Source: Natrononativus amylolyticus (lineage in GTDB: Archaea; Halobacteriota; Halobacteria; Halobacteriales; Natrialbaceae). From it: a DNA stretch of 64,000 bases. Below, piece by piece: positions 1 to 64,000 of the stretch (position 1 is its first letter; each line of letters starts with the position of its first letter). The stretch lies in NCBI RefSeq assembly GCF_024362525.1, contig NZ_CP101459.1, forward strand, positions 62,001 through 126,000. Reading direction: 5' to 3'. The translations under genes were made by a program, and so were the position numbers. The notes under the pieces were generated by a model. That model was not told where the DNA came from, did not search any database, and worked only from the letters and a program-made list of their open reading frames with translations.

Positions 1-89
1 AACCCGGCTGATCGAGGAACCTGTGACACGCGGGTCGTCACAGCAGCGACCCCGCAGTCGGCCACCGGCAGTCACGAATGCGGGCGATA

Positions 90-98
90 AGTATATTA
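90..98 (+). promoter_or_regulatory. TATA box of ridA
   Basis: An AT-rich core (GTATATTA) stands out of GC-rich surroundings about 25-30 bases before the ATG at 122. That spacing puts transcription start at or just before the start codon, the leaderless layout common in haloarchaea. It also argues against the longer reading frame that opens at 23. Confidence 0.55.
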
Positions 99-121
99 CG
101 GCGATCTCCGATGATGGCTGT

Positions 122-496
122 ATGCGGCCAATAGAACCAACCGATGGTGCATCGACGTCGTACCCATACTCCTCCGGCATCGTGGAGGGACCGGCAGTCT
201 ACGTGTCCGGACACATCGGCACCGATCCCGAGACGGGCGAGGTCGTCGATGGAGGGATCGAGGCCGAAACGAAACAGGCACTCGCAAACATCGCGGCAGT
301 GCTCGAGGCAGCAGACGCCTCGCTCGAGGACGTCGTCAAGACGACCGTGTACCTGACCGATGCCGACGATTTTGAGGGGTTCAACGCGGCCTACGAATCC
401 CAACTGTCCGAACCGTACCCTGCGCGGACGACGGTCGTGTCCGATCTGGTCGTCGACGCAGCGATCGAGATCGACGTCGTAGCGACGGTGTCGTAG
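122..496 (+). CDS. ridA: RidA family enamine/imine deaminase
   Basis: A 124-residue protein of the RidA/YjgF/YER057c/UK114 family. Family members hydrolyse reactive 2-aminoacrylate-type enamines released by PLP enzymes, in the cytosol, usually as trimers. The length is typical (about 125). The C-terminal signature is present: Arg102 in PARTTV, the family's carboxylate-binding arginine, and an acidic residue in AIEIDVVA. The start at 122 was chosen over the frame opening at 23 because it matches the family N-terminus and the TATA spacing. It stands alone, 125 bases before the peptide transporter operon. The assignment is firm; the physiological substrate is not shown by sequence. Confidence 0.9.
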   Translation: MRPIEPTDGASTSYPYSSGIVEGPAVYVSGHIGTDPETGEVVDGGIEAETKQALANIAAVLEAADASLEDVVKTTVYLTDADDFEGFNAAYESQLSEPYPARTTVVSDLVVDAAIEIDVVATVS

Positions 497-603
497 CTCG
501 ACTCACGACCAGCCAGCGCGTCACCACCGGTGGCGCGACAACTGTCGCTCACGACGAGGCGCCCACACGACGACTCAATCCGCTGGGGTCCTACCCGAAC
601 GAC

Positions 604-609
604 TTTATA
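604..609 (+). promoter_or_regulatory. TATA box of the peptide-transport operon
   Basis: TTTATA lies 35 bases before the ATG at 639 and only 17 before the ATG at 621. With the usual 22-27 base TATA-to-start distance, transcription would begin near 630. The 621 ATG is therefore probably outside the mRNA, and 639 is the preferred start. Confidence 0.5.
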
Positions 610-638
610 CTATTAGGTCTATGGAGTATGATAACGCC

Positions 639-2315
639 ATGCACAATCGTAGACGCTTTCTTAAAGCGACAGCAGTGGCGGGGACTGCTGTTGGACTGTC
701 AGGGTGTCTTGGGGAGGACGACGACGACCACGACCTGCCGGCACCGGAGGACGACGAAGAGTACGAAGAACTCGATACGATCGAGTGGGTCGGCATCTCG
801 CGTGACGCGGCGCCCCTTCGGAACGAAGCGCAGGGGATGATCGCCGACCAGTGGGCGGAACTCGGCATCGACGTGAACGTCGATATCCGGGATCTGAGCG
901 GACTGTTCGATCGCTGGTACGATCGGGATTTCGATGTCCTGACACTCTGGGTCGTCGCGCGACCGGACCGACTCGACCCGTTCTTCATGCTGGTGCACAA
1001 CTTCCACTCCGATTACGCGGACGAAGGGGAGAACGCGATCCAGTTCCGAAGCGACGAGTACGACGAACTTGCGGATCGAATTCGAAGCGAAATGGACGAA
1101 GACGCCCGCCAGGAGGCAGTCATGGAGGCCCAGGAGATTCTGGCCGAGGAACAGCCCGTCATCCCGATTTACCATCAGGATGCGCTCTCCGCAGCGAACG
1201 AATCGTCTTTCGGCGGGTGGACTGAGCAGATCGGTGCGTATCCGTACTGGAGCGTTGCGGTTCTCGACAACCTCGAGCCGGTCGATGGCCAGGATCAGTT
1301 TACGTTGGCGTCGCTCGAGGAGCCGACAACGATTCACCCGATGGCAATCCAGGGGAACGCAGCGGCCGAGGCGACGAAGATGATCTTCTCGCGGCTGGTT
1401 CGGTACACAACCGACGGCGAACCGGAACCAGCCGCCGCGAGTGAAATCGAGGTCGTGGACGATACGACAGTCGAAGTGGAGTTACGCGAGGATATCACGT
1501 TCCACGATGGTGAATCGCTGACGGCCGACGACGTGCAGTTCACGATGGACTACTATCAGGAATACGAGGTCCCGTACATGGCTGGCTACTACGACGTCGT
1601 CGAAAGCGTCGACGTCGTCGACGATGAGACGGTCCATTTCAACCTCGAGGAGCCCGACGCCTCGTTTACGACGGTCTCGCTCTCCCAGCTTAACATCCTC
1701 CCCCAACACATCTGGGAGGACGTCGTCGACGACGAAGGGATCTCTCATCCCAACGAGTACACCGACGACGAGGTGTACGTCGGCAGCGGCCCGTTCGAGT
1801 TCGTGACCTACGATCCCCAGGATCAGATCGTCTACGAAACGTACGACGACTACCCCCTCGCGGAGATCGACTTCGAGACGCTCGTCTGGTCGCTCTACGG
1901 GTCCGAGTCGACCGCCTTCGGGGCCGTCGAGCAGGGAGAAGCCGACTGCATCCAGGAGATCCAGGTCACCCACTTCGAAGAAGCAGAGGCGAATGAGGAC
2001 CTCAAAGCGACCGCGTCAGAATCCCACGGCGTGACGAGCGTCTGGTTACAGAACGAACGTGATCCGTTCACCGACCAGGCGTTCCGTCAGGCGCTCGCCC
2101 ACGTGACCGACAAACAGCGTGTCGTTCAGGTGATCCTAGAAGGGCGCGGGCAGGAAGCGACGTCGCAGATCGCTCCCGCGAACGACGCGTGGCACAACCC
2201 CGACCTGCCGGCGTACGACGGTGGTGTCGAGGAGGCCATCGACGTCCTCTCCGACGCGGGCTATCGATGGGATGATGGAACGCTCCTCGCGCCAGCAGAT
2301 CGATTCACAGAATGA
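639..2315 (+). CDS. SBP family 5 peptide-binding lipoprotein with apparently permuted domain order
   Basis: This is the extracytoplasmic binding protein (558 residues) of the Dpp/Opp-type ABC transporter encoded downstream. It begins with a Tat signal (RRRFLK) and a lipobox ending at Cys23 (LSGC), so it is probably lipid-anchored outside the membrane. The order of SBP_5 landmarks is unusual. Motifs normally found in the last third come first: GIDVNVDIRD near 82, RPDRLDPFFM near 108 and PVIPIYH near 168. Motifs normally found in the first two thirds follow: TFHDGESLTADDV near 287, GSGPFEF near 382 and ALAHVTDKQ near 485. The chain ends where canonical proteins would continue into the first block. 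I read this as a circular permutation. Its stop overlaps the permease start (ATGA), so the operon is translationally coupled. Confidence 0.85.
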   Translation: MHNRRRFLKATAVAGTAVGLSGCLGEDDDDHDLPAPEDDEEYEELDTIEWVGISRDAAPLRNEAQGMIADQWAELGIDVNVDIRDLSGLFDRWYDRDFDVLTLWVVARPDRLDPFFMLVHNFHSDYADEGENAIQFRSDEYDELADRIRSEMDEDARQEAVMEAQEILAEEQPVIPIYHQDALSAANESSFGGWTEQIGAYPYWSVAVLDNLEPVDGQDQFTLASLEEPTTIHPMAIQGNAAAEATKMIFSRLVRYTTDGEPEPAAASEIEVVDDTTVEVELREDITFHDGESLTADDVQFTMDYYQEYEVPYMAGYYDVVESVDVVDDETVHFNLEEPDASFTTVSLSQLNILPQHIWEDVVDDEGISHPNEYTDDEVYVGSGPFEFVTYDPQDQIVYETYDDYPLAEIDFETLVWSLYGSESTAFGAVEQGEADCIQEIQVTHFEEAEANEDLKATASESHGVTSVWLQNERDPFTDQAFRQALAHVTDKQRVVQVILEGRGQEATSQIAPANDAWHNPDLPAYDGGVEEAIDVLSDAGYRWDDGTLLAPADRFTE

Positions 2316-3295
2316 GGCTACAGTATGTCCTCAAGCGGGCGGGGTTCGCTGTGGGGTCGATCTTCGTCGTCGCGAACCTCCTGTTCTTTCTGTTTCGGTT
2401 GACCCCCGGCGACCCGAGTACGGTCGTCGCCGACCCGACGATGCCCGCGGAGGCCAGACAGGAGATCCTCGAACAGCACGGCCTCACTGAACCACTGTAC
2501 GTCCAGTACGTAACGTACATGCAGAACCTCCTGACGGGCGATCTCGGAACCTCGTTCCAGCGCAACGAGCCGGTTCTCTCGATCCTGCTCGATACCACGC
2601 TGAATACGATCGTGCTGATGCTCACCTCGGTGTTGCTCGCGTTTGGGATCGGAATCACGATCGGTGCGTTTCTGTCCTGGCGGCGAAACACCTTGATCGA
2701 CACGATCGGTATCGGGACGATCATCCTGTTCTACGCCGCTCCTGTGTTCTGGACCGGGATGGTCGGGATCATGATCTTCTCGTTTCATCTCGGGTGGGTG
2801 CCATCGGGCGGGATGCGGAGTGCAGGCTACTCATCAGATATGCTACTCGACCGATACCTCTCGATGGACTTCCTGCGACACCTCGCGTTACCGCTTCTCG
2901 TGACGACGCTGTACTGGCTCACCGCGCCGACGTTCATCATGCGAAACAACATGATCGACGTCCTCGGCGAGGACTTCATCAAGATGGGGCGCGCCCAGGG
3001 GCTGTCCGAACGGAGTTTGATCTACAGACACGCGGCCAGAAACTCCCTGTTGCCCGTCGTACACTACGGGGCGATCGCGGTCGGCTTTGCGTTCGGCGGC
3101 TCCGTCGTCATCGAGACGGTGTTTTCCTGGCCGGGCGTCGGTCGGTTGATGTGGCAGGCAGTGCTTCAAGAGGACTATCCGCTTGCACAAGGGGCGTTCC
3201 TGATGCTCGCGACGGTCATCATCACACTGAACTTCCTGGTCGACATGATCAGCGTTATCATCGATCCACGGACTGAAACGGAGACGGTGACATAG
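2312..3295 (+). CDS. dppB: Dipeptide/oligopeptide ABC permease, DppB type
   Basis: An inner permease subunit of 327 residues. The hydrophobic N-terminal helix is followed by the DppB hallmark RLTPGDPST and a six-helix permease core. A cytoplasmic coupling (EAA-type) segment near the C-terminus includes ETVFSWPGVGRLM, the loop that contacts the ATPases. The start overlaps the binding-protein stop by four bases. DppC follows with no gap. With DppC it should form the membrane pore for peptide uptake; substrate class cannot be fixed from sequence. Confidence 0.92.
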   Translation: MRLQYVLKRAGFAVGSIFVVANLLFFLFRLTPGDPSTVVADPTMPAEARQEILEQHGLTEPLYVQYVTYMQNLLTGDLGTSFQRNEPVLSILLDTTLNTIVLMLTSVLLAFGIGITIGAFLSWRRNTLIDTIGIGTIILFYAAPVFWTGMVGIMIFSFHLGWVPSGGMRSAGYSSDMLLDRYLSMDFLRHLALPLLVTTLYWLTAPTFIMRNNMIDVLGEDFIKMGRAQGLSERSLIYRHAARNSLLPVVHYGAIAVGFAFGGSVVIETVFSWPGVGRLMWQAVLQEDYPLAQGAFLMLATVIITLNFLVDMISVIIDPRTETETVT

Positions 3296-4231
3296 ATGGC
3301 TGGACGCTCAGATACCACGACGTTTCTCGATTCGCATCTCTCGGAGAATCGGCGAATCGTGCTCGAGAAATTCTGGGAGCAACTCATCGGCGTCGCGGGG
3401 GACATCCGACGAAACCGAACGGCGTTCGCCGCGCTCATCGTTCTCACGACGTTCGTGGTCGTCGCCGTCTTTGCCCCGTACATCGCGCCGTACGAACCGA
3501 TGGCCTATCACGACAGCCCCGATGGGACCGCAATGGGGATGGAACCGCCGAGCAGTACCCACATCTTCGGAACGACGAGCCTCGGCCAGGACGTCTTCAG
3601 CCAGTGGGTGTTCGCCGCTCGCGCCTCCCTGCTTGTCGGGTTCCTCTCTGGCCTGTCAGTGACGGTCATCGGCGTCACCGTCGGGCTTGTCGCCGGCTAC
3701 TACAAGGGGACAGTCGACCTCGTCCTCATGCGCGTCGTCGACGTCCTCTACGGGATTCCGGCAACACCGCTCATCCTCATCGTCGCGATGTTCTTCGGCA
3801 GTTCACTGTGGACGGTGATTATCGCGATGGTCCTGATTCTCTGGCGAACGATGGCACGGGTGATTCGGTCACAGACGCTGTCGCTCGCTGAACGCCCGTT
3901 CGTGAAAGCCGCGCGGGCGAGCGGTGCGAGTGATCTCAGGATCATCTTCATCCACATCGCCCCGAACCTACTCCCGCTCATCTTCATCCAGGGTACCCTC
4001 GCCGTCGGGACGGCGATCCTGCTCGAGGCAGGGGTGTCGTTCCTGGGAATCGGTGCGGAACTCAGTTGGGGATCGATGCTGCAGATGACGTTCGCGACGG
4101 GTGCGATCCGCTATGCGCCGTGGTGGGTCTTCCCACCGGGAATCGCACTCACGTTGCTCATCATGTCGCTGTTCTTCCTCTCGCGAGCGATCGAAGATAT
4201 CGCCCAGCCGGAGATGAGGTCCGTCAAATGA
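3296..4231 (+). CDS. dppC: Dipeptide/oligopeptide ABC permease, DppC type
   Basis: The second permease subunit, 311 residues. A cytoplasmic N-terminal stretch of about 40 residues precedes the first helix, as in DppC/OppC. The segment HIFGTTSLGQDVFS is the usual DppC motif after helix 1. The EAA-type coupling loop reads EAGVSFLGIGAELSWG. It starts one base after the dppB stop and is followed after 37 bases by the two ATPase genes. It is expected to pair with the 2312-3295 product. Confidence 0.92.
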   Translation: MAGRSDTTTFLDSHLSENRRIVLEKFWEQLIGVAGDIRRNRTAFAALIVLTTFVVVAVFAPYIAPYEPMAYHDSPDGTAMGMEPPSSTHIFGTTSLGQDVFSQWVFAARASLLVGFLSGLSVTVIGVTVGLVAGYYKGTVDLVLMRVVDVLYGIPATPLILIVAMFFGSSLWTVIIAMVLILWRTMARVIRSQTLSLAERPFVKAARASGASDLRIIFIHIAPNLLPLIFIQGTLAVGTAILLEAGVSFLGIGAELSWGSMLQMTFATGAIRYAPWWVFPPGIALTLLIMSLFFLSRAIEDIAQPEMRSVK

Positions 4232-4268
4232 CTCGCCACCCCAGCCCAGAATCCAGAACGAGTACACG

Positions 4269-5282
4269 ATGACATTACTAGACGTAAACGAGCTGTCGAT
4301 CGAATATCGAACCGACGAGCAGACGATCCACGCCGTTAACGATGTGAGTTTCACCCTTCAGGAGGGGGAGATCCTGTGTATCGTCGGCGAGAGTGGCTGC
4401 GGGAAGACGACACTCGCCGAAGCGCTCGTTGGATTGCTCCCCTCCAACGGCGTCGTCTCCGGTGGCAACATCATGCTAGACGAGACAGATCTCGCCCAAC
4501 TGTCCGAATCCGAGTACAAGGACTTCCGCGCAACGGAAATCTCGTATGTGATCCAAAGCGCGATGAATGCACTTGATCCAGTATATCCGATCAAAAAACA
4601 GTTTATAGAAGTCATCAGAACCCATACAGATTTGTCGAAGGGGGAGGCGCTCGAGCGCAGCGAGCAAATGCTCGAGAACGTCGGCATCGATGCGAACCGG
4701 ATCAACGACTACCCCCACGAGCTCTCCGGTGGCCAGCGACAGCGGGTGGTGATCGCGTTCTCGTTGCTCTTAGAGCCCTCGATCGTGGTGGCAGACGAGC
4801 CGACGACGGGTCTCGATGTCGTCGTCCAGGACGACGTACTGGAGATGATCCTCGACCTCCAGCGGTCGCTGAACAACTCCATGATCATCATCACCCACGA
4901 TATGAGCGTGGTCGCGGAGATCGCAGATCGTGTCATCGTGATGTATGGGGGTGAGATCGCCGAAATCGGCCCGGTTAGCGAGATCTTCAACCACAGTGCA
5001 CATCCGTATACGATGGGGTTGAACAACGCGTTTCCGACGCTCGAGGTCGATGTGGATCAACTCATCAGCATTCCGGGGTCGCCACCCGAGCTTCTATCAG
5101 AACCAAGTGAGTGTCAGTTTATGGAGCGGTGTCCGTTCTCAACAGACGAGTGTTATACCCGGCCGCCGCTCGATACCGTCGACGGGACGGCGGACCATCG
5201 AGCGAAGTGTCACTATGTGGAGGATCGACGTGAGTTCAGGGACCGGGCTGCACACGCTGAAACCTGGGAGCCAGAGCAATGA
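4269..5282 (+). CDS. dppD: Peptide ABC transporter ATPase, DppD type
   Basis: An ABC ATPase of 337 residues that powers the transporter encoded just upstream. Walker A is GESGCGKTTL (near 38-47), the signature is LSGGQRQRV, Walker B is VVADEPTTGLD, and the switch histidine is in IITHD. The C-terminal tail carries the oligopeptide-ATPase cysteine motif CQFMERCPFSTDEC, typical of DppD/OppD. The stop overlaps the start of the next ATPase gene by four bases. The two ATPases should form a heterodimer. Confidence 0.93.
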   Translation: MTLLDVNELSIEYRTDEQTIHAVNDVSFTLQEGEILCIVGESGCGKTTLAEALVGLLPSNGVVSGGNIMLDETDLAQLSESEYKDFRATEISYVIQSAMNALDPVYPIKKQFIEVIRTHTDLSKGEALERSEQMLENVGIDANRINDYPHELSGGQRQRVVIAFSLLLEPSIVVADEPTTGLDVVVQDDVLEMILDLQRSLNNSMIIITHDMSVVAEIADRVIVMYGGEIAEIGPVSEIFNHSAHPYTMGLNNAFPTLEVDVDQLISIPGSPPELLSEPSECQFMERCPFSTDECYTRPPLDTVDGTADHRAKCHYVEDRREFRDRAAHAETWEPEQ

Positions 5283-6397
5283 CCGCGCCAACGCTTTTCG
5301 AGATCCGAAACCTTCGGAAGCTGTACCAGACCCGCAGCCAGGGGATCCTCTCCCAGCTGTTCGGCGAGTCAGCGCACCTCAAAGCCGTCGACGACGTCAG
5401 CTTTGATATCAACGAAGGCGAGATACTCGGGCTCGCCGGCCAAAGTGGGTGTGGGAAATCGACGCTTGGAGAACTGCTGGTCGGACTCCAGCCACCCACG
5501 GACGGCGAGATTCGCTTCCGCGGAGAGAACATCCTCGAGTACGACTCCGACCAGATGAAGGCGTTCCGGGAGAAGTGCCAGGTCATCTTCCAGGATCCGT
5601 ACGAAGCGCTGAACCCACGGTTTCCCGTCACGCGTCTGGTATCAGAGCCACTGACGATTCACGGCATCCGGGATCGAGAGACGCGCCAAGCCCGCATCAT
5701 GGAAGCGTTGCAGGACGCCGGCCTTCGTGATCCGGGAAAGTACCTCGACAAACTCCCGTCTGAACTCTCCGGCGGACAGCGCCAGCGCGTCTGCATTGCT
5801 CGCGCGCTGGTCCTGGATCCGGATTTCATCGTCGCAGACGAACCCGTGTCGATGTTAGACGTCAGCGTCCAGACCGCGATCCTGAATCTCTTCCACGAAC
5901 TCCAGGAAAAACGAGATCTCGCGATGTTGTACGTCTCGCACGATCTCTCGACGATCAATTACCTCGCTGATCGAACGATGATCATGTACCTGGGGGACGC
6001 CGTCGAAATCGGCCCGACGAAAGACGTCATCCACGAGCCGTCGCACCCGTACACGGAGTCCCTCCTCGACGCAGTTCCACAGCCCGATCCGGACCGTCGA
6101 CGAGCCGGGAGCCAGATCCAAGGCGAGATCCCTGACCCGATCAACCTACCGAGCGGCTGTCGGTTCCACCCGCAATGTCCGTACAAATCCGAGACGTGTG
6201 TTACTGTAGAGCCGCCCCTCGAACACAAACCCCTGCCACAGGAGACGGAGTCCGGAAACGGCCCGGAATCGCACACGACCAAACGGGTCGCCTGCCACCA
6301 TCCGGTCGGAGAGGAACTCGGAATCGACGAGGCACCCAGCTCCGGTGAGCACCATGAGGTCAACGGGGAGGATTCGGCGACCGGAATCGAGCGGTGA
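5279..6397 (+). CDS. dppF: Peptide ABC transporter ATPase, DppF type
   Basis: The partner ATPase, 372 residues and last gene of the operon. Walker A is GQSGCGKSTL, the signature LSGGQRQRV, Walker B IVADEPVSMLD and the switch region YVSHDLST. The oligopeptide-ATPase C-terminal motif CRFHPQCPYKSETC is present. A hydrophilic tail of about 60 residues follows, rich in Glu, Gly and Pro and unlikely to be structured. No operon gene follows; the next coding-like DNA is a broken protease. Confidence 0.92.
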   Translation: MTAPTLFEIRNLRKLYQTRSQGILSQLFGESAHLKAVDDVSFDINEGEILGLAGQSGCGKSTLGELLVGLQPPTDGEIRFRGENILEYDSDQMKAFREKCQVIFQDPYEALNPRFPVTRLVSEPLTIHGIRDRETRQARIMEALQDAGLRDPGKYLDKLPSELSGGQRQRVCIARALVLDPDFIVADEPVSMLDVSVQTAILNLFHELQEKRDLAMLYVSHDLSTINYLADRTMIMYLGDAVEIGPTKDVIHEPSHPYTESLLDAVPQPDPDRRRAGSQIQGEIPDPINLPSGCRFHPQCPYKSETCVTVEPPLEHKPLPQETESGNGPESHTTKRVACHHPVGEELGIDEAPSSGEHHEVNGEDSATGIER

Positions 6398-6599
6398 GAA
6401 CCGCTGTTGGTGAACACAGCGACCCGTTCGCGACCCAAGGACGACGTCCGTCCCGGCGAACGGAGCTGTGATGACGGCGAGAGCGTACCCACGCCGAACG
6501 TGTACAGGAGACCAGAGAGACGGCTGTAGACAGTGCGACAGGTGTCAGGGAGGCACCACCACACGAGAGCGGGCCGAGAGCTCGAAGAACACGCTGCTC

Positions 6600-7712
6600 A
6601 CGGCACCCGACGGACCTACCTCATCCCCCACGGCGTCGACCGCGACGCCCTCGACCACACGTTCTTCAACGTCGACTACCTCCTCGAGTACGGCTACACG
6701 GGCGCCGAGCACGACGCTATCCCGGTCGTCGCCAGATTCCCCGCGGACCGGGCGGTGTCGGCCGCCGACGCGGGCGCCTTCGGCGGCACCAACGCCCGGG
6801 CGCTCCCGACGGCGAACGGTCGTCGCCGTGGGCATCCCCGAGCGAGACCTGCGCGCAGCGGCCGACGTCACGACCCTCACCGCGGACCTCGAGTTCCTTA
6901 ATCTGGATCGGGCCTACGAGGCGATCCTCGACGAGTCGGCACCACGGATCGGGGCCGGCGAGGCGCGCGCGGCGTTCGCCGTCGACGGCGAGGGCGTTCG
7001 GATCGCGGTCATCGACACCGGGATCGATCCCGACGGCCCGAACCAGCCGCCGCACGTGGCCAACGTCCACGTGCCCGGCCTCTCGGCGTTCAACCGGATC
7101 CCGCCGGGTGAGACGACCCTCGAGGTCGCGTTCGACCCCACCCATGACGGCTCCGGATCCGCGTCGATCGTCGGCGTCGAGGCCTACTACGCCCACGGCG
7201 TGGCCACTGCCCCGTTCGAGGACGCCGACGGCTGGTACGAGGCGGACGTCGTCGATCGGGGTGCGAACCGGTACGCGGTCGGCCTCGAGGCGGCGGGTAA
7301 GGCCGTCGACCTCGCGCTCGCGGTGACCACCGACGCGGGCGCCACCGTGCGTGTGACGACGCTCAGGGCCGTCCGCGTCGGCCACCCGATCGATATCCGC
7401 CCGGACGAACTCGACATCCTATCGAACCAGCGCGTTCCCGTCGTCCTCAAGCTGACCGACGACTTCGACCCCCACGCCATCGACGAATCGACGCTCCGCT
7501 TCGGCGCACCAGAGGCGGTCGCCGCGGGTGGAGGTGCCCCGGACGTAGGCGTTCAACGCCGGGGCGACGGGAGTGTCCAGGCCCAGTTCGTCGCGAGCGA
7601 GATGGGTTGTGGCTGCGACGACGACCCGACGGTGGGTCACCTCGTCGGCGAACTCGCCGACGGCACGCCCGTGTTCGGCTCGGATCTGATCGAACGCATC
7701 GTCTGTGAGTGA
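6600..7712 (+). pseudogene. Remnant of a secreted subtilisin-like (S8) protease
   Basis: Pieces of one protease lie in two frames. From about 6611 to 6810 one frame reads like an S8 inhibitor propeptide (FFNVDYLLEYGYTGAEHD). Around 6810 it shifts, and another frame continues with the propeptide end and the catalytic aspartate motif VRIAVIDTGID (near 7001). The His and Ser motifs that should follow are absent, so most of the catalytic domain is deleted. The 3' part (to 7712) resembles a C-terminal domain found after such enzymes: HPIDIRPDELDILSNQRVPV, a TDDFD segment and a G-x-DLIERIV end. No intact start or signal peptide is seen. The product would be inactive. Confidence 0.65.
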
Positions 7713-7809
7713 CGACCGCCACGGCTACTGGGATGCCCGGACGGACCAAGCCCCCGATCGAGCGTTTCGTCGACGGGGGCGGGCGCTGCCTCCATCCCTT
7801 CACCAGTCG

Positions 7810-7841
7810 TGAATCGCCTCGAGGTCAAGCCCCGAGGCGGG
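7810..7841. repeat. IS200/IS605-type terminal palindrome, copy 1
   Basis: The arms CGCCTCG (7815-7821) and CGAGGCG (7833-7839) can fold into a hairpin around AGGTCAAGCCC. Almost the same block recurs at 19111-19147 and 53082-53110. Subterminal hairpins of this kind mark the ends of single-strand (Y1/HUH) IS elements. No transposase remains beside this copy, so it is probably a relic or a non-autonomous end. Confidence 0.5.
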
Positions 7842-8170
7842 TCACTGCAGATTGAAGGCTTCGTGGTCGCTGCGAACGCTGACTTCGAGTATCCGGTAGA
7901 GTTCCGTGCACACGCCACGGACGAACCCACTCGTTCAATGCCAATTCCCATTAACTATAATATTGTCTAACCCAGTGTGTTGCATGTTCCTATGTGCCAC
8001 AGCATGGGATGAACCACATACGAAGGTAAAATCAGCTAATCGGCCAGTACAATATCAAAAACACAACGTTACGAACAATAGTAATGAAGAAACAACGACT
8101 CATGACGGAGACCGTGGCCCCCTTCGCACCGGGAGCTGTACAGGCCATAATCACAGATGATGATAACAGA

Positions 8171-8175
8171 AGGAG
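8171..8175 (+). promoter_or_regulatory. Shine-Dalgarno of the NSS symporter gene
   Basis: AGGAG lies 11 bases before the ATG at 8187. A clear ribosome-binding site is not the rule for first genes in haloarchaea. It implies a leadered mRNA and fixes the start. Confidence 0.5.
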
Positions 8176-8186
8176 CGTGATCTAAG

Positions 8187-9647
8187 ATGGCAGACGTACC
8201 GGCGAAGACGGCTCGAGCCGAGTGGGGCTCTCGGTTCGGGTTCCTGATGGCGATGATCGGCGCCATGGTGGGCGCGGGGAACATCTGGCGGTTCCCGTAC
8301 GTGATGGGCGACAACGGCGGCGGCGCGTTCGTCGTCGCCTTCCTCGTCCTGTTGTTCCTGCTCGCGGTGCCGGGACTGATGGCCGAGGTCGCCCTCGGTC
8401 GGTACACGGGCAAGGGCGTTATCGGCGCGTTCCGTGACGTCCTCGGTCCCGGTGGGCTGGTCGGCCTCGGCGTGGTCGTCCTGCTGGTGAACATCGCACT
8501 GATGTCGTACTACTCGCCGGTCATCGCGTGGACGCTGTACTACGCGGCTCACTCGCTGCTGTTCTCGTTCACCGCAACCGGCTTCGAGGCCGAGCCGTTC
8601 ATGCTCGATCTGTTCGCCAACCCGGCGCTCATGATCGGGCTTCACACGGTCGTGATGGGTAGTATCGCGGCGATCCTCATCCTCGGTATCCGACGCGGCG
8701 TCGAGCGAGTCGTCGTCTACGCGGTGCCCGCGCTCGTGATTGCCCTCGTCGTCATGACGATTCGGGGACTCACGCTTGACGGCGCCACCGAGGGGATCGC
8801 CTTCGCGTTCACGGTCGACTGGGAATTCTTGACGTACAGCGACACCTGGATCGCGGCGCTCGGCCAGGCGCTGTTCTCGACCGGCCTGGGCTGGGGGATC
8901 GCGTTGACTGTCGGGAGCTACCTCCGCGAGTACGACGACGTCCCCCTCGGCGGCGGCGTGTTCACCGCGATCGGCGAGTCGAGCATCGGCATCCTCGCGG
9001 CGCTGGCGATCTTCCCGATCGTCTTCGCCGTCGGCGTCGAACCCGACGCCGGTGCGGGCCTCGCGTTCGTCTCGCTCGTCCAGGTGTTCCCCGAGATTCC
9101 GCTGGGTGGGATCGTCGCCATCCTGTTCTTCGTGGGCTTTTTCCTCGCCACCTTCACGTCGGGGCTGTTGATCACCGAGGTGAGCGTCACGACGCTGGCC
9201 GAGGAGACCCAATTCGATCGCACCCAGACCGTTCTCGGCGTTTGTGGCGGCATCTGGCTGCTCGGCATCCCGAGTGCGTACTCCGTGGACATCCTCGACT
9301 ACCTGGACTTCGTCTTCGGGAACTGGGGGCTCCCCCTCGCAACGCTCGCGATCATCGGCGTCATCGGGTGGGCGCTCGGCCCCGAACGACTTCGGGTGCT
9401 CGCGGTCAACCAGAACGCCGGCATCTACGTCGGCAAGTGGTGGGACCCCGTGATCAAGTTCGTGATCCCCGCCGTGATGATCTTCATCATGGCGTACTTC
9501 GCCGTCGAGAACTTCGGCAGCCCCGAGATGATCGGCGGGATGCTCGTCATCGTCCTCTTCCCGATCATCGGCTACGCGATCATGTCCATCGTCGAGGGTC
9601 GCAGCGGACAACCCGATCCGGCCGACGTGACCGGAGGTGACGACTGA
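8187..9647 (+). CDS. Sodium-dependent transporter, NSS (SNF) family
   Basis: A 486-residue multi-helix carrier of the neurotransmitter:sodium symporter family. The NSS family imports amino acids or related amines with Na+. Helix 1 carries the family motif GAGNIWRFPY (near 31-40), the unwound segment forming the Na+ and substrate site, followed by GGGAF. About 11-12 hydrophobic helices follow with the LeuT-like pattern (FSTGLGWGIALT in the helix 6 region). The last bases overlap the start of a small one-helix gene, suggesting a two-component transporter. Substrate is unknown; peptide and amino-acid genes around it make an amino acid likely. Confidence 0.9.
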   Translation: MADVPAKTARAEWGSRFGFLMAMIGAMVGAGNIWRFPYVMGDNGGGAFVVAFLVLLFLLAVPGLMAEVALGRYTGKGVIGAFRDVLGPGGLVGLGVVVLLVNIALMSYYSPVIAWTLYYAAHSLLFSFTATGFEAEPFMLDLFANPALMIGLHTVVMGSIAAILILGIRRGVERVVVYAVPALVIALVVMTIRGLTLDGATEGIAFAFTVDWEFLTYSDTWIAALGQALFSTGLGWGIALTVGSYLREYDDVPLGGGVFTAIGESSIGILAALAIFPIVFAVGVEPDAGAGLAFVSLVQVFPEIPLGGIVAILFFVGFFLATFTSGLLITEVSVTTLAEETQFDRTQTVLGVCGGIWLLGIPSAYSVDILDYLDFVFGNWGLPLATLAIIGVIGWALGPERLRVLAVNQNAGIYVGKWWDPVIKFVIPAVMIFIMAYFAVENFGSPEMIGGMLVIVLFPIIGYAIMSIVEGRSGQPDPADVTGGDD

Positions 9648-9964
9648 TGGCGCTCACCACCGAAGTCGTAGCCATGCTCGTGTTCACCCTCACCGCGTTC
9701 TGGGGCGTCGCGACCTGGGCGCTCGTTCGCACGCTTCGCCAGGAGGGCCAAAAAGTCGAGATCCTCAAACACCAGGAACAGATGGACACCTACTCGCCGC
9801 GGGCGCTCGAGGACCTCCGCGAGTGGATCGAAGAGAACCCGGACGATCCGCTTGCGGATGAGGCCCGCGCCCGGTACAACGAGTGTGTCACGGTCCTCGA
9901 GACGACCGACCGGCACTTCTACGACTGGTCCGACGAGGAGATCACCCGCCTCGAACCCCTCTGA
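9647..9964 (+). CDS. Small one-helix partner of the NSS transporter
   Basis: A 105-residue protein whose ATG overlaps the symporter's TGA by one base. One N-terminal membrane helix (about residues 7-27, VAMLVFTLTAFWGVATWALV) is followed by a charged cytosolic domain that looks helical and TPR-like (DYSPRALEDLREWIEENPDDP type spacing). I know no named family for it. Coupled translation with the carrier suggests an accessory subunit, functionally like the small MetS subunit of the bacterial MetPS NSS system. That comparison is by arrangement only; I see no sequence similarity. Confidence 0.7.
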   Translation: MALTTEVVAMLVFTLTAFWGVATWALVRTLRQEGQKVEILKHQEQMDTYSPRALEDLREWIEENPDDPLADEARARYNECVTVLETTDRHFYDWSDEEITRLEPL

Positions 9965-10272
9965 TCCCGCCGGCCGGGTTGTTTTTCTTCCTGAAACGGT
10001 GCTGATCGAGCGTCGAACCGCCACTGTGTAGACATCTCTACCTATCGAGTATTACATACGGTAGTGATGATTGTAATTTCCCGACCCCAGCGATACGTAC
10101 ACACTCACTGGTCGACCGCTGGTGGGTACGTCTCAGTCCGCCATCTCCGCCAGAGGTGACCACGCCGGCCCAGCGTCGGTCGATCTGACGGCCGCCGTTG
10201 TGGATTGTGGGCCGTCAGTTCGGTGGGCCGCGCGGGACGTCAGCGACCGCACCGACGGTGCTCGCCGCCCGG
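9965..10272. other. Convergent intergenic region with T-rich terminator
   Basis: This spacer lies between the 3' ends of the symporter operon (plus) and the GGT cluster (minus). A T-rich run (GTTGTTTTTCTT, about 9979-9990) follows a GC-rich palindrome (CCGGCCGG), the likely terminator for the plus-strand operon. An AT-rich patch at 10045-10080 may serve the other side. I see no gene. Confidence 0.45.
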
Positions 10273-12153
10273 TCAGCCGTCCCTGCCGGGCGCGTCGTCG
10301 GACTGTCCCGGTGGGACGTCGTCCTCACGCTCCGGTGGCACGTCGCGTGGCGGGCCACGCGGGCGGTCCTCGGGCGGGCCACGTGGGCCGCGACCGTCGT
10401 CGATCGCGCCGACGTAGGCGTCGCGGCGCGGATCCGCGGCCGCCTCGTAGGTGCCGTTCGGCTCGACGATCAGCGTGTTCGCCATGCCGGTGTCGCCCGG
10501 CGAGCCGGAGGCGCTGTGGCCCTTTGCCTCCAGGTCGTCGCGGACCGCCTCGTCGAGGGTCTCCTCCCAACCGAAGCTGCCGCCCCAGCCGGCTTCGACG
10601 CGGGGTTCGGCCAGTGCCTCATCGAGGTCCATATCGAAGGCGTAGAGGTGGGTGAGCACCTGTGAGACCGCCGCAACCGTGGGGCCGGGCGAGCCCGTCG
10701 CGACGACCGGCTCGCCCCGTCGGAGGCCGATCGTCGGACACATCTGGGTCTGGCGGCGCTTGAGCGGCTGGAGCTCCGTCGGACCGGGGCTCAGCGAGAA
10801 GCCACCGATCGAGTACGAGAGCATCATGCCGTAGTCGGGGACCATGTTGCCGGAGACGAACGCGACCGACAGCGTGCTCGTCCAGGCGACGACGTTGCCC
10901 GCTTCGTCGGCCACAACGAAGTGGGTCGTCTGATCGAGGTCCTCGGGGTCGAACGGCTCGTGTTCGAGCTCGCCCGTCGACGGGTGACCGGTGGAGCGGT
11001 ACGGGGAACCCGGCTGGTAGTCCCACGGATCGCCAGCGTCGTGGGTGGCCGGGTTGTGGGCGTCCGGGTTGACCAGGCTCGCGCGCTCTTCGAGGTAGCC
11101 GTCCGAGAAGAACCCGCGATTCGGGATGTCGACGAAGTGGTGGTCGCCGAGCGTGTTCCCGTCGGCGTTCGCCATTCGCATCGCCTCGAGATACCGGTGG
11201 TAGAACTCGGAGGTGCCCGACTCGAGGTCGTCGACGTCCAGTTCCTCGAGGACCCGCAGGATCAGCGGGATCTCGTAGCCCCCGACGGAGGGGAAGAACG
11301 CGAAGTCGACGCCGCCGAACTCGACCCAATTCGCGCGGTCCTCGACGACCCGGTAGCGAGCGATGTCGTCGACGGTCATGTAGCCGCCGTGATCCTGGAC
11401 GGTCTCCGCGATGGCCTCTGCGATCTCGCCCTGGTAGAACGCCTCGACGCCCTCGTCACGCAGGAGCGTCATCGTGTTCGCCTGGCCGGGCTGGACCATC
11501 GTGTCGCCCTCCTGAAGCGGCTCCTCGCCCTGGCCGTCGGGGCTGAACGCCTCCCGGGCGGTCTGTCCCAGGTTCTCCCAGGTGTTGTTGAGCCGGCGGG
11601 CGAACTCGAGGTCGACTTCGACACCGTTCTCCGCGAGGTCGATCGCCGAGTCGAAGACTTCCTCGAAGTCCCGGGTGCCCCAGCGCTTCAGCGAGAAGTC
11701 CATCCCGCGCGGGACGCCCGGGACGCCGTGGACCCGTCCGATGCCGCTCTCGGCGTGCAGCTCGCCCGAGGCGGCCGTCGGCGCCCGGTCGCGGTAGTTC
11801 AGCAGGTGCGTGCGGCCGGTCTCGGCCGAGTAGACGGTCATGAAACCGCCGCCGGCCAGCCCCGTCGAGTTCGGTGCGACGACCGCGAGCACCGCTTGCA
11901 TGACCGCCGCCGCGTCCACGGCGTTGCCGCCGTCCTCGAGCACGTCCAGGCCCGCCTGCGTCGCCTCCGGGTGCAGCGACGATACGACCCCGCGGCGTGA
12001 GCGCGCCGTCGGGATGTCCTCCGGCCCCCGGGGGATCGCGCGCCCTGGGTACTCTTCGGTGACGTCGTGCTCGTCAGCGACGGCTCCCTGCGAAAGCAGG
12101 CCCGCCGCGGCTGCAGTACTCGCCGTTCCTTTGATGAATGTACGTCGTTCCAT
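10273..12153 (-). CDS. Tat-exported gamma-glutamyltransferase, paralogue 1
   Basis: An Ntn-hydrolase of the gamma-glutamyltransferase family (626 residues). Such enzymes mature by self-cleavage before a threonine that becomes the nucleophile, then hydrolyse or transfer gamma-glutamyl groups. The start at 12153 gives a Tat signal, MERRTFIKG followed by an Ala-rich helix. The cleavage site TTHFVVAD puts the nucleophile at Thr409. The segment NYRDRAP keeps the arginine that binds the substrate alpha-carboxylate in E. coli GGT (Arg114). The C-terminal 40 residues are Gly/Pro/Arg/Asp-rich and probably disordered. It is last of four minus-strand paralogues and has its own 200-base upstream gap. Confidence 0.9.
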   Translation of the reverse strand: MERRTFIKGTASTAAAAGLLSQGAVADEHDVTEEYPGRAIPRGPEDIPTARSRRGVVSSLHPEATQAGLDVLEDGGNAVDAAAVMQAVLAVVAPNSTGLAGGGFMTVYSAETGRTHLLNYRDRAPTAASGELHAESGIGRVHGVPGVPRGMDFSLKRWGTRDFEEVFDSAIDLAENGVEVDLEFARRLNNTWENLGQTAREAFSPDGQGEEPLQEGDTMVQPGQANTMTLLRDEGVEAFYQGEIAEAIAETVQDHGGYMTVDDIARYRVVEDRANWVEFGGVDFAFFPSVGGYEIPLILRVLEELDVDDLESGTSEFYHRYLEAMRMANADGNTLGDHHFVDIPNRGFFSDGYLEERASLVNPDAHNPATHDAGDPWDYQPGSPYRSTGHPSTGELEHEPFDPEDLDQTTHFVVADEAGNVVAWTSTLSVAFVSGNMVPDYGMMLSYSIGGFSLSPGPTELQPLKRRQTQMCPTIGLRRGEPVVATGSPGPTVAAVSQVLTHLYAFDMDLDEALAEPRVEAGWGGSFGWEETLDEAVRDDLEAKGHSASGSPGDTGMANTLIVEPNGTYEAAADPRRDAYVGAIDDGRGPRGPPEDRPRGPPRDVPPEREDDVPPGQSDDAPGRDG

Positions 12154-12353
12154 TGGTACAGGCTCTCCGCCACCCGCGACTGGATGGCAAGTGGAAATGG
12201 CCATTAGAAACCAAAGCAGTTGACTTTCCAGAGAATCTTACTGCAATGATATTAGTTATATAGTTAAATCTATATTCATTATGAATTAAGTAGATGTATC
12301 TGCGAAACAGAGCGCCGGGTGATCAGCGACCGGGTTGATCCTGGCCGGTCGCC
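12154..12353 (-). promoter_or_regulatory. AT-rich upstream region of GGT paralogue 1
   Basis: The 200 bases between GGT paralogues 2 and 1 contain an AT-rich block at about 12240-12300, including TATATAGTTAAATCTATATT. It stands in strong contrast to the flanking genes. It probably holds a separate promoter for paralogue 1, unlike the 82- and 85-base spacers between the other copies. Confidence 0.4.
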
Positions 12354-14120
12354 TCAGGTACCTCGCCCCGGCGGCCCGCGACCGTCGTCGACCGCGCCAG
12401 CATCGCCGTCTCGGCGTGGGTCGGCCGCGGCGGTCCAGACGTCACGCCCCCGACCGCGCCGATCGCGGACGATCGCTTGGACGGAACCGATGTCGCTCCA
12501 GTCGCTCGCGAAGCCGTGGCCCTTCGCTTCGAGGGCCTCACGGACCTCCTCGGTGACGCCGTCCTCCCACGACGCCCCCTGCACGCGAGGTTCGGCGATG
12601 GCCTCGGCGAGGCCCATGTCGTGTTCGAAGACGTTGACGAGCACCTGCAGCGGTGCGGAGTAGAGCGCGCCGGGCGAGTCGAAGGAGGCGATCGGAACGC
12701 CGTCCTCGTAGACGAACGTCGGTGTCATGGCCAGCGCGCCCGCCACCTCGCGCTTGTTCGGCTCGATTGCGTTGCTCCCCGAGAGCGGGAAGTACGACTG
12801 GATCACCGAGAGCATGAAGCCGTAGCCGGGGACCATGTTACCGGCCACCCAGCCGACGCCGAGGGTGCTGGTTAGACCGACGACGTTGCCCTCGTCGTCC
12901 GCGACGACAAGGTGGTTGGTGCGGGGCTCACGCGTCTGGGGTACGTGCCCGTCCGTCTGGTAGGCGTCGCCAGGTTGGTGGGCCCAGGGGTCGCCCGCGC
13001 CTGCGCTGCTGACCTCGTCGAAGTCGATCAGGGAACGGCGTTCCGTGGTGTAGGAGTCGCTCAGCAGGCCCTGCGTCGGGACGTCGACGAAGTCCGTGTC
13101 CGCGAGGTGAGCCCCGACGTCCGAGTTCGCGAGGTCCATTGCTTCGAGTAACAGGTGGTAGCGGTCGGGATCACGCGGGTCGAGTGCGTCGAGGTCGAAG
13201 CCCTCGAGCAACCGCAGCGCGAGCCCGACGTTGTACTCCGAGGAGACCTGGTAGCCGTCGTACTCGAACCAGACCGGGTGGTCGACGGAGACCTGGTACC
13301 GCCTGTAGTCGTCGAGCGTCGTGACCCCACCGAGGTCCTGGATGAACTCCGTTGCGGCTTCGGCGATCTCGCCATGGTAGAACACCTCGGAACCGCCCTC
13401 GGCGATGAGCCGCAGCGACTTCCCCAGGTCCGCCTGGACGAGCAGGTCGCCTGGCTGGAGGGGCTCGCCATCGTCGTCGAGATAGACGTCGCGGGCGGCC
13501 TCGTTGAGGGTGTCCTGGGTCTGGTGGATCCTGAGTGAGAGCTCGCGATCGAGTTCCCAGCCCTCCTCGGCCAGCTCGATCGCCGGCTGGGTTACCTCGT
13601 CGAAGTACTTCGTCCCCCAGCGCTTGAGGGCGGTGTCGTCGAGCCGGATCGAGCCAGGGACGCCGTGGGCCAGCCCGCGGTCGTAGATTTCGCGCCTACC
13701 CAGGTAGTTCCCGTCGTCGTCGAGGAACATGTCGGGCTCGGCAGCGCCCGCCGCGCGCTCCATGCCGTTGACGACGTAGGTGACGTCCTCCTCGGCGACG
13801 TACGCTTGCATGACGGCCTCGCCGCTCAGGCCGGTTCCGTTCGGTTCGACGACGCTGAGCGCGAGCTGGGCGGCGACGGCCGCATCAAAAGCGTTACCGC
13901 CGTCTTCGAGGATCTCGATGGCGGCCTCGGTCGCCAGCGGGTGAGAGGTGGCCGCAACGCCCCCTTCGGATCGGGCGAGGGGGACGTCCTCGGGGTCGGG
14001 GATCGTTCTGGCGAGTTCGTCCTCCCAGTCCGCTTGGGCGGCAGTCGTCTGCGAGAGCAGGCCGGCAGCTGCGAGCGCGCCGGCCGTTCCTTTCAGTACG
14101 TCTCGTCGATTCAGTGTCAT
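12354..14120 (-). CDS. Tat-exported gamma-glutamyltransferase-family hydrolase, paralogue 2
   Basis: A 588-residue GGT-family protein. The start at 14120 gives the Tat signal MTLNRRDVLKG followed by a hydrophobic helix; the frame is open further upstream but that part is low-complexity antisense reading. The processing site TNHLVVAD sets the predicted nucleophile at Thr401. At the place of E. coli Arg114 the chain reads NGMERAAGAA, so the carboxylate-binding arginine appears replaced by Met. The tail ends in Arg/Gly-rich residues. It resembles paralogue 3 more than paralogue 1, with the shared block GNMVPGYGFMLSVIQSYF. Substrate may differ from gamma-glutamyl compounds. Confidence 0.88.
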   Translation of the reverse strand: MTLNRRDVLKGTAGALAAAGLLSQTTAAQADWEDELARTIPDPEDVPLARSEGGVAATSHPLATEAAIEILEDGGNAFDAAVAAQLALSVVEPNGTGLSGEAVMQAYVAEEDVTYVVNGMERAAGAAEPDMFLDDDGNYLGRREIYDRGLAHGVPGSIRLDDTALKRWGTKYFDEVTQPAIELAEEGWELDRELSLRIHQTQDTLNEAARDVYLDDDGEPLQPGDLLVQADLGKSLRLIAEGGSEVFYHGEIAEAATEFIQDLGGVTTLDDYRRYQVSVDHPVWFEYDGYQVSSEYNVGLALRLLEGFDLDALDPRDPDRYHLLLEAMDLANSDVGAHLADTDFVDVPTQGLLSDSYTTERRSLIDFDEVSSAGAGDPWAHQPGDAYQTDGHVPQTREPRTNHLVVADDEGNVVGLTSTLGVGWVAGNMVPGYGFMLSVIQSYFPLSGSNAIEPNKREVAGALAMTPTFVYEDGVPIASFDSPGALYSAPLQVLVNVFEHDMGLAEAIAEPRVQGASWEDGVTEEVREALEAKGHGFASDWSDIGSVQAIVRDRRGRGRDVWTAAADPRRDGDAGAVDDGRGPPGRGT

Positions 14121-14202
14121 GTGTGGTGTCGATGTGTGATCGGTTCGGCCGGTGTGGGTCGCCGGGACCCATCGCCGCCGACCGGTCGCTACCGCTCCGC
14201 GA

Positions 14203-16002
14203 TTAGTTCGATCGCCCGGGCGAGTCTCCGACGCTGCCGGCGCTGCCGTCGCGTCTGGCGTCTGCGGCGGCCGTCCACCGCGGTCTGCGGCCGCGGTCCT
14301 GCCGATGGATCGACTGGACCGAGCCGAGGTCGGACCAGTCGTCGGCGAGGTTGTGGCCCATCTCTTCGAGCGCATCGCGGGCCTCCTTCGGAACGCCGTC
14401 CTCCCAGTTCCCGCCTTTCACCCGTGGCTCGGCGACGGCCTCAGCGAGGTCCATGTCGTGTTCGAGGACGTTCAGGAGCACCTGCAACGGCGCCGCCTGG
14501 TTCGACCCCGGTGAGTCGGCGGTCAGGATCGGCCGGCCGTCCTCGAAGACGATCGTATGCGTCATGATCTGGGCCATAGGGACGCGTTTGTTCGGCAAGG
14601 CATCGCCGACGCCGTCGGTCGGGAACGGGCTGAAGTACGACTGGATCACCGAGAGCATGAAGCCGTAGCCGGGGACCATATTGCCGGCGTTCCAGCCGAC
14701 GCCAAGCGAGCTGGAGTGGGTGACGACGTTCCCCTCCGCGTCGGCGACGACGAACGAGTTCGTGCGGTACTCGTCCCCGCCGTCCGCGGCCCCGAGCGAC
14801 TCGACGTCCGCCGTCGTCTGCGGGACGTGGCCGCCGGTGTCGTAGGCGTCGCCGGGCTGGTACGCCCACGGGTCGCCCGCACCCGCGCCGGTCGCCCGCT
14901 CGGGATCGATCTCGTCCCGACGGTCCTCCGTGTACTCGTCGCTCAGCAGCCCCTGTTGGGGGATGTCCGCGTACTCGTAGTCGTTTACGTACGTGCCCGC
15001 GTCGGCCCTGGCTCTGCTCTGGGCCTCGAGCAGCAGGTGGTAGCGCTGGGGGTCCTTCGGGTCGAGGTCGGCGAGGTCGAAGCCGTCGAGGAGTCGCATC
15101 GCGAGGCCCACGTTGTACTCGCTGGCGACCTGGTAGCCGTCGTACTCGAACCAGACCGGGTGACCGACGGATACCTGGTAGCGCTCGAAGTCCTCCATCG
15201 TGGTGATGCCGCCCATCTCCTGGATGAAGTCGGTGGTCGCCTCGGCGATCTCGCCCCGGTAGAAGGCGCCTGAGCCCCCCTCGGCGATGAGTCGCAGCGT
15301 GTCGGCCTTGTCCGCCTGGACGAGCCGGTCGCCGGGCTCGAGCGGATCACCGTTCTCGTCGAGGTAGACGTCGCGAGCGGCCTCGTTGAGGGTGTCCTGG
15401 GTCTGGTGGATCCGGAGCGAGAGCTCGCGGTCGATCTCCCAGCCCTCCTCGGCGAGGTCGATAGCCCGGTCGGCCAGCTCGTCGAAGTACCTGGTCCCCC
15501 AGCGCTTGAGGGCGGTGTCGAGGAGCCGGATCGAGCCGGGGACGCCGTGGGCGAGCCCGCGGTCGTAGATCTCCCCGGTTCCGAGATAGTTCCCGTCGTC
15601 GTCGAGGAACATGTCCGGCTGCGCCGCGCCCGCGGCGCGACCGAGCCCGTTAACGAGGTAAGTGTTGTCCTCCTCGGCGTTGTACGCGTGCAGCCGCGCC
15701 TCGGCGGCGAGGCCGGTGCCGTTGGGCACGACCACGCTCAAAACTAGCTGGGCGGCGGCGGCCGCATCGTACGCGTTACCGCCGTCCTCGAGGACCTCGA
15801 TTGCCGCGTCGGTTGCGAGGGGGTGGGCGGTGCTCGCGACGCCGTCGCGCGAGGTCGCGGTCGAAATCTCGTCCGCGTCGGGGATCTCCCGTGCCAGTTC
15901 GTCCGCCCACTCCTCGTCGGCGGCGGTCGTCTGCGAGAGCACGCCAGCGGCGGCGATCGCTCCGGCTGTTCCTTTCAGTAGGTCGCGTCGGTGTAGTGTC
16001 AT
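14203..16002 (-). CDS. Tat-exported gamma-glutamyltransferase-family hydrolase, paralogue 3
   Basis: A 599-residue paralogue that starts at 16002 with MTLHRRDLLKG, nearly the same Tat signal as paralogue 2. The cleavage site reads TNSFVVAD (nucleophile Thr414). The residue after TN is Ser where the other three copies have His. The Arg114 position reads NGLGRAAGAA, that is Leu. Large blocks match paralogue 2 almost residue for residue (YDRGLAHGVPGSIRL, LRIHQTQDTLNEAARDVYLD), so the two are products of a recent duplication. It lies 82 bases from paralogue 2 and 85 from paralogue 4, consistent with one transcript. Confidence 0.88.
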   Translation of the reverse strand: MTLHRRDLLKGTAGAIAAAGVLSQTTAADEEWADELAREIPDADEISTATSRDGVASTAHPLATDAAIEVLEDGGNAYDAAAAAQLVLSVVVPNGTGLAAEARLHAYNAEEDNTYLVNGLGRAAGAAQPDMFLDDDGNYLGTGEIYDRGLAHGVPGSIRLLDTALKRWGTRYFDELADRAIDLAEEGWEIDRELSLRIHQTQDTLNEAARDVYLDENGDPLEPGDRLVQADKADTLRLIAEGGSGAFYRGEIAEATTDFIQEMGGITTMEDFERYQVSVGHPVWFEYDGYQVASEYNVGLAMRLLDGFDLADLDPKDPQRYHLLLEAQSRARADAGTYVNDYEYADIPQQGLLSDEYTEDRRDEIDPERATGAGAGDPWAYQPGDAYDTGGHVPQTTADVESLGAADGGDEYRTNSFVVADAEGNVVTHSSSLGVGWNAGNMVPGYGFMLSVIQSYFSPFPTDGVGDALPNKRVPMAQIMTHTIVFEDGRPILTADSPGSNQAAPLQVLLNVLEHDMDLAEAVAEPRVKGGNWEDGVPKEARDALEEMGHNLADDWSDLGSVQSIHRQDRGRRPRWTAAADARRDGSAGSVGDSPGRSN

Positions 16003-16087
16003 GGTATCTGTGGTGTCTGCGTCTGTGGTGTCTGCGTCGGGTGCCGACGGGTCGGCGGGACCATCCGGCCGACCGCGATCGGCGTCG

Positions 16088-18004
16088 CTACTCGGGGTGA
16101 GATGAGGCGGCGGCGGGGCGGCCCCAGTCCTCGTCCGTCGTGGCGCGGCCGCGTCCGCTCCCGGGCCGGCCGGCCGGCGGCCCCCGGACATCCTCGCCCG
16201 CAGCGGCCGCGACGCCGTCACGCCGCGGGTCGCCGCCGACCACGGGCTCGCCGGCGCGACCCGGGACGGGCTTTCGGGCGTACGTCTGGACCGCGCCGCG
16301 GTCGGTCCAGGAGCCGGACATCGGCCAGCCGCGGTCCTCGAGTTCGGCGAGTACGTCCTCGGAGACGCCGTCCTCCCAGGAGGTGCCGTCGACCCGCGGG
16401 TGGGCGATGGCCTCGGCGACGGACATTCCGTGGTCGATGACGTTGGTCAGGACGTTCAGCGGCGCCATCGTCGTCGCGCCGGGTGAGCCGACCGTCAGGA
16501 TCGGCTCGTGGCCGTCGAAGACGAACGTGGGGCTCATGTTGCTCCACGGCCGTTTGTCCGATTCGACCTCGTCGATGGCGCCCGGACCGCCGTAGTACGA
16601 CCCGGTGACGTTCAGCATGAAGCCGTAGCCGGGGACCATTTTGCCGCCGACCCAGCCGACGCCGAGCGTCGACGTGCTCGCGAGGACATTGCCGTGGCGG
16701 TCAGCCACCGTGAAGTGGTTGGTCCCGGAGAGCGCCTCCAGTGCCTCTGCGTCGTCGTCCTCCGCGTCGCCGTCAGACTCCGGTGGGTCGTTCGCCGGGT
16801 CGATCGGGTCGGCGGGCTCGCCGGGATCCCCGGTGCTGTGGCCCGCCGTGCGGTAGGCGTCGCCGACCTGGTACTCCCACGGATCCTGCTCCTCGATGCT
16901 CGTGACCTCGTCGAGCGAGATCGTGTCGACCTTGTCGTCGATGAACTCCTCGGTGAGCGCGCCCTGCCACGGCCGGTCGACGAACTCGGGATCGGCGAAG
17001 TAGCGCTGGGCCTCGTAGTCGGCGTGGCGCAGCGCCTCGTTCTGCAGGTGGTAGCGATCCGCGGAGCCCGGGCCCATCTCGCCGAAGTCGAACCGCTCGA
17101 GGATTTTGAGCGCGCCCGCAACGGACTGGGCACCCATCTGGTTCGGGTTCAGAGCGATCCGGTGGCCGCGGTACGTGATCCAGGTCGGCGCCTCCACCGT
17201 GGCGTAGTAGCGCGCGAAGTCGCCCGCCGTAACGACGCCGCCGAGGTCCTGGATGTACTCCGCCGCGGCCTCGGCGATCGGGCCCTGGTAGAACGCCTCG
17301 GAGCCGCCCGCCGCGATCAGCTCCAGCGCGTCGGCCTTGTCTTCCTGGACGAGCAGGTCGCCCGGCTGGTAGGGTTCGCCGTTCTCGTCGAGGTAGACCT
17401 CGCGGGCGTTCTCGCCGAGGGTGTCCTGCGTCTGGTGGATCCGGAGCGAGAGTTCGCGGTCGACCTCGTGGCCGTTCCGCGCAAGGTCGATCGCCGGCCC
17501 GGCGAGGTCGTCGAAATACCGGGTGCCCCAGCGTTTGAGGGCGACGTCCCAGCCCCTGACGACCCCGGGGACGCCGGCCGCCAGCCCGCGGTCGTAGACA
17601 TTACTTGTCTGCAGGAGCTCAGGGTGGGCGTGCCTCGAGGCACGTGTCTGCTGGTCGAGGAAGTAGGTGTGCTCGTCCTCGGCGTCATAGTACATGACGT
17701 AGCCCCCAGCGCCGAGACCCGTGCTATCGGGTTCCGTAACCGAGAGGACCATGTGCAACGCCACGGCGGCGTCAACAGCGTTACCGCCGTCCTCGAGGAC
17801 CTCCGCTGCGACCCGCGTTGCGTGCGCGTTCGACGTCGCCACGACGCCCTCCGACGACTGGGCGACTGAGACGTCCTCCGGTCCGTCGGGGATCGTTCGG
17901 CCGAGGTCGTCCGTATCCGCCGCCACCGACCCAGCTCCTAGGTTCGCGAGTGCGACGCCGGCCCCGACGGCCGACGCGCCCTTCAAGAATGATCGTCGTT
18001 CCAT
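16088..18004 (-). CDS. Tat-exported gamma-glutamyltransferase-family hydrolase, paralogue 4
   Basis: The first gene of the minus-strand GGT cluster, 638 residues. The start at 18004 gives MERRSFLKG, a Tat signal; an in-frame ATG ten codons earlier would spoil the signal. The self-cleavage site is TNHFTVAD (Thr428). The Arg114-equivalent segment reads DQQTRASRHA, so the usual arginine is a glutamine. An acidic insertion (about residues 385-420, rich in Asp, Glu and Pro) precedes the cleavage site. The C-terminus is Gly/Arg-rich. It is divergent from an HTH-10 regulator 138 bases away, which may control the cluster. Confidence 0.88.
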   Translation of the reverse strand: MERRSFLKGASAVGAGVALANLGAGSVAADTDDLGRTIPDGPEDVSVAQSSEGVVATSNAHATRVAAEVLEDGGNAVDAAVALHMVLSVTEPDSTGLGAGGYVMYYDAEDEHTYFLDQQTRASRHAHPELLQTSNVYDRGLAAGVPGVVRGWDVALKRWGTRYFDDLAGPAIDLARNGHEVDRELSLRIHQTQDTLGENAREVYLDENGEPYQPGDLLVQEDKADALELIAAGGSEAFYQGPIAEAAAEYIQDLGGVVTAGDFARYYATVEAPTWITYRGHRIALNPNQMGAQSVAGALKILERFDFGEMGPGSADRYHLQNEALRHADYEAQRYFADPEFVDRPWQGALTEEFIDDKVDTISLDEVTSIEEQDPWEYQVGDAYRTAGHSTGDPGEPADPIDPANDPPESDGDAEDDDAEALEALSGTNHFTVADRHGNVLASTSTLGVGWVGGKMVPGYGFMLNVTGSYYGGPGAIDEVESDKRPWSNMSPTFVFDGHEPILTVGSPGATTMAPLNVLTNVIDHGMSVAEAIAHPRVDGTSWEDGVSEDVLAELEDRGWPMSGSWTDRGAVQTYARKPVPGRAGEPVVGGDPRRDGVAAAAGEDVRGPPAGRPGSGRGRATTDEDWGRPAAASSHPE

Positions 18005-18100
18005 TTTGATCTGACACTCGACATCGAGTGACATTCACATGCACGCAAATATCACCAATAACAGCACGTTATCCGGCGCGCCTTGTCACATTACCAAAAG

Positions 18101-18108
18101 CTATATGT
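18101..18108 (+). promoter_or_regulatory. TATA box of the HTH-10 regulator gene
   Basis: CTATATGT in the divergent GGT4/regulator spacer. Counting about 25 bases downstream places the start of transcription near 18130. The ATG at 18083 is thus upstream of the promoter core, and the GTG at 18143 is the better start. Confidence 0.5.
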
Positions 18109-18142
18109 TTCAATTATCACAATAACTAGTTTGAATCGGACT

Positions 18143-18772
18143 GTGTCAAACGTCACGTCCGAACCGACCGCCGACGGGCAGATCACCTTCGACCACGTCG
18201 TTGCGACCAGCGACCGGGCACACCTCGTCTACGGGACGATGACCCCCGACGCCCGGGCGACGCTCGACGCCCTGGCAGACCAGGCTGCCGACCTGGATTC
18301 GATGACGGTGATCTCCGAAGCCGACGACAGGGTGCGGTTTGAGGCACGGTTCGCCGAACTCCCCCTTCGCTCCGCCGTGGCCTCACGGGGCGGCTCCGTC
18401 GAGGAGGTTCGACTCGAAGACGGCGATCTTCATCTGCAGTTCCATCTCCCGCCGAGCGTCGACGTACCTGCGCTCACTGAGACGGTCCACGCCACGTATC
18501 CGACCGTCCAGTTTCTCGCCAAGCGCCAGGTCCCACGCCCCCGGGACTCGGTAACACAGCTGCGACAATCGCTCTATGAGGACCTCACCGACCGCCAGCG
18601 GGCGGTCCTCGAAGCCGCCTACCACCGGGGCTACTTCGAGTGGCCGCGAGACGCCTCCGGCGAGGAGCTCGCCGACTCGCTGGGGATCGCCCCAGCGACG
18701 TTCGCCCAGCACCTTCGGAAGGCCGAACAGGTCGTGGTAGACTCGCTTCTCTCTTCCTCTCTGCCAGCCTAA
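18143..18772 (+). CDS. HTH-10 (Bat-type) transcriptional regulator
   Basis: A protein of about 209 residues with the two-part layout of bacterio-opsin-activator-like regulators. The N-terminal alpha/beta sensor region includes FDHVVATSDRAHLVYG. The C-terminal HTH_10 domain has the hallmark LTDRQRAVLEAAYHRGYFEW followed by the LGIAPATFAQHLRKAEQ recognition helix. It is divergent from the GGT cluster, so it may regulate it; this is inferred from position only. The GTG start at 18143 is chosen from the TATA position. Confidence 0.85.
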   Translation: MSNVTSEPTADGQITFDHVVATSDRAHLVYGTMTPDARATLDALADQAADLDSMTVISEADDRVRFEARFAELPLRSAVASRGGSVEEVRLEDGDLHLQFHLPPSVDVPALTETVHATYPTVQFLAKRQVPRPRDSVTQLRQSLYEDLTDRQRAVLEAAYHRGYFEWPRDASGEELADSLGIAPATFAQHLRKAEQVVVDSLLSSSLPA

Positions 18773-19357
18773 CGGTCGCTGGGTCGCCCCGGGGGAGGGT
18801 CCGCTCGAGCAGCGACTCGTTCCGAAGACAGAGCACGCTCCGGAAGTCGTCGACTGATCGCTGATCGATACTGAGTCCCCTCGTCACTGCTCACCAAGAT
18901 TGCCGAGTGGTTACCTGGTGTATTCAGGACGGTTTAACTCGTCAAGGCCATCGAGGTACGCTGCGTGCCAGTTCGTGAGCACCCCTCTGGCGACTAACTT
19001 CGTGTGATGGACGGTGAAGCACGAAGGTTCGACGTCGTTTGGATGGTTTGCTTCGTTCGTTGTCGGATTCCTCCCACGGCTTCAGCCGTGGGCCTCCTCC
19101 TTGCAGTTCTGTGAATCACCTCGAGGTCAAGCCTCGGGGTGATTCACTATCCCAACGTGAGAATTCTCGCGCTTCAGTGCGGGGAGGATGTCACTCATCT
19201 GGGTGTACGCGAACGTGTTTTATCGATACCGGCAATTTCGGTTACAGCTCCTCGTCAACCGGAGGTTCGAGTCGATCTAAGCCTCGTTTTGATGTACCGG
19301 TCGACGATAGGAATTGACAATGATGGCATGTGTATACGATTAATAGAACCGAAGGCT
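18773..19357. other. Gene-free stretch with two IS-type hairpins
   Basis: There is no intact gene. Around 18915-19020 the minus strand has a short open stretch that reads like a C-terminal protein fragment (VLTNWHAAYLDGLDEL) without a start; I do not recognise it. Two palindromes follow at 19073-19092 and 19111-19147. The TATA-like TGTATACG near 19331 serves the small gene at 19358. Confidence 0.5.
19073..19147. repeat. Paired IS200/IS605-type palindromes, copy 2
   Basis: The first hairpin is CCCACGGC/GCCGTGGG (19073-19092). The second is longer: the outer arms GTGAATCACC (19111-19120) and GGTGATTCAC (19138-19147) are perfect and continue inward with CGAGG/CCTCG around TCAAG. The two types are the ones found separately elsewhere in the window. 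Side by side with no transposase, they look like a tiny non-autonomous element or a fossil end pair. They mark the left edge of the accessory stretch. Confidence 0.55.
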
Positions 19358-19624
19358 ATGTCCGAGAAGTACAAAATCGAACTGTTACCGGATGCGAAGA
19401 CGTGCTACAGGTACCTTCAGGTCGGGTTCAGTATCATCGTCCTTACCTTCCTGGTTGGACTGCTGGTGCTCGCGGTTCCGAACCTGATCCCGGTGTACGA
19501 GGTGATCGTGATGCTCACGCTGTTCGTCGGACTCGGGCTGCTGCTGTACGGCGTCGGGACGCATCTACACATCATGCACTTAAATATGCTCGAAATGAGG
19601 GAAGAAGACGGAAGCCACGAATGA
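19358..19624 (+). CDS. Small two-helix membrane protein before the K+ channel
   Basis: An 88-residue protein, start chosen at 19358 about 25 bases after a TATA-like box. The frame is open upstream to 19139 but that part overlaps the IS palindrome. Two membrane helices are plain: about residues 24-45 (IIVLTFLVGLLVLAV) and 50-72 (VIVMLTLFVGLGLLLYGVG). I do not recognise a family. It lies 70 bases before a K+ channel gene on the same strand, so it may be a channel accessory subunit; this is inference. Confidence 0.6.
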   Translation: MSEKYKIELLPDAKTCYRYLQVGFSIIVLTFLVGLLVLAVPNLIPVYEVIVMLTLFVGLGLLLYGVGTHLHIMHLNMLEMREEDGSHE

Positions 19625-19694
19625 GATACGTGTGGCGGCTAACCGGGGATGAACGGCCTGAATCCTTCGAAACGGCGAAAGTAGGTGACCGAGG

Positions 19695-21041
19695 ATGAGA
19701 CTCGATCGCTGGCCAACGAAGACGGCGCGTCGGTTACTGAAGCTGAGCCTCGGGTATCGCATCGCAGTGTACGTCGTCATCGTAGCGGTCATCATGAGCG
19801 TCTACACGGCCTTTTACTGGTACGGAATGGCCGTGTACGAGGGCCGCAACCTCTCTCTCGCTGCTGCCCTCCAGACAGTCGCCCAGTCGTTGACGACGAC
19901 GGGATACGGGCAGGACGCACCGTGGGAAACGACGATCATGAACCTGTTCACGATTCTGATGCAGTTCACCGGTATCTTGCTCCTCTTTCTCCTCCTGCCA
20001 CTATTCGTCGTGCCCTGGTTCAGTCAGTTTCTCCAGCAACGGCGGTTCGATACCGTCGAGCCACTCGACAATCACGTCGTCATCGCCGGACATACGCCGC
20101 TCGTCCACACGTTCATCACGGAAATCGAGTCACATACTCATCCACACCCCTACATAATCATCGAGACGGACCAAGACCGGGCAGCAGAACTTCGCGACCT
20201 CGGTCATACCGTGTTACACGGAGATCCAGAATCCGAATCCGACCTCCGGAAAGCCTCGGTCGAGAAGGCACAGGCAGCGGTCGTCGCTGGCGACGATCAG
20301 TTGACACTGAACGCTGCACTCGCGGTCCACGACGTGGCTCCGATGGTCCCGATAACCGCAACGCTTGAAGACGCGAGACTTCGGCAGTATCTGCACTCGG
20401 CTGGCGTCGAGTACGTCGTACAGCCACGACAGGTCATCGGGCAAGCGCTCGCCACACACTATGCGATGAGTGGGGGACTGCCGACCGATCAAATCGTTAT
20501 CCTCGGTCACGGAACGGTCGGCAGTACCGTTCGGTCTGCGTTGGAAACCTGGGGTGCGGATCCGACCGTCGTAGACATTGACGAGGACGAACGAGTGGAC
20601 GTCGTCGGCGACGCAACCACTATGAAGACACTTCAAGAGGCGGGCGTCGGAAACGCAGACGCAGTCATCATTTCACTCCCAAAAGACCGACAAGCACTGT
20701 ACGCAACACTCCTTGCCCGCGAGCTGAATTCGACAGTCGATATTTTTGTGCGAGTGACAGAGAGCGAAGCAGTTGGCCGAGTCAAACGAGCAGACGCTGA
20801 CTACGTACTTGAGTTATCGGCTATCTCTGGACAGATGGTCGCTGCTGCTGTCCTCGACGAACCCGTTCGCGGTACCGACAGTGATATCCTGTTCACTCGT
20901 CTGAGCGACCCGGACGGAGAACTCTCAGCGCTCGACATCGACCGCGTCATCGGTGTCACTCGAAATGAGGAGTTGTACCTCGCACCGGATCCCGGTTTCG
21001 AACTCCAGCAAAATGACCTCCTTATCTACGTAAGAGAGTGA
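19695..21041 (+). CDS. Potassium channel with two RCK (TrkA-N/C) domains
   Basis: A 448-residue protein that combines a two-helix K+ channel pore with a cytosolic gating ring. Helix 1 lies at about residues 23-43. The selectivity filter is TTTGYGQD (about 76-83), the TxGYG motif of K+ channels, and helix 2 at 95-113 runs into the cytosol. Two TrkA-type nucleotide-binding folds follow: HVVIAGHTPLVHTF (about 130) and IVILGHGTVGSTV (about 270), each with downstream acidic beta strands. The end DLLIYVRE is the usual TrkA-C finish. An antiporter gene follows in the same direction. Together they suggest K+ (salt-in) homeostasis. Confidence 0.88.
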   Translation: MRLDRWPTKTARRLLKLSLGYRIAVYVVIVAVIMSVYTAFYWYGMAVYEGRNLSLAAALQTVAQSLTTTGYGQDAPWETTIMNLFTILMQFTGILLLFLLLPLFVVPWFSQFLQQRRFDTVEPLDNHVVIAGHTPLVHTFITEIESHTHPHPYIIIETDQDRAAELRDLGHTVLHGDPESESDLRKASVEKAQAAVVAGDDQLTLNAALAVHDVAPMVPITATLEDARLRQYLHSAGVEYVVQPRQVIGQALATHYAMSGGLPTDQIVILGHGTVGSTVRSALETWGADPTVVDIDEDERVDVVGDATTMKTLQEAGVGNADAVIISLPKDRQALYATLLARELNSTVDIFVRVTESEAVGRVKRADADYVLELSAISGQMVAAAVLDEPVRGTDSDILFTRLSDPDGELSALDIDRVIGVTRNEELYLAPDPGFELQQNDLLIYVRE

Positions 21042-21220
21042 CACATCCAGCCGCTATCGATTCCGGCAGTTTGGTAACGAGTCACTATTTCGCCGTGGAA
21101 TCCGGCGCTTGTCGGCTTGTGACACAAAGATATCGTCGAAAACGACCGGAGAGAGGATAGGTAAAGCGGTGGTATGACGTTTTGATCGGCGGTGAACTCC
21201 TCGTGACACTGTTTCAAACC

Positions 21221-23266
21221 ATGCCTGTCGAAGATCCGGTAACGATTTTCGCGTTGGCGATGGTTATCTTTCTCGTCGCACCACTCCTCTTGGAACGCCA
21301 TCGATTGCCCGGCATTATCGGAATCATCCTCGTTGGGGCTGCGATCGGTCCGAACGCAGCTGGTATTATCGAGCGAGGGGATGCGATTGTTCTCCTCGGA
21401 GAGGTCGGACTGATCTATCTGATGTTTCTCGCCGGTGTCGAGATCGATCTCAACAGGTTTTTTGACCACATCGACCAGAGCATCGTCTTCGGCGTTCTCG
21501 CATTTCTGATTCCACAAGGAGTCGGTACCGTTTTCGGAATGTGGGCGTTCGGATTCTCGTTGCCGACGGCGTTATTGTTCGCAGCGATCTTCGCTTCGCA
21601 TACGCTGCTCGCATATCCCGTTGCCCGTCAATTAGGGATCGTCGGCAATGACGCCGTCACGGCAACCATCGGCGGCACCGTGCTCACGAACGTACTCGCA
21701 CTGCTCGTTCTCGTCATCGTCGTCGCTTCGACGGAAGCTCCCCTCGATTGGCTGTTTTGGGTGGAACTCGGGCTTGGAATCACGCTGCTCTTCACCGGGA
21801 TCTGGTATATCGTTCCGTGGCTCGGTCGCCGGTTCTTTCGGAGCCTTGCCGAAGAGAGTTACTTCGAGTTCCTCTTCGTCATGACCGCCCTCTTCGGTTC
21901 AGCAGTTTTCGCGGAGGTAGCCGGAATCGAACCCATCATCGGAGCGCTCGTGGCAGGACTGGCGCTCAACCGGCTCATCCCCGATCGAGGACCATTGATG
22001 AATCGCATTCAGTTCGTCGGCAATGCGCTGTTCATCCCGTTCTTTCTCCTCTCGATAGGGTTGCTCGTCGATGTAACCGCGATCGTTGGTGGCCGCGAGT
22101 CGCTGCTGCTCGCTGGGGCACTGATCGGGCTCACACTCGTCACGAAGTTCGTCGCGTCCTGGCTTACTGGCCTGCTATACGCGTATGATCACGACCAGAT
22201 CGGAAGCATGTTCGGGCTCTCGGTCGGACAGGCCGAAGCGTTAGCGATCGTGCTCATCGCGTTCGAGGCTGGTATTCCTGGATTCAATACGGATCTGATC
22301 AATGGCGCAGTGGTGATGATTCTCGTCGTGAGTCTGGTCAGTCCGATCATCGTGGAGAAATACGGGCGAGCAGTCGTGATGAAAGAGCGGCGAGGGAAAC
22401 GCGAGCCAGCCGACGTTCGCCAACGGATCCTCATTCCGTTTACTCCGGTCCCCGAGCACCACGAGGAGCTGATGAGGTATCACGAATCGCTGCTCGATCT
22501 AGCGTTATCTATTCGGGAGGAGCAATCCACCGAACCGTTACACACACTGGCGGTCGTTCACCCGGGACCGAAAACGGAGCAAAAGGTTGTGACCGCCGAT
22601 GCGGCAATCGCACATACGGAAGAGTATGCTGCCGGCGCAGAGGTGCCGGTAACGTTTCACACGCGTGTTGATCACAACATCGCCTCCGGGATCACTCGTG
22701 CAGCTGTTGAAAACCGAATCACGACGATTCTTCTCGATTGGGACGGGATGCGACTCTACAGACAACCGCTCTTCAGTCAGACTACGCGGCAGGTTCTCGC
22801 ATGGACTGACCAACTCGTTCTCGTCTCCCGAATCAGGGAACCGCTCAACACCGTCTCCCGAATCGTCGTCGTCCTTCCACCCGAACTGTCGCAGAACCCA
22901 AACTTCTACGAGGTCGGACAAACGATCGAGCGGATCGCGGCGGGTACTAGCGCGCCGATACGAGCACTCGTCGTCGAGGAGTCTGGGGATCGTTCCGAGC
23001 AACTGTTCGGAGAACTCGAATCGAACACGTCTATTGAGAGCGAATACGTCGATGACTGGGATCGATTGATTCGGGTTCTTTCCGAAGACGTGACGGCGGG
23101 GGATCTCGTGGTGTGTCCGAGTGCTCGCCGAAACACCATCGGATGGCGACCGGAACTCCAGGAACTGCCCGAACGCGTCTCAACGCTCACGCCGGGCGAC
23201 TTCGTCGTAATCTATCCGTCGGTCGGTAGGAGTACCGACGAGCAGCCGCAACTGTCTATGGAATAA
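21221..23266 (+). CDS. Cation:proton antiporter (CPA2/KefB-like) with USP-like tail
   Basis: A 681-residue secondary antiporter. The first about 395 residues form the Na+/H+-exchanger fold: hydrophobic segments, the LPGIIGIILVGAAIGPN motif after helix 1, and a FLAGVEIDL motif typical of CPA2. The remaining about 285 residues are soluble, with two universal-stress-protein-like alpha/beta repeats (RILIPFTP and IVVVLPPE strands), probably regulatory. The ATG at 21221 is preferred; 21182 is a TTG with no support. With the adjacent K+ channel it probably exchanges K+ or Na+ for H+. The ion cannot be told from sequence. Confidence 0.87.
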   Translation: MPVEDPVTIFALAMVIFLVAPLLLERHRLPGIIGIILVGAAIGPNAAGIIERGDAIVLLGEVGLIYLMFLAGVEIDLNRFFDHIDQSIVFGVLAFLIPQGVGTVFGMWAFGFSLPTALLFAAIFASHTLLAYPVARQLGIVGNDAVTATIGGTVLTNVLALLVLVIVVASTEAPLDWLFWVELGLGITLLFTGIWYIVPWLGRRFFRSLAEESYFEFLFVMTALFGSAVFAEVAGIEPIIGALVAGLALNRLIPDRGPLMNRIQFVGNALFIPFFLLSIGLLVDVTAIVGGRESLLLAGALIGLTLVTKFVASWLTGLLYAYDHDQIGSMFGLSVGQAEALAIVLIAFEAGIPGFNTDLINGAVVMILVVSLVSPIIVEKYGRAVVMKERRGKREPADVRQRILIPFTPVPEHHEELMRYHESLLDLALSIREEQSTEPLHTLAVVHPGPKTEQKVVTADAAIAHTEEYAAGAEVPVTFHTRVDHNIASGITRAAVENRITTILLDWDGMRLYRQPLFSQTTRQVLAWTDQLVLVSRIREPLNTVSRIVVVLPPELSQNPNFYEVGQTIERIAAGTSAPIRALVVEESGDRSEQLFGELESNTSIESEYVDDWDRLIRVLSEDVTAGDLVVCPSARRNTIGWRPELQELPERVSTLTPGDFVVIYPSVGRSTDEQPQLSME

Positions 23267-23366
23267 AGACGCTCGAATTACCGAGAATGTGAGAGTGTAA
23301 GTACTCCAGAATCTCGGACCTCTGGTGAGAGTAACAACTGTAGCGATCGCAATCGTAGAGTAGTGT

Positions 23367-24359
23367 ATGAGCCTTTTCGAAGTAGGTCTCCCACTAATCA
23401 TTCTATTTGTCGTATTTGGACTGACTGTCGGTATCCTCTTTGGGTTCTTCGGAATGGGTGGAAGTTTCTTCGTCACCCCTGCGCTTCTCGTTCTCGGGCA
23501 TTCCGCCCCGACTGCCGTTGGAACTGGGCTCGCGTTCGTCTTCTGGACCTCACTCACTGCGACGATTACGCATCGCAGCCTCGACCACATCGATTATCGA
23601 CTCGGTTTCCTGTTGATTCTCGGAATGACGGTCGGCATCGAGATCGGGAAACGAGGATTACTGCTGCTGGCGGACGTCGGACTCGCGGATCTCGTCGTCA
23701 GTCTCCTCTACGTCGTACTCCTCGCATCAATCGGCATGTTCGTTATCCGAGACGGACGACACCCCGCGATCGAAGACGAGAGTTCTGTCGAGAACCCGTC
23801 GTCTCTCTCCGCACACCTCGAACGAGTCACCATCCCACCAACGGTCACCTTTCACAATGGCATTACCCTCTCCGTGTGGGTGGTGCTTCCGATCGCGTCG
23901 GTAATCGGAAGTCTGTCCGGATTCCTTGGAGTCGGTGGCGGATTCTTGATGGTCCCCGCGCTCATGTACGGCTTGGCGATGCCGGGAGCCGTCGCCGTCG
24001 GTACGGATATCTTTCAAATCACCATCTCCAGTGCGTACGGGACGTTCGTCTACGGACAGCGGGGAGCGATTCATTTCGCCATGCTGGTTCCGTTGCTCGT
24101 TGGCAGTACCGTCGGAACTCGTATCGGTGCTGTGCTCACCGACTATCTCGACGACACGGAACTCAGGACGACCTTCGGCGTTATGCTACTGATCGGAAGT
24201 ATCTCTGTGGCGAGCAAGACTATCAGCCATACATACGACATAGAACTGCTGCATACGCTTAGTTTGACGCTCCTCCTTGGCGGTGCGCTGCTGATGAGCG
24301 TAATCATCCTCTACCTCGGAGTGCAAAATATACGCGAAGAACGATCTGGTTTGTTTTGA
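23367..24359 (+). CDS. TauE/SafE family anion exporter
   Basis: A membrane protein of 330 residues with the two-fold repeat of the TauE/SafE (DUF81) family, proposed to export sulfite, sulfoacetate or similar anions. Each half carries the glycine-rich signature: FFGMGGSFFVTPAL (about 28-41) and FLGVGGGFLMVPALM (about 188-202). Each is followed by AVGTGLAF or AVGTDIFQ helices. A short hydrophilic linker (about 130-160) separates the halves. It starts 100 bases after the antiporter. No sulfur-oxidation genes are near, so its substrate remains open. Confidence 0.87.
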   Translation: MSLFEVGLPLIILFVVFGLTVGILFGFFGMGGSFFVTPALLVLGHSAPTAVGTGLAFVFWTSLTATITHRSLDHIDYRLGFLLILGMTVGIEIGKRGLLLLADVGLADLVVSLLYVVLLASIGMFVIRDGRHPAIEDESSVENPSSLSAHLERVTIPPTVTFHNGITLSVWVVLPIASVIGSLSGFLGVGGGFLMVPALMYGLAMPGAVAVGTDIFQITISSAYGTFVYGQRGAIHFAMLVPLLVGSTVGTRIGAVLTDYLDDTELRTTFGVMLLIGSISVASKTISHTYDIELLHTLSLTLLLGGALLMSVIILYLGVQNIREERSGLF

Positions 24360-24467
24360 TCGCCCGCCTGGCCGTTCCAGAGCATATCGCTACCCCGGAG
24401 GATCGGTTAGTACCTGCTACTGGTAGTGGACATTCATACCGAAAGGCAACCCATTAATTATAAAGTT

Positions 24468-24539
24468 AGAGTGCTTTCCGGAGACAATCGTGCTACTTGA
24501 TCTCCTGATGTGGGAATTTAGAGTACAATAAAGCACTCT
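24468..24539. repeat. Spaced 10-base inverted repeat upstream of a small membrane gene
   Basis: AGAGTGCTTT (24468-24477) and its exact complement AAAGCACTCT (24530-24539) are separated by 52 bases. They lie 50-120 bases before the ATG at 24591, in an AT-rich intergenic stretch. They could be paired operator half-sites or a looped RNA. Confidence 0.4.
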
Positions 24540-24590
24540 GCCGACCTAGCTTAGATTGGGGAGATTCCGGATGGACCCCTCAGGTGAATC

Positions 24591-24893
24591 ATGGCAACGA
24601 CAACCGCTTCCCAGACCGACGCTGCGTTCGTGGATCATCTCAACGTACCGGCGTTAGCGTTCGCAGGAGCGATCATGGCGGCAGCAGTCATGCTATTGCT
24701 CGGAATACTCGCTAACGTCGGTCTATACGAAGGAGCGGCCGCAATGATGATGGAATGGCACATGTTCTTCTCGCTCACGTTCAGTGGGATCATCACTGGT
24801 ATGGTGGAGGCAGCAATCATTACGTTCGTGGTCCTGTACGTCTTCTCGTGGATATACAACACCATTGCCGCGAGATCCACCGTCAGCGAATGA
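24591..24893 (+). CDS. Two-helix membrane protein, possibly DUF5676-like
   Basis: A 100-residue protein with two strong helices: about 22-44 (FAGAIMAAAVMLLLGIL) and 60-88 (GIITGMVEAAIITFVVLYVF), ending in the FSWIYN motif. The second helix with a trailing W-I-Y-N resembles small DUF5676-type membrane proteins often found near metal or copper genes. I hold that family call loosely. It is the last gene before the tnpB fossil. Confidence 0.65.
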   Translation: MATTTASQTDAAFVDHLNVPALAFAGAIMAAAVMLLLGILANVGLYEGAAAMMMEWHMFFSLTFSGIITGMVEAAIITFVVLYVFSWIYNTIAARSTVSE

Positions 24894-24936
24894 GCAACAG
24901 ATGCTCACTATATTTTAAAGATACCTCGTAATCAGA

Positions 24937-25043
24937 GGATTGACATCCTCCTCGCCGTGAACAGAGAGGAAGCAAAGCGGCGCAGCGATCACCGGTAACA
25001 CGTTCCAACGATCCCCTCGCCGTGAACAGAGAGGAAGCAAAGC
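24937..25043 (+). repeat. Left-end-like block with a 29-base direct repeat
   Basis: The stretch ATTGACATCCTCCTCGCCGTGAA resembles the left end of haloarchaeal IS1341-type (tnpB-only) elements. A 29-base unit starting CCTCGCCGTGAACAGAGAGG occurs exactly twice, at 24950-24978 and 25015-25043, with 36 bases between. The first copy is part of the putative IS end, so the repeat is probably a duplication of that end. Confidence 0.4.
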
Positions 25044-25490
25044 TTCCTCGAGCAGTCGGGCGTCGCTCGACGACGACGAGGATTCCGTGCGCGTGGCGTC
25101 GAACCCGCTGATTCGGGCCACCGAAGGCAACTTCCCAACCGCGGTGGTCGGTCCCGGTTTGTGCGTGATACGTCGGGCCTCGAAGAGGCGTGGTATGCAT
25201 GGATATCCGCTTGTACCGCACAGGCCGTGCCATCGACCCGACTCGAACTCGCGTTCGAGTCTCGCGTCGGGGAGGCTCGCGTTTGTGATGTCGTCAGAAA
25301 TCATCGATTTCTGACTGCTTGCCGGATTACATCCGGCAATGACGGGGAAACGCCAACCCACCCCCACTGTTCCCGAGCGAGTCACTCCAGAAAACGAGGC
25401 CAGCGAGCCTGAGCCTTGCGGTTGTAGCACGGAGCGTACGCGATTCACGCCCGGCGTGAACGCCGGGACTCTCTCGCTGACTAAAGGTAG

Positions 25491-25840
25491 ACGAGTCAGG
25501 AGTGCCCCGAGTGTGACGAGATCGGTCGACGTGAAAACATTCTGGCGTGTTTATGCGGGTTCGAGGGGCACACTGACCCCGTCGCATCGGAATCGTCCCT
25601 GAGACGACAGAACAACAGAGAGAGTCGATGGCACGGCCCGTATACCTCAAGTGGAACAAACACAGTCGGCGGGACACCATCTCCCACCCTCCCCCGTGGA
25701 GCCCACGGTCAACGAGGCGTACACAAGCCAGAGTACCACCGCACGCGGTTGGAATGCCGCTCTCGAGGTCGCTCGAAACGGCGAGCCGTCTCGTGATGAC
25801 CAGAGAGCTCTACTCTCTCGAACCAACTCAGAAGGCTGAG
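25491..25840 (+). pseudogene. 3' fossil of a tnpB gene
   Basis: The frame from about 25491 reads TSQECPECDEIGRRENILAC and then LCGFEGHTD, the zinc ribbon (CxxC...CxC) and following motif of IS1341-type TnpB. After about 25625 the match moves to other frames (MARPVYLKWNKHS, then TVNEAYTSQSTTARGWNAAL), so at least one frameshift exists. In-frame stops lie upstream and no RuvC part is found. A right-end palindrome follows at 25858. The element is dead. Confidence 0.55.
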
Positions 25841-25844
25841 ACTC

Positions 25845-25890
25845 CCACGAAAGGAATCCCATGACTTCAGTCGTGGGTGAATGTCATGTT
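25845..25890 (+). repeat. IS200/IS605-type right-end palindrome (CCCACGAC type), copy 1
   Basis: The hairpin CCCATGAC...GTCGTGGG (25858-25877) is preceded by CCCACGAAAGGAATCCC and followed by TGAATGTCA. Nearly the same string recurs at 28750-28795 and in part at 27789-27808. Coming right after a tnpB fossil, it should be the old right end, where an omega-RNA would have ended. Confidence 0.5.
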
Positions 25891-25947
25891 TCCTACCGTG
25901 TGGGATTCAGGGACTAGCTAACATACTTGGACAGCGTACCTCAGAGT

Positions 25948-26304
25948 ATGGCAACCGATGATTCACTGGTTCGGACGATCCTGATCGTCATCGCCGCGGT
26001 CCTGCTTCTGCCGTTCCTCATGATGGTAGTGATGATACCAATGATGGGCGTGTGGGGATGGGGGCACATGTGGGACGGTAGTATGTGGAACGGAACGGGA
26101 GCCACGTGGATGTGGCTTCTCATGTCAGTGGTACCTTTGCTCGTGATTCTCGGGATTGGGTACCTCCTGTACAGTTCGATTCGCCAGTCCAGTACTCACC
26201 AAAGTGACGCCGCAGTCGACGAGTTGCGGTCGGCCTATGCTCGTGGTGACATTTCGGCTGAAGAGTTCGAGGAACGCCGCAAGCGCCTCCAACGCGGGAT
26301 ATGA
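25948..26304 (+). CDS. SHOCT-domain membrane protein
   Basis: A 118-residue protein. Two membrane helices (about residues 9-30, and 54-78 with WMWLLMSVVPLLVILGIGYL) are joined by a Met/Trp/Gly-rich loop (GVWGWGHMWDGSMWNG). The C-terminus holds a SHOCT motif (ELRSAYARGDISAEEFEERR), a short helical hairpin found at the ends of many small membrane proteins. The start at 25948 is preferred over an in-frame codon seven residues earlier. Function is unknown; the Met-rich loop could bind metal, which is only a guess. Confidence 0.8.
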   Translation: MATDDSLVRTILIVIAAVLLLPFLMMVVMIPMMGVWGWGHMWDGSMWNGTGATWMWLLMSVVPLLVILGIGYLLYSSIRQSSTHQSDAAVDELRSAYARGDISAEEFEERRKRLQRGI

Positions 26305-26404
26305 ATTCGAGAACGTTTTGCTCGACTGTCTACGCACCTCGAGCGAGCTTCTCTGGAACTGTCTCACTGATCGACTCTCGAACTCGAGCATTTTGCCCCA
26401 CGGG

Positions 26405-26905
26405 TCACTCTACGCAGTTACACCGAGAATGCGCAACGGCGAACTCGACAGCGTACGAGTGAACCTCCTCAGCTAGATTATTCATCCCGATTGCCAGATC
26501 CCGACCGGACCGATCAATATCGTAATAAATCTGGGCGCGGTGCTCCGATCGGAACGCATCAATCCGGGCAGCCACACCCGTATCAGAGAATACCCCGCGA
26601 CTCTCGATGTCCTCGAACACTTGCTCATGCTTTCGGAAATCAGACGATTCAGCGGCAGTCTGATCGACCAAGTAAAACTGGAACGACCGTTCGATCGCGT
26701 TGAACGACAACTCGACAATACTGACGTAGTTATTCGTCCCGCTGCGTAACTGCCGGCACGTTCCGAGCATCGCACACGCTTTCCCCAGTTGTACGTCAGC
26801 ATCCGTTTGCTGCCACGACAACGAATCCTGAACCGGGCCAGTCTCCTCGTCGGCTAACAACGACTCAACGTGTTCGACAGCGTCGACAACGGCTTCAAGT
26901 CCCAT
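26405..26905 (-). CDS. HEPN-like partner of an MNT nucleotidyltransferase
   Basis: A 166-residue, mostly helical protein whose start overlaps the stop of the upstream nucleotidyltransferase gene by 11 bases. The gene order and size fit the HEPN half of a HEPN/MNT toxin-antitoxin module, in which HEPN is usually an RNase and MNT adds AMP to silence it. A stretch near residues 115-130 (AFRSEHRAQIYYD) resembles haloarchaeal HEPN proteins. I do not see a clean Rx4-6H active-site motif, so catalytic ability is uncertain. The assignment rests mainly on context and fold style. Confidence 0.65.
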   Translation of the reverse strand: MGLEAVVDAVEHVESLLADEETGPVQDSLSWQQTDADVQLGKACAMLGTCRQLRSGTNNYVSIVELSFNAIERSFQFYLVDQTAAESSDFRKHEQVFEDIESRGVFSDTGVAARIDAFRSEHRAQIYYDIDRSGRDLAIGMNNLAEEVHSYAVEFAVAHSRCNCVE

Positions 26906-27584
26906 CCGATAACACCTCCTGTTTCACCGCGTCGAGAACCGGGGCGTCGTGAAGCGTAATCCCGTCCACGAGTACGTCACGGATCCGGTCGTGCGTCACT
27001 GCTGAGTCGCGCGTCTCGACCACGATGTGCGGTTCGAATCGATCGCCATTGAACTGTTCCGACGCGATATCGTCCTCGATGCCATGAGCCGCTCGTTGCG
27101 CCGCCATCCGGCCATCATCGACGACGACGAAGACGTCGATATCGCTGGCCCGGTCGGCGTCGCCGCGGGCGACACTCCCGAACAACACGATCGCTGCATG
27201 ATCACCGAGACGATCGATAAGCCGGTTCCGAACAGTTTGCACTGGGTCGTGGAACTCAGGTTGCGGAACTGTGGTAACCGGCTCGTCACTGTGAACGAAT
27301 CGCTCCGGGTTGATCTTGACGGCATTTGCCCTGCCGTTGCGATCAACGCGAACGATTCCGAGGGCCTCGAGGGAGAGAACAGCGGCGTTGACGTTCGACA
27401 TTCCTCGTTCTGTCAATCGGTGGAGCTCACGGTTCGAGAAGGCCGTGTCTGGATTCTCAGCGAGGATATGGAGAATATCAGCCGCTGCGCGATGCCGGAA
27501 CGCCTCGCGGTCACCGAGCGGAACCGGGAGGCAAACGTACGTTCCCTCGCATCCGTTCGATGGGTGAACGGTTTTGTGGTTCAT
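26895..27584 (-). CDS. HTH-MNT nucleotidyltransferase (antitoxin-type)
   Basis: A 229-residue two-domain protein. Residues about 30-95 form a winged HTH (FSNRELHRLTERGMSNVNAAV). Residues about 115-200 are a minimal nucleotidyltransferase with the active-site motif LFGSVARGDADRASDIDVFV, that is GSxARG then DxD. In HEPN/MNT modules the MNT protein AMPylates and blocks the HEPN toxin. The fused HTH suggests autoregulation. A 10-base palindrome GTTCATGAAC covers the start codon (27579-27588) and could be its operator. Confidence 0.8.
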   Translation of the reverse strand: MNHKTVHPSNGCEGTYVCLPVPLGDREAFRHRAAADILHILAENPDTAFSNRELHRLTERGMSNVNAAVLSLEALGIVRVDRNGRANAVKINPERFVHSDEPVTTVPQPEFHDPVQTVRNRLIDRLGDHAAIVLFGSVARGDADRASDIDVFVVVDDGRMAAQRAAHGIEDDIASEQFNGDRFEPHIVVETRDSAVTHDRIRDVLVDGITLHDAPVLDAVKQEVLSDGT

Positions 27585-27961
27585 GAACTGTTATACGGTT
27601 CAGTCGGTGGTAAGTGTTCCGCACATGAGCACCACTTCCAGACAGGGACAAACGGCCCCAACGCCCGGAGGTGGGACCCCACCACTTTAATTCCTCCATG
27701 TAAGGGCAATGGTTACTACATCTTTAGACACCTCATGCATATACGAGACTAACTCCTTGTTGACTGACTCCTGACTGAAGTGACTACTCCCACGACTGAA
27801 GTTGTGGGCTTTCTCCTCGAATGTCTGTAAACGCACCGACGGTAGATATCCGACTCCACCACTGACGGCGGTTGGTTGACCGGGCCTCCCGCTCGACCCG
27901 CGCCTGAAGACGCGGGTATGCGCTAACAAGTCCTATCAGGCGGGGCTACGTATCGCCCTCC
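27585..27961. other. Gene-free stretch with an IS-type palindrome
   Basis: No gene was found. A short hairpin GGTGGGACCCCACC lies at about 27669-27682. A CCCACGAC-type IS palindrome lies at 27789-27808 (CCCACGAC/GTTGTGGG). It is followed near 27895-27920 by the palindrome CCCGCGCCTGAAGACGCGGG. These look like ends of lost single-strand IS elements. Confidence 0.5.
27789..27808 (+). repeat. CCCACGAC-type palindrome, copy 2
   Basis: Stem CCCACGAC with GTTGTGGG around TGAA, one wobble pair. It has the same core as the hairpins at 25858 and 28767. With the copy at 28767 it brackets the SdpI-like gene. Confidence 0.45.
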
Positions 27962-28633
27962 ATGAACACTCGGTACCGGTTCGCGCTGGCGGGCAGTTTC
28001 GTCGCGCTGTCGGCGATCGTGAGCGTGATTGCAGCACCTGCACTTCCCGATCAGGTCGTTTCGAACTGGAACGCCGCTGGTGAGCCGAGCGGGACTCTGT
28101 CCAAACCCCTCGCACTCGGGCTCGTTCCCGTGGTAACTGCGGGCTTGCTCGGCGTATTCGCCGTTATTCCTCGAATTGACCCACTTCGGGCGAACATCGA
28201 CGAATTTCGTCCCTATTATGACTGGTTCGTCGTCATCTTCACAGCGTATCTGTTCCTCATTCACGCCGGCATTATCGCATTCAATCTCGGCTACGAATTC
28301 GACTTCGTCTACCTGATCCTGTTCGGAGGAGCTGGGCTCTTTTATTACTGCGGAGTCGTGCTCACACACGCCAAGCGAAATTGGTTCGTCGGTATCCGGA
28401 CGCCGTGGACGCTCAGTAATGAGGAAGTCTGGAATCGAACGCACGCTCTCGGTGGGAAACTGTTCAAACTCACAGCGATACTCGCGGTAGTCGGACTCCT
28501 GTTCGGCGAATACGCACTGTACTTCTTCCTCGTACCGGCAGTAGCTACTGCCGTCACCACTGTCGTCTATTCGTACTATCTGTACGGACGATTTGAACGG
28601 ACTGAGCCCTCTTCGCCGGATTTAGAGTACTAG
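27962..28633 (+). CDS. SdpI/DUF1648 family membrane protein
   Basis: A 223-residue membrane protein. The N-terminal part has a DUF1648-like first helix and loop (LPDQVVSNWNAAGEPSG), then two more helices. The C-terminal part has the SdpI signature KRNWFVGIRTPWTLSNEEVW followed by NRTHALGGKLF. B. subtilis SdpI gives immunity to the killing peptide SDP; most archaeal members have no known target. The gene is bracketed by IS-type palindromes at 27789 and 28767, so it may have been carried in. Confidence 0.85.
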   Translation: MNTRYRFALAGSFVALSAIVSVIAAPALPDQVVSNWNAAGEPSGTLSKPLALGLVPVVTAGLLGVFAVIPRIDPLRANIDEFRPYYDWFVVIFTAYLFLIHAGIIAFNLGYEFDFVYLILFGGAGLFYYCGVVLTHAKRNWFVGIRTPWTLSNEEVWNRTHALGGKLFKLTAILAVVGLLFGEYALYFFLVPAVATAVTTVVYSYYLYGRFERTEPSSPDLEY

Positions 28634-28739
28634 GTCTGTGCTCGGTTGGTGACCGAGAGGTCCACGAGCCGGGACGCGACTCCGTCCTCGAGGTAGCCGA
28701 CCGCTGCGCTCCAGTGGGAATATCGCTCTCGGGGACTCA

Positions 28740-28795
28740 GACGACTGTGACGCCCACGAGAGGAATCCCACGACTGAAGTCGTGGGTGGATGTCA
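28740..28795 (+). repeat. CCCACGAC-type right-end palindrome, copy 3
   Basis: The hairpin CCCACGACTGAAGTCGTGGG (28767-28786) has a 9-base perfect stem. It is preceded by CCCACGAGAGGAATCCC and followed by TGGATGTCA. The 45-base block closely matches 25845-25890, so it is another tnpB-element right end without its gene. It closes the palindrome-rich accessory stretch. Confidence 0.5.
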
Positions 28796-28817
28796 ATTAG
28801 TACATAGTGGTGCAATT

Positions 28818-29153
28818 TTATTGCAGATGGGGAGAGGTTTCGAGATTGTATCGGATCAAATGTTCGTGCGGTTCGTAGTCAAGAACACCCATCTCGGCCA
28901 TGAGAGGTAGATGGATGTGATGAAGGCTGACAGCCATGCGGTTGACGGCATCCTCGGTAACCGGGACACTCCCGTCTTCACGGGCGACGATCTGCGTCGC
29001 TAACTCTGTAAGCTCAATCGGGGCAGCGTTCCCATCGAGGATATCGAGTGTCAATCTGCGCCGTTCTGATGCAAGCAGTCTGTGTTGATCACTCGTGGAC
29101 AGTTCAGCGGTGTTCGACATTCCGGCCATAAGTTCGTTCGAGGACTGTTCCAT
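28818..29153 (-). CDS. Small HTH protein, DUF7344-like
   Basis: A 111-residue winged-helix protein in the style of haloarchaeal DUF7344 regulators. A segment of the type DQHRLLASERRRLTLDIL opens the domain. A helix pair with LTELATQIVARED and a C-terminal HLPLMAEMGVLDYEPHEHLI follow. An in-frame ATG 11 codons later is possible. It is divergent from the large sensor-regulator gene, 178 bases away, so the two may be co-regulated. Target unknown. Confidence 0.72.
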   Translation of the reverse strand: MEQSSNELMAGMSNTAELSTSDQHRLLASERRRLTLDILDGNAAPIELTELATQIVAREDGSVPVTEDAVNRMAVSLHHIHLPLMAEMGVLDYEPHEHLIRYNLETSPHLQ

Positions 29154-29283
29154 AGTACTGGACCGTAAGAGTCGTCGCTCTCTCGTAAGGGTATACTAGA
29201 ACTGATTAGGCGCATTCGTCGGGATACGACTAATCACTGATCTCTGATCAACGTGACGTTCTCTCGGTATTGAGACTACATGC

Positions 29284-29301
29284 AATTCCGCCGGCGGAAT
29301 T
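29284..29301. promoter_or_regulatory. 18-base perfect palindrome at the sensor-regulator promoter
   Basis: AATTCCGCCGGCGGAATT is self-complementary over all 18 bases and runs into the TATA-like TTTTAA at 29300-29305. It lies 31 bases before the chosen ATG at 29332. A regulator bound here would cover the TATA box, so it is a candidate operator. Confidence 0.5.
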
Positions 29302-29331
29302 TTAATGAGTCGTGGTCCCGGTATCCAACCA

Positions 29332-32300
29332 ATGAAATCTGGATCGTTGAGCCCGAATCTTCGAGAAACACTCGACGTTTTTGACGGCTCGGGTGAGCCT
29401 CTAACGACACTTGAGGTGGCCGAACACCTCGACGTTGGTCGTCGGAGTACGTACGCCCGTTTGGAACGACTCATCGAGGAGGGGCGGCTCGAAACGAAAA
29501 AGGTGGGTGCAAGTGCTCGGGTGTGGTGGCAGCCACCAGCGTATTCATGCCCCACATCGGCGAGTGCAAAGCGACCGGAACAGGGCAGTCCTCAAGCCAG
29601 TGACCAATTTGAAGCACTGCTCTATGCAGTCGAAGAGTACGCAATTTTCACCCTCGATGCCGAAGGAACCATACAGACCTGGAACGCCGGCGCCGAACGG
29701 ATCAAGGGAGATGAATCCGAGGAAATCATCGGCAAACACGTATCCACGTTTTACACCAGCGAGGATCGGGAGCAAGGGGTTCCGGAGCAGAACCTTCAGG
29801 CTGCCGCAGAGAACGGCTCAACTGAGAAAGAGGGCTGGCGCGTCCGAGCGGATGGTTCGCGGTTCTGGGCGATGGTCACCATCACCCCCATCCGAAGTGG
29901 AACAGGGGAACTCGAGGGGTTCGTGAAGGTCACGCGCGACATGACAGACCGGCGGGAGTATGAACGCCGACTTGAACGGCAAGCCGCTCGACTCGAACGC
30001 CAAAACGAGGCTCTCGAACACGAACTCGATACCGTATTCGAGCGAATTACCGATGGGTTCTACGCGCTCGATGAGGATCTTCGGTTCGAGTACGTCAACG
30101 ACTCCGCCCACGAACTGCTGGGACTACATGAGCCATCGGTCGGTGCGGACATCCGTGACGAGGTTCTCCTCACAGAACCGTTCGAGAAAGCGCTATACGA
30201 GGCGCTCGAAAGCCAGACCCCGGTCGAGCTTGAAGATTACTACGATCCGGCTGGCGGGTGGTATTACAACGCCATTTACCCATCAGAATCCGGGCTCTCG
30301 GTATACTTCCGAAACATCACCGAAACCAAGCGACGCGAACAAGAACTCGAACGGTACGTCACTATCCTCGACGCTATCGGCGAACCCGCATACGAACTCG
30401 ATGACAACGGGCAGATCGTTTTCGTCAACGAGGCCCTTGCCGAGTACTCGGGGTACGAAGAATCCGAACTACTCGGCCAGCACGTTTCAATGGTGATGGG
30501 AGAGGAGGCGATTACAGAGGTGAAGTCCCGTATCGAAGCCCTCCTCAAAGACGAGGACAAGAGAAACGCAAAGGTCGAATTCGATTTGATGCCGAAGCTA
30601 GGTGGATCAATTCCGGTCGAAACCCGTTTTTCGTTGTTGACCGACGACGAGGGACGTAGCCGTGGCTCAGCTGGAATGGTATGGGACATATCCGAGCGTA
30701 AGGAACGCGAGCAAAACCTCGAAACCCAGGTTCGCATGCAGGAAACCATCGCTGAACTCGGACAGCGGGCACTCGAAGACGTTGAACTTGACCGGCTACT
30801 GGCCGATGCGTCAGAGGCGGTGGCCGGCACACTCGACAATGAGTACTGTAAGGTGCTGGACCTGGACTCAGAGTCCGACAAACTCCTGCTCCGACAGGGA
30901 GTCGGGTGGGACGACGGTCTCGTCGGTACGGCAACCATCTCGGCAGTTGAGGCTAATTCCCAGGCAGCGTACACGCTGGCAACCGAAGAGCCAGTCGTCG
31001 TGGAAGACCTTGCAACCGAATCGCGGTTCAACGGTCCCGACTTGCTCACCAACCATGGCGTCACAAGTGGTATCAGCGTGGCAATCGGCTCTCCAAACGA
31101 TCCGTGGGGAATCCTGGGTACTCACGACGCCGAGTCAAAGGAGTTCACCGAACACGACATCTCCTTCGTTCAATCGGTCGCAAACATCCTTGCGACGGCT
31201 GTCGCTCGAAACGCGTATGAACAGGAACTCGTCTACCAATACGAGTCCCTCGCCGCCCTTAACGACCTCAATTCCATTGTAAGCGACATCACCGACAGAG
31301 TCATCGAGAAGTCAACACGCAAGGAAATCGAGCAGGCTGTCTGTGATGCACTAGCGGCAGCCGACGCGTACGAATTTGCGTGGGTTGCTGATGTTGACTC
31401 GACCTCCGAAACCTTCGAGCCGAGAACAACCGCGGGAACTCGCGGATACGTCGACGAGGTAACCGTTTCACTGACTCCGAACAAGCCGGGGAGTGAGGGC
31501 CCCGGCGCAAAAGCCATCCGTGAACAGGAGACGCAAGTCGTACAGGACGTCTTCACGGACCCAACTGTCGAACCGTTTCGAGACGCCGCCACAAAGTACG
31601 GATTCAGCGCGGTGGCATCGATTCCGATCGTTCACGAGGGGACTGTGTATGGGGTTCTCGCAGTATACGCTGATCGACAAAACGCATTCGATTCCGAAGA
31701 GCGGGACGTCATCAGTCAACTTGGGGAAGTAGTAGGCCACGCAATCGCTGCCGCCGAACGGAAACAAGCGCTGATGAGCGATGAACTGATCGAACTCGAG
31801 TTCCAGATCCGAGACGTCTTTGAGGCTTTCGACACCTCGGAAGAGGTGGATGGAACCATCACAATCGACAATACGATTCCGGTTGCTAACGACGGGTTCC
31901 TCGTGTACGGCACCGCGACTCAGAACGCTCTCGACGCGTTAACCGATCTCGTTGAGACGACCGCCCAGTGGGAAAGTATTACCGTCCGGGGAGAGGAGGA
32001 CCCAATCCCATTCGAACTCCACGTAACGGATCCACCGGTTCTCTCGACGCTCGATATCATCGGCGGCTATGTCGATACCGCCGTCATCGAAGACGGCGAC
32101 CTCCGGATGATAATACATCTCGCACCCAGTGTCGAAGTCCGCCGTCTTTTGGATACTATTGAGGAGGCATATCCACAGTCCGAACTGCTTCGCCGCCAGC
32201 AGATCACCCGGTCCCGTAACGATCCCCAGCGCATCCAGCGTCGCCTCCTAACGGACCTCACTGACCAACAACGCACTGTCCTGACCGCCTCATACCATGC

Positions 32301-32442
32301 AGGCTTCTTCAAGTGGCCGCGTGAGGCGACTGGCGAGGAAGTTGCCGAGTCGCTGGGCGTGGCCCCAGCAACCTTCCACCAACACCTCCGGAAGGCTGAG
32401 CGGAAAGTGTTCGACTTACTGTTTTCCGATGTGGCCGTATAG
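29332..32442 (+). CDS. Multi-PAS/GAF sensor with Bat-type HTH-10 output
   Basis: A 1036-residue sensor-regulator. A winged HTH opens the chain (residues 5-65, LTTLEVAEHLDVGRRSTYAR). Three PAS domains follow (about 85-205, 225-335, 340-465; NAGAERIKG and FVNEALAEYSGY are typical). Two GAF domains lie at about 470-620 and 640-795. Then comes the Bat-specific region, and a C-terminal HTH_10 (LTDQQRTVLTASYHAGFFKW, then LGVAPATFHQHLRKAE). There is no histidine-kinase core, so sensing is probably coupled directly to DNA binding. It has DNA-binding folds at both ends. ATG 29332 fits a leaderless start after TTTTAA at 29300. Confidence 0.87.
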   Translation: MKSGSLSPNLRETLDVFDGSGEPLTTLEVAEHLDVGRRSTYARLERLIEEGRLETKKVGASARVWWQPPAYSCPTSASAKRPEQGSPQASDQFEALLYAVEEYAIFTLDAEGTIQTWNAGAERIKGDESEEIIGKHVSTFYTSEDREQGVPEQNLQAAAENGSTEKEGWRVRADGSRFWAMVTITPIRSGTGELEGFVKVTRDMTDRREYERRLERQAARLERQNEALEHELDTVFERITDGFYALDEDLRFEYVNDSAHELLGLHEPSVGADIRDEVLLTEPFEKALYEALESQTPVELEDYYDPAGGWYYNAIYPSESGLSVYFRNITETKRREQELERYVTILDAIGEPAYELDDNGQIVFVNEALAEYSGYEESELLGQHVSMVMGEEAITEVKSRIEALLKDEDKRNAKVEFDLMPKLGGSIPVETRFSLLTDDEGRSRGSAGMVWDISERKEREQNLETQVRMQETIAELGQRALEDVELDRLLADASEAVAGTLDNEYCKVLDLDSESDKLLLRQGVGWDDGLVGTATISAVEANSQAAYTLATEEPVVVEDLATESRFNGPDLLTNHGVTSGISVAIGSPNDPWGILGTHDAESKEFTEHDISFVQSVANILATAVARNAYEQELVYQYESLAALNDLNSIVSDITDRVIEKSTRKEIEQAVCDALAAADAYEFAWVADVDSTSETFEPRTTAGTRGYVDEVTVSLTPNKPGSEGPGAKAIREQETQVVQDVFTDPTVEPFRDAATKYGFSAVASIPIVHEGTVYGVLAVYADRQNAFDSEERDVISQLGEVVGHAIAAAERKQALMSDELIELEFQIRDVFEAFDTSEEVDGTITIDNTIPVANDGFLVYGTATQNALDALTDLVETTAQWESITVRGEEDPIPFELHVTDPPVLSTLDIIGGYVDTAVIEDGDLRMIIHLAPSVEVRRLLDTIEEAYPQSELLRRQQITRSRNDPQRIQRRLLTDLTDQQRTVLTASYHAGFFKWPREATGEEVAESLGVAPATFHQHLRKAERKVFDLLFSDVAV

Positions 32443-32522
32443 TCGTCATATTTAGTCGTGCGGAGGACGTCAAGAGCTCCAATCAGCTACTGTTAAGTAG
32501 TGGGTGTGCGGCATGTACTCCA

Positions 32523-33365
32523 ATGCGAGAGCTTGTCACGATGTGGCGGGATACGCGGATGATCATGCTCGTCGCGGTCGTCGCGGCGGTGTACGTTGCA
32601 CTGTTGATTCCCTTCGCCGGGTTCGTCATCATCCCCGGCATCACTGCCGTCCGGCCAGGGAACGTGATTCCGGTAATCTTCGGGCTCATGTTCGGCCCGG
32701 CGGCCGCGTGGGGATCGGCTATCGGTAACCTGATCAACGACATCTTCGCAGGACAGTTCGGCCCCGGCAGCGCGTTCGGGTTCGTCGGGAATTTCTTCTT
32801 CGGCCTCCTCGGCTACAAGCTCTGGGGGAACCTCGGCCCGCTCTCGAGCGGCGTCGAACCCGACTTCCGCGAGCGGCCCGTCCGCCAGTTCGTCGAGTTC
32901 GCCTTGGTCGCCGTCGCCGCCTCCGCGGTATGTGCGGCAATCATCGCCTGGGGGCTCGAACTGCTGGGGCTGTTCCCCTTCTCGGTGCTCGGGACGATCA
33001 TCTTCCTGAACAACACGATCGCCGCACTCATCCTCGGACCGCCGCTTTTGTACCTGACCTACCCGCGAATCAAGTCGATGGGGCTGCTGTATCCTGATCT
33101 CCTCCACGCCGATGATCTGCCGGAGACAGGGGCGACGCGCGCTCAGACCGCCGCCGTCGGCCTCCTGTTGGTCGCAATCGCCTGGGTGGTCGTCGGGATC
33201 GCCGTCTCGCTGGGCCTTCAGGACGTCCCGTTCGCTGCCGATCAGGCCGAAACCCTTGGTGAAGGCGGGGCGACCCTCCAGATCATCCTCGGCGCGATCG
33301 CGTTCCTGATCGTGCTTGGGCTGACGGCAATCTCGGGCGAACGGCTCTCGAAGCTGCTCGGCTAA
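32523..33365 (+). CDS. ECF transporter substrate-binding S component
   Basis: A membrane protein of 280 residues with about six to eight helices. It resembles the S (substrate-capturing) component of energy-coupling-factor vitamin/precursor transporters: the early VAAVYVALLIPF helix and the loop AVRPGNVIPVIFGLMFGPAAAW are of that type. It precedes the fused ECF ATPase and the T component, completing an ECF set. The substrate is not evident; the nearby SAH hydrolase gene is separate. No riboswitch-like element was recognised upstream. Confidence 0.82.
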   Translation: MRELVTMWRDTRMIMLVAVVAAVYVALLIPFAGFVIIPGITAVRPGNVIPVIFGLMFGPAAAWGSAIGNLINDIFAGQFGPGSAFGFVGNFFFGLLGYKLWGNLGPLSSGVEPDFRERPVRQFVEFALVAVAASAVCAAIIAWGLELLGLFPFSVLGTIIFLNNTIAALILGPPLLYLTYPRIKSMGLLYPDLLHADDLPETGATRAQTAAVGLLLVAIAWVVVGIAVSLGLQDVPFAADQAETLGEGGATLQIILGAIAFLIVLGLTAISGERLSKLLG

Positions 33366-33368
33366 CCC

Positions 33369-33390
33369 GGGTCACTTTAGTCAGTGACCC
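33369..33390. promoter_or_regulatory. Hairpin between the ECF S gene and ECF ATPase gene
   Basis: GGGTCACT (33369-33376) and AGTGACCC (33383-33390) form a perfect 8-base stem with a 6-base loop. It starts just after the S-component stop and lies 18 bases before the ATPase ATG (33408). It may set the relative expression of the two genes. No U-run follows, so it is not a classic terminator. Confidence 0.45.
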
Positions 33391-33407
33391 ACCCTGTAGC
33401 TGATAGT

Positions 33408-35342
33408 ATGGACATCGACTCTGACGCGACGGCGGCCACGCTCCGGGAGGTGGTCTTCGCGTACGACCGGGAGTTCGACCTTCCGCCCCCCGAGTCGTTC
33501 ACCGACGACGCGGCCTACGACCCCGATGAGCGGGGTGGGGCGATCCTGCGGGGGCTCGACCTCGAGGTCGCCGCGGGGACGTTCACAGTCGTGATGGGCG
33601 CCAGCGGCGGGGGGAAATCGACACTGTTGCGGACGTTCAATGCGATCATCCCCAACTTCATCACCGGCTCCTTCGCCGGCGACGTCGAAGTGCTCGGCCG
33701 GGACGCAACCGCCGCACGCGTCCCCGAGATGGCCGCCGACGTCGGCATGGTGCTTCAGGACTACGAGGCACAACTGTTCGGGACGAGCGTCGATAGCGAA
33801 CTCGCCTTCGGCCCCGAGAACCTCGCGGTCCCACCCGAAGAAATCGGCCCGCGGACCGCCCATGCCCTCGAGGCCGTCGGTCTCGAGGAGCTCGATCGCC
33901 GACGGCCGCCGGACGCGCTCTCCGGCGGGCAGAAACAGCGTCTCGTCTTCGCGGGCGTCGTCGCCAACCAGCCCGAGTTACTCTTACTCGACGAGCCGAC
34001 GAGCGACCTCGACCCGGCCGGAAGCCACGACACCCTGGAGGTGATCCGCTCTCTCGCCGCCCACGACGGGAGGAGTGGGCCGGGTGGGTGGGAGGGCCCG
34101 GAGACGATCGTCATGGTTACCCATGAGATCGAGGAAGCGCTACTGGCCGATCACGTCGTGCTGTTGCGGGCTGGCCGGGTGTTCCGGCAGGGACCTGCCC
34201 GGGAGGTGTTCACCGACTCCGAAGCGCTGCGCACCGCCCGCGTCGCCGTCCCCCCGGTTGTCGACGTATTCGACCGCCTCGGCTGGCCCCGTGAGGAACG
34301 CCCGCTGTTCGTCGACGAGGCAGTCCCCGCGGTCGCCGACAGCGACCTCGAGTGGACGCCCCCCGCGAGGGAAGGAGACACCCCGATCGGCGCCCCTGCC
34401 GGAACCGGGATCGATCCCGGCGACGTCGTCTTCGACCTCAAGGGGGTCGTCCACGAGTACGAGACCGACCGCGAGACGATCCGCGCGGTCGACGACGTCG
34501 ACCTCACGATCCACGACGGAGAGGTCGTCGCGATCGTCGGCCACAACGGCAGCGGAAAGACGACGCTCGCGAAGCACCTCAACGGACTGCTCACCCCTGA
34601 TGCGGGCAGCGCGCGTTGGCGGGGCCAAGAGGTCGGTGACCGCACGATGAGCGAGATCGGGCGATCGATCGGCTACGTCTTCCAGAATCCGGATCACCAG
34701 ATCTTCGCCGACACCGTCGCCGACGAGGTTGCCTTCGGCCCCGAGAACTTCGGGATGGCCGGCGAGGAACTCGAGGCTGCCGTCTCCGAGGCGCTCGAAA
34801 CGGTCGAACTCGACGGGCTCGAGGAGGCGGATCCGTTTACCCTCTCGAAGGGCCAGCGCCAGCGGGTCGCCCTGGCGTCGATCCTGGCGACCGATCCCGA
34901 GGTGATCGTCTTCGACGAGCCGACGACCGGCCTCGATGCGACCCAACGCGCGAGATTCATGGATCTCGTTGCCCGGCTCAACCGCGAGCAGGGGCTCACT
35001 GTCGTAATGGTTACCCACAGTATGCACACCGTCGCGCGCTACGCGCCCCGGACGGTCGTGATGGCCGACGGAGAAAAGGTGTTCGACGGCGCGACGCGGG
35101 AACTGTTCGCCGACGAGTCGCTGCTCGGCCGCTGGGAACTCGAGCCGCCCCAGCCGGTCGCCCTTTCGAACCGACTGGCCCGCCAGAGCGGCCAGTCGGA
35201 CGCTCTCCCCGCCCTCTCGGTCGCCGAAGTCGTCGAGGCACTCGGAGGAACGGACACGCCCAGCGAGGAGACAGACGAGCCGCGGGGGGCCAGACGGTCC
35301 GAACCACCGCTTGGTGAGGGTCTCGGGGGTGAGGAGTCGTGA
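33408..35342 (+). CDS. Fused ECF transporter ATPase (EcfA1-EcfA2 in one chain)
   Basis: A chain of 644 residues holding two complete ABC ATPases, normally separate EcfA1 and EcfA2. In the first, Walker A is GASGGGKSTL (about 65), the signature is LSGGQKQRL and Walker B is LLLLDEPTSDLD. In the second, Walker A is GHNGSGKTTL (about 380), the signature is LSKGQRQRV and Walker B is VIVFDEPTTGLD. Both have the ECF Q-loop style (YVFQNPDHQIF in the second). The fusion forces a heterodimer. ATG 33408 is preferred over an earlier in-frame codon. The stop overlaps the GTG of the T component. Confidence 0.92.
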   Translation: MDIDSDATAATLREVVFAYDREFDLPPPESFTDDAAYDPDERGGAILRGLDLEVAAGTFTVVMGASGGGKSTLLRTFNAIIPNFITGSFAGDVEVLGRDATAARVPEMAADVGMVLQDYEAQLFGTSVDSELAFGPENLAVPPEEIGPRTAHALEAVGLEELDRRRPPDALSGGQKQRLVFAGVVANQPELLLLDEPTSDLDPAGSHDTLEVIRSLAAHDGRSGPGGWEGPETIVMVTHEIEEALLADHVVLLRAGRVFRQGPAREVFTDSEALRTARVAVPPVVDVFDRLGWPREERPLFVDEAVPAVADSDLEWTPPAREGDTPIGAPAGTGIDPGDVVFDLKGVVHEYETDRETIRAVDDVDLTIHDGEVVAIVGHNGSGKTTLAKHLNGLLTPDAGSARWRGQEVGDRTMSEIGRSIGYVFQNPDHQIFADTVADEVAFGPENFGMAGEELEAAVSEALETVELDGLEEADPFTLSKGQRQRVALASILATDPEVIVFDEPTTGLDATQRARFMDLVARLNREQGLTVVMVTHSMHTVARYAPRTVVMADGEKVFDGATRELFADESLLGRWELEPPQPVALSNRLARQSGQSDALPALSVAEVVEALGGTDTPSEETDEPRGARRSEPPLGEGLGGEES

Positions 35343-36124
35343 GCGCCTCACCGTCGCTGTACGTCGACCGGGAGACGGTCCTCCACCGGCTCAACGCCCG
35401 CTCGAAGCTCGCGCTCATCACGGGCGTGTTCGTGGCGGCGTACGTCTTCGGCGACCCGCGCTGGGTGTTCGTCCCGCTTGCGGCGACGTTTCTCGCACTC
35501 GTGGCCGTCGGTGGCTGGCCGAACTTCAAGCGACTGTCGTTCATCGTCGTCGCACTCTTCCTGATCGGCTTCGCCGTCTGGCCGGCGTTCACCCACGGGG
35601 GTGGTGCAACGCTCCTCGAGACGCCTTTGGGCACCCTCACCGAACGAGAGGTGCTGTTCGCGCTCGGGCGCTCCGAGCGGATCGCCGCGTTCATCGTCGG
35701 CGGCCTGCTGTTCGTCACCACCACCTCCAACGAGGAGATCGTCGCCGGAATGCGCTCGCTCGGCCTGCCCTACGCGTTCTGTTTCGCCGTCGGCACCGCG
35801 CTGCGGCTGTTCCCGACGTTCCTGGGGTCTGCCAACACGGTCCGACAGGCTCAGGCCGCCCGCGGCCACGAACCCGGCGGACGCAACCCCGTCACCCTGC
35901 TGCGGAGTTACATCCCGCTCATGATTCCCGTGTTCATGACCGCGATTCGGAACGTCCAGACCCAGGCGATGGCCCTCGAGGCCCGCGGGTTCGACACGCG
36001 GGGCGAGCGCTCGTTCTACAACGAACAGCCGTTCACGGCGGCCGACTGGGCGACAGCCGGGTTCGGTGTCGCGCTCGCAGTCGGTTCGGTCGCGCTTCGC
36101 CTTCAGGGGTACGGGACGGTCTAG
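35339..36124 (+). CDS. ecfT: ECF transporter T component (EcfT)
   Basis: The energy-coupling transmembrane protein, 261 residues, GTG start overlapping the ATPase stop. Hydrophobic helices lead to the two coupling motifs of EcfT/CbiQ proteins: AQAARGHEPGG (A-R-G type) and ALEARGFDTRGER near the C-terminus. These touch the ATPases. With the S gene and fused ATPase this makes a full group I-style ECF operon dedicated to one substrate. Confidence 0.9.
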   Translation: MSASPSLYVDRETVLHRLNARSKLALITGVFVAAYVFGDPRWVFVPLAATFLALVAVGGWPNFKRLSFIVVALFLIGFAVWPAFTHGGGATLLETPLGTLTEREVLFALGRSERIAAFIVGGLLFVTTTSNEEIVAGMRSLGLPYAFCFAVGTALRLFPTFLGSANTVRQAQAARGHEPGGRNPVTLLRSYIPLMIPVFMTAIRNVQTQAMALEARGFDTRGERSFYNEQPFTAADWATAGFGVALAVGSVALRLQGYGTV

Positions 36125-36159
36125 GCCCGCTCGCCGCCGGACCGGGTTGACGTCGCCGC

Positions 36160-36279
36160 CTACGCGAACGTGCCTACCGAGAGGACGAGCCCCGCGAAGT
36201 ACACCCCCTCGGGCGCAGGGAGAACCGGTGCGAACCCGACTCCGGGGATCACCGCGACCACACCAAGGAGTTTCAGCAT
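36160..36279 (-). CDS. Possible 39-residue hydrophobic protein
   Basis: A short minus-strand frame from the ATG at 36279 encodes a very hydrophobic peptide (MLKLLGVVAVIPGVGFAPVL, then one more helix). It ends between two plus-strand genes. Codon composition looks protein-like and it would span the membrane once or twice. The frame stays open upstream, antisense to the next gene, so it may be chance. I do not recognise it. Confidence 0.3.
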   Translation of the reverse strand: MLKLLGVVAVIPGVGFAPVLPAPEGVYFAGLVLSVGTFA

Positions 36280-36384
36280 CCATATCTCGAGATCGTTTCT
36301 CAGCCGGTCCGGGATCGAACGAAAAACGGGTAACCGACGTACGAGGTGCCAGCGTTTATGCGCCGGCAGTACCGTGGGTGGGGT

Positions 36385-37629
36385 ATGACGGACGACACCG
36401 ATCCGCTCGCATGGACGCGCGACTACACTCCGATTCTCCGATCGCTGGCCGCCGAGTACGGCGAGACGCAGCCGCTGGCCGGCTACAGCGTTGCACTGGC
36501 CTCCCACCTCGAGCAAAAGACGGGCGTGCTGGTCGAGACGCTTCGGGACGCCGGCGCGACGGTACTCGTCACCGGAAGCGAGCCCCACAGCACGAAGGCG
36601 ACGGTCGTCGACGCCCTCCGCGACCAGGACGGCATCGAAACGTTCGTCGAGGCCGGGATGAGCGACGAGGAGTGGGCCGCCGGTCAACACGAGCTGCTCG
36701 AGCGCGAACCGGATTTCATCCTCGACGACGGCTGTGAGCTGATCGCGAAGGTCCACGCCGACCACCCTGAAATCGCGGAAACGGTGCTCGGCGGCGGCGA
36801 GCAGACGACCGCTGGCATCACCCGCCTCGAGGCGATGGAGGCCGACGACGTGCTCTCGTTTCCCGTCTACGGCGTCAACGACACGCCGATGAAACACTAC
36901 TTCGACAACGTCCACGGCACCGGGGAGTCCTCGCTGTCGAACGTGATGATCACGACGAACACGATGCTCTCGGGGAAGACCGTCGTCGTCGCCGGCTACG
37001 GCTACTGCGGGCGCGGCATCGCCCGGAAAGCCAGGGGGATGGGCGCCCAGACGATCGTCACCGAGGTCGACCCGCGCAAGGCGCTCGAAGCCCACATGGA
37101 CGGCCACCGCCTCGCACCGATGGCCGAGGCCGTCCGCGAGGCCGACTACGTGATCACTTCCACCGGGAACCGCGACGTCGTTCGCGGCGAGCACCTCGAG
37201 GCGCTACCCGACGGGGTGATCCTCGCGAACGCCGGCCACTTCGACGTCGAGATCGTCGTCGCGGACATCGAGGCGGCCGCCGACCGGGTCACCGAACCGC
37301 GCGACGGCGTCACCCGCTATCACCTCCCCGACGGTCGTCGGATCAACGTCCTCGCAGACGGCCGTCTCGTCAACCTCACCGGCCCGCACAGCAACGGCCA
37401 CCCCGCCGAGGTGATGGATACGACGTTCGCAATGATGTTCGAAGCGGCCCGTGATATGATAGCGGGCGAGGGAAGAGACCTGACACCGGGACTGTATGCG
37501 ATGCCCGACCGCCTCGATCGGGCCGTCGCCAACCGCAAGCTCGAGACGCTCGACGCCGAAATCGACGATCTCACCGAACACCAGCGCGAGTACTACGAGG
37601 ACTGGGAGCACGCTGATAGCGCGTTTTGA
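36385..37629 (+). CDS. S-adenosylhomocysteine hydrolase family protein
   Basis: A 414-residue cytosolic NAD-dependent enzyme of the adenosylhomocysteinase family, which splits S-adenosylhomocysteine to adenosine and homocysteine. Catalytic landmarks are kept: GGEQTTAG (Glu and Thr pair), NDTPMKHYFDN (Lys and Asp) and NAGHFDVEI (His). The NAD site is VVAGYGYCGRG. The helical end (HQREYYEDWEHA) replaces the usual K-Y long tail, as in other archaeal forms. The start at 36385 matches the family N-terminus. The segment VHGTGES differs from the usual YGCRES, so it may be a divergent paralogue. Confidence 0.88.
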   Translation: MTDDTDPLAWTRDYTPILRSLAAEYGETQPLAGYSVALASHLEQKTGVLVETLRDAGATVLVTGSEPHSTKATVVDALRDQDGIETFVEAGMSDEEWAAGQHELLEREPDFILDDGCELIAKVHADHPEIAETVLGGGEQTTAGITRLEAMEADDVLSFPVYGVNDTPMKHYFDNVHGTGESSLSNVMITTNTMLSGKTVVVAGYGYCGRGIARKARGMGAQTIVTEVDPRKALEAHMDGHRLAPMAEAVREADYVITSTGNRDVVRGEHLEALPDGVILANAGHFDVEIVVADIEAAADRVTEPRDGVTRYHLPDGRRINVLADGRLVNLTGPHSNGHPAEVMDTTFAMMFEAARDMIAGEGRDLTPGLYAMPDRLDRAVANRKLETLDAEIDDLTEHQREYYEDWEHADSAF

Positions 37630-37753
37630 GACGAGCACGGCGCAAAGGACGCAGTTTCCACGGTGGACTACCCCGCTCAGTGTCGAAAGCTAGCGGATAC
37701 CGGAGTTCATATTTCCATTGACTTCCCCGAAGTAATACTCACAGTATCGTACT

Positions 37754-38402
37754 TCAATCGCGAATGAACACGAGCACTGCTTTGATGAACTGATCTGTTG
37801 CGGTAAGCATCGCAACATGCCCGTGCCCCTCAAACGTCACGGTTCGGCTATCTGGGAGTGCTGCATGGACCGCTGTTACGGCATCGCGATACATCTGGGG
37901 ACTTTCGCTCCCGGACAACAGCAATGTCGGTGTCGTCATCGTTTCGAATCGCGTGGGTTCGATCGTGAAGGCGCGCCTCGTCCTCCTCGGTAAGCAACTC
38001 GAACGCGAGCGGATCGCAGGCTGCCACAGCGGCGACCGCCTTGCTTTGGGCAGCAGCGCCAAGTGCGAACATGGTTCCCCCTGAAGCTCCTGCCAGACCC
38101 ACCGGTTCGCCGAGACTCTCTACGAACGCTACTACATCCTCTACGTACTGCTCAGGTGACTGGTTAGGGTGGTTACCACTCGATCCCCGTCCGCGCGTGC
38201 TCATCAGATAGCAGGCGAATCGGTCGCTGAGGAACGGCATCGCAGCGTCCCAGTCGAGGACGCCGTCGCCGAGACCGGCGTGGACGAGCACGAGCGGTGG
38301 GCCGTGCCCATATACGTGACCGACTATCTGGGTACCGTCATCCGATACAGCTCGGTGAAGTTCTAACTCCTCGGTCGTATCTGGTGGAGTTGTTTCCCCC
38401 AT
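37754..38402 (-). pseudogene. Broken alpha/beta hydrolase
   Basis: The 5' part (start at 38402) reads as a normal alpha/beta hydrolase: LVLVHAGLGDG, the charged STRGRGSSGN turn and the nucleophile elbow GASGGTMF. After a DEARLHD segment near 37980 the frame is lost. The 3' part continues in another frame from about 37960 (TMTTPTLLLSGSESP, then the catalytic His region FEGHGHVAML). The cap domain between them, normally about 80-100 residues, is missing. A deletion plus frameshift has inactivated it. Confidence 0.75.
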
Positions 38403-38848
38403 GACTGGTCGCCTCTTTGTCGAGCGTCCATTGCTACAGGGGGCATTTGTCTCTCTCCCGGCACCGAGGGACACTCACAACTGGTACACCGTGACCCATG
38501 GCAACTCTTATCATGGGAGTTTCGGATAGGGTTGGCAGTGTCAGACACTCTTTTCGCCACCGCCGTCGTGTCAACCAACCACAAAGCTCATACCAACGAC
38601 AGAGAGACACATCGCGTACGGGGGACCTCCACTCACGGTGCGTTCTCTGCGCCGCCCCCGAGGTCGCATGCACTGGTCGGGGACTGCCCCTTTCCCCGAT
38701 TGGCTTCCGAGTCCAGAGCTGCGGCTCGAGAGTGGTCCCTACCCAGGTATGAGCGTGCACGGAACCCACCACAGCGGCCATCGCACTGTGACACGGCGTG
38801 TGCTAGTGTCGCCGTCGCTTCCATACAGTCAGTCCGTGTTGGTTCAGC
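38403..38848. other. Gene-free stretch
   Basis: Open frames here are Arg/Ser/Pro-rich and have no family look. A TATA-like box is not obvious. It may be decayed coding DNA between two broken genes; I see nothing definite. Confidence 0.4.
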
Positions 38849-38929
38849 GTGCATCCGAGACAGGACTCCACCCGAAACGAATCTCCAGTGGAACCGGATT
38901 CTCCAGTGGAAGCCACCTCTCCACTCGAA

Positions 38930-39337
38930 CTACTCGAACCAGCCGAAGCCGTCCCCACGCGGTTGACGCGCACCTCATCGCTTCGTCGCGAGTGTGCCGT
39001 CCTCGCGGTGACTGCCGCCTGGCGCACGGCGTTTTTCGACTGGCGGCTCCTGGGGCGAGCGCGTGCCCACGCCGGACGCTATTACGTCGTGGCCGCGAAT
39101 CACGCCGGCGACCAACCCGGCCGTCACCACGCCAACCACAGCCTCGTCGCCGGACCCGATGGGCAGATTCGTGCGGAGACGGAGTGGTCGGCGGCAGCCG
39201 CAAGCGCCTGCGTCGCTGTGGACGACCTCGAGTGCGAGCGAAATCCGGTTCGCCAGACGCGTCTCTCCCGTGGCGACTGGCGACGAGACGAGGGGGCGCA
39301 GAGCGAGCACGATTCACACGACGGCAATCGAATGTGA
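38930..39337 (+). pseudogene. C-terminal fragment of a carbon-nitrogen hydrolase (nitrilase superfamily)
   Basis: The frame ending at 39337 reads WRLLGRARAHAGRYYVVAAN, then HHANHSLVAGPDGQIRAETE and ASACVAVDDL. This is the usual last third of nitrilase-superfamily amidohydrolases (R-A-R-A-x-E-x-x-x-Y-V, S-x-V-x-x-P-x-G). The catalytic Glu, Lys and Cys regions are missing. Upstream sequence (38849-38930) is Ser/Pro/Glu-rich and unrelated. It is a truncated, inactive relic. Confidence 0.55.
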
Positions 39338-39340
39338 GAG

Positions 39341-39550
39341 GTGACACCTACAACCCGAGACAGACGACACAACTGGTCCTATCTCTTCGTCAAGTACGGC
39401 TACGTCGCGCCGGTCGTCGCGTTTCTCGGCGTCGCCGGCTACGCCGTGGGTGTCGAACTCGGTGGGACCACCGACAGCCCGTTCGCTATTTATGGCATGT
39501 TCTGGCTCGGTCCGCTGGCGGTGGTTCTCCTCACTTCCGGCCTCGAGTAA
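39341..39550 (+). CDS. Small two-helix membrane protein
   Basis: A 69-residue protein from a GTG start with GAGAG a few bases upstream, one base after the nitrilase fragment stop. Two hydrophobic helices (about 18-38, VAPVVAFLGVAGYAVGVEL; and 47-66, YGMFWLGPLAVVLLTSGL) are joined by a short loop. I do not recognise a family. The tight spacing suggests it was once co-transcribed with the intact hydrolase. Confidence 0.5.
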   Translation: MTPTTRDRRHNWSYLFVKYGYVAPVVAFLGVAGYAVGVELGGTTDSPFAIYGMFWLGPLAVVLLTSGLE

Positions 39551-39691
39551 GCCGTCAGACTGACAGTGCAGTCATAGAACCTGATGTTTTCACTGCGACG
39601 AAAGCGGGACTGCGGCGATTTGATAGCCGCGGTTTCACGAGGAGCGCCCTCGAGGCGGTCTCGTCCGTTCGGGAGCAACACAGCACTTTGC

Positions 39692-40312
39692 CTACTCGAG
39701 GCGTTCCAAGTCGCCGAACTGTTCGCGGTTCATCGTCGTCACGACGAACCGTCGCACCGTGTCGACCAGCTCGGCTTCCGTTTCGTAGGTTTCGATACGG
39801 AGATCCCAGCGGGTGCGCGCCGACCGGATCATCTCGCTGGTGACCGCGGCCTCGTGGACGAAGACGATTCGCTCGCCGTGGGTGTCGGCGATCGTCTCGA
39901 GGACGCTCCCAGCCTCCTCACCAACGCCGAAGTTGTGACCGAGAAACGGAACGACAAACACCGTCGCGTTCGCTCGGCGGGCGTACTCGATGCTTTGGGT
40001 GACTGCGTCCACCTCGTCAGTATCGAGGTTGACGTCGACCGCCAGGAACGCGTTCACGCCGGGGTCGGTTCGGAGCGCTCCCTGCACACGCCGAAGCATC
40101 GCCTTCGCCTCGTCGATCTCGTCTCGATGCTGGAAAAGTGCCCGGAGCGGGCCCGGGAGTTCGTCGACGTCGATCCCCCGGCGTTCCTCCTCAGTCAACA
40201 CATAGTTGAGGTTGAACGACTTGTACGGCCCCATCAGGTAGAGGAGAAACCGGTCGTACTGGACGTCACCGAGCTGCCCCGCGATGAGATCGCGTGCGAT
40301 CGCCCCGGACAT
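39692..40312 (-). CDS. Conserved haloarchaeal protein (DUF7509-like), nucleotide-binding-fold style
   Basis: A 206-residue soluble protein, start at 40312 fixed by the TATA box about 25 bases upstream. It opens with FLLYLMGPYKSF and later has VFVVPFLGHNFGVGEEAGSV. The G-P near the first strand and the E-x-G after a G-rich loop recall the nucleoside deoxyribosyltransferase/TIR-like fold. I believe it matches a DUF common in haloarchaea (DUF7509), but the number is from memory. Function is unknown. It is divergent from an HTH gene with which it shares a promoter region. Confidence 0.6.
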   Translation of the reverse strand: MSGAIARDLIAGQLGDVQYDRFLLYLMGPYKSFNLNYVLTEEERRGIDVDELPGPLRALFQHRDEIDEAKAMLRRVQGALRTDPGVNAFLAVDVNLDTDEVDAVTQSIEYARRANATVFVVPFLGHNFGVGEEAGSVLETIADTHGERIVFVHEAAVTSEMIRSARTRWDLRIETYETEAELVDTVRRFVVTTMNREQFGDLERLE

Positions 40313-40332
40313 GAGCGGGCAGACTCGCCGCG

Positions 40333-40343
40333 AATATATAAAA
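40333..40343. promoter_or_regulatory. TATA box in the divergent promoter
   Basis: AATATATAAAA lies 25-30 bases before the minus-strand ATG at 40312, implying a leaderless mRNA for that gene. It is nearly symmetric. It is 68 bases from the plus-strand ATG at 40411, so it could also serve the HTH gene with a short leader. Confidence 0.55.
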
Positions 40344-40410
40344 GACGGTGTTTTCAGAGAATCCTGGCTTGACAACGACTAAGGGCGACAACCGCCTATC
40401 CTCAACCAGG

Positions 40411-40839
40411 ATGGGGACGAAACACACGCGAATCGACGCCGATGCGCCGGAGGATCCAGCGGACCTCCTCCCCGACTCGAGCGTGCTCTCGCTCGAGGAG
40501 TACCTCGAGATGCAGGCGGCGATCGGCAACCGGACCCGCTTCGAGATCGTCTACCGACTGTCACACGCCGCGGAGTTGACGCCGACCGAACTCGAGGCGG
40601 CGATGGAGGTGGATGACAGCACCCTCCACTACCACCTCAACAAACTGCGTGACGTCGGCCTCATCGAGAAACGCGCCCGCACGGAACGGGACAGCGACGG
40701 CCTCTACACCTACTACCGGGCGACCGTCCTCGGCGACGTCATCCTCGAACACGGCCTCGAGGAGCTCCTGCGCCGGGAGTGGGCGTTCGAAGAGGCCTAC
40801 GATAGCGACCGGACGACGGATAAGTCAGCGCGGGATTGA
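40411..40839 (+). CDS. ArsR-like HTH_20 transcriptional regulator
   Basis: A 142-residue winged-helix protein. After a Pro/Asp-rich leader, EEYLEMQAAIGNRTRFEIVY opens the domain. LTPTELEAAMEVDDSTLHYH then forms the helix-turn-helix, and LRDVGLIEKRAR with YTYYRATVLG forms the wing. This is the ArsR-like HTH_20 pattern frequent in haloarchaea. ATG 40411 is preferred over an upstream codon at 40348, which lies almost on the TATA box. It probably controls itself and the divergent 39692-40312 gene; that is inference. Confidence 0.83.
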   Translation: MGTKHTRIDADAPEDPADLLPDSSVLSLEEYLEMQAAIGNRTRFEIVYRLSHAAELTPTELEAAMEVDDSTLHYHLNKLRDVGLIEKRARTERDSDGLYTYYRATVLGDVILEHGLEELLRREWAFEEAYDSDRTTDKSARD

Positions 40840-40945
40840 CCGAGGAACCGGTTAAGAGCTATCGCTCGAGCAGGTTGCTCGCAATAATACCGATTTGCAT
40901 GGTGACCGAGGATCCGGGAGATCTATAGGCGGTGCAGGGCGAGAA

Positions 40946-40966
40946 CCCCGACCCTTGAGGTCGGGG
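40946..40966. repeat. Left-end hairpin of the IS element
   Basis: CCCCGACC and GGTCGGGG form an 8-base stem around a 5-base loop. It matches the right-end hairpin at 42921-42941 in 20 of 21 bases. TnpA (Y1) proteins bind such subterminal hairpins. Confidence 0.7.
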
Positions 40967-40984
40967 GTGAAGCCCGTCAGAGGA

Positions 40985-41383
40985 CTACACATGCTCACTG
41001 CGGTTAATGTACTGTTCAATCGTCTCTCGACTTACCTCACCTGCCGTCCCCACGTAGAACGACCGTTCCCAACACCCACCACCCCAGTACAACGACCGCA
41101 TCACCTCGGGGTATTCTGACCACAATCTCCGTGCCGTCACGCTCTTCAATCTCGACACGATTTCGCTCGGTGAGTGTTTCGGATGCGCTCCCAGGAACAC
41201 ATGAACGTGGTCAGGTGAGATATGCAACGACCGCAACTCGTAGTCGTTCCGCTCGATAATTGCATGGAACTCAGATTCCAATATCTCTGCAACGTGGTCG
41301 AGAAACGAGTGCCGATACCGAGGGCACCACACGAAATGATATTTGATATTGTACACTGTGTGGTTTGAGCGAGTCGCCTCCAT
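40985..41383 (-). CDS. tnpA: IS200-type Y1 (HUH) transposase TnpA
   Basis: A single-strand transposase of 132 residues, full length for the family. It opens with YNIKYHFVWCPRYRH, contains the HUH metal motif HISPDHVHVFL (His-x-His), and ends with GTAGEVSRETIEQYI. The last holds the region of the catalytic tyrosine (Tyr and neighbouring Gln helix). It cuts and joins single-stranded ends at subterminal hairpins. ATG 41383 is chosen because the family begins MEATRSNH-like; an upstream ATG adds eight residues. All key residues are present, so it may be active. Confidence 0.93.
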   Translation of the reverse strand: MEATRSNHTVYNIKYHFVWCPRYRHSFLDHVAEILESEFHAIIERNDYELRSLHISPDHVHVFLGAHPKHSPSEIVSRLKSVTARRLWSEYPEVMRSLYWGGGCWERSFYVGTAGEVSRETIEQYINRSEHV

Positions 41384-41445
41384 ACACACTGCACGACGTG
41401 ACAACATTTAAGTCAATGTGTTACTAATCATCTACTGCAAACAAG

Positions 41446-41586
41446 ATGGCACGACGATTCACAGTCGATTTCGAGGAGGACTTCTACAAAGACTTCTCGA
41501 AGAAATGCATCGACGAGGACCGAACGAAAGCCGATGTCGTACGCGAACTCCTCCGCGAGTGGACGTACGACGAAGACGCCGAGTGA
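41446..41586 (+). CDS. 46-residue ribbon-helix-helix protein between tnpA and tnpB
   Basis: A very short gene: MARRFTVDFEEDFYKDFSKK, then an acidic helix and RTKADVVRELLREWTYDEDAE. The pattern strand (RRFTVDF), helix, turn, second helix (KADVVRELLREW) is that of a MetJ/Arc/CopG-type DNA-binding protein. The stop is nine bases before the tnpB ATG. It starts within the short spacer shared with divergent tnpA, the right place for a repressor of both. Function is inferred from fold and position. Confidence 0.7.
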   Translation: MARRFTVDFEEDFYKDFSKKCIDEDRTKADVVRELLREWTYDEDAE

Positions 41587-41595
41587 GTGCCACGT

Positions 41596-42744
41596 ATGGA
41601 CATCGAAGACCAAAACCTCACAAAGACCCTTCCACTCCAACTCCAGTTTTACGAGGAGGGCGATGAGGCGAAAGTCTTTGAGTCCACACAAGAATCACGC
41701 TCAGTGTACAACGACACCATCCGCCTCGCCAAACAGGGTGAAGACTGGGATGACATCCGTCGCCAGATGGAGCAAGACGCCAACCTCGTGAAAAACAACA
41801 CGCAATTGGTCGTCAAGAAAGCCCTCGAAGCGATGGGGAACTACTACGAATACGACGACTACAACATGCCCAGTCACACCAAAACTGGGCCATACCCCTT
41901 GCGGATGAACCACAAAGAGGGATACACGCTCTCACTCACCGATGACGGTGACGTTGCGTTCCGTATCTCTCCGAAACCATATCATCCTGTTCGGGGGACG
42001 GTCGTTGGCGACCCGATGCATCTCGACGTGCTGAAAACCGCACTGTCGAGTGACGAGTGGAAGATAGGGACGGCTGAAGCCCTGTTCACGGATGACCGTG
42101 CTGAACTCCACGTCAACGTCACCCACCAGATGCAGACCGTTCGAGACAAAACCGACTCGAAGACGGTGATTGGCGTGGACGTGAACGAGGACAACATCGC
42201 GTTGACCGCGATGGACGAAACGGGAGTTCTCGACACACTCGTCATCGACTTCCCCGAAATTAAGTCTGAGCGCCACCGCTATTTCACGATGAAAAAGCGG
42301 ATGCAGAACGCGGGAAAGCCGTCGTACAAGAACGTGGTTCGTGACCGAGAGTATCGGTTCGTCCACGACAGGCTCCACAAACTGTCCCGGGCCGTAGTCG
42401 AGTTTGCAAAGCGGTTTCCTGACCCGTGCATTGCTCTTGAAGACCTCAAGGATATGCGCGAGTCAATCGACTACGGTACTCGGATGAATCGTCGGCTCCA
42501 CGCGATGCCGTTCCGCGCAACACAAGTGTTCATCGCGTACAAAGCAGCGTTTGAAGGCATTCCGATTGCTTCGGTTGACGCGGAGTACACGAGTCAGGGC
42601 TGTGCGTTGACTGCGTGTGAACATGCCGAGCGAGCGAATCGACGGCGGAAGCGATTCAAATGCAAGTCGTGTGGCCATCAAGACCATGCGGATAGGAATG
42701 CCTCGGTGAACGTTGCGAAGCGTGGATTGGCGAATGTTTGTTAG
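41596..42744 (+). CDS. tnpB: RNA-guided nuclease TnpB of the IS element
   Basis: TnpB of 382 residues. IS605-type TnpBs use an RNA from the element's right end to cut DNA and so keep the element in place; they are ancestors of Cas12. The RuvC residues are intact: IGVDVNEDNIAL (Asp), IALEDLKDM (Glu) and GHQDHADRNAS (Asp). The zinc ribbon is present but odd: the first pair reads CALTAC rather than CxxC, the second FKCKSCG. An in-frame GTG three codons earlier directly abuts the RHH stop; the ATG at 41596 is preferred. Confidence 0.92.
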   Translation: MDIEDQNLTKTLPLQLQFYEEGDEAKVFESTQESRSVYNDTIRLAKQGEDWDDIRRQMEQDANLVKNNTQLVVKKALEAMGNYYEYDDYNMPSHTKTGPYPLRMNHKEGYTLSLTDDGDVAFRISPKPYHPVRGTVVGDPMHLDVLKTALSSDEWKIGTAEALFTDDRAELHVNVTHQMQTVRDKTDSKTVIGVDVNEDNIALTAMDETGVLDTLVIDFPEIKSERHRYFTMKKRMQNAGKPSYKNVVRDREYRFVHDRLHKLSRAVVEFAKRFPDPCIALEDLKDMRESIDYGTRMNRRLHAMPFRATQVFIAYKAAFEGIPIASVDAEYTSQGCALTACEHAERANRRRKRFKCKSCGHQDHADRNASVNVAKRGLANVC

Positions 42745-42945
42745 ATGTGCCTGCTCTCAAGAGCCTCCCTCAAGTTCGGAAGGTGCGACGGTGGGCATCG
42801 GGGCGCGTGAACCGCCCGACCTCATCCCTCGTAACCGTTTGAGACGGCCTTGCTCTGGAACGGGTAGGCGTCAAGGTTGCAGGGAGTGTTAGCAGTTAAT
42901 CTGAGGGAACCACGAAGAAGCCCCGACCCTTGTGGTCGGGGTTGT
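42745..42945 (+). ncRNA. Predicted omega-RNA (reRNA) of TnpB
   Basis: The 200 bases from the tnpB stop to the right-end hairpin hold no gene. In this family the same region, often starting inside tnpB, is transcribed as the guide RNA scaffold; its last bases end at the element border and the guide comes from flanking DNA. The right-end hairpin CCCCGACC/GGTCGGGG (42921-42941) would close the scaffold. The existence of the RNA is inferred from the family, not shown. Confidence 0.45.
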
Positions 42946-42963
42946 TCACCCAATCTAAAAACA

Positions 42964-43060
42964 GTTTCAGACGAACCCTCGTGAGGTTAAGGCGACCAGA
43001 ATATGCAGCAGAGCATCGCCGTGATGGACGGTTTCAGCTGAATCCCTGTGGAGTTGAAGA
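42964..43060 (+). CRISPR. Relic CRISPR: two degenerate repeats and one spacer
   Basis: The 30-base unit at 42964-42993 begins GTTTCAGACGAACCCTCGTG, the start of the repeat usual in haloarchaeal type I-B arrays. A second 30-base unit at 43031-43060 begins GTTTCAGCTGAATCCCTGTG. The two match each other at 20 of 30 positions and differ at separate places from the usual repeat (about 4 and 6 changes). The 37-base spacer is 42994-43030. No cas gene is in the window. It looks like a decayed end of an array. Confidence 0.65.
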
Positions 43061-43103
43061 GGCAATCCCCCACCAACCAAGACCGGATTCACGAGAATCC
43101 AGT

Positions 43104-43304
43104 TCATGACCGAACACCTGTGAAGCGCTGTCGTCCCGATCGCCGTTCGTCGACGGACCAGACATCGCGCTCGAGTCGCACCGTTCCGCCGCCGATCGAC
43201 AACACAGAAAGTAGCTCGTAGCGGATCGCTTTCCGGATCGCTTCGCGAAGCTCTTTTTCGACATCGCCGTACTCCCTTCGTCAGCCCCTCTCGCTCGCGC
43301 TCAT
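43104..43304 (-). pseudogene. Small decayed gene with an in-frame stop
   Basis: From the ATG at 43304 the frame reads MSASERG, a TGA stop, then continues well: YGDVEKELREAIRKAIRYEL, LSVLSIGGGTVRLERDVW and an end at 43104. Apart from the stop it has protein-like composition. The start resembles many small haloarchaeal membrane proteins but the expected hydrophobic part is missing. I cannot name the family. Its 3' end touches the relic CRISPR region. Confidence 0.4.
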
Positions 43305-43434
43305 ACGTAAGCGTTCACGTCGATTCCCTCTGGTTGTACTGGTCGACAAACTAGTTCTACTTCTCATAGGATAGCAGAATTGCCATCGAGTCAGCACGAC
43401 TCCACCAAAATGAATGATGAATGATGACCGTGAC

Positions 43435-43786
43435 CGTGTTAGGTTCGCAGGTTCTATACCGGGTAGTTCAGGTCAAACCGCGTGAAATAAAGCGGGTTGT
43501 CGTGCTGCATCCATCCTCTATATTCAGCAGGCATATTCTGACAGAATTCGGGTAGAACGTTCCGTCTCTGCTGTATACAAAGCGCGAATGTGGCACGAGA
43601 CGAAGGTCAATCTCCGAAGGGTGGTGAACAGTCAGTACATATCAATCAGATTGCGGGACGGCGGTCGGTTCCCTGATAGCTGTCAAAAATAGCGGGTGGA
43701 ATATAGAGGAGGTATCCATCACGCCGATCTCCAGTAATTTGCGTGGTGACTCTGAATGACCCGGTATAGAACCTCTGTCTAACGCG
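43435..43786. mobile_element. MITE-like element with inverted terminal repeats
   Basis: The left end GGTTCTATACCGGGTAGTTC (from 43450) and the right end GACCCGGTATAGAACC (to about 43773) are inverted copies: 15 bases perfect and partial beyond. Short outer arms (CGTGTTAG / CTAACGCG) extend the symmetry to about 43435 and 43786. The 300-base interior has no transposase. Its left interior (43464-43530) recurs at 44802-44860. A flanking target duplication is not obvious. The parent IS is unknown. Confidence 0.5.
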
Positions 43787-43946
43787 AATGCTCCCTATCG
43801 TCTTTCATAGTGAGTAAATGGAGCGCTTCCCGGATCTGGTAGTTTTTTTCGTCCAACTCTTCGGCCTCCAGTGCCTCGGTGAGTACTTCGACTGCTCTCT
43901 GCCGGTTAATTAGGAGTGTGTCGTCTTCGGGATTTTTGATTGTCAT
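43779..43946 (-). CDS. 55-residue helical protein
   Basis: A short gene from the ATG at 43946. The product reads MTIKNPEDDTLLINRQRAVE, then VLTEALEAEELDEKNYQIRE and ALHLLTMKDDREHSR. It is acidic and mostly helical, with well-behaved codon use. I do not recognise a named family. An AT-rich box about 25 bases upstream fits a leaderless start. The stop lies inside the right arm of the MITE, so the last residues may come from that insertion. Confidence 0.55.
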   Translation of the reverse strand: MTIKNPEDDTLLINRQRAVEVLTEALEAEELDEKNYQIREALHLLTMKDDREHSR

Positions 43947-44102
43947 AGTGTGATCACTCTGGGGTGAAATAGAGGTTTACTAAGTAGCGAGAGATATGGC
44001 GAGTATTCATCCATTTTCACTACTGAGCACCGTATGCCCATTGCGGAGGGCAAGTACCATCAGACTTGATTAGTAGTATACAACCTCTTTTTAAGGTAAC
44101 GA

Positions 44103-44759
44103 TCAGTTTGGCCGTTCTGTTTCGGAAAGCGTACTCCCAAGAATCTGCTTGGTTCCGCGCCGAAGTCGGGACGCGACGGCTTGCTGGGAAATTCCGAGTT
44201 CGGTGCCGAGCTCTTCCATCGTCACCTCGCGTGGAGACTCAAAGTAGCCGCAATCGTAGGCGAGCACCAGTGCCTCTTGCTGCGGGTTAGTAAGGGCTGT
44301 CTCGGTTCCCGTCTCGACCGGCGTGAGCGCGTGCAGTTTCGTCAGCGTGACCGGGATCTCTAGCTCTCGACAGCGTTGCTGGAAGGCCGCGATGTCGTTT
44401 CGATCGTCGCCACGTACATCGAACGTCCATTGCTGGGTCGTACCAACGGCTTTGATGAGGGGAATCTCCGTCTTCGCCAGTGTGCTGAGAATGCCGGAAT
44501 ACTCCAGCGTCCACTCGACGCGCAACAGATACTCGTCCTCAACGGAGTCAACAAGGCGAATGGCTTCGACGCCGGGATGGTCGGTAAACGCCTCCTCAAT
44601 ATCATCAACGACAGTCCCCCGCACCCAGAAATATGGGACGATCACGTCCTGAGCGGGGATAATTCGCTCCAGTGTGACCGTTACATCGGGCAACTGCTCA
44701 AACACAGTTCCCAGGGGGAACTCATCTGCGGGAACCGTAAATGTCGCTTCAGTAGCCAT
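44103..44759 (-). CDS. HTH-10 (Bat-type) transcriptional regulator
   Basis: A 218-residue Bat-like regulator. The N-terminal 150 residues form the sensor part typical of short HTH-10 proteins (ATFTVPADEFPLGTVFEQLP at the start, YLLRVEWTLE mid-way). The C-terminal HTH_10 reads LTNPQQEALVLAYDCGYFES, then LGTELGISQQAVASRLRRGT. It is divergent from the 5-oxoprolinase operon, 202 bases away, and may control it. A partial copy of the MITE end sits in the shared promoter region. The inducer is unknown. Confidence 0.87.
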   Translation of the reverse strand: MATEATFTVPADEFPLGTVFEQLPDVTVTLERIIPAQDVIVPYFWVRGTVVDDIEEAFTDHPGVEAIRLVDSVEDEYLLRVEWTLEYSGILSTLAKTEIPLIKAVGTTQQWTFDVRGDDRNDIAAFQQRCRELEIPVTLTKLHALTPVETGTETALTNPQQEALVLAYDCGYFESPREVTMEELGTELGISQQAVASRLRRGTKQILGSTLSETERPN

Positions 44760-44801
44760 TGTGCGAACCGTTGAACCCTACCAGTATCAGCGTTATCACT
44801 C

Positions 44802-44860
44802 CTGGTAGTTCAGATATAGCAGCGTGAAATAAAGCGAGTTGCCGTGCTGCATTCAACAGG
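44802..44860. repeat. Partial second copy of the MITE end
   Basis: About 59 bases (CTGGTAGTTCAGATATAGCA, then GCGTGAAATAAAGCGAGTTG and CCGTGCTGCATT) match 43464-43530 with several changes. No matching right end is near, so this is a solo end or remnant. It lies between the HTH-10 gene and pxpB, where it could affect either promoter. Confidence 0.5.
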
Positions 44861-44961
44861 CCTCTTCTGTCAGTTCCCACTTGTTTCAACAGCGCTCACG
44901 TGTTCGAAATCGTATGCGATGCGGTACCTATACGGTAGTAACCGTGCTCTCACTCGGTAGG

Positions 44962-45864
44962 ATGACCGATGGCACGATCGCGAGACAGGAGTTGCCCGAC
45001 CCGCGGTACGAGTACGGAGGTGACGACTGGGTGTTCGTCGAACTCGCCGAGGCGATGAGCTTCGATGCGAACTTCAAGGCCCAGGCGATAACCCAGCAGA
45101 TCCGGCGTACGGACCTCGAGGGACTGGTCGAGGTCGCCCCGTCGAACGCCTCCTACCTGATCCAGTTCGATCCCGGCGTGCTCCACCCAGACGAACTGAT
45201 CGAGGAGCTGCGGTCGCTCGAGGACGAGATCGACGTCTCGGAGTATCAGTGGGAGGCGCGGGTGTTCGATATCCCGGTGCTCTACGACGACCCGTGGACC
45301 CGCGAGACGCTGATGGAGTTCCGCGAGCGCCACCAGGACCCGGAGTCGACGGACCTCGAGTACTCCGCCCGGATCAACGGCTTCGACTCCGTCGAGGCGT
45401 TCATCGACCACCACGCCGGCGCGCCACACCTGGTGACGATGATCGGGTTCGTTCCGGGGTTGCCGTTTTGCTTCCAGATGGTGCCCCGCGAGGAACAGAT
45501 CGAGGTCCCGAAGTACGAACAGCCGCGAACGGCGACGCCGAGCCGGGCGATCGGATTCGGCGGGGCGTTCACGGCGATCTACCCGGTTCCCGGCGCCGGG
45601 GGCTACCAGCTGTACGGACGGACGCCGGTCGAAGTCCTCGACGTCGACCAGGAGCTGTCGGCGTTCGAGGAGTCGATGGTGCTCCCGAACCCGGGCGACA
45701 TCCTCAACTTCAGGCGGATCGACCGCGAGGAGTACGACGCGATCCGCGAGGAGGTCGAGGCCGGCACCTACCAGTACACCCTCGAGCGGGTCGACTTCGA
45801 GCCACAGCAGTTCTTCGAGGACCCGCGCGGCTACAACGAGCGGCTCATGGAGGTGTTGTACTGA
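44962..45864 (+). CDS. pxpB: 5-oxoprolinase subunit PxpB (KipI family)
   Basis: A 300-residue cyclophilin-fold protein of the KipI/PxpB family. PxpB with PxpC and PxpA forms the ATP-dependent prokaryotic 5-oxoprolinase, which opens pyroglutamate to glutamate. Landmarks are HHAGAPHLVTMIGFVPGLPF and the GGAFTAIYPVPGAGGYQLYG block, which together define the family. The start at 44962 gives the usual N-terminus; the frame is open to 44839 but that part is IS-like. Its TGA overlaps the pxpC ATG by one base. Confidence 0.92.
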   Translation: MTDGTIARQELPDPRYEYGGDDWVFVELAEAMSFDANFKAQAITQQIRRTDLEGLVEVAPSNASYLIQFDPGVLHPDELIEELRSLEDEIDVSEYQWEARVFDIPVLYDDPWTRETLMEFRERHQDPESTDLEYSARINGFDSVEAFIDHHAGAPHLVTMIGFVPGLPFCFQMVPREEQIEVPKYEQPRTATPSRAIGFGGAFTAIYPVPGAGGYQLYGRTPVEVLDVDQELSAFEESMVLPNPGDILNFRRIDREEYDAIREEVEAGTYQYTLERVDFEPQQFFEDPRGYNERLMEVLY

Positions 45865-46844
45865 TGCGCGTTCTCGACGGCGGTCTCGTCACGACCGTCC
45901 AGGACACCGGACGCCACGGCCACTACCACATCGGGATGCCGCCCTCGGGCGCGATGGATCAGTTCGCACACCGGGTGGCGAACTGGCTCGTCGGCAACGA
46001 CGAAACCGACGCGACCCTCGAGATGACCTACATGGGCGCCGACATCGAGTTCCAGGCGGACGCCGTCTTCGCCGTCACCGGCGCGGATATGCAGCCGGCG
46101 CTCGAGGACGAGCCCGTGCCGACGTGGACCGCCGTTCGGGCGGAGGCGGGGGACACCCTCAGCTTCGAGTTCGCCACCGAGGGCGCGCGCACCTACCTCG
46201 CCGTCGGCGGCGGGATCGACATCGAACCGGTGATGGGGAGCCGGTCGACGTACACCCTGATCGGGATCGGCGGCCACGAGGGGCGCTCCCTCGAGGCGGG
46301 CGACGAGCTGCCGATCGGAGAGCCGTCGACCCACGCAGAGGCGATGGTCGGTGCAACTATCGAGGAGGCGGACCGCCCCGACTACGCGAGAGCCGAGATC
46401 GACGTCGTGATGGGCCTCTGTGACTACCGGCTCACCGACGACGGCCGCGAGCGATTCCTCGACGCCGACTGGAAGGTCTCCGACGAGGCGGACCGCGTCG
46501 GCTACCGGTTCGAGGGCCCCGACATCACCGACATGTTCGAAGCCCGCGAGCAACCCTTCGGCGCGGGGTCGGACGTCACGAACGTCGTCGACCTCGGCTA
46601 CCCCGTGGGCTCCATTCAGATGGCCGGCCAGCCGATCGTGTTGATGCGAGACGCCGTCACCGGCGGCGGTTACACCACCGTCGGCACCGTCGTCAGCCCC
46701 GACCGGGGCGCGCTGTCGCAGTGTCGAACCCACAGCACCGTCACCTTCAACGCCGTCCCCGTCGAGGACGCACTCGACAGCCGACACGAGCGAGACGCAA
46801 CCCTCGAGCGGATTCGAGACGCCCTGGCGGAGCGTCACGCATGA
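45864..46844 (+). CDS. pxpC: 5-oxoprolinase subunit PxpC (KipA family)
   Basis: The second 5-oxoprolinase subunit, 326 residues, KipA/urea-amidolyase-related fold. The opening [20 protein letters not shown] and [18 protein letters not shown] are diagnostic for the family. [20 protein letters not shown] follows mid-way and [20 protein letters not shown] near the end. The start overlaps the pxpB stop; the stop overlaps the biotin carboxylase start (ATGA). The three genes are clearly one translational unit. Confidence 0.93.
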
Positions 46845-48199
46845 TCTCGAGCGTACTCGTCGCGAACCGCGGCGAAATCGCGGTTCGAATCCTCCAGGCG
46901 GCGGCCGAACTCGGGATCGAAACCGTCGCCGTCTACAGCGACGCCGACGAGACGGCGAAACACGTCCGCCGGGCGGACGAGGCCTCCCACGTCGGGCCGT
47001 CCGTCGCCGCCAAGAGCTACCTCGACCAGGACGCGCTGCTCGAGGCAGCGGCTGCGGCCGACGTCGACGCGATCCACCCGGGGTACGGCTTTCTCGCCGA
47101 GAGCGAGGCGTTCGCTCGCCGGGTCGAGGACTCGGAGTTCGTCTGGGTCGGCCCGCCGGCGGACGTGATGGCCGACTTCGGCGAGAAGACCAGGGCGCGC
47201 GCGATCATGGACCGGTCGGGGGTCCCCGTTGTCCCGGGAACCGACGAGCCGATAGACGATCCCGACGAGGTAGCCGCGTTCGCCGACGAGCACGGCTACC
47301 CGGTCGCGATCAAGGCCGACGGCGGCGGCGGCGGGCGCGGGCTACGGGTCGTCTCCGATCCCGAGGAAATCGACGAGCAGTTTCGCAACGCAAAGCGCGA
47401 GGGGGAGGCCTACTTCGACAACGACGCGGTGTACGTCGAGCGGTTCCTCGAGAATCCGCGACACGTCGAGGTCCAGGTTCTCGGCGACGCTCACGGGAAC
47501 GTCCGGCACCTCTACGAGCGGGACTGCTCGGTTCAGCGGCGCCAGCAGAAGCTCATAGAGGAGACGCCGTCGCCGGCGCTCGATGCGGAAACGCGAGCGG
47601 AGCTATGTGAGGCCGCTCGCGCCGGGGTCGCCGAGGCCGGGTACACCAGCGCCGGCACGGTCGAGTTCCTCTACGAGGACGGCGAGTTCTACTTCCTCGA
47701 GGTGAACGCCCGGATCCAGGTCGAACACACGATCACCGAGGCCGTGACCGGCATCGACATCGTGAAAGAACAGTTCCGGATCGCCGCGGGCGAACCGCTG
47801 TCGTTCGAACAGTCCGAGGTCGAGCCCCGCGGCGCCGCGATGGAGTTCCGGATCAACGCCGAAGATCCCACGGAGGAGTTCGCACCGACCCCAGGCACGC
47901 TCGAGACCTACCGGCCACCGACGGGGATGGGCGTTCGCGTCGACGACGGGGTCGACGAGGGCGACAGGATCAGTCCGTTCTACGACTCGCTCGTCGGCAA
48001 GTTCGTCGTAACTGCACGGGACCGGACGGAGCTACTCGCTCGCAGCAAGCGCGTCCTCGAGGAGGCGGAGATCGACGGGATCGCGACGACGATTCCGTTC
48101 CACCTCGCGGTCATCGAGGACGAGGTCTTCGTCGAGAGCGAGCACACGACGAAGTACCTCGACCGGCAGTTCGACGGGCTGGACGACCCCGACGACTGA
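46841..48199 (+). CDS. Biotin carboxylase-like ATP-grasp protein in the pxp operon
   Basis: A 452-residue protein with the full biotin carboxylase fold: [13 protein letters not shown] at the N-terminus, the glycine loop [12 protein letters not shown] (about 160), HVEVQVLGD, and the active-site stretch [16 protein letters not shown]. Biotin carboxylases carboxylate a biotin carrier with ATP and bicarbonate. Here the chain stops after the BC domain, and no biotin-carrier or transcarboxylase gene is next to it. Similar pxp/acc neighbourhoods are known in bacteria, so a role with oxoproline or a related amide is possible. The partner must be elsewhere, or the reaction differs. Confidence 0.9.
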
Positions 48200-48215
48200 A
48201 CTGCTGTCAGGCGCC

Positions 48216-48977
48216 TCAGACGGGTTCGTCGAGACGCGCCAGTTCGATTCCCTCGCTGTCGAGGCGCGCGTGGATCGTCTCGAGTAACTCGACGGCGTTC
48301 GGGCCGTCGCCGTGGATGCAGATCGACGACGCGGGAACCTCGATCGTCGTCCCGTCGGCGGCCTCGACCTCCCCGCGGGTGGCGATCGAGACGGCGCGGT
48401 CTGCGACCAGTTCGGGGTCTTTCGGCTCGATCTCCTTCTCGACGATGAGCGTCCGATCGGGGTTGTACTCGAGGTCGACGTACCCCTCGAAGACGACGTC
48501 GAGGTCGTCGTACTCCCGGGCGACGTCGTAGATGTTCGTATCCGTCGCCAGGTAGACGAGGCTCGGATCGACCTCGAGGACGCCCTCGAGAACCGTCCGG
48601 CAGATCTCCTCGCTCTCCGAGAGCATCGAGTACATCGCCCCGTGGGGTTTGACGTGCTGGACCGACAGGTCGTGGCGCTTCGCGAACGCCATCACCGCCC
48701 CCAGCTGGTAGACGACGTAGTCGCGGATCTCCGCCGGCGTGGCGTCCATCGTTCGCCGACCGAACCCCATTCTGTCCGGCAACCCCGGGTGGACGCCGAT
48801 GCCGACGTCGTGTTCGGCGGCGAGATCGACCGTCTCCCGGAGGACGTGGGGGTCTCCCGCGTGGTAGCCACCGGCGATGTTCGCGGAGGTGATGTACGGC
48901 ATCACCTCGGCGTCGCGCCCCATCGTCCAGTTGCCGAAGCTCTCGCCCATGTCGCAGTTGATGTCGATCGCGGTCAT
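48216..48977 (-). CDS. pxpA: 5-oxoprolinase subunit PxpA (LamB/YcsF family)
   Basis: A 253-residue protein of the LamB/YcsF family, the third PxpABC subunit. The N-terminus IDINCDMGESFGNW and the block SANIAGGYHAGDP are diagnostic. Later come GVHPGLPD, VKPHGAMYSMLS and CIHGDGPNAV, carrying the His and Asp residues of the TIM-barrel site. The start is at 48977. It faces the pxpBC operon tail to tail, 16 bases away, instead of being in it. Expression of PxpA may therefore be set separately. Confidence 0.92.
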   Translation of the reverse strand: MTAIDINCDMGESFGNWTMGRDAEVMPYITSANIAGGYHAGDPHVLRETVDLAAEHDVGIGVHPGLPDRMGFGRRTMDATPAEIRDYVVYQLGAVMAFAKRHDLSVQHVKPHGAMYSMLSESEEICRTVLEGVLEVDPSLVYLATDTNIYDVAREYDDLDVVFEGYVDLEYNPDRTLIVEKEIEPKDPELVADRAVSIATRGEVEAADGTTIEVPASSICIHGDGPNAVELLETIHARLDSEGIELARLDEPV

Positions 48978-49445
48978 CGGTACTCCCTGTCCAGTTCGCC
49001 GCCCGCGTATTTGAGGGTCGTGTCCGTATCGTCGACCACCCGTTCGCGCCACTGTCGTCCTCGAGATGGTCGCCGAAGGAAGAGTCTCGAATCTGCGAAA
49101 TCGACCCGCGGCCTCGAGGCCGCGAAAGAATCGACCACCGGGCGCTCGAGTCGCTCAGAGCGCCCCGTTCACCCCACAGCGCCGCTGCGAGTGATTCGAG
49201 GACGCCGTCGGAGTCGCCGTCGGCCGTCGTCAGCGCCGCGTGCGTGCCGTACAGTTGTTGGGTCGATAGCCAATGACGACCACTGGACGCTACTCGTATT
49301 AATTATCTTTTACTAGTTCAGGTTATATTTACTACATTTACGTTCAGGGCGTGTGATAGTAGTACGAACGCGGTACGAATCGGTGCCCAGCCGCCCCGAG
49401 CGGCGAAGCACAACTGGTTTGAGGTCGCCTCCAGATGTTTTCCAC
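48978..49445. other. Divergent intergenic region
   Basis: Between pxpA and the epimerase gene. The left 280 bases are GC-rich with no convincing frame. From 49290 the DNA becomes AT-rich (TATTAATTATCTTTTACTAG, GGTTATATTTACTAC), which probably holds promoters of both genes. I see no palindrome or RNA gene. Confidence 0.4.
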
Positions 49446-50432
49446 ATGAACATTCTCGTAACCGGTGGTGCGGGGTTTATCGGCGGCCACCTCGCCGAGT
49501 CGTTCACGCGTGCGGGACACGACGTCACCGTCCTCGACAACCTCGAGCCGTTCTACGATCTCGGAATCAAAAAGCACAACGTGCAGGCGGCCCGCGACGC
49601 CGCCGCGGAGGGCGACGGCAGCTACGAGTTCGTCGAGGGCAGCGCGACGGACGCGACCCTCGTTGACGACCTCGTCGCCGGTACTGACGTCGTCTACCAC
49701 CAGGCGGCCCAGGCCGGCGTCCGAACGAGCGTCGAGGAGCCGCTCAAGGTCAACCGGTACAACGTCGACGGCACGCTCAACGTCCTCGAGGCCGCCCGCG
49801 ACGCCGACGTCGACCGCGTCGTCAACGCCTCCTCCTCGTCGGTGTACGGCAAACCCGAGTACCTCCCCTACGACGAGGACCACCCGAACGAGCCGGTCTC
49901 GCCGTACGGCGTCTCGAAACTCGCCGGCGAACACTACGTCCGCGTCTACAACGAAATCTACGGCCTCCCGACGGTGTCGCTGCGCTATTTCACCGTCTAC
50001 GGGCCGCGAATGCGGCCGAACATGGCCATCTCGAATTTCGTTTCCCGGTGTCTGCGCGGCGAACCGCCGGTGGTGTACGGCGACGGCGCCCAGACCCGTG
50101 ATTTCACATACATCGACGACGTCCTCAGCGCGAACGAGACGCTGCTGACCGACGGCAGCGCCGACGGCGAGGTGATGAACGTCGGTTCAACCGACAACAT
50201 CGACATCCTCACGCTCGCCGAAACCGTGCGTGACGCGATCGACTCCGACCTCGAGATCGAGTTCGCCGACCGCCACGACAGCGACGCCGAACACACCCAC
50301 GCCGACATCTCGAAGGCGAACGACCTGATCGACTACGAGCCCACGCGAGACATCCGCGAGGGCGTCGACGAGTTCATCGACTGGTACCGGGCGAACCGCG
50401 ACTGGTACGAACCGCTCGTGTTGAACTCCTGA
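49446..50432 (+). CDS. NAD-dependent sugar-nucleotide epimerase/dehydratase
   Basis: An extended short-chain dehydrogenase of 328 residues, UDP-glucose 4-epimerase-like. It begins with the nucleotide-binding motif MNILVTGGAGFIGGHLAES. The catalytic set is SSSSVYG and YGVSK (Tyr and Lys). YFTVYGPRMRP and a GDGAQTRDFTYIDDV block follow, typical of the family. It likely makes UDP- or GDP-sugars for surface glycans or N-glycosylation. The exact sugar is not readable. The start at 49446 is at the motif, as usual. Confidence 0.88.
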   Translation: MNILVTGGAGFIGGHLAESFTRAGHDVTVLDNLEPFYDLGIKKHNVQAARDAAAEGDGSYEFVEGSATDATLVDDLVAGTDVVYHQAAQAGVRTSVEEPLKVNRYNVDGTLNVLEAARDADVDRVVNASSSSVYGKPEYLPYDEDHPNEPVSPYGVSKLAGEHYVRVYNEIYGLPTVSLRYFTVYGPRMRPNMAISNFVSRCLRGEPPVVYGDGAQTRDFTYIDDVLSANETLLTDGSADGEVMNVGSTDNIDILTLAETVRDAIDSDLEIEFADRHDSDAEHTHADISKANDLIDYEPTRDIREGVDEFIDWYRANRDWYEPLVLNS

Positions 50433-50657
50433 CGCCTCTACCTTGGCGCGCTCGCGTACACACTGGGGCGGGGCGTCCGGCTTCGGTGGACGCTCTGGAG
50501 CGCCTACGCGGTCGTGCTGACCGCCGGGATCTTCCTGTACATGGCGTTCGAACCCCTCTTTCTCGGCGGCCTCAGCGTCTCTTCGGTAGTTCTCGGGCTG
50601 TCCGTCGGCCTGTTGCTCCACGCGTCCGACGAATCGTCCGCGTCCGACGGTCGGTGA
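50433..50657 (+). pseudogene. Start-less 3' remnant of a membrane protein gene
   Basis: Directly after the epimerase stop, and in the same frame, a 74-codon stretch reads LYLGALAYTLGRGVRLRWTL, then two membrane helices (AVVLTAGIFLYMAF and SVVLGLSVGLLLH). There is no ATG or GTG near its beginning. It looks like the C-terminus of a membrane protein whose front was lost. A GTG in the middle could give a 47-residue product at best. Confidence 0.45.
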
Positions 50658-50674
50658 GCCGGGCCCGGTGGACC

Positions 50675-51661
50675 TCAGTCGGAGGTCTTCGAGACCGGCC
50701 GGTGTACGACGCCGGGTTCTCGATCCATGAACGTCCCCAGCGCGCCGTACAACCCGATCTCCTCGCCGAGGGGCGTAATCTCGATCGACGGTCGGTCGAC
50801 GAAACAGAATCGGTCGAGGTGGGCCTCCAGCCCCTCGAGGAGCCAGTCCGGGTTGTTGAGCGCCACGCCGCCGCCCACGGTGACGAGCCCCGGATTGTAC
50901 GCGTTACAGAGTGCGCCGACGCCGACGGCGTTGTACCGGCCGAGTCGCTCGAGACACGAGCGGGCGAACTCGTCGCCCGCCGCTGCCGCGGCGAAGACGT
51001 CCGGCGCGGAAAGACGCTCGTCGGTGGTGACCGCCGTGTGAACGAGTTCGCTGTCGGTCGCCGCCCAGTCTTCGCCCTCGAGACGGTGGGCGACGTACTC
51101 CGGAATCCCGCGACCGGAGCAGAACGCCTCCCACGCTCCAGGCACGCCGTCGCTCTCGAGGTCGCTGCCGGGGTCGACAGAGACGAGGCCGAACTCGCCG
51201 GCCTGGCCGGAGTCCCCGCGCAACAGCGTCCCGTGTTCGACGACGCCGCCGCCGATACCCGTCCCGAAGGTGAGGTGAAGGACGCAGTCATACTCGCCGC
51301 GCCGACCGAAGTACCACTCGCCGAGGGCGGACGCCGAACAGTCGTTTTCCAGGTACACCGGCAGATCGAACGTTCGCTCGATCGGTTCGCGGAGGTCGAT
51401 CCGGTCGATAAACGCGCCGTCGGCGGTGTCGAACTTCCGGATACAGCCCGCCTCGGGATCGACCAGTCCAGGTGCCGAAATCGCGACCGCATCGAGCGAT
51501 TCGGTCGTCTGCAACTCCGCGACCGTCTCCAGCAACTGGTCCTCGAGACGGTGTGGTTGTGTGGGTTCGGTCGAAACGGCGGTCACGAAATCTCCTGCGG
51601 GCGTGCCGATAGTATAGTGAAAGTTAGTGCTCCCGATACCGAAGAGCGCGACGAGATCCAT
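50675..51661 (-). CDS. ROK family protein (sugar kinase-like)
   Basis: A 328-residue protein of the ROK (repressor, ORF, kinase) family without an HTH, so probably an enzyme such as a glucokinase. The phosphate loop FGIGSTNFHYTIG opens the chain. ISAPGLVDPEAG, ENDCSASALGEW (catalytic Asp), LTFGTGIGGGVV and the AGEFG block follow in order. The usual ROK zinc motif CxCGxxGCxE is replaced by a CSGRG segment, so metal binding may differ. The start at 51661 is preferred over a codon eight residues earlier. It is divergent from a lipoprotein gene. Confidence 0.85.
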   Translation of the reverse strand: MDLVALFGIGSTNFHYTIGTPAGDFVTAVSTEPTQPHRLEDQLLETVAELQTTESLDAVAISAPGLVDPEAGCIRKFDTADGAFIDRIDLREPIERTFDLPVYLENDCSASALGEWYFGRRGEYDCVLHLTFGTGIGGGVVEHGTLLRGDSGQAGEFGLVSVDPGSDLESDGVPGAWEAFCSGRGIPEYVAHRLEGEDWAATDSELVHTAVTTDERLSAPDVFAAAAAGDEFARSCLERLGRYNAVGVGALCNAYNPGLVTVGGGVALNNPDWLLEGLEAHLDRFCFVDRPSIEITPLGEEIGLYGALGTFMDREPGVVHRPVSKTSD

Positions 51662-51928
51662 ACCTGAGAGAACGGAATTGCACATATAGTAATTTCGTCC
51701 GTTTTGACATTTATCGTGTTCCTATAGTCTATCTGTGGCCCATATCGGGTTTCCAGGCTCGAATTTTTCACGGGACGCAATCGGTTTCTCGAGTCTCGTA
51801 GGGGTCGTTTGGTACCGATTTCCGCCTGCCCGCGTATCGCCGGCGGTAGCTCAGACGGTTGTGCGGACAACTGTGTAGAATTAAAGATAAATTGCTAACA
51901 CGGGCAGCGGTGTACGTGGCGTCGTACT

Positions 51929-53059
51929 ATGGGAGGGGGGACTAACTGGCAGCGAGCGCTGATTCTGGTCGTCGTTCTCTGCGTGCTTCTGGCCGGCTGT
52001 GGAAGCCTCGACGGCGGTCCGGGCAGCGACGCCGACGACACGGCCGATTTCGAGGAAACGGCGGACGATAGTGAGGTGGACGACACCGCAGACGGGACCG
52101 ACGAGGACGGCGACGCAGACGACGAGACGGCCGAGAGCGACGACTCCGTAGAGATCATACCGGTCGAAGAGAGCGACGACGAATCCGACGAGTCGGACGC
52201 CGACGACGCGGACTCAGACGAGACGGACAGCGGAACCGACGACTCGGCGACGACGGAGGGCGACGACACGAGCGATGACGATGCCGGCGATACGGACGAC
52301 GGCGCCGATGCTGACGGCACTGACGACGGAGCTGCCACCGATGACGGGGACGGTGCAACCGATGCTGACGACGAGGACGGTACGACTGACGATGGGGCCG
52401 GTGACGACGGAACGGATGCCGACGACGGAGAAGCGGACGACAGTACCGACGACGCTGCCGATGAGGACGAACCACGAGAGCCCGGGCAATCGCTATTAAC
52501 GATTACGGTCGTCGACTCGGCGGGTGAGCCGGTCGAAGGCGTCGAGATCTTCGGGCAGGGCGACGAACACGAGGCGGACATTCCCCTCGAGTTCAGCGGC
52601 GAAACCGACGCGGACGGGCAGTACACCGACGTCATCTACGAGAACGAGTACGTGATCGACCTCGATCACGACGAGTACGAGGGGATGAGCGTCGAGCACG
52701 TCCACGACGGCGAGTACGAAATCACCGTCACGCTCGAGCCCTCGGAGCCGGAGCAGTCCCTGCTCACGCTGGAGGTCGTCGACTCGGCGGGTGAGTCGGT
52801 CGAAGGCGTCGAGGTCTTCGGGCAGGGCGACGAACACGAGGCGGACATTCCCCTCGAGTTCAGCGGTGAGACGGACGAAGACGGCCTCTACACCGACGTC
52901 ATCTACGAGAACGAGTACGTGATCGACCTCTATCACGAGGAGTACGAGACGAAGACGCTCGAGCACACCCACGACGGCGAACGCGAGGTGACGGCGGAGC
53001 TCGAGCCGACGAGCGACGAAGGTGGCAGTGAAAACGCCCGCCTCGGTCTCCTCCCGTGA
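51929..53059 (+). CDS. Acidic cell-surface lipoprotein with two Ig-like repeats
   Basis: A 376-residue secreted protein. The signal helix ends in a lipobox (LLAGC, Cys at 27), so it is likely lipid-anchored. Residues about 35-185 are a linker almost wholly of Asp, Glu, Thr, Gly and Ser, as in haloarchaeal surface stalks. Two 85-residue modules follow (about 190-270 and 275-355), each starting SLLT-x-VVDSAGE and containing IFGQGDEHEAD and YTDVIYENEYVIDL. They resemble carboxypeptidase-regulatory/Ig-like folds. Function unknown; probably adhesive or ligand-binding. Confidence 0.82.
   Translation: MGGGTNWQRALILVVVLCVLLAGCGSLDGGPGSDADDTADFEETADDSEVDDTADGTDEDGDADDETAESDDSVEIIPVEESDDESDESDADDADSDETDSGTDDSATTEGDDTSDDDAGDTDDGADADGTDDGAATDDGDGATDADDEDGTTDDGAGDDGTDADDGEADDSTDDAADEDEPREPGQSLLTITVVDSAGEPVEGVEIFGQGDEHEADIPLEFSGETDADGQYTDVIYENEYVIDLDHDEYEGMSVEHVHDGEYEITVTLEPSEPEQSLLTLEVVDSAGESVEGVEVFGQGDEHEADIPLEFSGETDEDGLYTDVIYENEYVIDLYHEEYETKTLEHTHDGEREVTAELEPTSDEGGSENARLGLLP
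52485..53000 (+). repeat. Tandem duplication inside the lipoprotein gene
   Basis: Two blocks of about 250-260 bases are nearly the same. A 70-base core (GGTCGAAGGCGTCGAG to CTCGAGTTCAGCGG) occurs at about 52530-52605 and again at 52795-52865 with only one or two changes. DNA-level identity this high points to a recent duplication or ongoing gene conversion. Confidence 0.7.
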
Positions 53060-53081
53060 GGTCGGCGGTGGCGAATCTCCC

Positions 53082-53112
53082 CAGTGAACCGCCTCGAGGT
53101 CAAGCCCCGAGT
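53082..53112. repeat. IS200/IS605-type terminal palindrome, copy 3
   Basis: The string GTGAACCGCCTCGAGGTCAA followed by GCCCCGAG matches copies at 7810 and 19111. Here the outer arm is imperfect. No transposase is near. It lies in the spacer between the lipoprotein gene and the type IIG enzyme gene. Confidence 0.45.
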
Positions 53113-53152
53113 CACTCGACCTGCTCCGCCTGTAGACGCTCGAGTAACGAGT

Positions 53153-56100
53153 CTAGGATCGCTCCAATTTAGTTACCGCATCCTCTACGACGTTGATATC
53201 CTCCTCCGAGATTTCATATAATTCGTATACGACGGAGTTGATAAGATCTATTCTACGTTCGATCTTTTCTTGCAGTTCGTCATGCCTGTTTCGTGTTTCG
53301 ATGTAGCGGTTTAACCCACCTTCCACATCTGATAAATCAGGTAGTTTGAGTTTCATCAGCCGATCTAACAGCGAATTTTGCTTTGTGGCATTATCACGGA
53401 AGTCTGCAAACCCGTCTGCGCGAGAAACAGCATACGGAACGAACTCTTTCAGGAGCGAATTCTTATTTTCATCGAGTCCTATAAATTCGAAAGCAGGAAT
53501 GGGTCTGGTCTTGGTATAGCCGTATCTGTCTGTTTTACATCTTTCTGGACTTTTCGGCTTGTACCGTGCAATAAGATAAATCGTTGTTTTTGTATCCCCG
53601 TCTTTGACTTTTGCACCATCTATATGTAACTTGTCCTTAGAATCGGTGGTTTCTGAAAGTACTGAGTCACTTATTCCTGGCGAGGGTTGAACTCCCGACA
53701 TTTCATCGATCGATTCTCCCCACTCATATGACCCAAGATAATCTGATATGTCTGTATTAAGTAGGTGGGCCTCTTCTTTCATCTCTTTTATATCCTCTAC
53801 AATCATATCAAGGAATTCGGCAGTATCTTTGGATCTCTTATGGATCTGAATTATATCATCCTCATTGAACTCTTTGTTTGTCACCATCTCCTCAGTTGAC
53901 ATAAGATGCCCAACAGGCGGTTTTCGTATACTTAGGCGATCGAGAGAAGACATCGAGAGACGTGGGAACAGATCCTGTGTGGCTTTCTCGCCAGTTACCA
54001 GGAATTCAAACGAAAGTAAATTGCTATTCAATAATGCAGTTATATAGCCGGTGGAGTACTGATCATTCTCGACCACCAACGAAATCACTGATTTTGGAAA
54101 TAGTAATTCTCTTTCTACATTAGCGGCAGTTATCCCATCGTCACCAGTTATTTCACGGATTAAAACCCGATCTCCCTTTCTAAATTTTTCGGGTGGGATT
54201 CGGAAGAACTCTGCAGATAAATTTACATATCCGTCTGCCTCAGGATCAACGTAGTACTTATACAGAGACGATGACCGTATTTCAGGAACATATGATTCAG
54301 ATTCTTTATGGCCTGAATGATGGGATTTTTGATCAATGATCTCTGGGTCGTGAATATCTGTATGATATAGTTGATAACCAACCGTTCTGTCAGAGATCTC
54401 GCCTAACGAGACAGAACCTCTATCCATTTCTGAAACTATCCGTCGTTGCGTAATGTTGGCCCAAAGAGTAATTCGGTACGAATCGTTCTCCAGAGAGTCG
54501 AATGGGACTTCTCGGAGTTTCGTTGATTCACCAGTTTCAGAAAGATCGAGTATCGTGATCTCATCAGAACTCTTGGCAAGATCAACGGTGAACGTACACA
54601 TATTTGCATCAACATCTTCGAACGCTGATTGGGGGACTAGGCTGGTCCGATGCAAATTTCGGCTTCCGATGATTTCCTTTCTCAGATCAGACGCTGCAGG
54701 AATTGTGAGCCACGAGCTGGGTGTAATCATACTGAATTTAGACCGGGAGAGAGTGATACATTGTTCAATGAAGAACCGATAGAGATCTGGCTGGCCCGAT
54801 TGATATTGGTATTTCTGCCAGAGATATGATGAGAGGTCTTCATCAGAGGTGATTACCCAGGGGGGATTTCCGATTACAGCATCGAATCCAGGATTGGCTC
54901 TTTCACTCCCGTTTTCCTCATAGAATACTTCGGGGTATTCTAGTCGCCAGTGGAAGTAAAGAGTATCAGCAGCCCACTGTTGGGCATCTTGGAACCACTG
55001 CATCTGCTCAATCTCCTTCCACTCTCCATCATCTTCCAACACTGCAGCCATCTGTTCATACGCATCCCTGGGCAAGTTGTCTAAACCAGAATCTTCGGCT
55101 GTATGTACATTAGCCATCGCCTGAAGTCTCTGCCGAAGCTTATTTTGTTCGAACTCGTCATACCTGGACTCCATCTCCTTGGCGTCGGCGAGTTCTTGGT
55201 TTTCGATGGCGATGAAGTCCCCGTAAATCCGCATCAACTGCTCGATCGTGCCCTTCCGTGCTACGCCGAAGTCTGCAAGCGAGGCGTTCAACTCGTCGCC
55301 ACCGCCCGCTGACTCGAGTTCTTCAATCTCTTCAATATCACTCCCGACAAGTGAGTTCCCAGCTTTCAAGTGATGATCGAGGAACGCAAGCGGTTGCTCA
55401 GCGGCGAGGGTTCGAAGCCACAGCGACACCTTCGCCAACTCCACGGCGAGTGGGTTCAGATCCACACCGTAAATACAGCGCTGGGCAACTTGCCGACGTG
55501 CCCAGTTGATATCTCGGTCCTTGTCAACAGTCTCGACACCCTGCTGAGCCACCTGCTTTTCTTGGGCGTCGATAATCTCACGGGCGAGATAATCCACAGC
55601 ACCCGTCAAAAAGTGCCCACTCCCCATCGCCGGATCGAGGATCTTCAACTCGAACACCTCTTCAGCGAACTCAGCAGCGAATCCACCCTCATCGAAGGCG
55701 CTCTGTCCGACCAGTCTCTCCCTGATATCGTCAACGAGTGGTCCGAGTGTGTTCTCGACGATGTACTCAACGATGTACTCGGGCGTGTAGTAAGACCCTG
55801 TAGACTTCCGCTCTCCTGAACCAGTCGTCAGGTATACCTCGCCTTCCTCGACGACGATCTCATCATCTTCGTCGGGAATCACGTACTCACCGTTCTCGAG
55901 CGCTAGCGGCTCGTGAGCGATGTTGAGCTGGTACTCGAGCAATCCTTCGTAGATGCTTCCAAGGTGACGAACGTCCAGCGAGGAGTAATCGACGAAGATC
56001 TTCCCACCGTCGTTCTGACTTCGGGTCAATAGTTCGATCACCCGTGCGAGATACGCATCACCGACGTTGTGAGTAGCGAGGAAACGCGCTTCGGGGCGAT

Positions 56101-57238
56101 CGTCATCGTCGGGATCAGTTCGGAACAGCCCACCGTTGTACGCTGGAATGTAGAGATCCCCTTTTGGAATCCCTCGAGCTTCACTTCCCTGATCGACGAG
56201 CTTGAATAGCCCATCGAGCTGCGCTCCGATAGCATTCTGCCAACTCTGATACTTCGGATCGGCACTATCGAGTTCTTCGGCAACCTCCTGTTTGAGCGAG
56301 TTCAGGCTGTAGGACTGCTCGTAAATCTCGTTGTTCGTATCGAGGAGATCGCGCCCTTCGGCTTCGGCATAGAGAACGAAGATGAGTCGGTAGAGATAGA
56401 TAAGCGAACTGTCGTGGATGAGCTCGAGGGCTGCTTCATCGAGGTCGTTCTCGGGATACTCGAGATACCCTTCAGCGAGGGTCTGGATCGCCTCGTAGAT
56501 GTTGTCCTGCAGGTCCTCACCCAACTCCTGGGCGAAAACGTTGGACTCACCGTAGACATCGTCGAGGAAGCAGTCACCGCTGGCGTCCTCGAGAAACGCT
56601 TCGTGGCGAAAGAAGAGATAGAAGTATTTGAAATCCTGGAGGTCACCCTTCTCCAGTACGGTTGCCAGGTCGATCTCGTAGTATGAGTCCAGCCGGTGGC
56701 TCGTCGGTCCGTAGTAGAGTCGCCATTTCTTTCCATCCGTGAGAACGGCCCACTGTGCAGGCGTTTCCTGAAGATAGACGTGAATCTGGTAGCTCGGATT
56801 CTCGAAATCACGTTCGTGTTCGCCACTCCCACGTGTATCGAGCGGACGACCCCATCGCTTAGCGTCTGCAACCGCCACGGCGTCTTCGTAGAAGTCGCCA
56901 CCCTCCTCACGACGGGTAAACGCGTTCTGGGCTGCCTTCTCGGACTCGAAGAAGCCGTAGTCAGGCCGTCGCTGCGTCCGGCTGGTGCTTTCTTCGACCT
57001 CAAACGGAACGCCCAGCTTCCGGAACATCGGCCGGATGAACTTCTCCTCGAGTTGGGACTCGTTGCGTTTCGGAGCGGTGCTCTTCTCACGCTCGAACAG
57101 TTCGTTGATCTCGTCGTACGCGTCCTGTAGTTCGTCCTCACTGATTTCGTGCCATGCTTCCGTCTCTGGAAGATGCTCGTTGAGATAGTAGTTGGAGAAC
57201 AGGTCTCGGTTCGTGCGGTAGGTAAGCGCTGTCTGCAT
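53153..57238 (-). CDS. Type IIG restriction-modification enzyme (Eco57I-like)
   Basis: A 1361-residue single-chain restriction and methylation enzyme. The N-terminal PD-(D/E)xK nuclease shows RPDYGFF (about 92) and VADAKRW (about 123). A long helical region follows. The adenine-specific methyltransferase has motif I DPAMGSGHFL (about 534) and motif IV GNPPW (about 790). The rest (about 800-1361) should be the target-recognition part. The DNA for the last 560 residues (53153-54900) is clearly richer in A+T than the first half and than neighbouring genes, suggesting an exchanged specificity domain. No separate S or helicase genes are next to it. Confidence 0.88.
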   Translation of the reverse strand: MQTALTYRTNRDLFSNYYLNEHLPETEAWHEISEDELQDAYDEINELFEREKSTAPKRNESQLEEKFIRPMFRKLGVPFEVEESTSRTQRRPDYGFFESEKAAQNAFTRREEGGDFYEDAVAVADAKRWGRPLDTRGSGEHERDFENPSYQIHVYLQETPAQWAVLTDGKKWRLYYGPTSHRLDSYYEIDLATVLEKGDLQDFKYFYLFFRHEAFLEDASGDCFLDDVYGESNVFAQELGEDLQDNIYEAIQTLAEGYLEYPENDLDEAALELIHDSSLIYLYRLIFVLYAEAEGRDLLDTNNEIYEQSYSLNSLKQEVAEELDSADPKYQSWQNAIGAQLDGLFKLVDQGSEARGIPKGDLYIPAYNGGLFRTDPDDDDRPEARFLATHNVGDAYLARVIELLTRSQNDGGKIFVDYSSLDVRHLGSIYEGLLEYQLNIAHEPLALENGEYVIPDEDDEIVVEEGEVYLTTGSGERKSTGSYYTPEYIVEYIVENTLGPLVDDIRERLVGQSAFDEGGFAAEFAEEVFELKILDPAMGSGHFLTGAVDYLAREIIDAQEKQVAQQGVETVDKDRDINWARRQVAQRCIYGVDLNPLAVELAKVSLWLRTLAAEQPLAFLDHHLKAGNSLVGSDIEEIEELESAGGGDELNASLADFGVARKGTIEQLMRIYGDFIAIENQELADAKEMESRYDEFEQNKLRQRLQAMANVHTAEDSGLDNLPRDAYEQMAAVLEDDGEWKEIEQMQWFQDAQQWAADTLYFHWRLEYPEVFYEENGSERANPGFDAVIGNPPWVITSDEDLSSYLWQKYQYQSGQPDLYRFFIEQCITLSRSKFSMITPSSWLTIPAASDLRKEIIGSRNLHRTSLVPQSAFEDVDANMCTFTVDLAKSSDEITILDLSETGESTKLREVPFDSLENDSYRITLWANITQRRIVSEMDRGSVSLGEISDRTVGYQLYHTDIHDPEIIDQKSHHSGHKESESYVPEIRSSSLYKYYVDPEADGYVNLSAEFFRIPPEKFRKGDRVLIREITGDDGITAANVERELLFPKSVISLVVENDQYSTGYITALLNSNLLSFEFLVTGEKATQDLFPRLSMSSLDRLSIRKPPVGHLMSTEEMVTNKEFNEDDIIQIHKRSKDTAEFLDMIVEDIKEMKEEAHLLNTDISDYLGSYEWGESIDEMSGVQPSPGISDSVLSETTDSKDKLHIDGAKVKDGDTKTTIYLIARYKPKSPERCKTDRYGYTKTRPIPAFEFIGLDENKNSLLKEFVPYAVSRADGFADFRDNATKQNSLLDRLMKLKLPDLSDVEGGLNRYIETRNRHDELQEKIERRIDLINSVVYELYEISEEDINVVEDAVTKLERS

Positions 57239-57451
57239 CTATTGCGTTGGTGTAACGATCAGGAATTGCTCTGCGTCTTTGCTGTCAATGAGCGCGTGGA
57301 CGGCTCGTGTGGCGTCAACGGCTTCACCATCAACCGCGTCGCCGATATCGATACCGAGTTTCTCGAGTTCGGATCCAGAGACGTTTACCAGGCCGGAGTT
57401 CCCGGTATTTCGCCCGATTTGTGTGCGCGTATCACGTATACCGCGGAAAAC
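57239..57451 (-). other. Short coupled frame upstream of the type IIG gene, no standard start
   Basis: A 70-codon open frame ends with TAG immediately before the type IIG ATG (TAGATG). The translation looks real: QIGRNTGNSGLVNVSGSELE, KLGIDIGDAVDGEAVDATRA and a FLIVTPTQ end, in the style of an AbrB-like beta-barrel DNA-binding fold. It is bounded upstream by a TGA and holds no ATG or GTG in frame near its beginning. A TATA-like ACTATAT at about 57465 would start transcription near 57443. It is either a truncated gene or one with an unusual start codon. Confidence 0.4.
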
Positions 57452-57746
57452 TCAACGAGGGGATATAGTCTTTACTTCGGCTATCTCTCCACCGATTAGC
57501 TCCTCATACGGCCAGCGGCCGTCAGAAACCTCTCGACTGAACTCGCAGCAGGTATTTACCATCTCGCTACGCTTACTGACCATTAATATCATTAGTTGTT
57601 CATGTTCTCCGGACCGTTCTACTCTTCCCGAGGTCGTAGAACCCTATCCAGAAAAATACAATTGATTTGAATCCTATACAGTAATGTCGAAAGTTACATG
57701 CGAAATCGTCTGGAGGTCACGGATAGCTCAACGGAGAGCGTAAGAT

Positions 57747-59156
57747 ATGGCAGATACCACACAAAGCGGACTCGAGAAGGCACTGGGAAGCAAGGAGATG
57801 TTGATCCTGTCGTTCGGGGCAATGATCGGCTGGGGCTGGATCATCCTCACCGGCGAGTGGATCGTAGAGGGCGGCCCGTGGGGTGCGATCACCGCGTTCG
57901 TCGCCGGCGGTATCGTGGTCGGAATCGTGGCGGTGATCTACAGCGAACTCGCGTCGTCGATGCCGCTCGTCGGCGGCGAGCACGTCTACAGTTTGCGCGC
58001 ACTCGGCCCGCTCGGCTCGTTCGTGTGTACCTGGGCGATCATCTTCGGCTACGTGACGGTGGCCGCCTTCGAGGCGGTTGCGCTCCCGTCTGCGATGGCG
58101 TTCATCGTTCCGGGGTTCAACGAGTTCCCGCTCTGGAGCGTCGCCGGGGAGCCGGTGTACGCGACCTGGATCGTCGTCGGCGTGCTGGGGACGGTCGGGA
58201 TGACGTACCTCAACTACGTCGGCATCCGCATCGCCGCGCAGTTCCAGATCATCATGACGGTCGTGATCGCCTTCGCTGGCGTCGTGTTGATCGCCGGAGC
58301 GATCACCGGCGGACAGCCCTCTCCCGACAGCTCCTTCGGGGCGGGCACCGCCGGAATCTTCGCCGTCGTACTGATGACGCCGTTCATGTTCGTCGGCTTC
58401 GACGTCATCCCGCAGTCCGCAGAAGAGGCCGACGTCCCAGCGCGACGGCTGGGGCTGTTGATCCTGCTCTCGGTGGCCATGGCCGCGCTCTTCTACATGG
58501 CCGTCATCTGGGGCTCGAGTCGCGCGCTGCCGGGCGCAGAGCTCGTCGACAGCCCGCTCCCCGCCGCCGAGGCGATGGCCGCCCTTTACGACAGCCAGCT
58601 CGTCGGCCAGCTCATGGCACTCGCTGGCATTGCGGGGATTCTCACCAGCTGGAACGCGTTCATCATCGGGGGCAGTCGGGCGCTGTTCGCGATGGCAGAG
58701 TCCGGAATGCTGCCGAAGTCGCTGGCGACGGTCCACCCCGAGTACAACACGCCGAGCAACGCGATTCTGCTCATCGGCGGGCTGTCCGTGCCGGCGCCAT
58801 TGTTCGGTGAGCAGATGCTCACGTGGGTCGTCAACGCCGGCGGACTCGGCATCGTCGTTGCCTGGTTCCTGGTAGTCGTCTCGTTCCTCGTGCTTCGCTA
58901 CCGCGAACCCGAGATGAACCGACCGTACGAGGTTCCGGGCGGGATGCTCGTTGGGGTCGTCGCGTTCGTACTGACGGCGGTCTTCATCTTCCTCTACCTC
59001 CCGGGCGGCCAGTCCGCGCTGCTCTGGCCCTACGAGTGGGCGATCGTCCTCCTCTGGTGTGTGCTCGGCCCCGCCCTCTACTTGCTGTCGGGAGACACGT
59101 CGGTCGAGACCTCAGAGGAACTCATCGCGAAACTCGACGCGCTCGAGGACGACTAG
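57747..59156 (+). CDS. APC family amino-acid permease
   Basis: A 469-residue, 12-helix transporter of the amino acid-polyamine-organocation superfamily. Helix 1 has FGAMIGWGWIILTG, the unwound G-x-G region of APC proteins, and helix 6 has FMFVGFDVIPQSAEE, the matching F-x-G-F-D-x-x-x-x-x-A-E-E signature. Both form the substrate site. It lies 190 bases before an aminotransferase on the same strand. The pair may take up and use one amino acid; which one is not evident. Confidence 0.9.
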   Translation: MADTTQSGLEKALGSKEMLILSFGAMIGWGWIILTGEWIVEGGPWGAITAFVAGGIVVGIVAVIYSELASSMPLVGGEHVYSLRALGPLGSFVCTWAIIFGYVTVAAFEAVALPSAMAFIVPGFNEFPLWSVAGEPVYATWIVVGVLGTVGMTYLNYVGIRIAAQFQIIMTVVIAFAGVVLIAGAITGGQPSPDSSFGAGTAGIFAVVLMTPFMFVGFDVIPQSAEEADVPARRLGLLILLSVAMAALFYMAVIWGSSRALPGAELVDSPLPAAEAMAALYDSQLVGQLMALAGIAGILTSWNAFIIGGSRALFAMAESGMLPKSLATVHPEYNTPSNAILLIGGLSVPAPLFGEQMLTWVVNAGGLGIVVAWFLVVVSFLVLRYREPEMNRPYEVPGGMLVGVVAFVLTAVFIFLYLPGGQSALLWPYEWAIVLLWCVLGPALYLLSGDTSVETSEELIAKLDALEDD

Positions 59157-59319
59157 CGATTCGCCGTCACTGACTCCGTCGTGTCGCCCGATCCGTTTTT
59201 CACTCCCCAAAGTCTAACGCCATTTCTCCGACCGGCATCGAATCGCCTCGAGCGACGGGACCGACCACTCGCCACTCGCGAGGCAACGTTTATGCTCACA
59301 CCGTCCGAACTCCGACTAA

Positions 59320-59337
59320 CCGGAAGTCAACTTCCGG
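59320..59337. promoter_or_regulatory. NrpR-type operator GGAA-N6-TTCC
   Basis: CCGGAAGTCAACTTCCGG is a perfect inverted repeat apart from its two central bases. Its core GGAA-N6-TTCC is the published operator of the archaeal nitrogen repressor NrpR in Methanococcus. It lies 9 bases before the aminotransferase ATG and about 27 bases after a TATA-like TTTATG (59290), so binding would block transcription start. An NrpR homologue is encoded two genes on. Confidence 0.65.
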
Positions 59338-59346
59338 TATGGTACG

Positions 59347-60747
59347 ATGGAACGCGGCCAAACACCCGACGCGACGACGCGAGAATTGCTACGGCGCGAG
59401 CGCCGCCGGTACCGGGAACGGACGCCGGCGTCGGCGTCGCTGGCGAGCGAGTTACGGGAGATCGTTCCCGCCGGCGTCTGCAGCACCTATCGGGCGTACG
59501 AACCGTACCCGATTCACGCCGAGCGGGCGGCCGGTTCGCGGCTCGTCGACGCCGACGGAACCGAGTACCTCGATTTCGCCCTGAACAACGGCACGCAACT
59601 GGTCGGTCACGCACACCCGGCGCTCGCCGACGCCGTCGGCGAACAGCTCGAGCGAGGCACCCTCTACACCCGACCGACCGACCTCCTCGCGGACGCGGCC
59701 CGCCCGCTGATCGACCGGTGGGAGGCGATCGAACAGGTCCGGTTTACGAACAGCGGAACCGAGGCGGTGATGCACTCGATGCGCCTCGCGCGGGCGTACA
59801 CCGGCCGCGAGAAGATCGTCAGAATGGAGGGCGCCTACCACGGCGCCCACGATACCGGGCTGGTGAGCAAGATGCCGCCCCTCGAGCGGGCGGGACCGGC
59901 ACACGACCCGCGTCCGGTCCGGGAATCCCAGGGAGTTCCGCGATCGGTTCCCGAGAACGCCCTGCTCGCCCAGTACAACGACGCCGAGAGCGTCGAACGG
60001 TTGCTTCGCGACCGCGCCGCCGAGATCGCCGGGATTCTCGTCGAGCCCGCCTGCCTCAACCTCGGGCTGGTCGAACCGGAAGGTGACTTCCTGTATCGGC
60101 TCCGCGAACTCGCCGACGAGTACAACGTCCTGTTGCTCTTCGACGAGGTGAAGACGGGCGTGAAACTCGCACCCGGCGGCGGCGCGGAGTACTACGGCGT
60201 GCGGCCGGATCTCGTCGCCCTGGCGAAGGCCATCGGCGGCGGCTACCCCGTCGGCGCCTTCGGGGGCCGTCGGGAGATCATGGAGCTGATCGCCGCCGAC
60301 CTCGAGCGCGGGACGGCGAGCGGCGTCGCCCACTACGGGACGTACAACGGGAATCCGCTGGCCCTGCGAGCGGTCGACGTAACGCTTCGCGAGATTCTCA
60401 CCGAGGACGCCTACGATCACGTCGGGACGCTGGCCGCCCGACTCGCCGACGGCTACCGCGACGTGATCGACGACGCGGGACTCGAGGGACACGTCGTGAC
60501 GGCGGGATCGCAGGGAATGGTGTACTTCACGGACGAACGCATCCGGACGTTCCGCGACTGGGGCCACGTCGACGAGGAGTTCCACGAGACCTACTGGCTC
60601 GGGATGGTGAACCGCGGGGTCATCCCCCATCCGCACGACGCCTCCCAGCAGTGGACGGTCAGCGTCCAGCACACCGCCGGAGACGTCGACGAGCACGTCG
60701 AAGCGTTCGCCGACCTCGCATCCGATCTGGCGGCTGTTCAGGGGTGA
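59347..60747 (+). CDS. Class III PLP aminotransferase
   Basis: A 466-residue PLP enzyme of aminotransferase class III, closest in style to glutamate-1-semialdehyde aminomutase-like members. RLVDADGTEYLDFALNNG opens the fold. TNSGTEAVMHSMRLARA binds the phosphate. LLLFDEVKTGVKLAPGG holds the ring-binding Asp, and ALAKAIGGGYPVGAFGG the PLP lysine. It is preceded by the GGAA-N6-TTCC operator and followed 7 bases later by an NrpR-like gene, implying nitrogen-responsive control. The amino donor is unknown; the APC permease upstream may supply it. Confidence 0.9.
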   Translation: MERGQTPDATTRELLRRERRRYRERTPASASLASELREIVPAGVCSTYRAYEPYPIHAERAAGSRLVDADGTEYLDFALNNGTQLVGHAHPALADAVGEQLERGTLYTRPTDLLADAARPLIDRWEAIEQVRFTNSGTEAVMHSMRLARAYTGREKIVRMEGAYHGAHDTGLVSKMPPLERAGPAHDPRPVRESQGVPRSVPENALLAQYNDAESVERLLRDRAAEIAGILVEPACLNLGLVEPEGDFLYRLRELADEYNVLLLFDEVKTGVKLAPGGGAEYYGVRPDLVALAKAIGGGYPVGAFGGRREIMELIAADLERGTASGVAHYGTYNGNPLALRAVDVTLREILTEDAYDHVGTLAARLADGYRDVIDDAGLEGHVVTAGSQGMVYFTDERIRTFRDWGHVDEEFHETYWLGMVNRGVIPHPHDASQQWTVSVQHTAGDVDEHVEAFADLASDLAAVQG

Positions 60748-60754
60748 CTCGCAG

Positions 60755-61762
60755 ATGACGCGCGATCAACGAACCTACGACACGCTCCGGCTGCTCGCCG
60801 AACACGAGCCGGTCGGCAGCGTCCACCTCACGAAGCGACTCAAGGAGCGCGGCTACTCGATCACCGAGCGGGCGGTTCGGATGACCCTCGCCGATCTCGA
60901 CGAGGACGGACTCACCAAGAAGGTGGGTGGGAAGGGGCGACGACTGACCGACGACGGGCGCGCGGAACTCGAGCGCGGCGGCGTTCGCGGTCGAATCGAG
61001 CAGGTGCGAGAACGCCTGGCGGAGCTGACGAGCCGCGTCACCTACGCGCCGGAGACCGACAGCGGCGACGTCGTCGTCGGCACCGTCACGGTCTCCGCAA
61101 GCGCCCGGACGCGCGTCGAGGAGATCCTTCGTCGCATCGACGAGTCGCCGCTCGGTCCGGTCCCCGCGTCGATCGAACCGATAGACCGGGGTGGTGACGA
61201 CCGCCTCGAGATCGCGGCCGCCTCGAGCGTCACGATCGACGGCGTGCTGTTGGCAGGCGGGATCGAAACCGCGCTCGATACGACGGGAATCGTCGAGTAC
61301 CATCCCACGTCCGAATCGGTGCCGTACGACGACCCGGAGCCGACCGCACACGGCGGCGCGATCCGGCGGTACACGGACGTCATCGGGGACGAGCGGGCGA
61401 CCCTCGACATGGTGTCGTTGCTGATCGAAGCGCGACGAACCGCCGTCGGGCGGGCGCTCGAGGGCGAGACGGGCTTGCTAGTCGCCGACAACAGGGAGTT
61501 TCCGCTCTCCCGGTTCGAGGAGGCACACGAGCTCGCGGTCGGGACGCGCGACCGCCTCGGCGGGGTCATCGACCTGCGTCGGCCGCGCGAGTCGGGACCG
61601 TTCCCGTGGGGACAGCCCGGCTGGTCGTTCGCCTCGCTGACCTGTGCCGGTTCGGCAGAGCTCGTCACCTCGCGGCTCGTCGAAGCCGATCTCGCAGTCG
61701 ACTGGACGACGCTCGCGGACGTGCGCAGCCGGTCGACGCTCGCCCCCGTCGAGGAGACCTGA
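60755..61762 (+). CDS. nrpR: NrpR-like transcriptional regulator
   Basis: A 335-residue protein with the NrpR layout. The N-terminal winged HTH (residues 1-65) includes KRLKERGYSITERAVRMTLA and LTKKVGGKGRRLTD. One NrpR (DUF128) ligand domain spans about 105-325, with VVVGTVTVSAS and GAIRRYTDVI segments. In methanogens NrpR represses nitrogen genes and is released by 2-oxoglutarate. It follows the aminotransferase by 7 bases, so it shares its promoter and probably represses its own operon through the operator at 59320. Confidence 0.88.
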   Translation: MTRDQRTYDTLRLLAEHEPVGSVHLTKRLKERGYSITERAVRMTLADLDEDGLTKKVGGKGRRLTDDGRAELERGGVRGRIEQVRERLAELTSRVTYAPETDSGDVVVGTVTVSASARTRVEEILRRIDESPLGPVPASIEPIDRGGDDRLEIAAASSVTIDGVLLAGGIETALDTTGIVEYHPTSESVPYDDPEPTAHGGAIRRYTDVIGDERATLDMVSLLIEARRTAVGRALEGETGLLVADNREFPLSRFEEAHELAVGTRDRLGGVIDLRRPRESGPFPWGQPGWSFASLTCAGSAELVTSRLVEADLAVDWTTLADVRSRSTLAPVEET

Positions 61763-61897
61763 TCCGAGGCATCCCACGAGAGCGGAGAAACCGGAAAAGA
61801 ACGCCAAGAGTCGGCCCACCGGGGCGAATCTGCCCGTTCGGCTGTAGGAACCTTTATGTGAAGCCATCAGTAACACTCCGTGATAGGTGGCAACATA

Positions 61898-62998
61898 ATG
61901 CCAGGGCAACATACGCACGGGAGGCGCACCTTCCTTCGAACGTCGGTTGCAACCGGGGGCGCCGTGGCACTCGGGGGGCTGGCGGGGTGTACGGACATCC
62001 TCGGCGACGAGACGCTGACGGTCGCCGTATACGGCGGGGTGTTCCAGGAGGTAATGGACGAGCACCTGTTCGAACCGTTCAACGAGGAGGCCGACTTCGA
62101 GGCCGAATCCCAGGAGCAGCCGACGGCCGAGGAGGCGCTCTCACAGTACGAGAGCGCCGTCGGCGCCGACGAAGCGCCGGTCGACGTCGCGATCATGTCG
62201 ACCGTCGGCGTGCTTCGCGGGCTGAACTCGGACCTCTGGCACCTCTGGGACGACCCGGACGAGTTCGAGAACCTCGAGTACATCAGCGACGACCTGATCG
62301 AAGAGCGCGACGGCGGCATCGCCAGCGTCGGCGCGCTCTCGTGGTACATCAACCTCGTCCAGAACACCGAGGTGTTCGAGGAGCCGATCGACAGCTGGGA
62401 GGCGCTGTGGGACGAGCAGTACGAAGACCAGCTCGGGCTGCTCGGTCTCGCGTCGAACTCCTTCCTGCTCGACATCACCGCCGAGGTGTACTTCGACGGG
62501 CAGTCGACGCTCGAGGACCGCGACAGCGTCGAGGAGGTCTTCGAGGAACTCGAGGGCGTGACCGACCAGGTCAACTTCTGGTACGAGAACGAAGCCGAGT
62601 TCCAGCAGCGACTGCGCGACGCCGAGGTGCCCGCAGGGATGCTGTACAGTGACATTACGAACGTGATGCAAGACGACGGCGCGCCGGTCGAGTCGAACTT
62701 CGTCGAGGAGGGGTCGGTGCTCGACTCCGGCTCGTGGGTCGTCCTCACGACCTCCGACCTCGAGGACGAGGCCCGGCAGTTCATCGACTACGCGTGCCGT
62801 CCGGAGGTTCAGGACACGCTCGCGGAGAACCTCTACACCGCGCCGGTGATCGACATCGAACACTCCGAACTCGACGACGAGACCTACGAGGCCGTCGCCG
62901 GTCCCGGACCGGAGGAGGCGATCGTGCCGTACTACGACCTCTACCTCGAGGAGGAGGAGTGGGTCAACGAGCGCTGGGAAGAGTTCATCATCGGCTGA
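61898..62998 (+). CDS. PotD-like ABC transporter binding lipoprotein
   Basis: A 366-residue extracellular solute-binding protein of the spermidine/putrescine (PotD) class. A Tat signal (RRTFLRTSVATGG) and lipobox (LAGC, Cys at about 29) lead it. The fold opens with ETLTVAVYGGVFQEVMDEHL, and SYW/SWEALWDEQY-like and LLDITAEVYF segments follow. TTTATG at 61853 and GGTGG 8 bases before ATG 61898 support that start over the GTG at 61880. The ATPase gene follows after 5 bases. Ligand could be a polyamine or another small cation or anion. Confidence 0.87.
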   Translation: MPGQHTHGRRTFLRTSVATGGAVALGGLAGCTDILGDETLTVAVYGGVFQEVMDEHLFEPFNEEADFEAESQEQPTAEEALSQYESAVGADEAPVDVAIMSTVGVLRGLNSDLWHLWDDPDEFENLEYISDDLIEERDGGIASVGALSWYINLVQNTEVFEEPIDSWEALWDEQYEDQLGLLGLASNSFLLDITAEVYFDGQSTLEDRDSVEEVFEELEGVTDQVNFWYENEAEFQQRLRDAEVPAGMLYSDITNVMQDDGAPVESNFVEEGSVLDSGSWVVLTTSDLEDEARQFIDYACRPEVQDTLAENLYTAPVIDIEHSELDDETYEAVAGPGPEEAIVPYYDLYLEEEEWVNERWEEFIIG

Positions 62999-63003
62999 CA
63001 CCG

Positions 63004-64000
63004 ATGAGCGGCATCTCACTCTCCGGCGTCACGAAACGGTATCCCGGCGGCGTGCTCGCGGTCAAGGGCGTCGACATCGACGTCGAGAGCGGCGAGTTCG
63101 TCACGCTGGTCGGCCCCTCCGGCTGTGGCAAGACGACGACGCTGCGAACGATCGCCGGCTTCGAGCGACCCACCGAGGGAACGATTTCGATCGGCGGCGT
63201 CGACGTCACCGACGCGCCGCCGTACGAGCGCAACACCGGAATGGTGTTTCAGGACTTCGCGCTCTTTCCCCACATGACCGTCTACGAGAACGTCGCCTAC
63301 GGGATGGAAGTCGACGGCGAGTACACCGACGAGGAGATCGACGCCAGAGTTGCCGAGATGCTCGAACTCGTCGAGCTACCGAACGTCGCCGATCGGACCC
63401 CGGATCAGCTCTCCGGCGGCCAGCAACAGCGGATCGCGCTCGCTCGAGCGCTCGCGCCCGAGCCCGATGCGCTGTTGCTCGACGAACCGCTGGCGAGTCT
63501 CGACAAGAAGCTCCGCGAGCAGATGCAAGTCGAGTTGCGCCGGATCCAGCGAGAGGTCGGGATCACCACCGTCTTCGTCACGCACAACCAGGAGGAGGCG
63601 CTGACGATGTCCGACCGCCTCGCGGTGATGAACGACGGCCGGTTCGAGCAGGTCGGCCCCCCGGAGGAGGTGTACAACGAACCGAAGACGCGGTTCGTCG
63701 CGGACTTCCTCGGAACGGCGAACCTCTTCGACGGCACCGTCGCCAGCGTCGAGAACGGCTACGCGACCGTCGACTGCGGGGACCTGACGATCCGGGCCCG
63801 AAACGACGGCGCGACCGCCGGCGAGACCGTAACGGCCGTCGTCCGGCCGGAGCGGTTCGCCATCGACGCGGCGAGCGCGGACGGTGCGGGAGCGGCGGCC
63901 GCGGAAAACGTCTTCGAGGGAACGGTCCAGTTCAAACGACACCTCGGCAGCAGCGTCGAGTACCGCCTCGAGACCGCCGACGGTCGCGAACTGGTCGTCG
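63004..64000 (+). CDS. PotA-like ABC transporter ATPase (cut by window end)
   Basis: The first 332 residues of an importer ATPase. Walker A is GPSGCGKTTTL (about 38), the Q-loop is VFQDFALFPHMT, the signature LSGGQQQRI, Walker B LLLDEPLASLD and the switch VTHNQEEA. From about 240 a TOBE-type beta domain begins (ANLFDGTVASVENGYATVD, then RPERFAI). The frame is open at the window edge, so the C-terminus and the expected permease genes lie beyond. It powers the PotD-like system with the preceding gene. Confidence 0.93.
   Translation, partial: MSGISLSGVTKRYPGGVLAVKGVDIDVESGEFVTLVGPSGCGKTTTLRTIAGFERPTEGTISIGGVDVTDAPPYERNTGMVFQDFALFPHMTVYENVAYGMEVDGEYTDEEIDARVAEMLELVELPNVADRTPDQLSGGQQQRIALARALAPEPDALLLDEPLASLDKKLREQMQVELRRIQREVGITTVFVTHNQEEALTMSDRLAVMNDGRFEQVGPPEEVYNEPKTRFVADFLGTANLFDGTVASVENGYATVDCGDLTIRARNDGATAGETVTAVVRPERFAIDAASADGAGAAAAENVFEGTVQFKRHLGSSVEYRLETADGRELVV

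Follow-up and report, generated by a model that had tools for sequence, protein, structure and literature searches.

Solute-binding proteins of the SBP_bac_5 family (cluster C) such as DppA, OppA, AppA, NikA and GsiB serve ABC importers, and both ends of their chains lie in the N-lobe. We found one described precedent for natural circular permutation among solute-binding proteins, and it belongs to a different cluster. This is TpMglB-2 (Tp0684), a lipid-anchored ABC solute-binding protein from Treponema pallidum that has been designated 'Type Ic / Cluster Bc'. It is cut in the N-lobe, has a fourth lobe crossing added, and is only 13% identical to canonical proteins in its permuted part (PMC4990184). 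Glucose binding is retained and is accompanied by a conformational change (PMC4990184). The origin of TpMglB-2 stayed open because its permuted part is so divergent. For SBP_5, DppA or OppA, we found no report of permutation in the open-access literature, where TpMglB-2, of cluster B, is the nearest precedent.

The window analyzed here is a stretch of 64,000 nucleotides from Natrononativus amylolyticus. It encodes a protein that shares with DppA, OppA, AppA, NikA and GsiB the homology of both of its parts, the predicted fold, a lipobox signal and an adjoining DppBCDF gene set. It differs from them in that the C-terminal part of the chain comes first and the N-terminal part second, and its termini would be found in the C-lobe rather than the N-lobe. 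To judge from the open literature, such a topology has not been described before in this very well-known family. Like TpMglB-2, the window protein is a naturally permuted member of the lipid-anchored solute-binding proteins of ABC importers. However, TpMglB-2 is a cluster B sugar binder cut in the N-lobe, whereas the window protein belongs to PF00496 (cluster C) and is cut in the C-lobe, where lobe crossings should be unchanged. Membership in the Cluster Bc type was thus ruled out. In contrast to the divergent part of TpMglB-2, we find several independent events here, one with canonical partners that are 83-87% identical.

Gene structure and chain order

The gene and its parts are as follows (all on the + strand).

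621 to 2315: whole gene, circularly permuted SBP_bac_5 lipoprotein (564 aa; 558 aa if the start is at 639)
639 to 707: Tat-type signal (RRRF) and lipobox LSGC, with the lipidated Cys codon at 705-707
753 to 1256: block 1 (aa 45-212), corresponding to the C-terminal part of canonical SBP_5 proteins (83.6 bits on HMM 392-518; Foldseek of the block alone) and spanning the second half of the C-lobe before leading back to the N-lobe
1257 to 1292: linker (aa 213-224) from the former C-terminus to the former N-terminus (sequence, HMM maps)
1293 to 2312: block 2 (aa 225-564), corresponding to the N-terminal part of canonical SBP_5 proteins (profile, PDB-sequence and rotation alignments); N-lobe and first half of the C-lobe, with the new C-terminus just after AGYRWDDG

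The open reading frame has ATG starts at 621 and 639, and from 639 it reads MHNRRRFLKA, a Tat signal. The signal and lipobox (RRRFLKA...LSGC, with LSGC at aa 26-29) are of the kind expected for export of SBP_bac_5 proteins. TIGR01409 scores above its cut-off and Pfam TAT_signal just under. An acidic spacer separates the lipobox from block 1. A preliminary description of this DNA had claimed that the motif order of SBP family 5 is rotated, and the motifs are indeed where it placed them. GIDVNV and RPDRLDP are in block 1 and PVIPIYH lies before aa 190, followed by FHDGES (294-299), GSGPFEF (388-394) and, near the chain end, ALAHVTDKQ. The rotation scan and the AppA alignment described below agree with that claim.

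Pfam SBP_bac_5 (PF00496) matches the window protein with 206.4 bits (cut-off 32.4) in two stretches, the better of which places aa 267-555, within block 2, on profile positions 1-285. A single in-order alignment over the full profile is absent for the native chain, which aligns only as two swapped stretches. For this reason we term the protein a permuted variant homologous to SBP_bac_5 rather than a canonical member. In a phmmer search against the PDB, residues 18-350 of Bacillus subtilis AppA (1xoc) correspond to query 220-554 and residues 372-494 to query 66-191. The matches are in swapped order, and thus the chain order of the window protein is rotated.

We also rotated the window protein at every fifth residue and scored each form with an HMM built from 31 usual-order proteins only. 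The best single domain of the native chain scores 256 bits. Opening the chain at about ORF aa 215-220 raises this to 337.5 bits, and the rotated chain gives one end-to-end alignment (HMM 48-520). Other tested proteins that share the window breakpoint behave in the same way. Unpermuted controls (L003, L005, E. coli DppA (L174) and L158) reach their maximum at zero rotation or next to it. When a profile of permuted proteins was compared with PDB sequences, none of the top 60 matches had its best stretch across the junction.

The confinement of the best Pfam stretch to block 2 is what would be seen if a binding protein truncated at its C-terminus had been fused to a domain (block 1) that is unrelated or resembles SBP_5 only in a general way. 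We give this almost no credence, since block 1 by itself reaches 83.6 bits (E 1.8e-25) on exactly the part of the canonical-only HMM that is otherwise missing (392-518), whereas none of 300 shuffles exceeds 5.4 bits. Further, rotation recovers one continuous alignment, and the corresponding block of Archaeoglobus proteins (see below) is 83-87% identical to the canonical C-terminal part of congeners. These three findings rule out an unrelated first domain, and block 1 also matches DppA and OppA folds. An in-order SBP_5 alignment over more than 80% of the chain was sought with Pfam, phmmer, the rotation scan and structure aligners, and none was obtained.

Nothing in the window points to an error of assembly, reading frame or gene calling, although one bacterial homologue (L053) looks frameshifted in its record. 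The same order occurs in intact single ORFs at about 140 distinct homologous loci, from several phyla and independent assemblies including complete genomes, and is thus not an assembly error. The junction is also consistent in three genomes of one genus (Archaeoglobus). An artefact is therefore extremely improbable, and we regard the window protein as a confirmed, genuine circular permutation of an SBP_5 (cluster C) protein.

Predicted fold, position of the cut and transporter genes

The natural window chain was modeled with AlphaFold2, using an alignment of 31 bacterial permuted relatives (pLDDT 84.5, pTM 0.85). Foldseek and VIA-align 2 were used as aligners that keep chain order. Model residues 178-524 match AppA (1xoc) 18-361 (Z 25.6, 336 residues, rmsd 5.5) and the corresponding part of DppA, OppA and others. 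The remaining canonical chain is unmatched, as expected if its last third now comes first. Block 1 predicted alone gives a poorer model (pLDDT 66), whose best structure matches are Yersinia pestis DppA, E. coli DppA and OppA (Foldseek E 8e-5 to 2e-4 against DppA). The cluster C fold is thus predicted for the window protein. From the pTM and the sequence, block 1 is predicted to occupy its native position within that fold.

Mapped via the canonical HMM, the cut corresponds to OppA mature residues ~355-357 and DppA mature residues ~342-344. We take domain III of OppA to be residues 271-486, so that the cut falls in the middle of this domain. Accordingly placed by sequence, it is inside the C-lobe and not at the hinge, and the hinge-side loop that the preliminary description had expected to be opened was not the site. 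Both new termini would then be in the C-lobe, and the lobe crossings should stay two. The old termini, which the same description expected to be joined, both belong to the N-lobe, and the linker of about 12 residues between the blocks connects them.

We propose that the protein is the lipid-anchored solute-binding protein of an ABC importer of the peptide/opine/nickel family. Its former N- and C-termini would be joined by the linker within the N-lobe, and the chain would be opened in a C-lobe loop between the end of the 'AGY.dDG' helix and the next beta-strand. The permuted chain would fold to the normal two-lobed cluster C form, and this normal Venus flytrap would capture ligand and deliver it to the adjacent DppBCDF. 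The two termini would have moved out of the N-lobe and taken the lipid anchor along, so that the anchor would hang from the C-lobe. Taken as a whole, we consider this proposal (a permuted lipid-anchored cluster C protein of normal fold serving the adjacent DppBCDF) very probably correct.

The neighboring genes are as follows (all on the + strand).

23 to 496: RidA (Rid family) gene directly upstream (PF01042, TIGR00004)
2312 to 3295: DppB-type permease (PF00528, PF19300)
3296 to 4231: DppC-type permease (PF00528, PF12911)
4269 to 5282: DppD/OppD-type ATPase (PF00005, PF08352)
5279 to 6397: DppF-type ATPase (PF00005, PF08352)

The permuted gene is directly upstream of DppBCDF (2312-6397), the genetic link expected for an SBP_bac_5 protein. 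The ordinary DppBCDF set named in the preliminary description is therefore present as a gene set. The RidA gene is probably a functional neighbor of the permuted gene, and one is also found near the homologous locus L051. The nearest relative (36.5%), on a Halobaculum plasmid, has the same set, with genes for RidA, M81 peptidase, creatininase and aminotransferase on its flanks. In the permuted loci of Ketogulonicigenium and Roseomonas the set is flanked by hydantoinase/oxoprolinase, M20 and M28 genes. We infer that the cargo is small peptides or amide or cyclic amino-acid derivatives.

In DppA, the ends of the dipeptide are clamped by Arg383 and Asp436 (E. coli precursor numbering; PMC12136057). 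In an alignment of permuted proteins that excludes the window row, the Asp436 column is acidic in most rows having a residue there (E 21, D 5), and the alignment at the Arg383 column is ambiguous. In the window protein itself, ARPDRLDP and ISRDAAP are seen by eye. NCBIfam equivalogs score far below their cut-offs (e.g., NF043070 DppA, 92 bits versus 1005).

Downstream of dppF, an ORF at 6468-7712 contains a subtilase-like piece (GVRIAVIDTGIDPDG), the upstream part of which seems to run on in a different frame (6533-6901). Inspection by eye suggests a serine protease gene in decay. A Pfam search with this ORF at E 1e-5 yielded nothing.

Distribution and origins of the permuted order

The N. amylolyticus genome has four permuted SBP_5 genes (C2:62621, C1:2694811, C1:1384577 and C1:355841) beside nine of usual order. 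The preliminary description had asked how widely the permuted order occurs in haloarchaea, and it is present in most of those sampled, with permuted loci numbering in the dozens. A permuted gene, recognized by a match through the junction or by an order test, is carried by 37 of the 52 genomes of the same taxonomic order that have a match.

The permuted order is not a haloarchaeal oddity, as bacteria and Archaeoglobaceae carry it too. Beyond the archaea, we identified it in Alphaproteobacteria and in genomes or bins of Chloroflexota and Deinococcota. Some of the genes are on plasmids (Nitratireductor, Maritalea, Ketogulonicigenium, Roseomonas, Microvirga). When five bacterial permuted proteins were searched against the genome collection, all of the best 80 loci were permuted. 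Their records include Trueperaceae, Thermomicrobiales, Caldilineaceae, Anaerolineales, Armatimonadetes and Bacillota, and most of the non-proteobacterial ones are metagenome bins. On plasmid pNgVX of Neorhizobium galegae, the permuted gene (L053, 6905-8558) is annotated as two CDS (hypothetical protein and substrate-binding protein) and is apparently a frameshifted or decayed copy.

One permuted protein with the same breakpoint (L088, 1233-2972, in genome G221) lacks a lipobox and has a C-terminal membrane anchor, which would place the tether on the same lobe, the C-lobe, from the other end of the chain. This anchor, and the fact that haloarchaeal and Archaeoglobus fulgidus members are lipoproteins, would fit an adaptation of tethering in which the lipid anchor moved from the N-lobe to the C-lobe, an idea raised for TpMglB-2 (PMC4990184). 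However, the signals of many bacterial members are of the ordinary cleavable kind and lack a lipobox. These proteins should be free in the periplasm, so that tethering cannot be the general explanation. Canonical lipoprotein homologues also occur in the same genomes. We consider tethering an unlikely reason for the permutation.

Trees were calculated on rotated alignments by 'quick' IQ-TREE searches with very divergent sequences of biased composition, and the final tree includes the window protein. The window clade of haloarchaea and bacteria forms one group (support 98-99). Genomes of the GTDB family coded f21, inferred to be Archaeoglobaceae from the A. fulgidus member, encode further permuted proteins that are placed inside canonical groups. 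The shared breakpoint could be taken to indicate a single event, with transfer to Archaeoglobaceae or reversion of canonical neighbors, and one event plus reversions is formally possible. This is very improbable, as an AU test rejects a single clade of all proteins with the window breakpoint (p 0.003; p 3.7e-34 with more rows), and the permuted L089, L193 and L195 are inside a canonical clade at a path length of ~0.24 from canonical orthologues. For the Archaeoglobus group, a single origin is thus rejected. L088 is placed less firmly and may represent one further permutation event.

Rotation at the window breakpoint arose independently more than once. We propose that it is ancestral to the large clade of haloarchaea and several bacterial phyla, with at least one more origin in Archaeoglobaceae. 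With these repeated origins, the permutable site is one at which the fold has been opened time and again.

The clearest case is in Archaeoglobus (genus code g97), in which three genomes encode a permuted protein that is 83-87% identical, in two swapped blocks, to the canonical orthologues of congeners. One of these genomes (G153) was identified as A. fulgidus DSM 4304, and thus a permuted DppA is present in that strain. The permuted loci (L239, 7827-9386, in G153; L237 in G143; L238 in G198) were compared with canonical L233-L236. In the G153 protein, residues 193-520 correspond to canonical 25-352 (84%) and residues 30-192 to canonical 353/354-515/516 (83-87%), with virtually nothing lost. 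Judging from these sequences the permutation is recent, as both versions still exist in one genus. The permuted gene adjoins DppBCDF in divergent orientation. The canonical proteins (L197, L200, L233-L236), although this similar block by block, have the usual order and are not encoded beside DppBCDF. These congeners have a ~90%-identical DppBCDF without an adjoining binding-protein gene. Their canonical dppA is at another location, which in G123 is ~85 kb from the set.

We assume that the route to permutation was tandem duplication, in-frame fusion and loss of the outer pieces. A tblastn search for duplication remnants beside the permuted Archaeoglobus gene found none. Recombination of two different SBP_5 genes, one donating the C-terminal part and the other the N-terminal part, could give the same block order. 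Haloarchaeal genomes have many SBP_5 paralogues, and donors of the ancient main clade are unidentifiable at ~30% identity. However, both Archaeoglobus blocks match the same canonical orthologue at about equal identity, with seams nearly free of loss or duplication. Recombination is improbable on these grounds, and we favor rotation of a single gene.

A second breakpoint was found in ORFs of ~706 aa from the family coded as Archaeoglobaceae (L221-L225, in G315, G080, G188, G087 and G288). These have an N-terminal lipobox, and the order in L222 is HMM 455-525, 46-159, 202-446.

A PAP2_3-linked branch and meaning for the family

A second haloarchaeal subclade of permuted SBP_5 lipoproteins has longer inserts. 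It includes two of the N. amylolyticus proteins (L004 and L006, at C1:1384577 and 355841) as well as L035-L048, L083, L085, L086, L090-L092, L250 and L251. At nearly every locus examined the gene is directly beside a PAP2_3 (PF14378) gene, often in tandem (SBP-PAP2-SBP-PAP2) and near genes for GT4 glycosyltransferases or MscS, and Dpp permease genes are absent from the neighborhood. Among the loci examined, L087 is the exception to this arrangement. The PAP2_3 neighbor and the lack of transporter genes suggest loss of the transport role. We tentatively suggest, at slightly less than even chances, that SBP_5 was permuted recurrently at two neighboring C-lobe sites (at least three events) and that this haloarchaeal branch left transport to become a substrate-presenting or sensing lipoprotein of a PAP2_3 membrane enzyme.

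The permuted order thus defines a widespread branch, in archaea and bacteria, of a large and heavily studied family (e.g., DppA, OppA, NikA), whose members are annotated simply as 'ABC transporter substrate-binding protein'. On the practical side, domain models split these proteins, and assignment of lobes by position in the chain is wrong for them. Canonical and permuted orthologues of ~85% identity exist within one genus, including in the long-sequenced A. fulgidus. This natural pair could be used to test the effect of chain order on folding, lobe closure and docking on the translocator.

What the first reader, a model, noticed from the sequence alone, without database searches (positions are those of the whole stretch)
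40940..43060. tnpB transposon directly abutting a relic CRISPR array
Seen: the right-end hairpin ends at 42941 and a haloarchaeal-type CRISPR repeat begins at 42964; a second degenerate repeat is at 43031, with one 37-base spacer between. Known: haloarchaeal I-B repeats begin GTTTCAGACGAACCCT; leaders lie upstream, on the side where the IS sits. Inference: the IS may have landed in the leader-repeat junction and stopped spacer uptake, leaving the array to decay.
Basis: partly seen in the sequence, partly recalled or inferred. Interest (0 to 1): 0.65.

Follow-up and report, generated by a model that had tools for sequence, protein, structure and literature searches.

The report
Relic CRISPR array beside an IS
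A haloarchaeal megaplasmid carries a few decayed repeats left over from a lost CRISPR immune array, with an ordinary, apparently intact jumping gene sitting 14 bases upstream; it is a small genomic fossil and not a working or new system.

Summary
Two degenerate haloarchaeal type I-B CRISPR repeats (42964-42993, 43031-43060) flank a 37-nt spacer. A third, heavily decayed unit is possible at 43102-43131. An intact IS200/IS605 element (tnpA, a small ribbon-helix-helix-like ORF, tnpB and its omega RNA) runs from 40922 to 42949, fixed by comparison with copies elsewhere. It ends 14 nt before repeat 1.

"Relic array" holds: these are the only two CRISPR-like repeats of any strength in a 98.6%-complete genome, and neither Cas1 nor Cas7 is found. 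[quoted passage not shown] is not supported. Leaders of intact arrays with this repeat share strong motifs; the 14 nt plus the 86 nt left of the IS have none and score like random DNA. The decay pattern resembles array trailer ends, where terminal repeats are often degenerate. With no adaptation genes found, the IS need not have caused the loss. No relative with an empty site was found in 392 genomes. The adjacency (exact element end within 30 nt of an exact repeat start) occurs in this genome alone. A published precedent exists (Haloquadratum walsbyi HBSQ001). Low interest.

The parts
40922..42949 (+). IS200/IS605-family insertion sequence, left end TCTATAGG, right end TTCAC
   Evidence: End comparison with other copies: 7 sequences at the left end and 8 at the right end, window included; flanks all differ. 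93% identical over 2031 bp to a copy in Halovivax sp. KZCA124.
40985..41407 (-). tnpA, Y1 (HUH) transposase, 140 aa
   Evidence: Pfam PF01797 Y1_Tnp E 1.4e-36; HVH and a C-terminal Tyr visible in the sequence (motif roles recalled)
41446..41586 (+). Small ORF, 46 aa, ribbon-helix-helix-like, between tnpA and tnpB
   Evidence: RHH_1 E 0.004 and ParG E 0.0029, both under the curated cut-off; same ORF open in 4 of 4 other copies examined
41587..42744 (+). tnpB (Cas12f-like nuclease); likely start ATG 41596
   Evidence: Pfam PF07282 E 1.5e-16; 95% identical to the Halovivax copy and aligned without gaps over 376 aa
42745..42970 (+). sot2652 / omega RNA match; the scaffold part ends with the element at 42949
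   Evidence: Rfam RF02657 63.2 bits, gathering 61, E 2.7e-12; sotRNA equated with omega RNA in PMC12558985 (passages read)
42950..42969 (+). Predicted omega-RNA guide (about 20 nt): 14 nt of flank plus the first nts of repeat 1
   Evidence: Inferred from the right-end boundary; guide length recalled from TnpB work
42964..42993 (+). Degenerate I-B CRISPR repeat 1
   Evidence: 5 mismatches; RF01337 32.7 bits
42994..43030 (+). Spacer 1, 37 nt, no source found
43031..43060 (+). Degenerate I-B CRISPR repeat 2
   Evidence: 7 mismatches; RF01337 24.2 bits
43061..43101 (+). Possible second spacer, 41 nt
   Evidence: Lies between repeat 2 and the candidate repeat 3
43102..43131 (+). Candidate third, strongly decayed repeat
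   Evidence: Gapped match score 10; 0.75% of 45-base windows reach this; tentative

Best explanation
A fossil of the leader-distal (trailer) end of a haloarchaeal type I-B CRISPR array, left after the leader, the rest of the array and the cas genes were lost from this megaplasmid, with an ordinary IS200/IS605 element inserted 14 nt upstream of the first surviving repeat. It most likely does nothing as immunity: no Cas1 or Cas7 gene was found in the genome, and both repeats have lost a stem pair. The IS follows its own life cycle: TnpA moves it, and TnpB with the omega RNA would re-cut an empty copy of the site, whose guide happens to run into repeat 1. Shown: the repeats, the spacing, the IS ends, no detectable Cas1, Cas7 or other array, and no recognisable leader. 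Inferred: trailer origin, order of events, lack of function.
For: Repeats real and unique in the genome. No Cas1 or Cas7; both families ring in Haloferax volcanii in the same searches. No leader. Increasing decay downstream (5 mismatches, 7, then a gapped remnant) as in real trailers: of 14 intact-array ends, 4 have a last repeat with 4 or more mismatches and another 6 have a degenerate unit one period further (gapped score 13 or more). One stem pair broken in each repeat (alignments). IS intact and 93% identical to a copy in another genus. RE-array adjacency found in 1 of 392 genomes, so no recurring association at that stringency.
Against: No repeat is seen left of the IS at the array period (best gapped score 6), so the upstream part of the array must have been removed separately or flush with the IS; that event is not visible. 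No relative shares the locus (1 of 392 genomes, the own one, matches the flanks). Repeat 2 keeps its 3' handle better than repeat 1, which a simple gradient does not predict. The other 4 of 14 array ends examined had no degenerate terminal unit. Neither repeat reaches the Rfam cut-off.
Confidence: 0.8

Rival explanations
1. One reading: the IS landed at the leader-repeat junction of a live array, blocked spacer uptake, and the array then decayed.
For: The IS is on the leader side of the repeats and very close to repeat 1.
Against: No leader motif or leader-like score on either side of the IS. The IS is intact while the repeats are strongly decayed, suggesting that the decay is the older event (inference). 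No adaptation gene Cas1 found, and 85 of 125 family genomes, the own one included, have no Cas1 match, so loss needs no IS. A leader of an unrelated type or a decayed one would have been missed.
Confidence: 0.07
2. A minimal, ectopic CRISPR unit of the CreA/CreR kind (two diverged repeats, one spacer, no leader) that once worked, or works with a Cascade supplied in trans, to repress a promoter.
For: Architecture fits: two diverged 30-nt repeats, one spacer-like sequence and no leader define two-repeat creA genes (PMC8501985, passages).
Against: No Cas7 or Cas1 found. No seed target with TTC PAM in the window (only the spacer itself and one 2-mismatch hit, chance level). Genome hits to the spacer seed are fewer than to the control pattern (34 against 65). 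The 5' handle of repeat 1, which creA keeps best, has 2 changes. No conserved ortholog in 392 genomes. Candidate third repeat.
Confidence: 0.08
3. The repeats are a chance or unrelated dispersed repeat.
For: Both score under the Rfam gathering cut-off.
Against: Two best hits of the family in the genome lie 67 nt apart in the same orientation, the array period of live arrays. No full-length copies elsewhere.
Confidence: 0.02

Closest known systems
Residual CRISPR locus of Haloquadratum walsbyi HBSQ001 (PMC3119063; passages read)
   Same: Haloarchaeon without cas genes, a few leftover repeats and spacers, and a small mobile element (a MITE) inserted within the array.
   Different: HBSQ001 keeps its leader and 5 complete spacers, and a sister strain with the full system exists. 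Here there is no leader, one clear spacer, a full IS beside the array, and no sister strain found.
Haloarchaeal creA genes (PMC8501985, PMC9458426; passages read)
   Same: Two diverged I-B repeats around one spacer-like sequence, no leader.
   Different: creA lies in or next to cas operons with a creT target promoter close by; here no Cas1 or Cas7 was found and no seed target near the repeats.
IS200/IS605 elements with divergent tnpA and tnpB and sot2652 omega RNA in haloarchaea (RF02657; PMC12558985, passages read)
   Same: Gene order, subterminal hairpins, omega RNA at the tnpB 3' end.
   Different: Nothing of substance; only the location beside CRISPR repeats is unusual. A small ribbon-helix-helix-like ORF lies between tnpA and tnpB.
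IS insertions that inactivate CRISPR-Cas (PMC10359306; passages read)
   Same: IS found at a CRISPR-related locus.
   Different: There the IS disrupts cas genes of otherwise present systems; here no cas gene searched for was found and no causal role for the IS is shown.

Membership tests
Haloarchaeal type I-B CRISPR array | Direct repeats of the I-B sequence at constant period with unique spacers | tested here: met
   Two degenerate units 67 nt apart, 37-nt spacer; third unit tentative; below the Rfam cut-off
Haloarchaeal type I-B CRISPR array | Leader upstream of the first repeat | tested here: not met
Haloarchaeal type I-B CRISPR array | Associated cas genes in the genome | tested here: not met
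   Cas1 0, Cas7 0. Cas6 PF10040 gave one sub-threshold hit, 12.9 bits, but that model also misses Haloferax volcanii in the control, so it says nothing. Other cas families not searched.
CreA-type minimal CRISPR | Seed of the spacer-like sequence matches a nearby promoter with TTC PAM | tested here: not met
CreA-type minimal CRISPR | Transcribed and processed by Cas6 into a crRNA-like RNA | not testable with these tools
   no RNA data held
IS200/IS605 with tnpA and tnpB | Y1 transposase and TnpB with omega RNA between defined ends | tested here: met
IS200/IS605 with tnpA and tnpB | Activity (transposition, RNA-guided cleavage) | not testable with these tools
   ORFs intact; activity unknown

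The most novel reading that the evidence does not exclude
The two-repeat unit is a stand-alone crRNA-like RNA gene (CreA/CreR-like) kept on a megaplasmid to work with a Cascade of whichever host carries one, and the IS beside it has captured part of its repeat as a TnpB guide, so that TnpB would cut alleles of this unit that lack the IS.
Probability: 0.04. Interest if true: 0.5.

Novelty: new member of a known kind. Interest (0 to 1): 0.15.

Why it matters
It is a small data point on how CRISPR-Cas is lost in haloarchaea: 40 of 125 genomes held for the family have Cas1, and here the last visible trace is a trailer-like stub beside an IS. It also gives a clean placement of the ends and the predicted guide of one tnpA-tnpB element. 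It does not open a new question.

Tried and rejected
Leader insertion: rejected after comparing 16 array starts (one, from L107, is a truncation artefact without leader motifs; one, from L126, is offset by one base and so scores low) with the joined flanks. Empty site in a relative: one joined-flank search over 392 genomes of the order gave flank matches only in the own genome; only this one genome of its genus is held. Syntenic neighbours by the upstream DUF7509 gene: 68 of 125 family genomes have a match, but none of the 29 non-own loci fetched by that search (L035-L063) has a repeat within 9 mismatches. Spacer source: phage records (best E 0.04, 21 nt, human faecal phage), plasmids (best E 0.4 at the top of the list, Azospirillum; 8 of 30 records shown), three exact viral-contig scans (0 matches each), own genome. 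The second, uncertain spacer was searched alone in phage records only, without a convincing hit. Recurrence of the IS-end/repeat adjacency: 1 of 392, the window itself; exact pattern only, so variants are missed. CreA reading: see the rivals. Cas6 search uninformative because its control missed Haloferax volcanii. No structure prediction was run.

Full report
Observation. Two copies of a haloarchaeal I-B CRISPR repeat lie at 42964-42993 and 43031-43060 with a 37-nt spacer between. Against a recalled consensus they have 5 and 7 mismatches; the next best 30-mer in the window has 10. Rfam CRISPR-DR24 finds both with the same coordinates, 32.7 and 24.2 bits, under the gathering score of 35. In the whole genome (3 contigs, 3.99 Mb, 98.6% complete) these are the two best of only four matches at E <= 10. 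A third unit may exist at 43102-43131: its gapped score of 10 is reached by 0.75% of 45-base windows. I treat it as tentative.

The IS. tnpA (minus strand) is a Y1 transposase and tnpB a Cas12f-like protein. Comparison with copies in Halovivax sp. KZCA124, Natronocalculus amylovorans, several haloarchaeal MAGs and a diverged second copy in the own genome puts the left end at 40922 (TCTATAGG) and the right end at 42949 (TTCAC; TTGAC in the own second copy), with unrelated flanks outside. The element is intact: TnpB aligns without gaps to the Halovivax copy over 376 aa. The omega RNA (sot2652) is found at the expected place. The distance from the element end to repeat 1 is 14 nt. The predicted guide is therefore those 14 nt plus the first few bases of repeat 1. 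With 14 nt of unique flank at its start, such a guide would not be expected to address CRISPR repeats in general (inference).

Genome context. The window lies on a 768-kb contig (C2). No Cas1 and no Cas7 were found in the genome, while Haloferax volcanii was found in the same searches. In the family, 40 of 125 held genomes have Cas1, so a genome without it is the common case. The region right of the relic holds a MITE-like element and pieces repeated elsewhere on the same contig.

Leader test. I extracted the 100 nt before 16 array starts from 30 loci of intact or partial arrays (L102, L104-L132). Fifteen of 16 carry the motif GGTCGACGGAA with at most two errors; the one without (from L107) is a truncated array. 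The joined sequence before repeat 1 has neither this motif nor GTCGACCCC. Its matrix score of -56.3 is random-like (random -65.7, sd 14.7), while 14 of 16 leave-one-out starts score 36.5 to 89.0; the two low ones are the L107 artefact and a one-base offset in L126. A gap-tolerant alignment agrees. The test would miss a leader of another type.

Trailer resemblance. Of 14 array ends, 4 have a last repeat with 4 or more mismatches, and 6 others have a degenerate unit one period beyond (gapped score 13-24); the remaining 4 show neither. The window's units, with growing decay downstream, look like such ends. No repeat is found left of the IS at the array period (score 6), so the part of the array that should have preceded repeat 1 is gone.

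Relatives. The joined flanks matched no other genome beyond the repeats themselves among 392, so I cannot show an empty site or date the insertion directly. That the IS is younger than the decay is an inference from its intact ORFs and 93% identity to a copy in another genus.

Rival: CreA-like unit. The anatomy of two-repeat creA genes (two diverged repeats, one spacer-like sequence, no leader; PMC8501985, passages) fits superficially. The tests made here speak against it: no Cas1 or Cas7, no seed target with PAM nearby, and no excess of seed matches in the genome (34 against 65 for the control).

Literature. Searches brought up one close precedent, Haloquadratum walsbyi HBSQ001, with no cas genes, a residual array and a MITE inserted in it (PMC3119063, passages). 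I did not find this particular locus described, but those four searches cover only the open library held here.

Verdict. A real but ordinary fossil.

Noticed in passing
L100:4005-4034 and L101:4002-4031 (Natribaculum luteum and N. breve megaplasmids): A solitary I-B CRISPR repeat, identical in both species, sits in a core that is 88 of 90 bases identical while the upstream flank is 152 of 172. It looks like a conserved ectopic crRNA-like gene (CreA/CreR type); the held genome matching N. luteum (G050) has Cas1. No TTC-seed target was found within the 8-kb loci.
   Followed up: partly
window 41446-41586: A 46-aa ribbon-helix-helix-like ORF between tnpA and tnpB of the IS, open in 4 of 4 other copies examined; possibly a regulator carried by the element.
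   Followed up: partly
window 43449-43774: MITE-like stretch with 23-nt inverted ends (AGGTTCTATACCGGGT...) at 91% complementarity, 280 nt apart; related DNA at C1:2404866-2404944 and nearby.
   Followed up: no
window 43210-43361 and 43347-43452: Adjacent pieces that match two places 16 kb apart elsewhere on the same contig (C2 near 684.5 kb and 667.8 kb, about 92% identical), a sign of rearrangement next to the relic.
   Followed up: no
L033 (C2:175190-176600): A second, tnpB-only relative of the element in the same genome, with nearly identical left end and TTGAC at the right end; its own TnpB-like ORF is quite different in sequence.
   Followed up: partly
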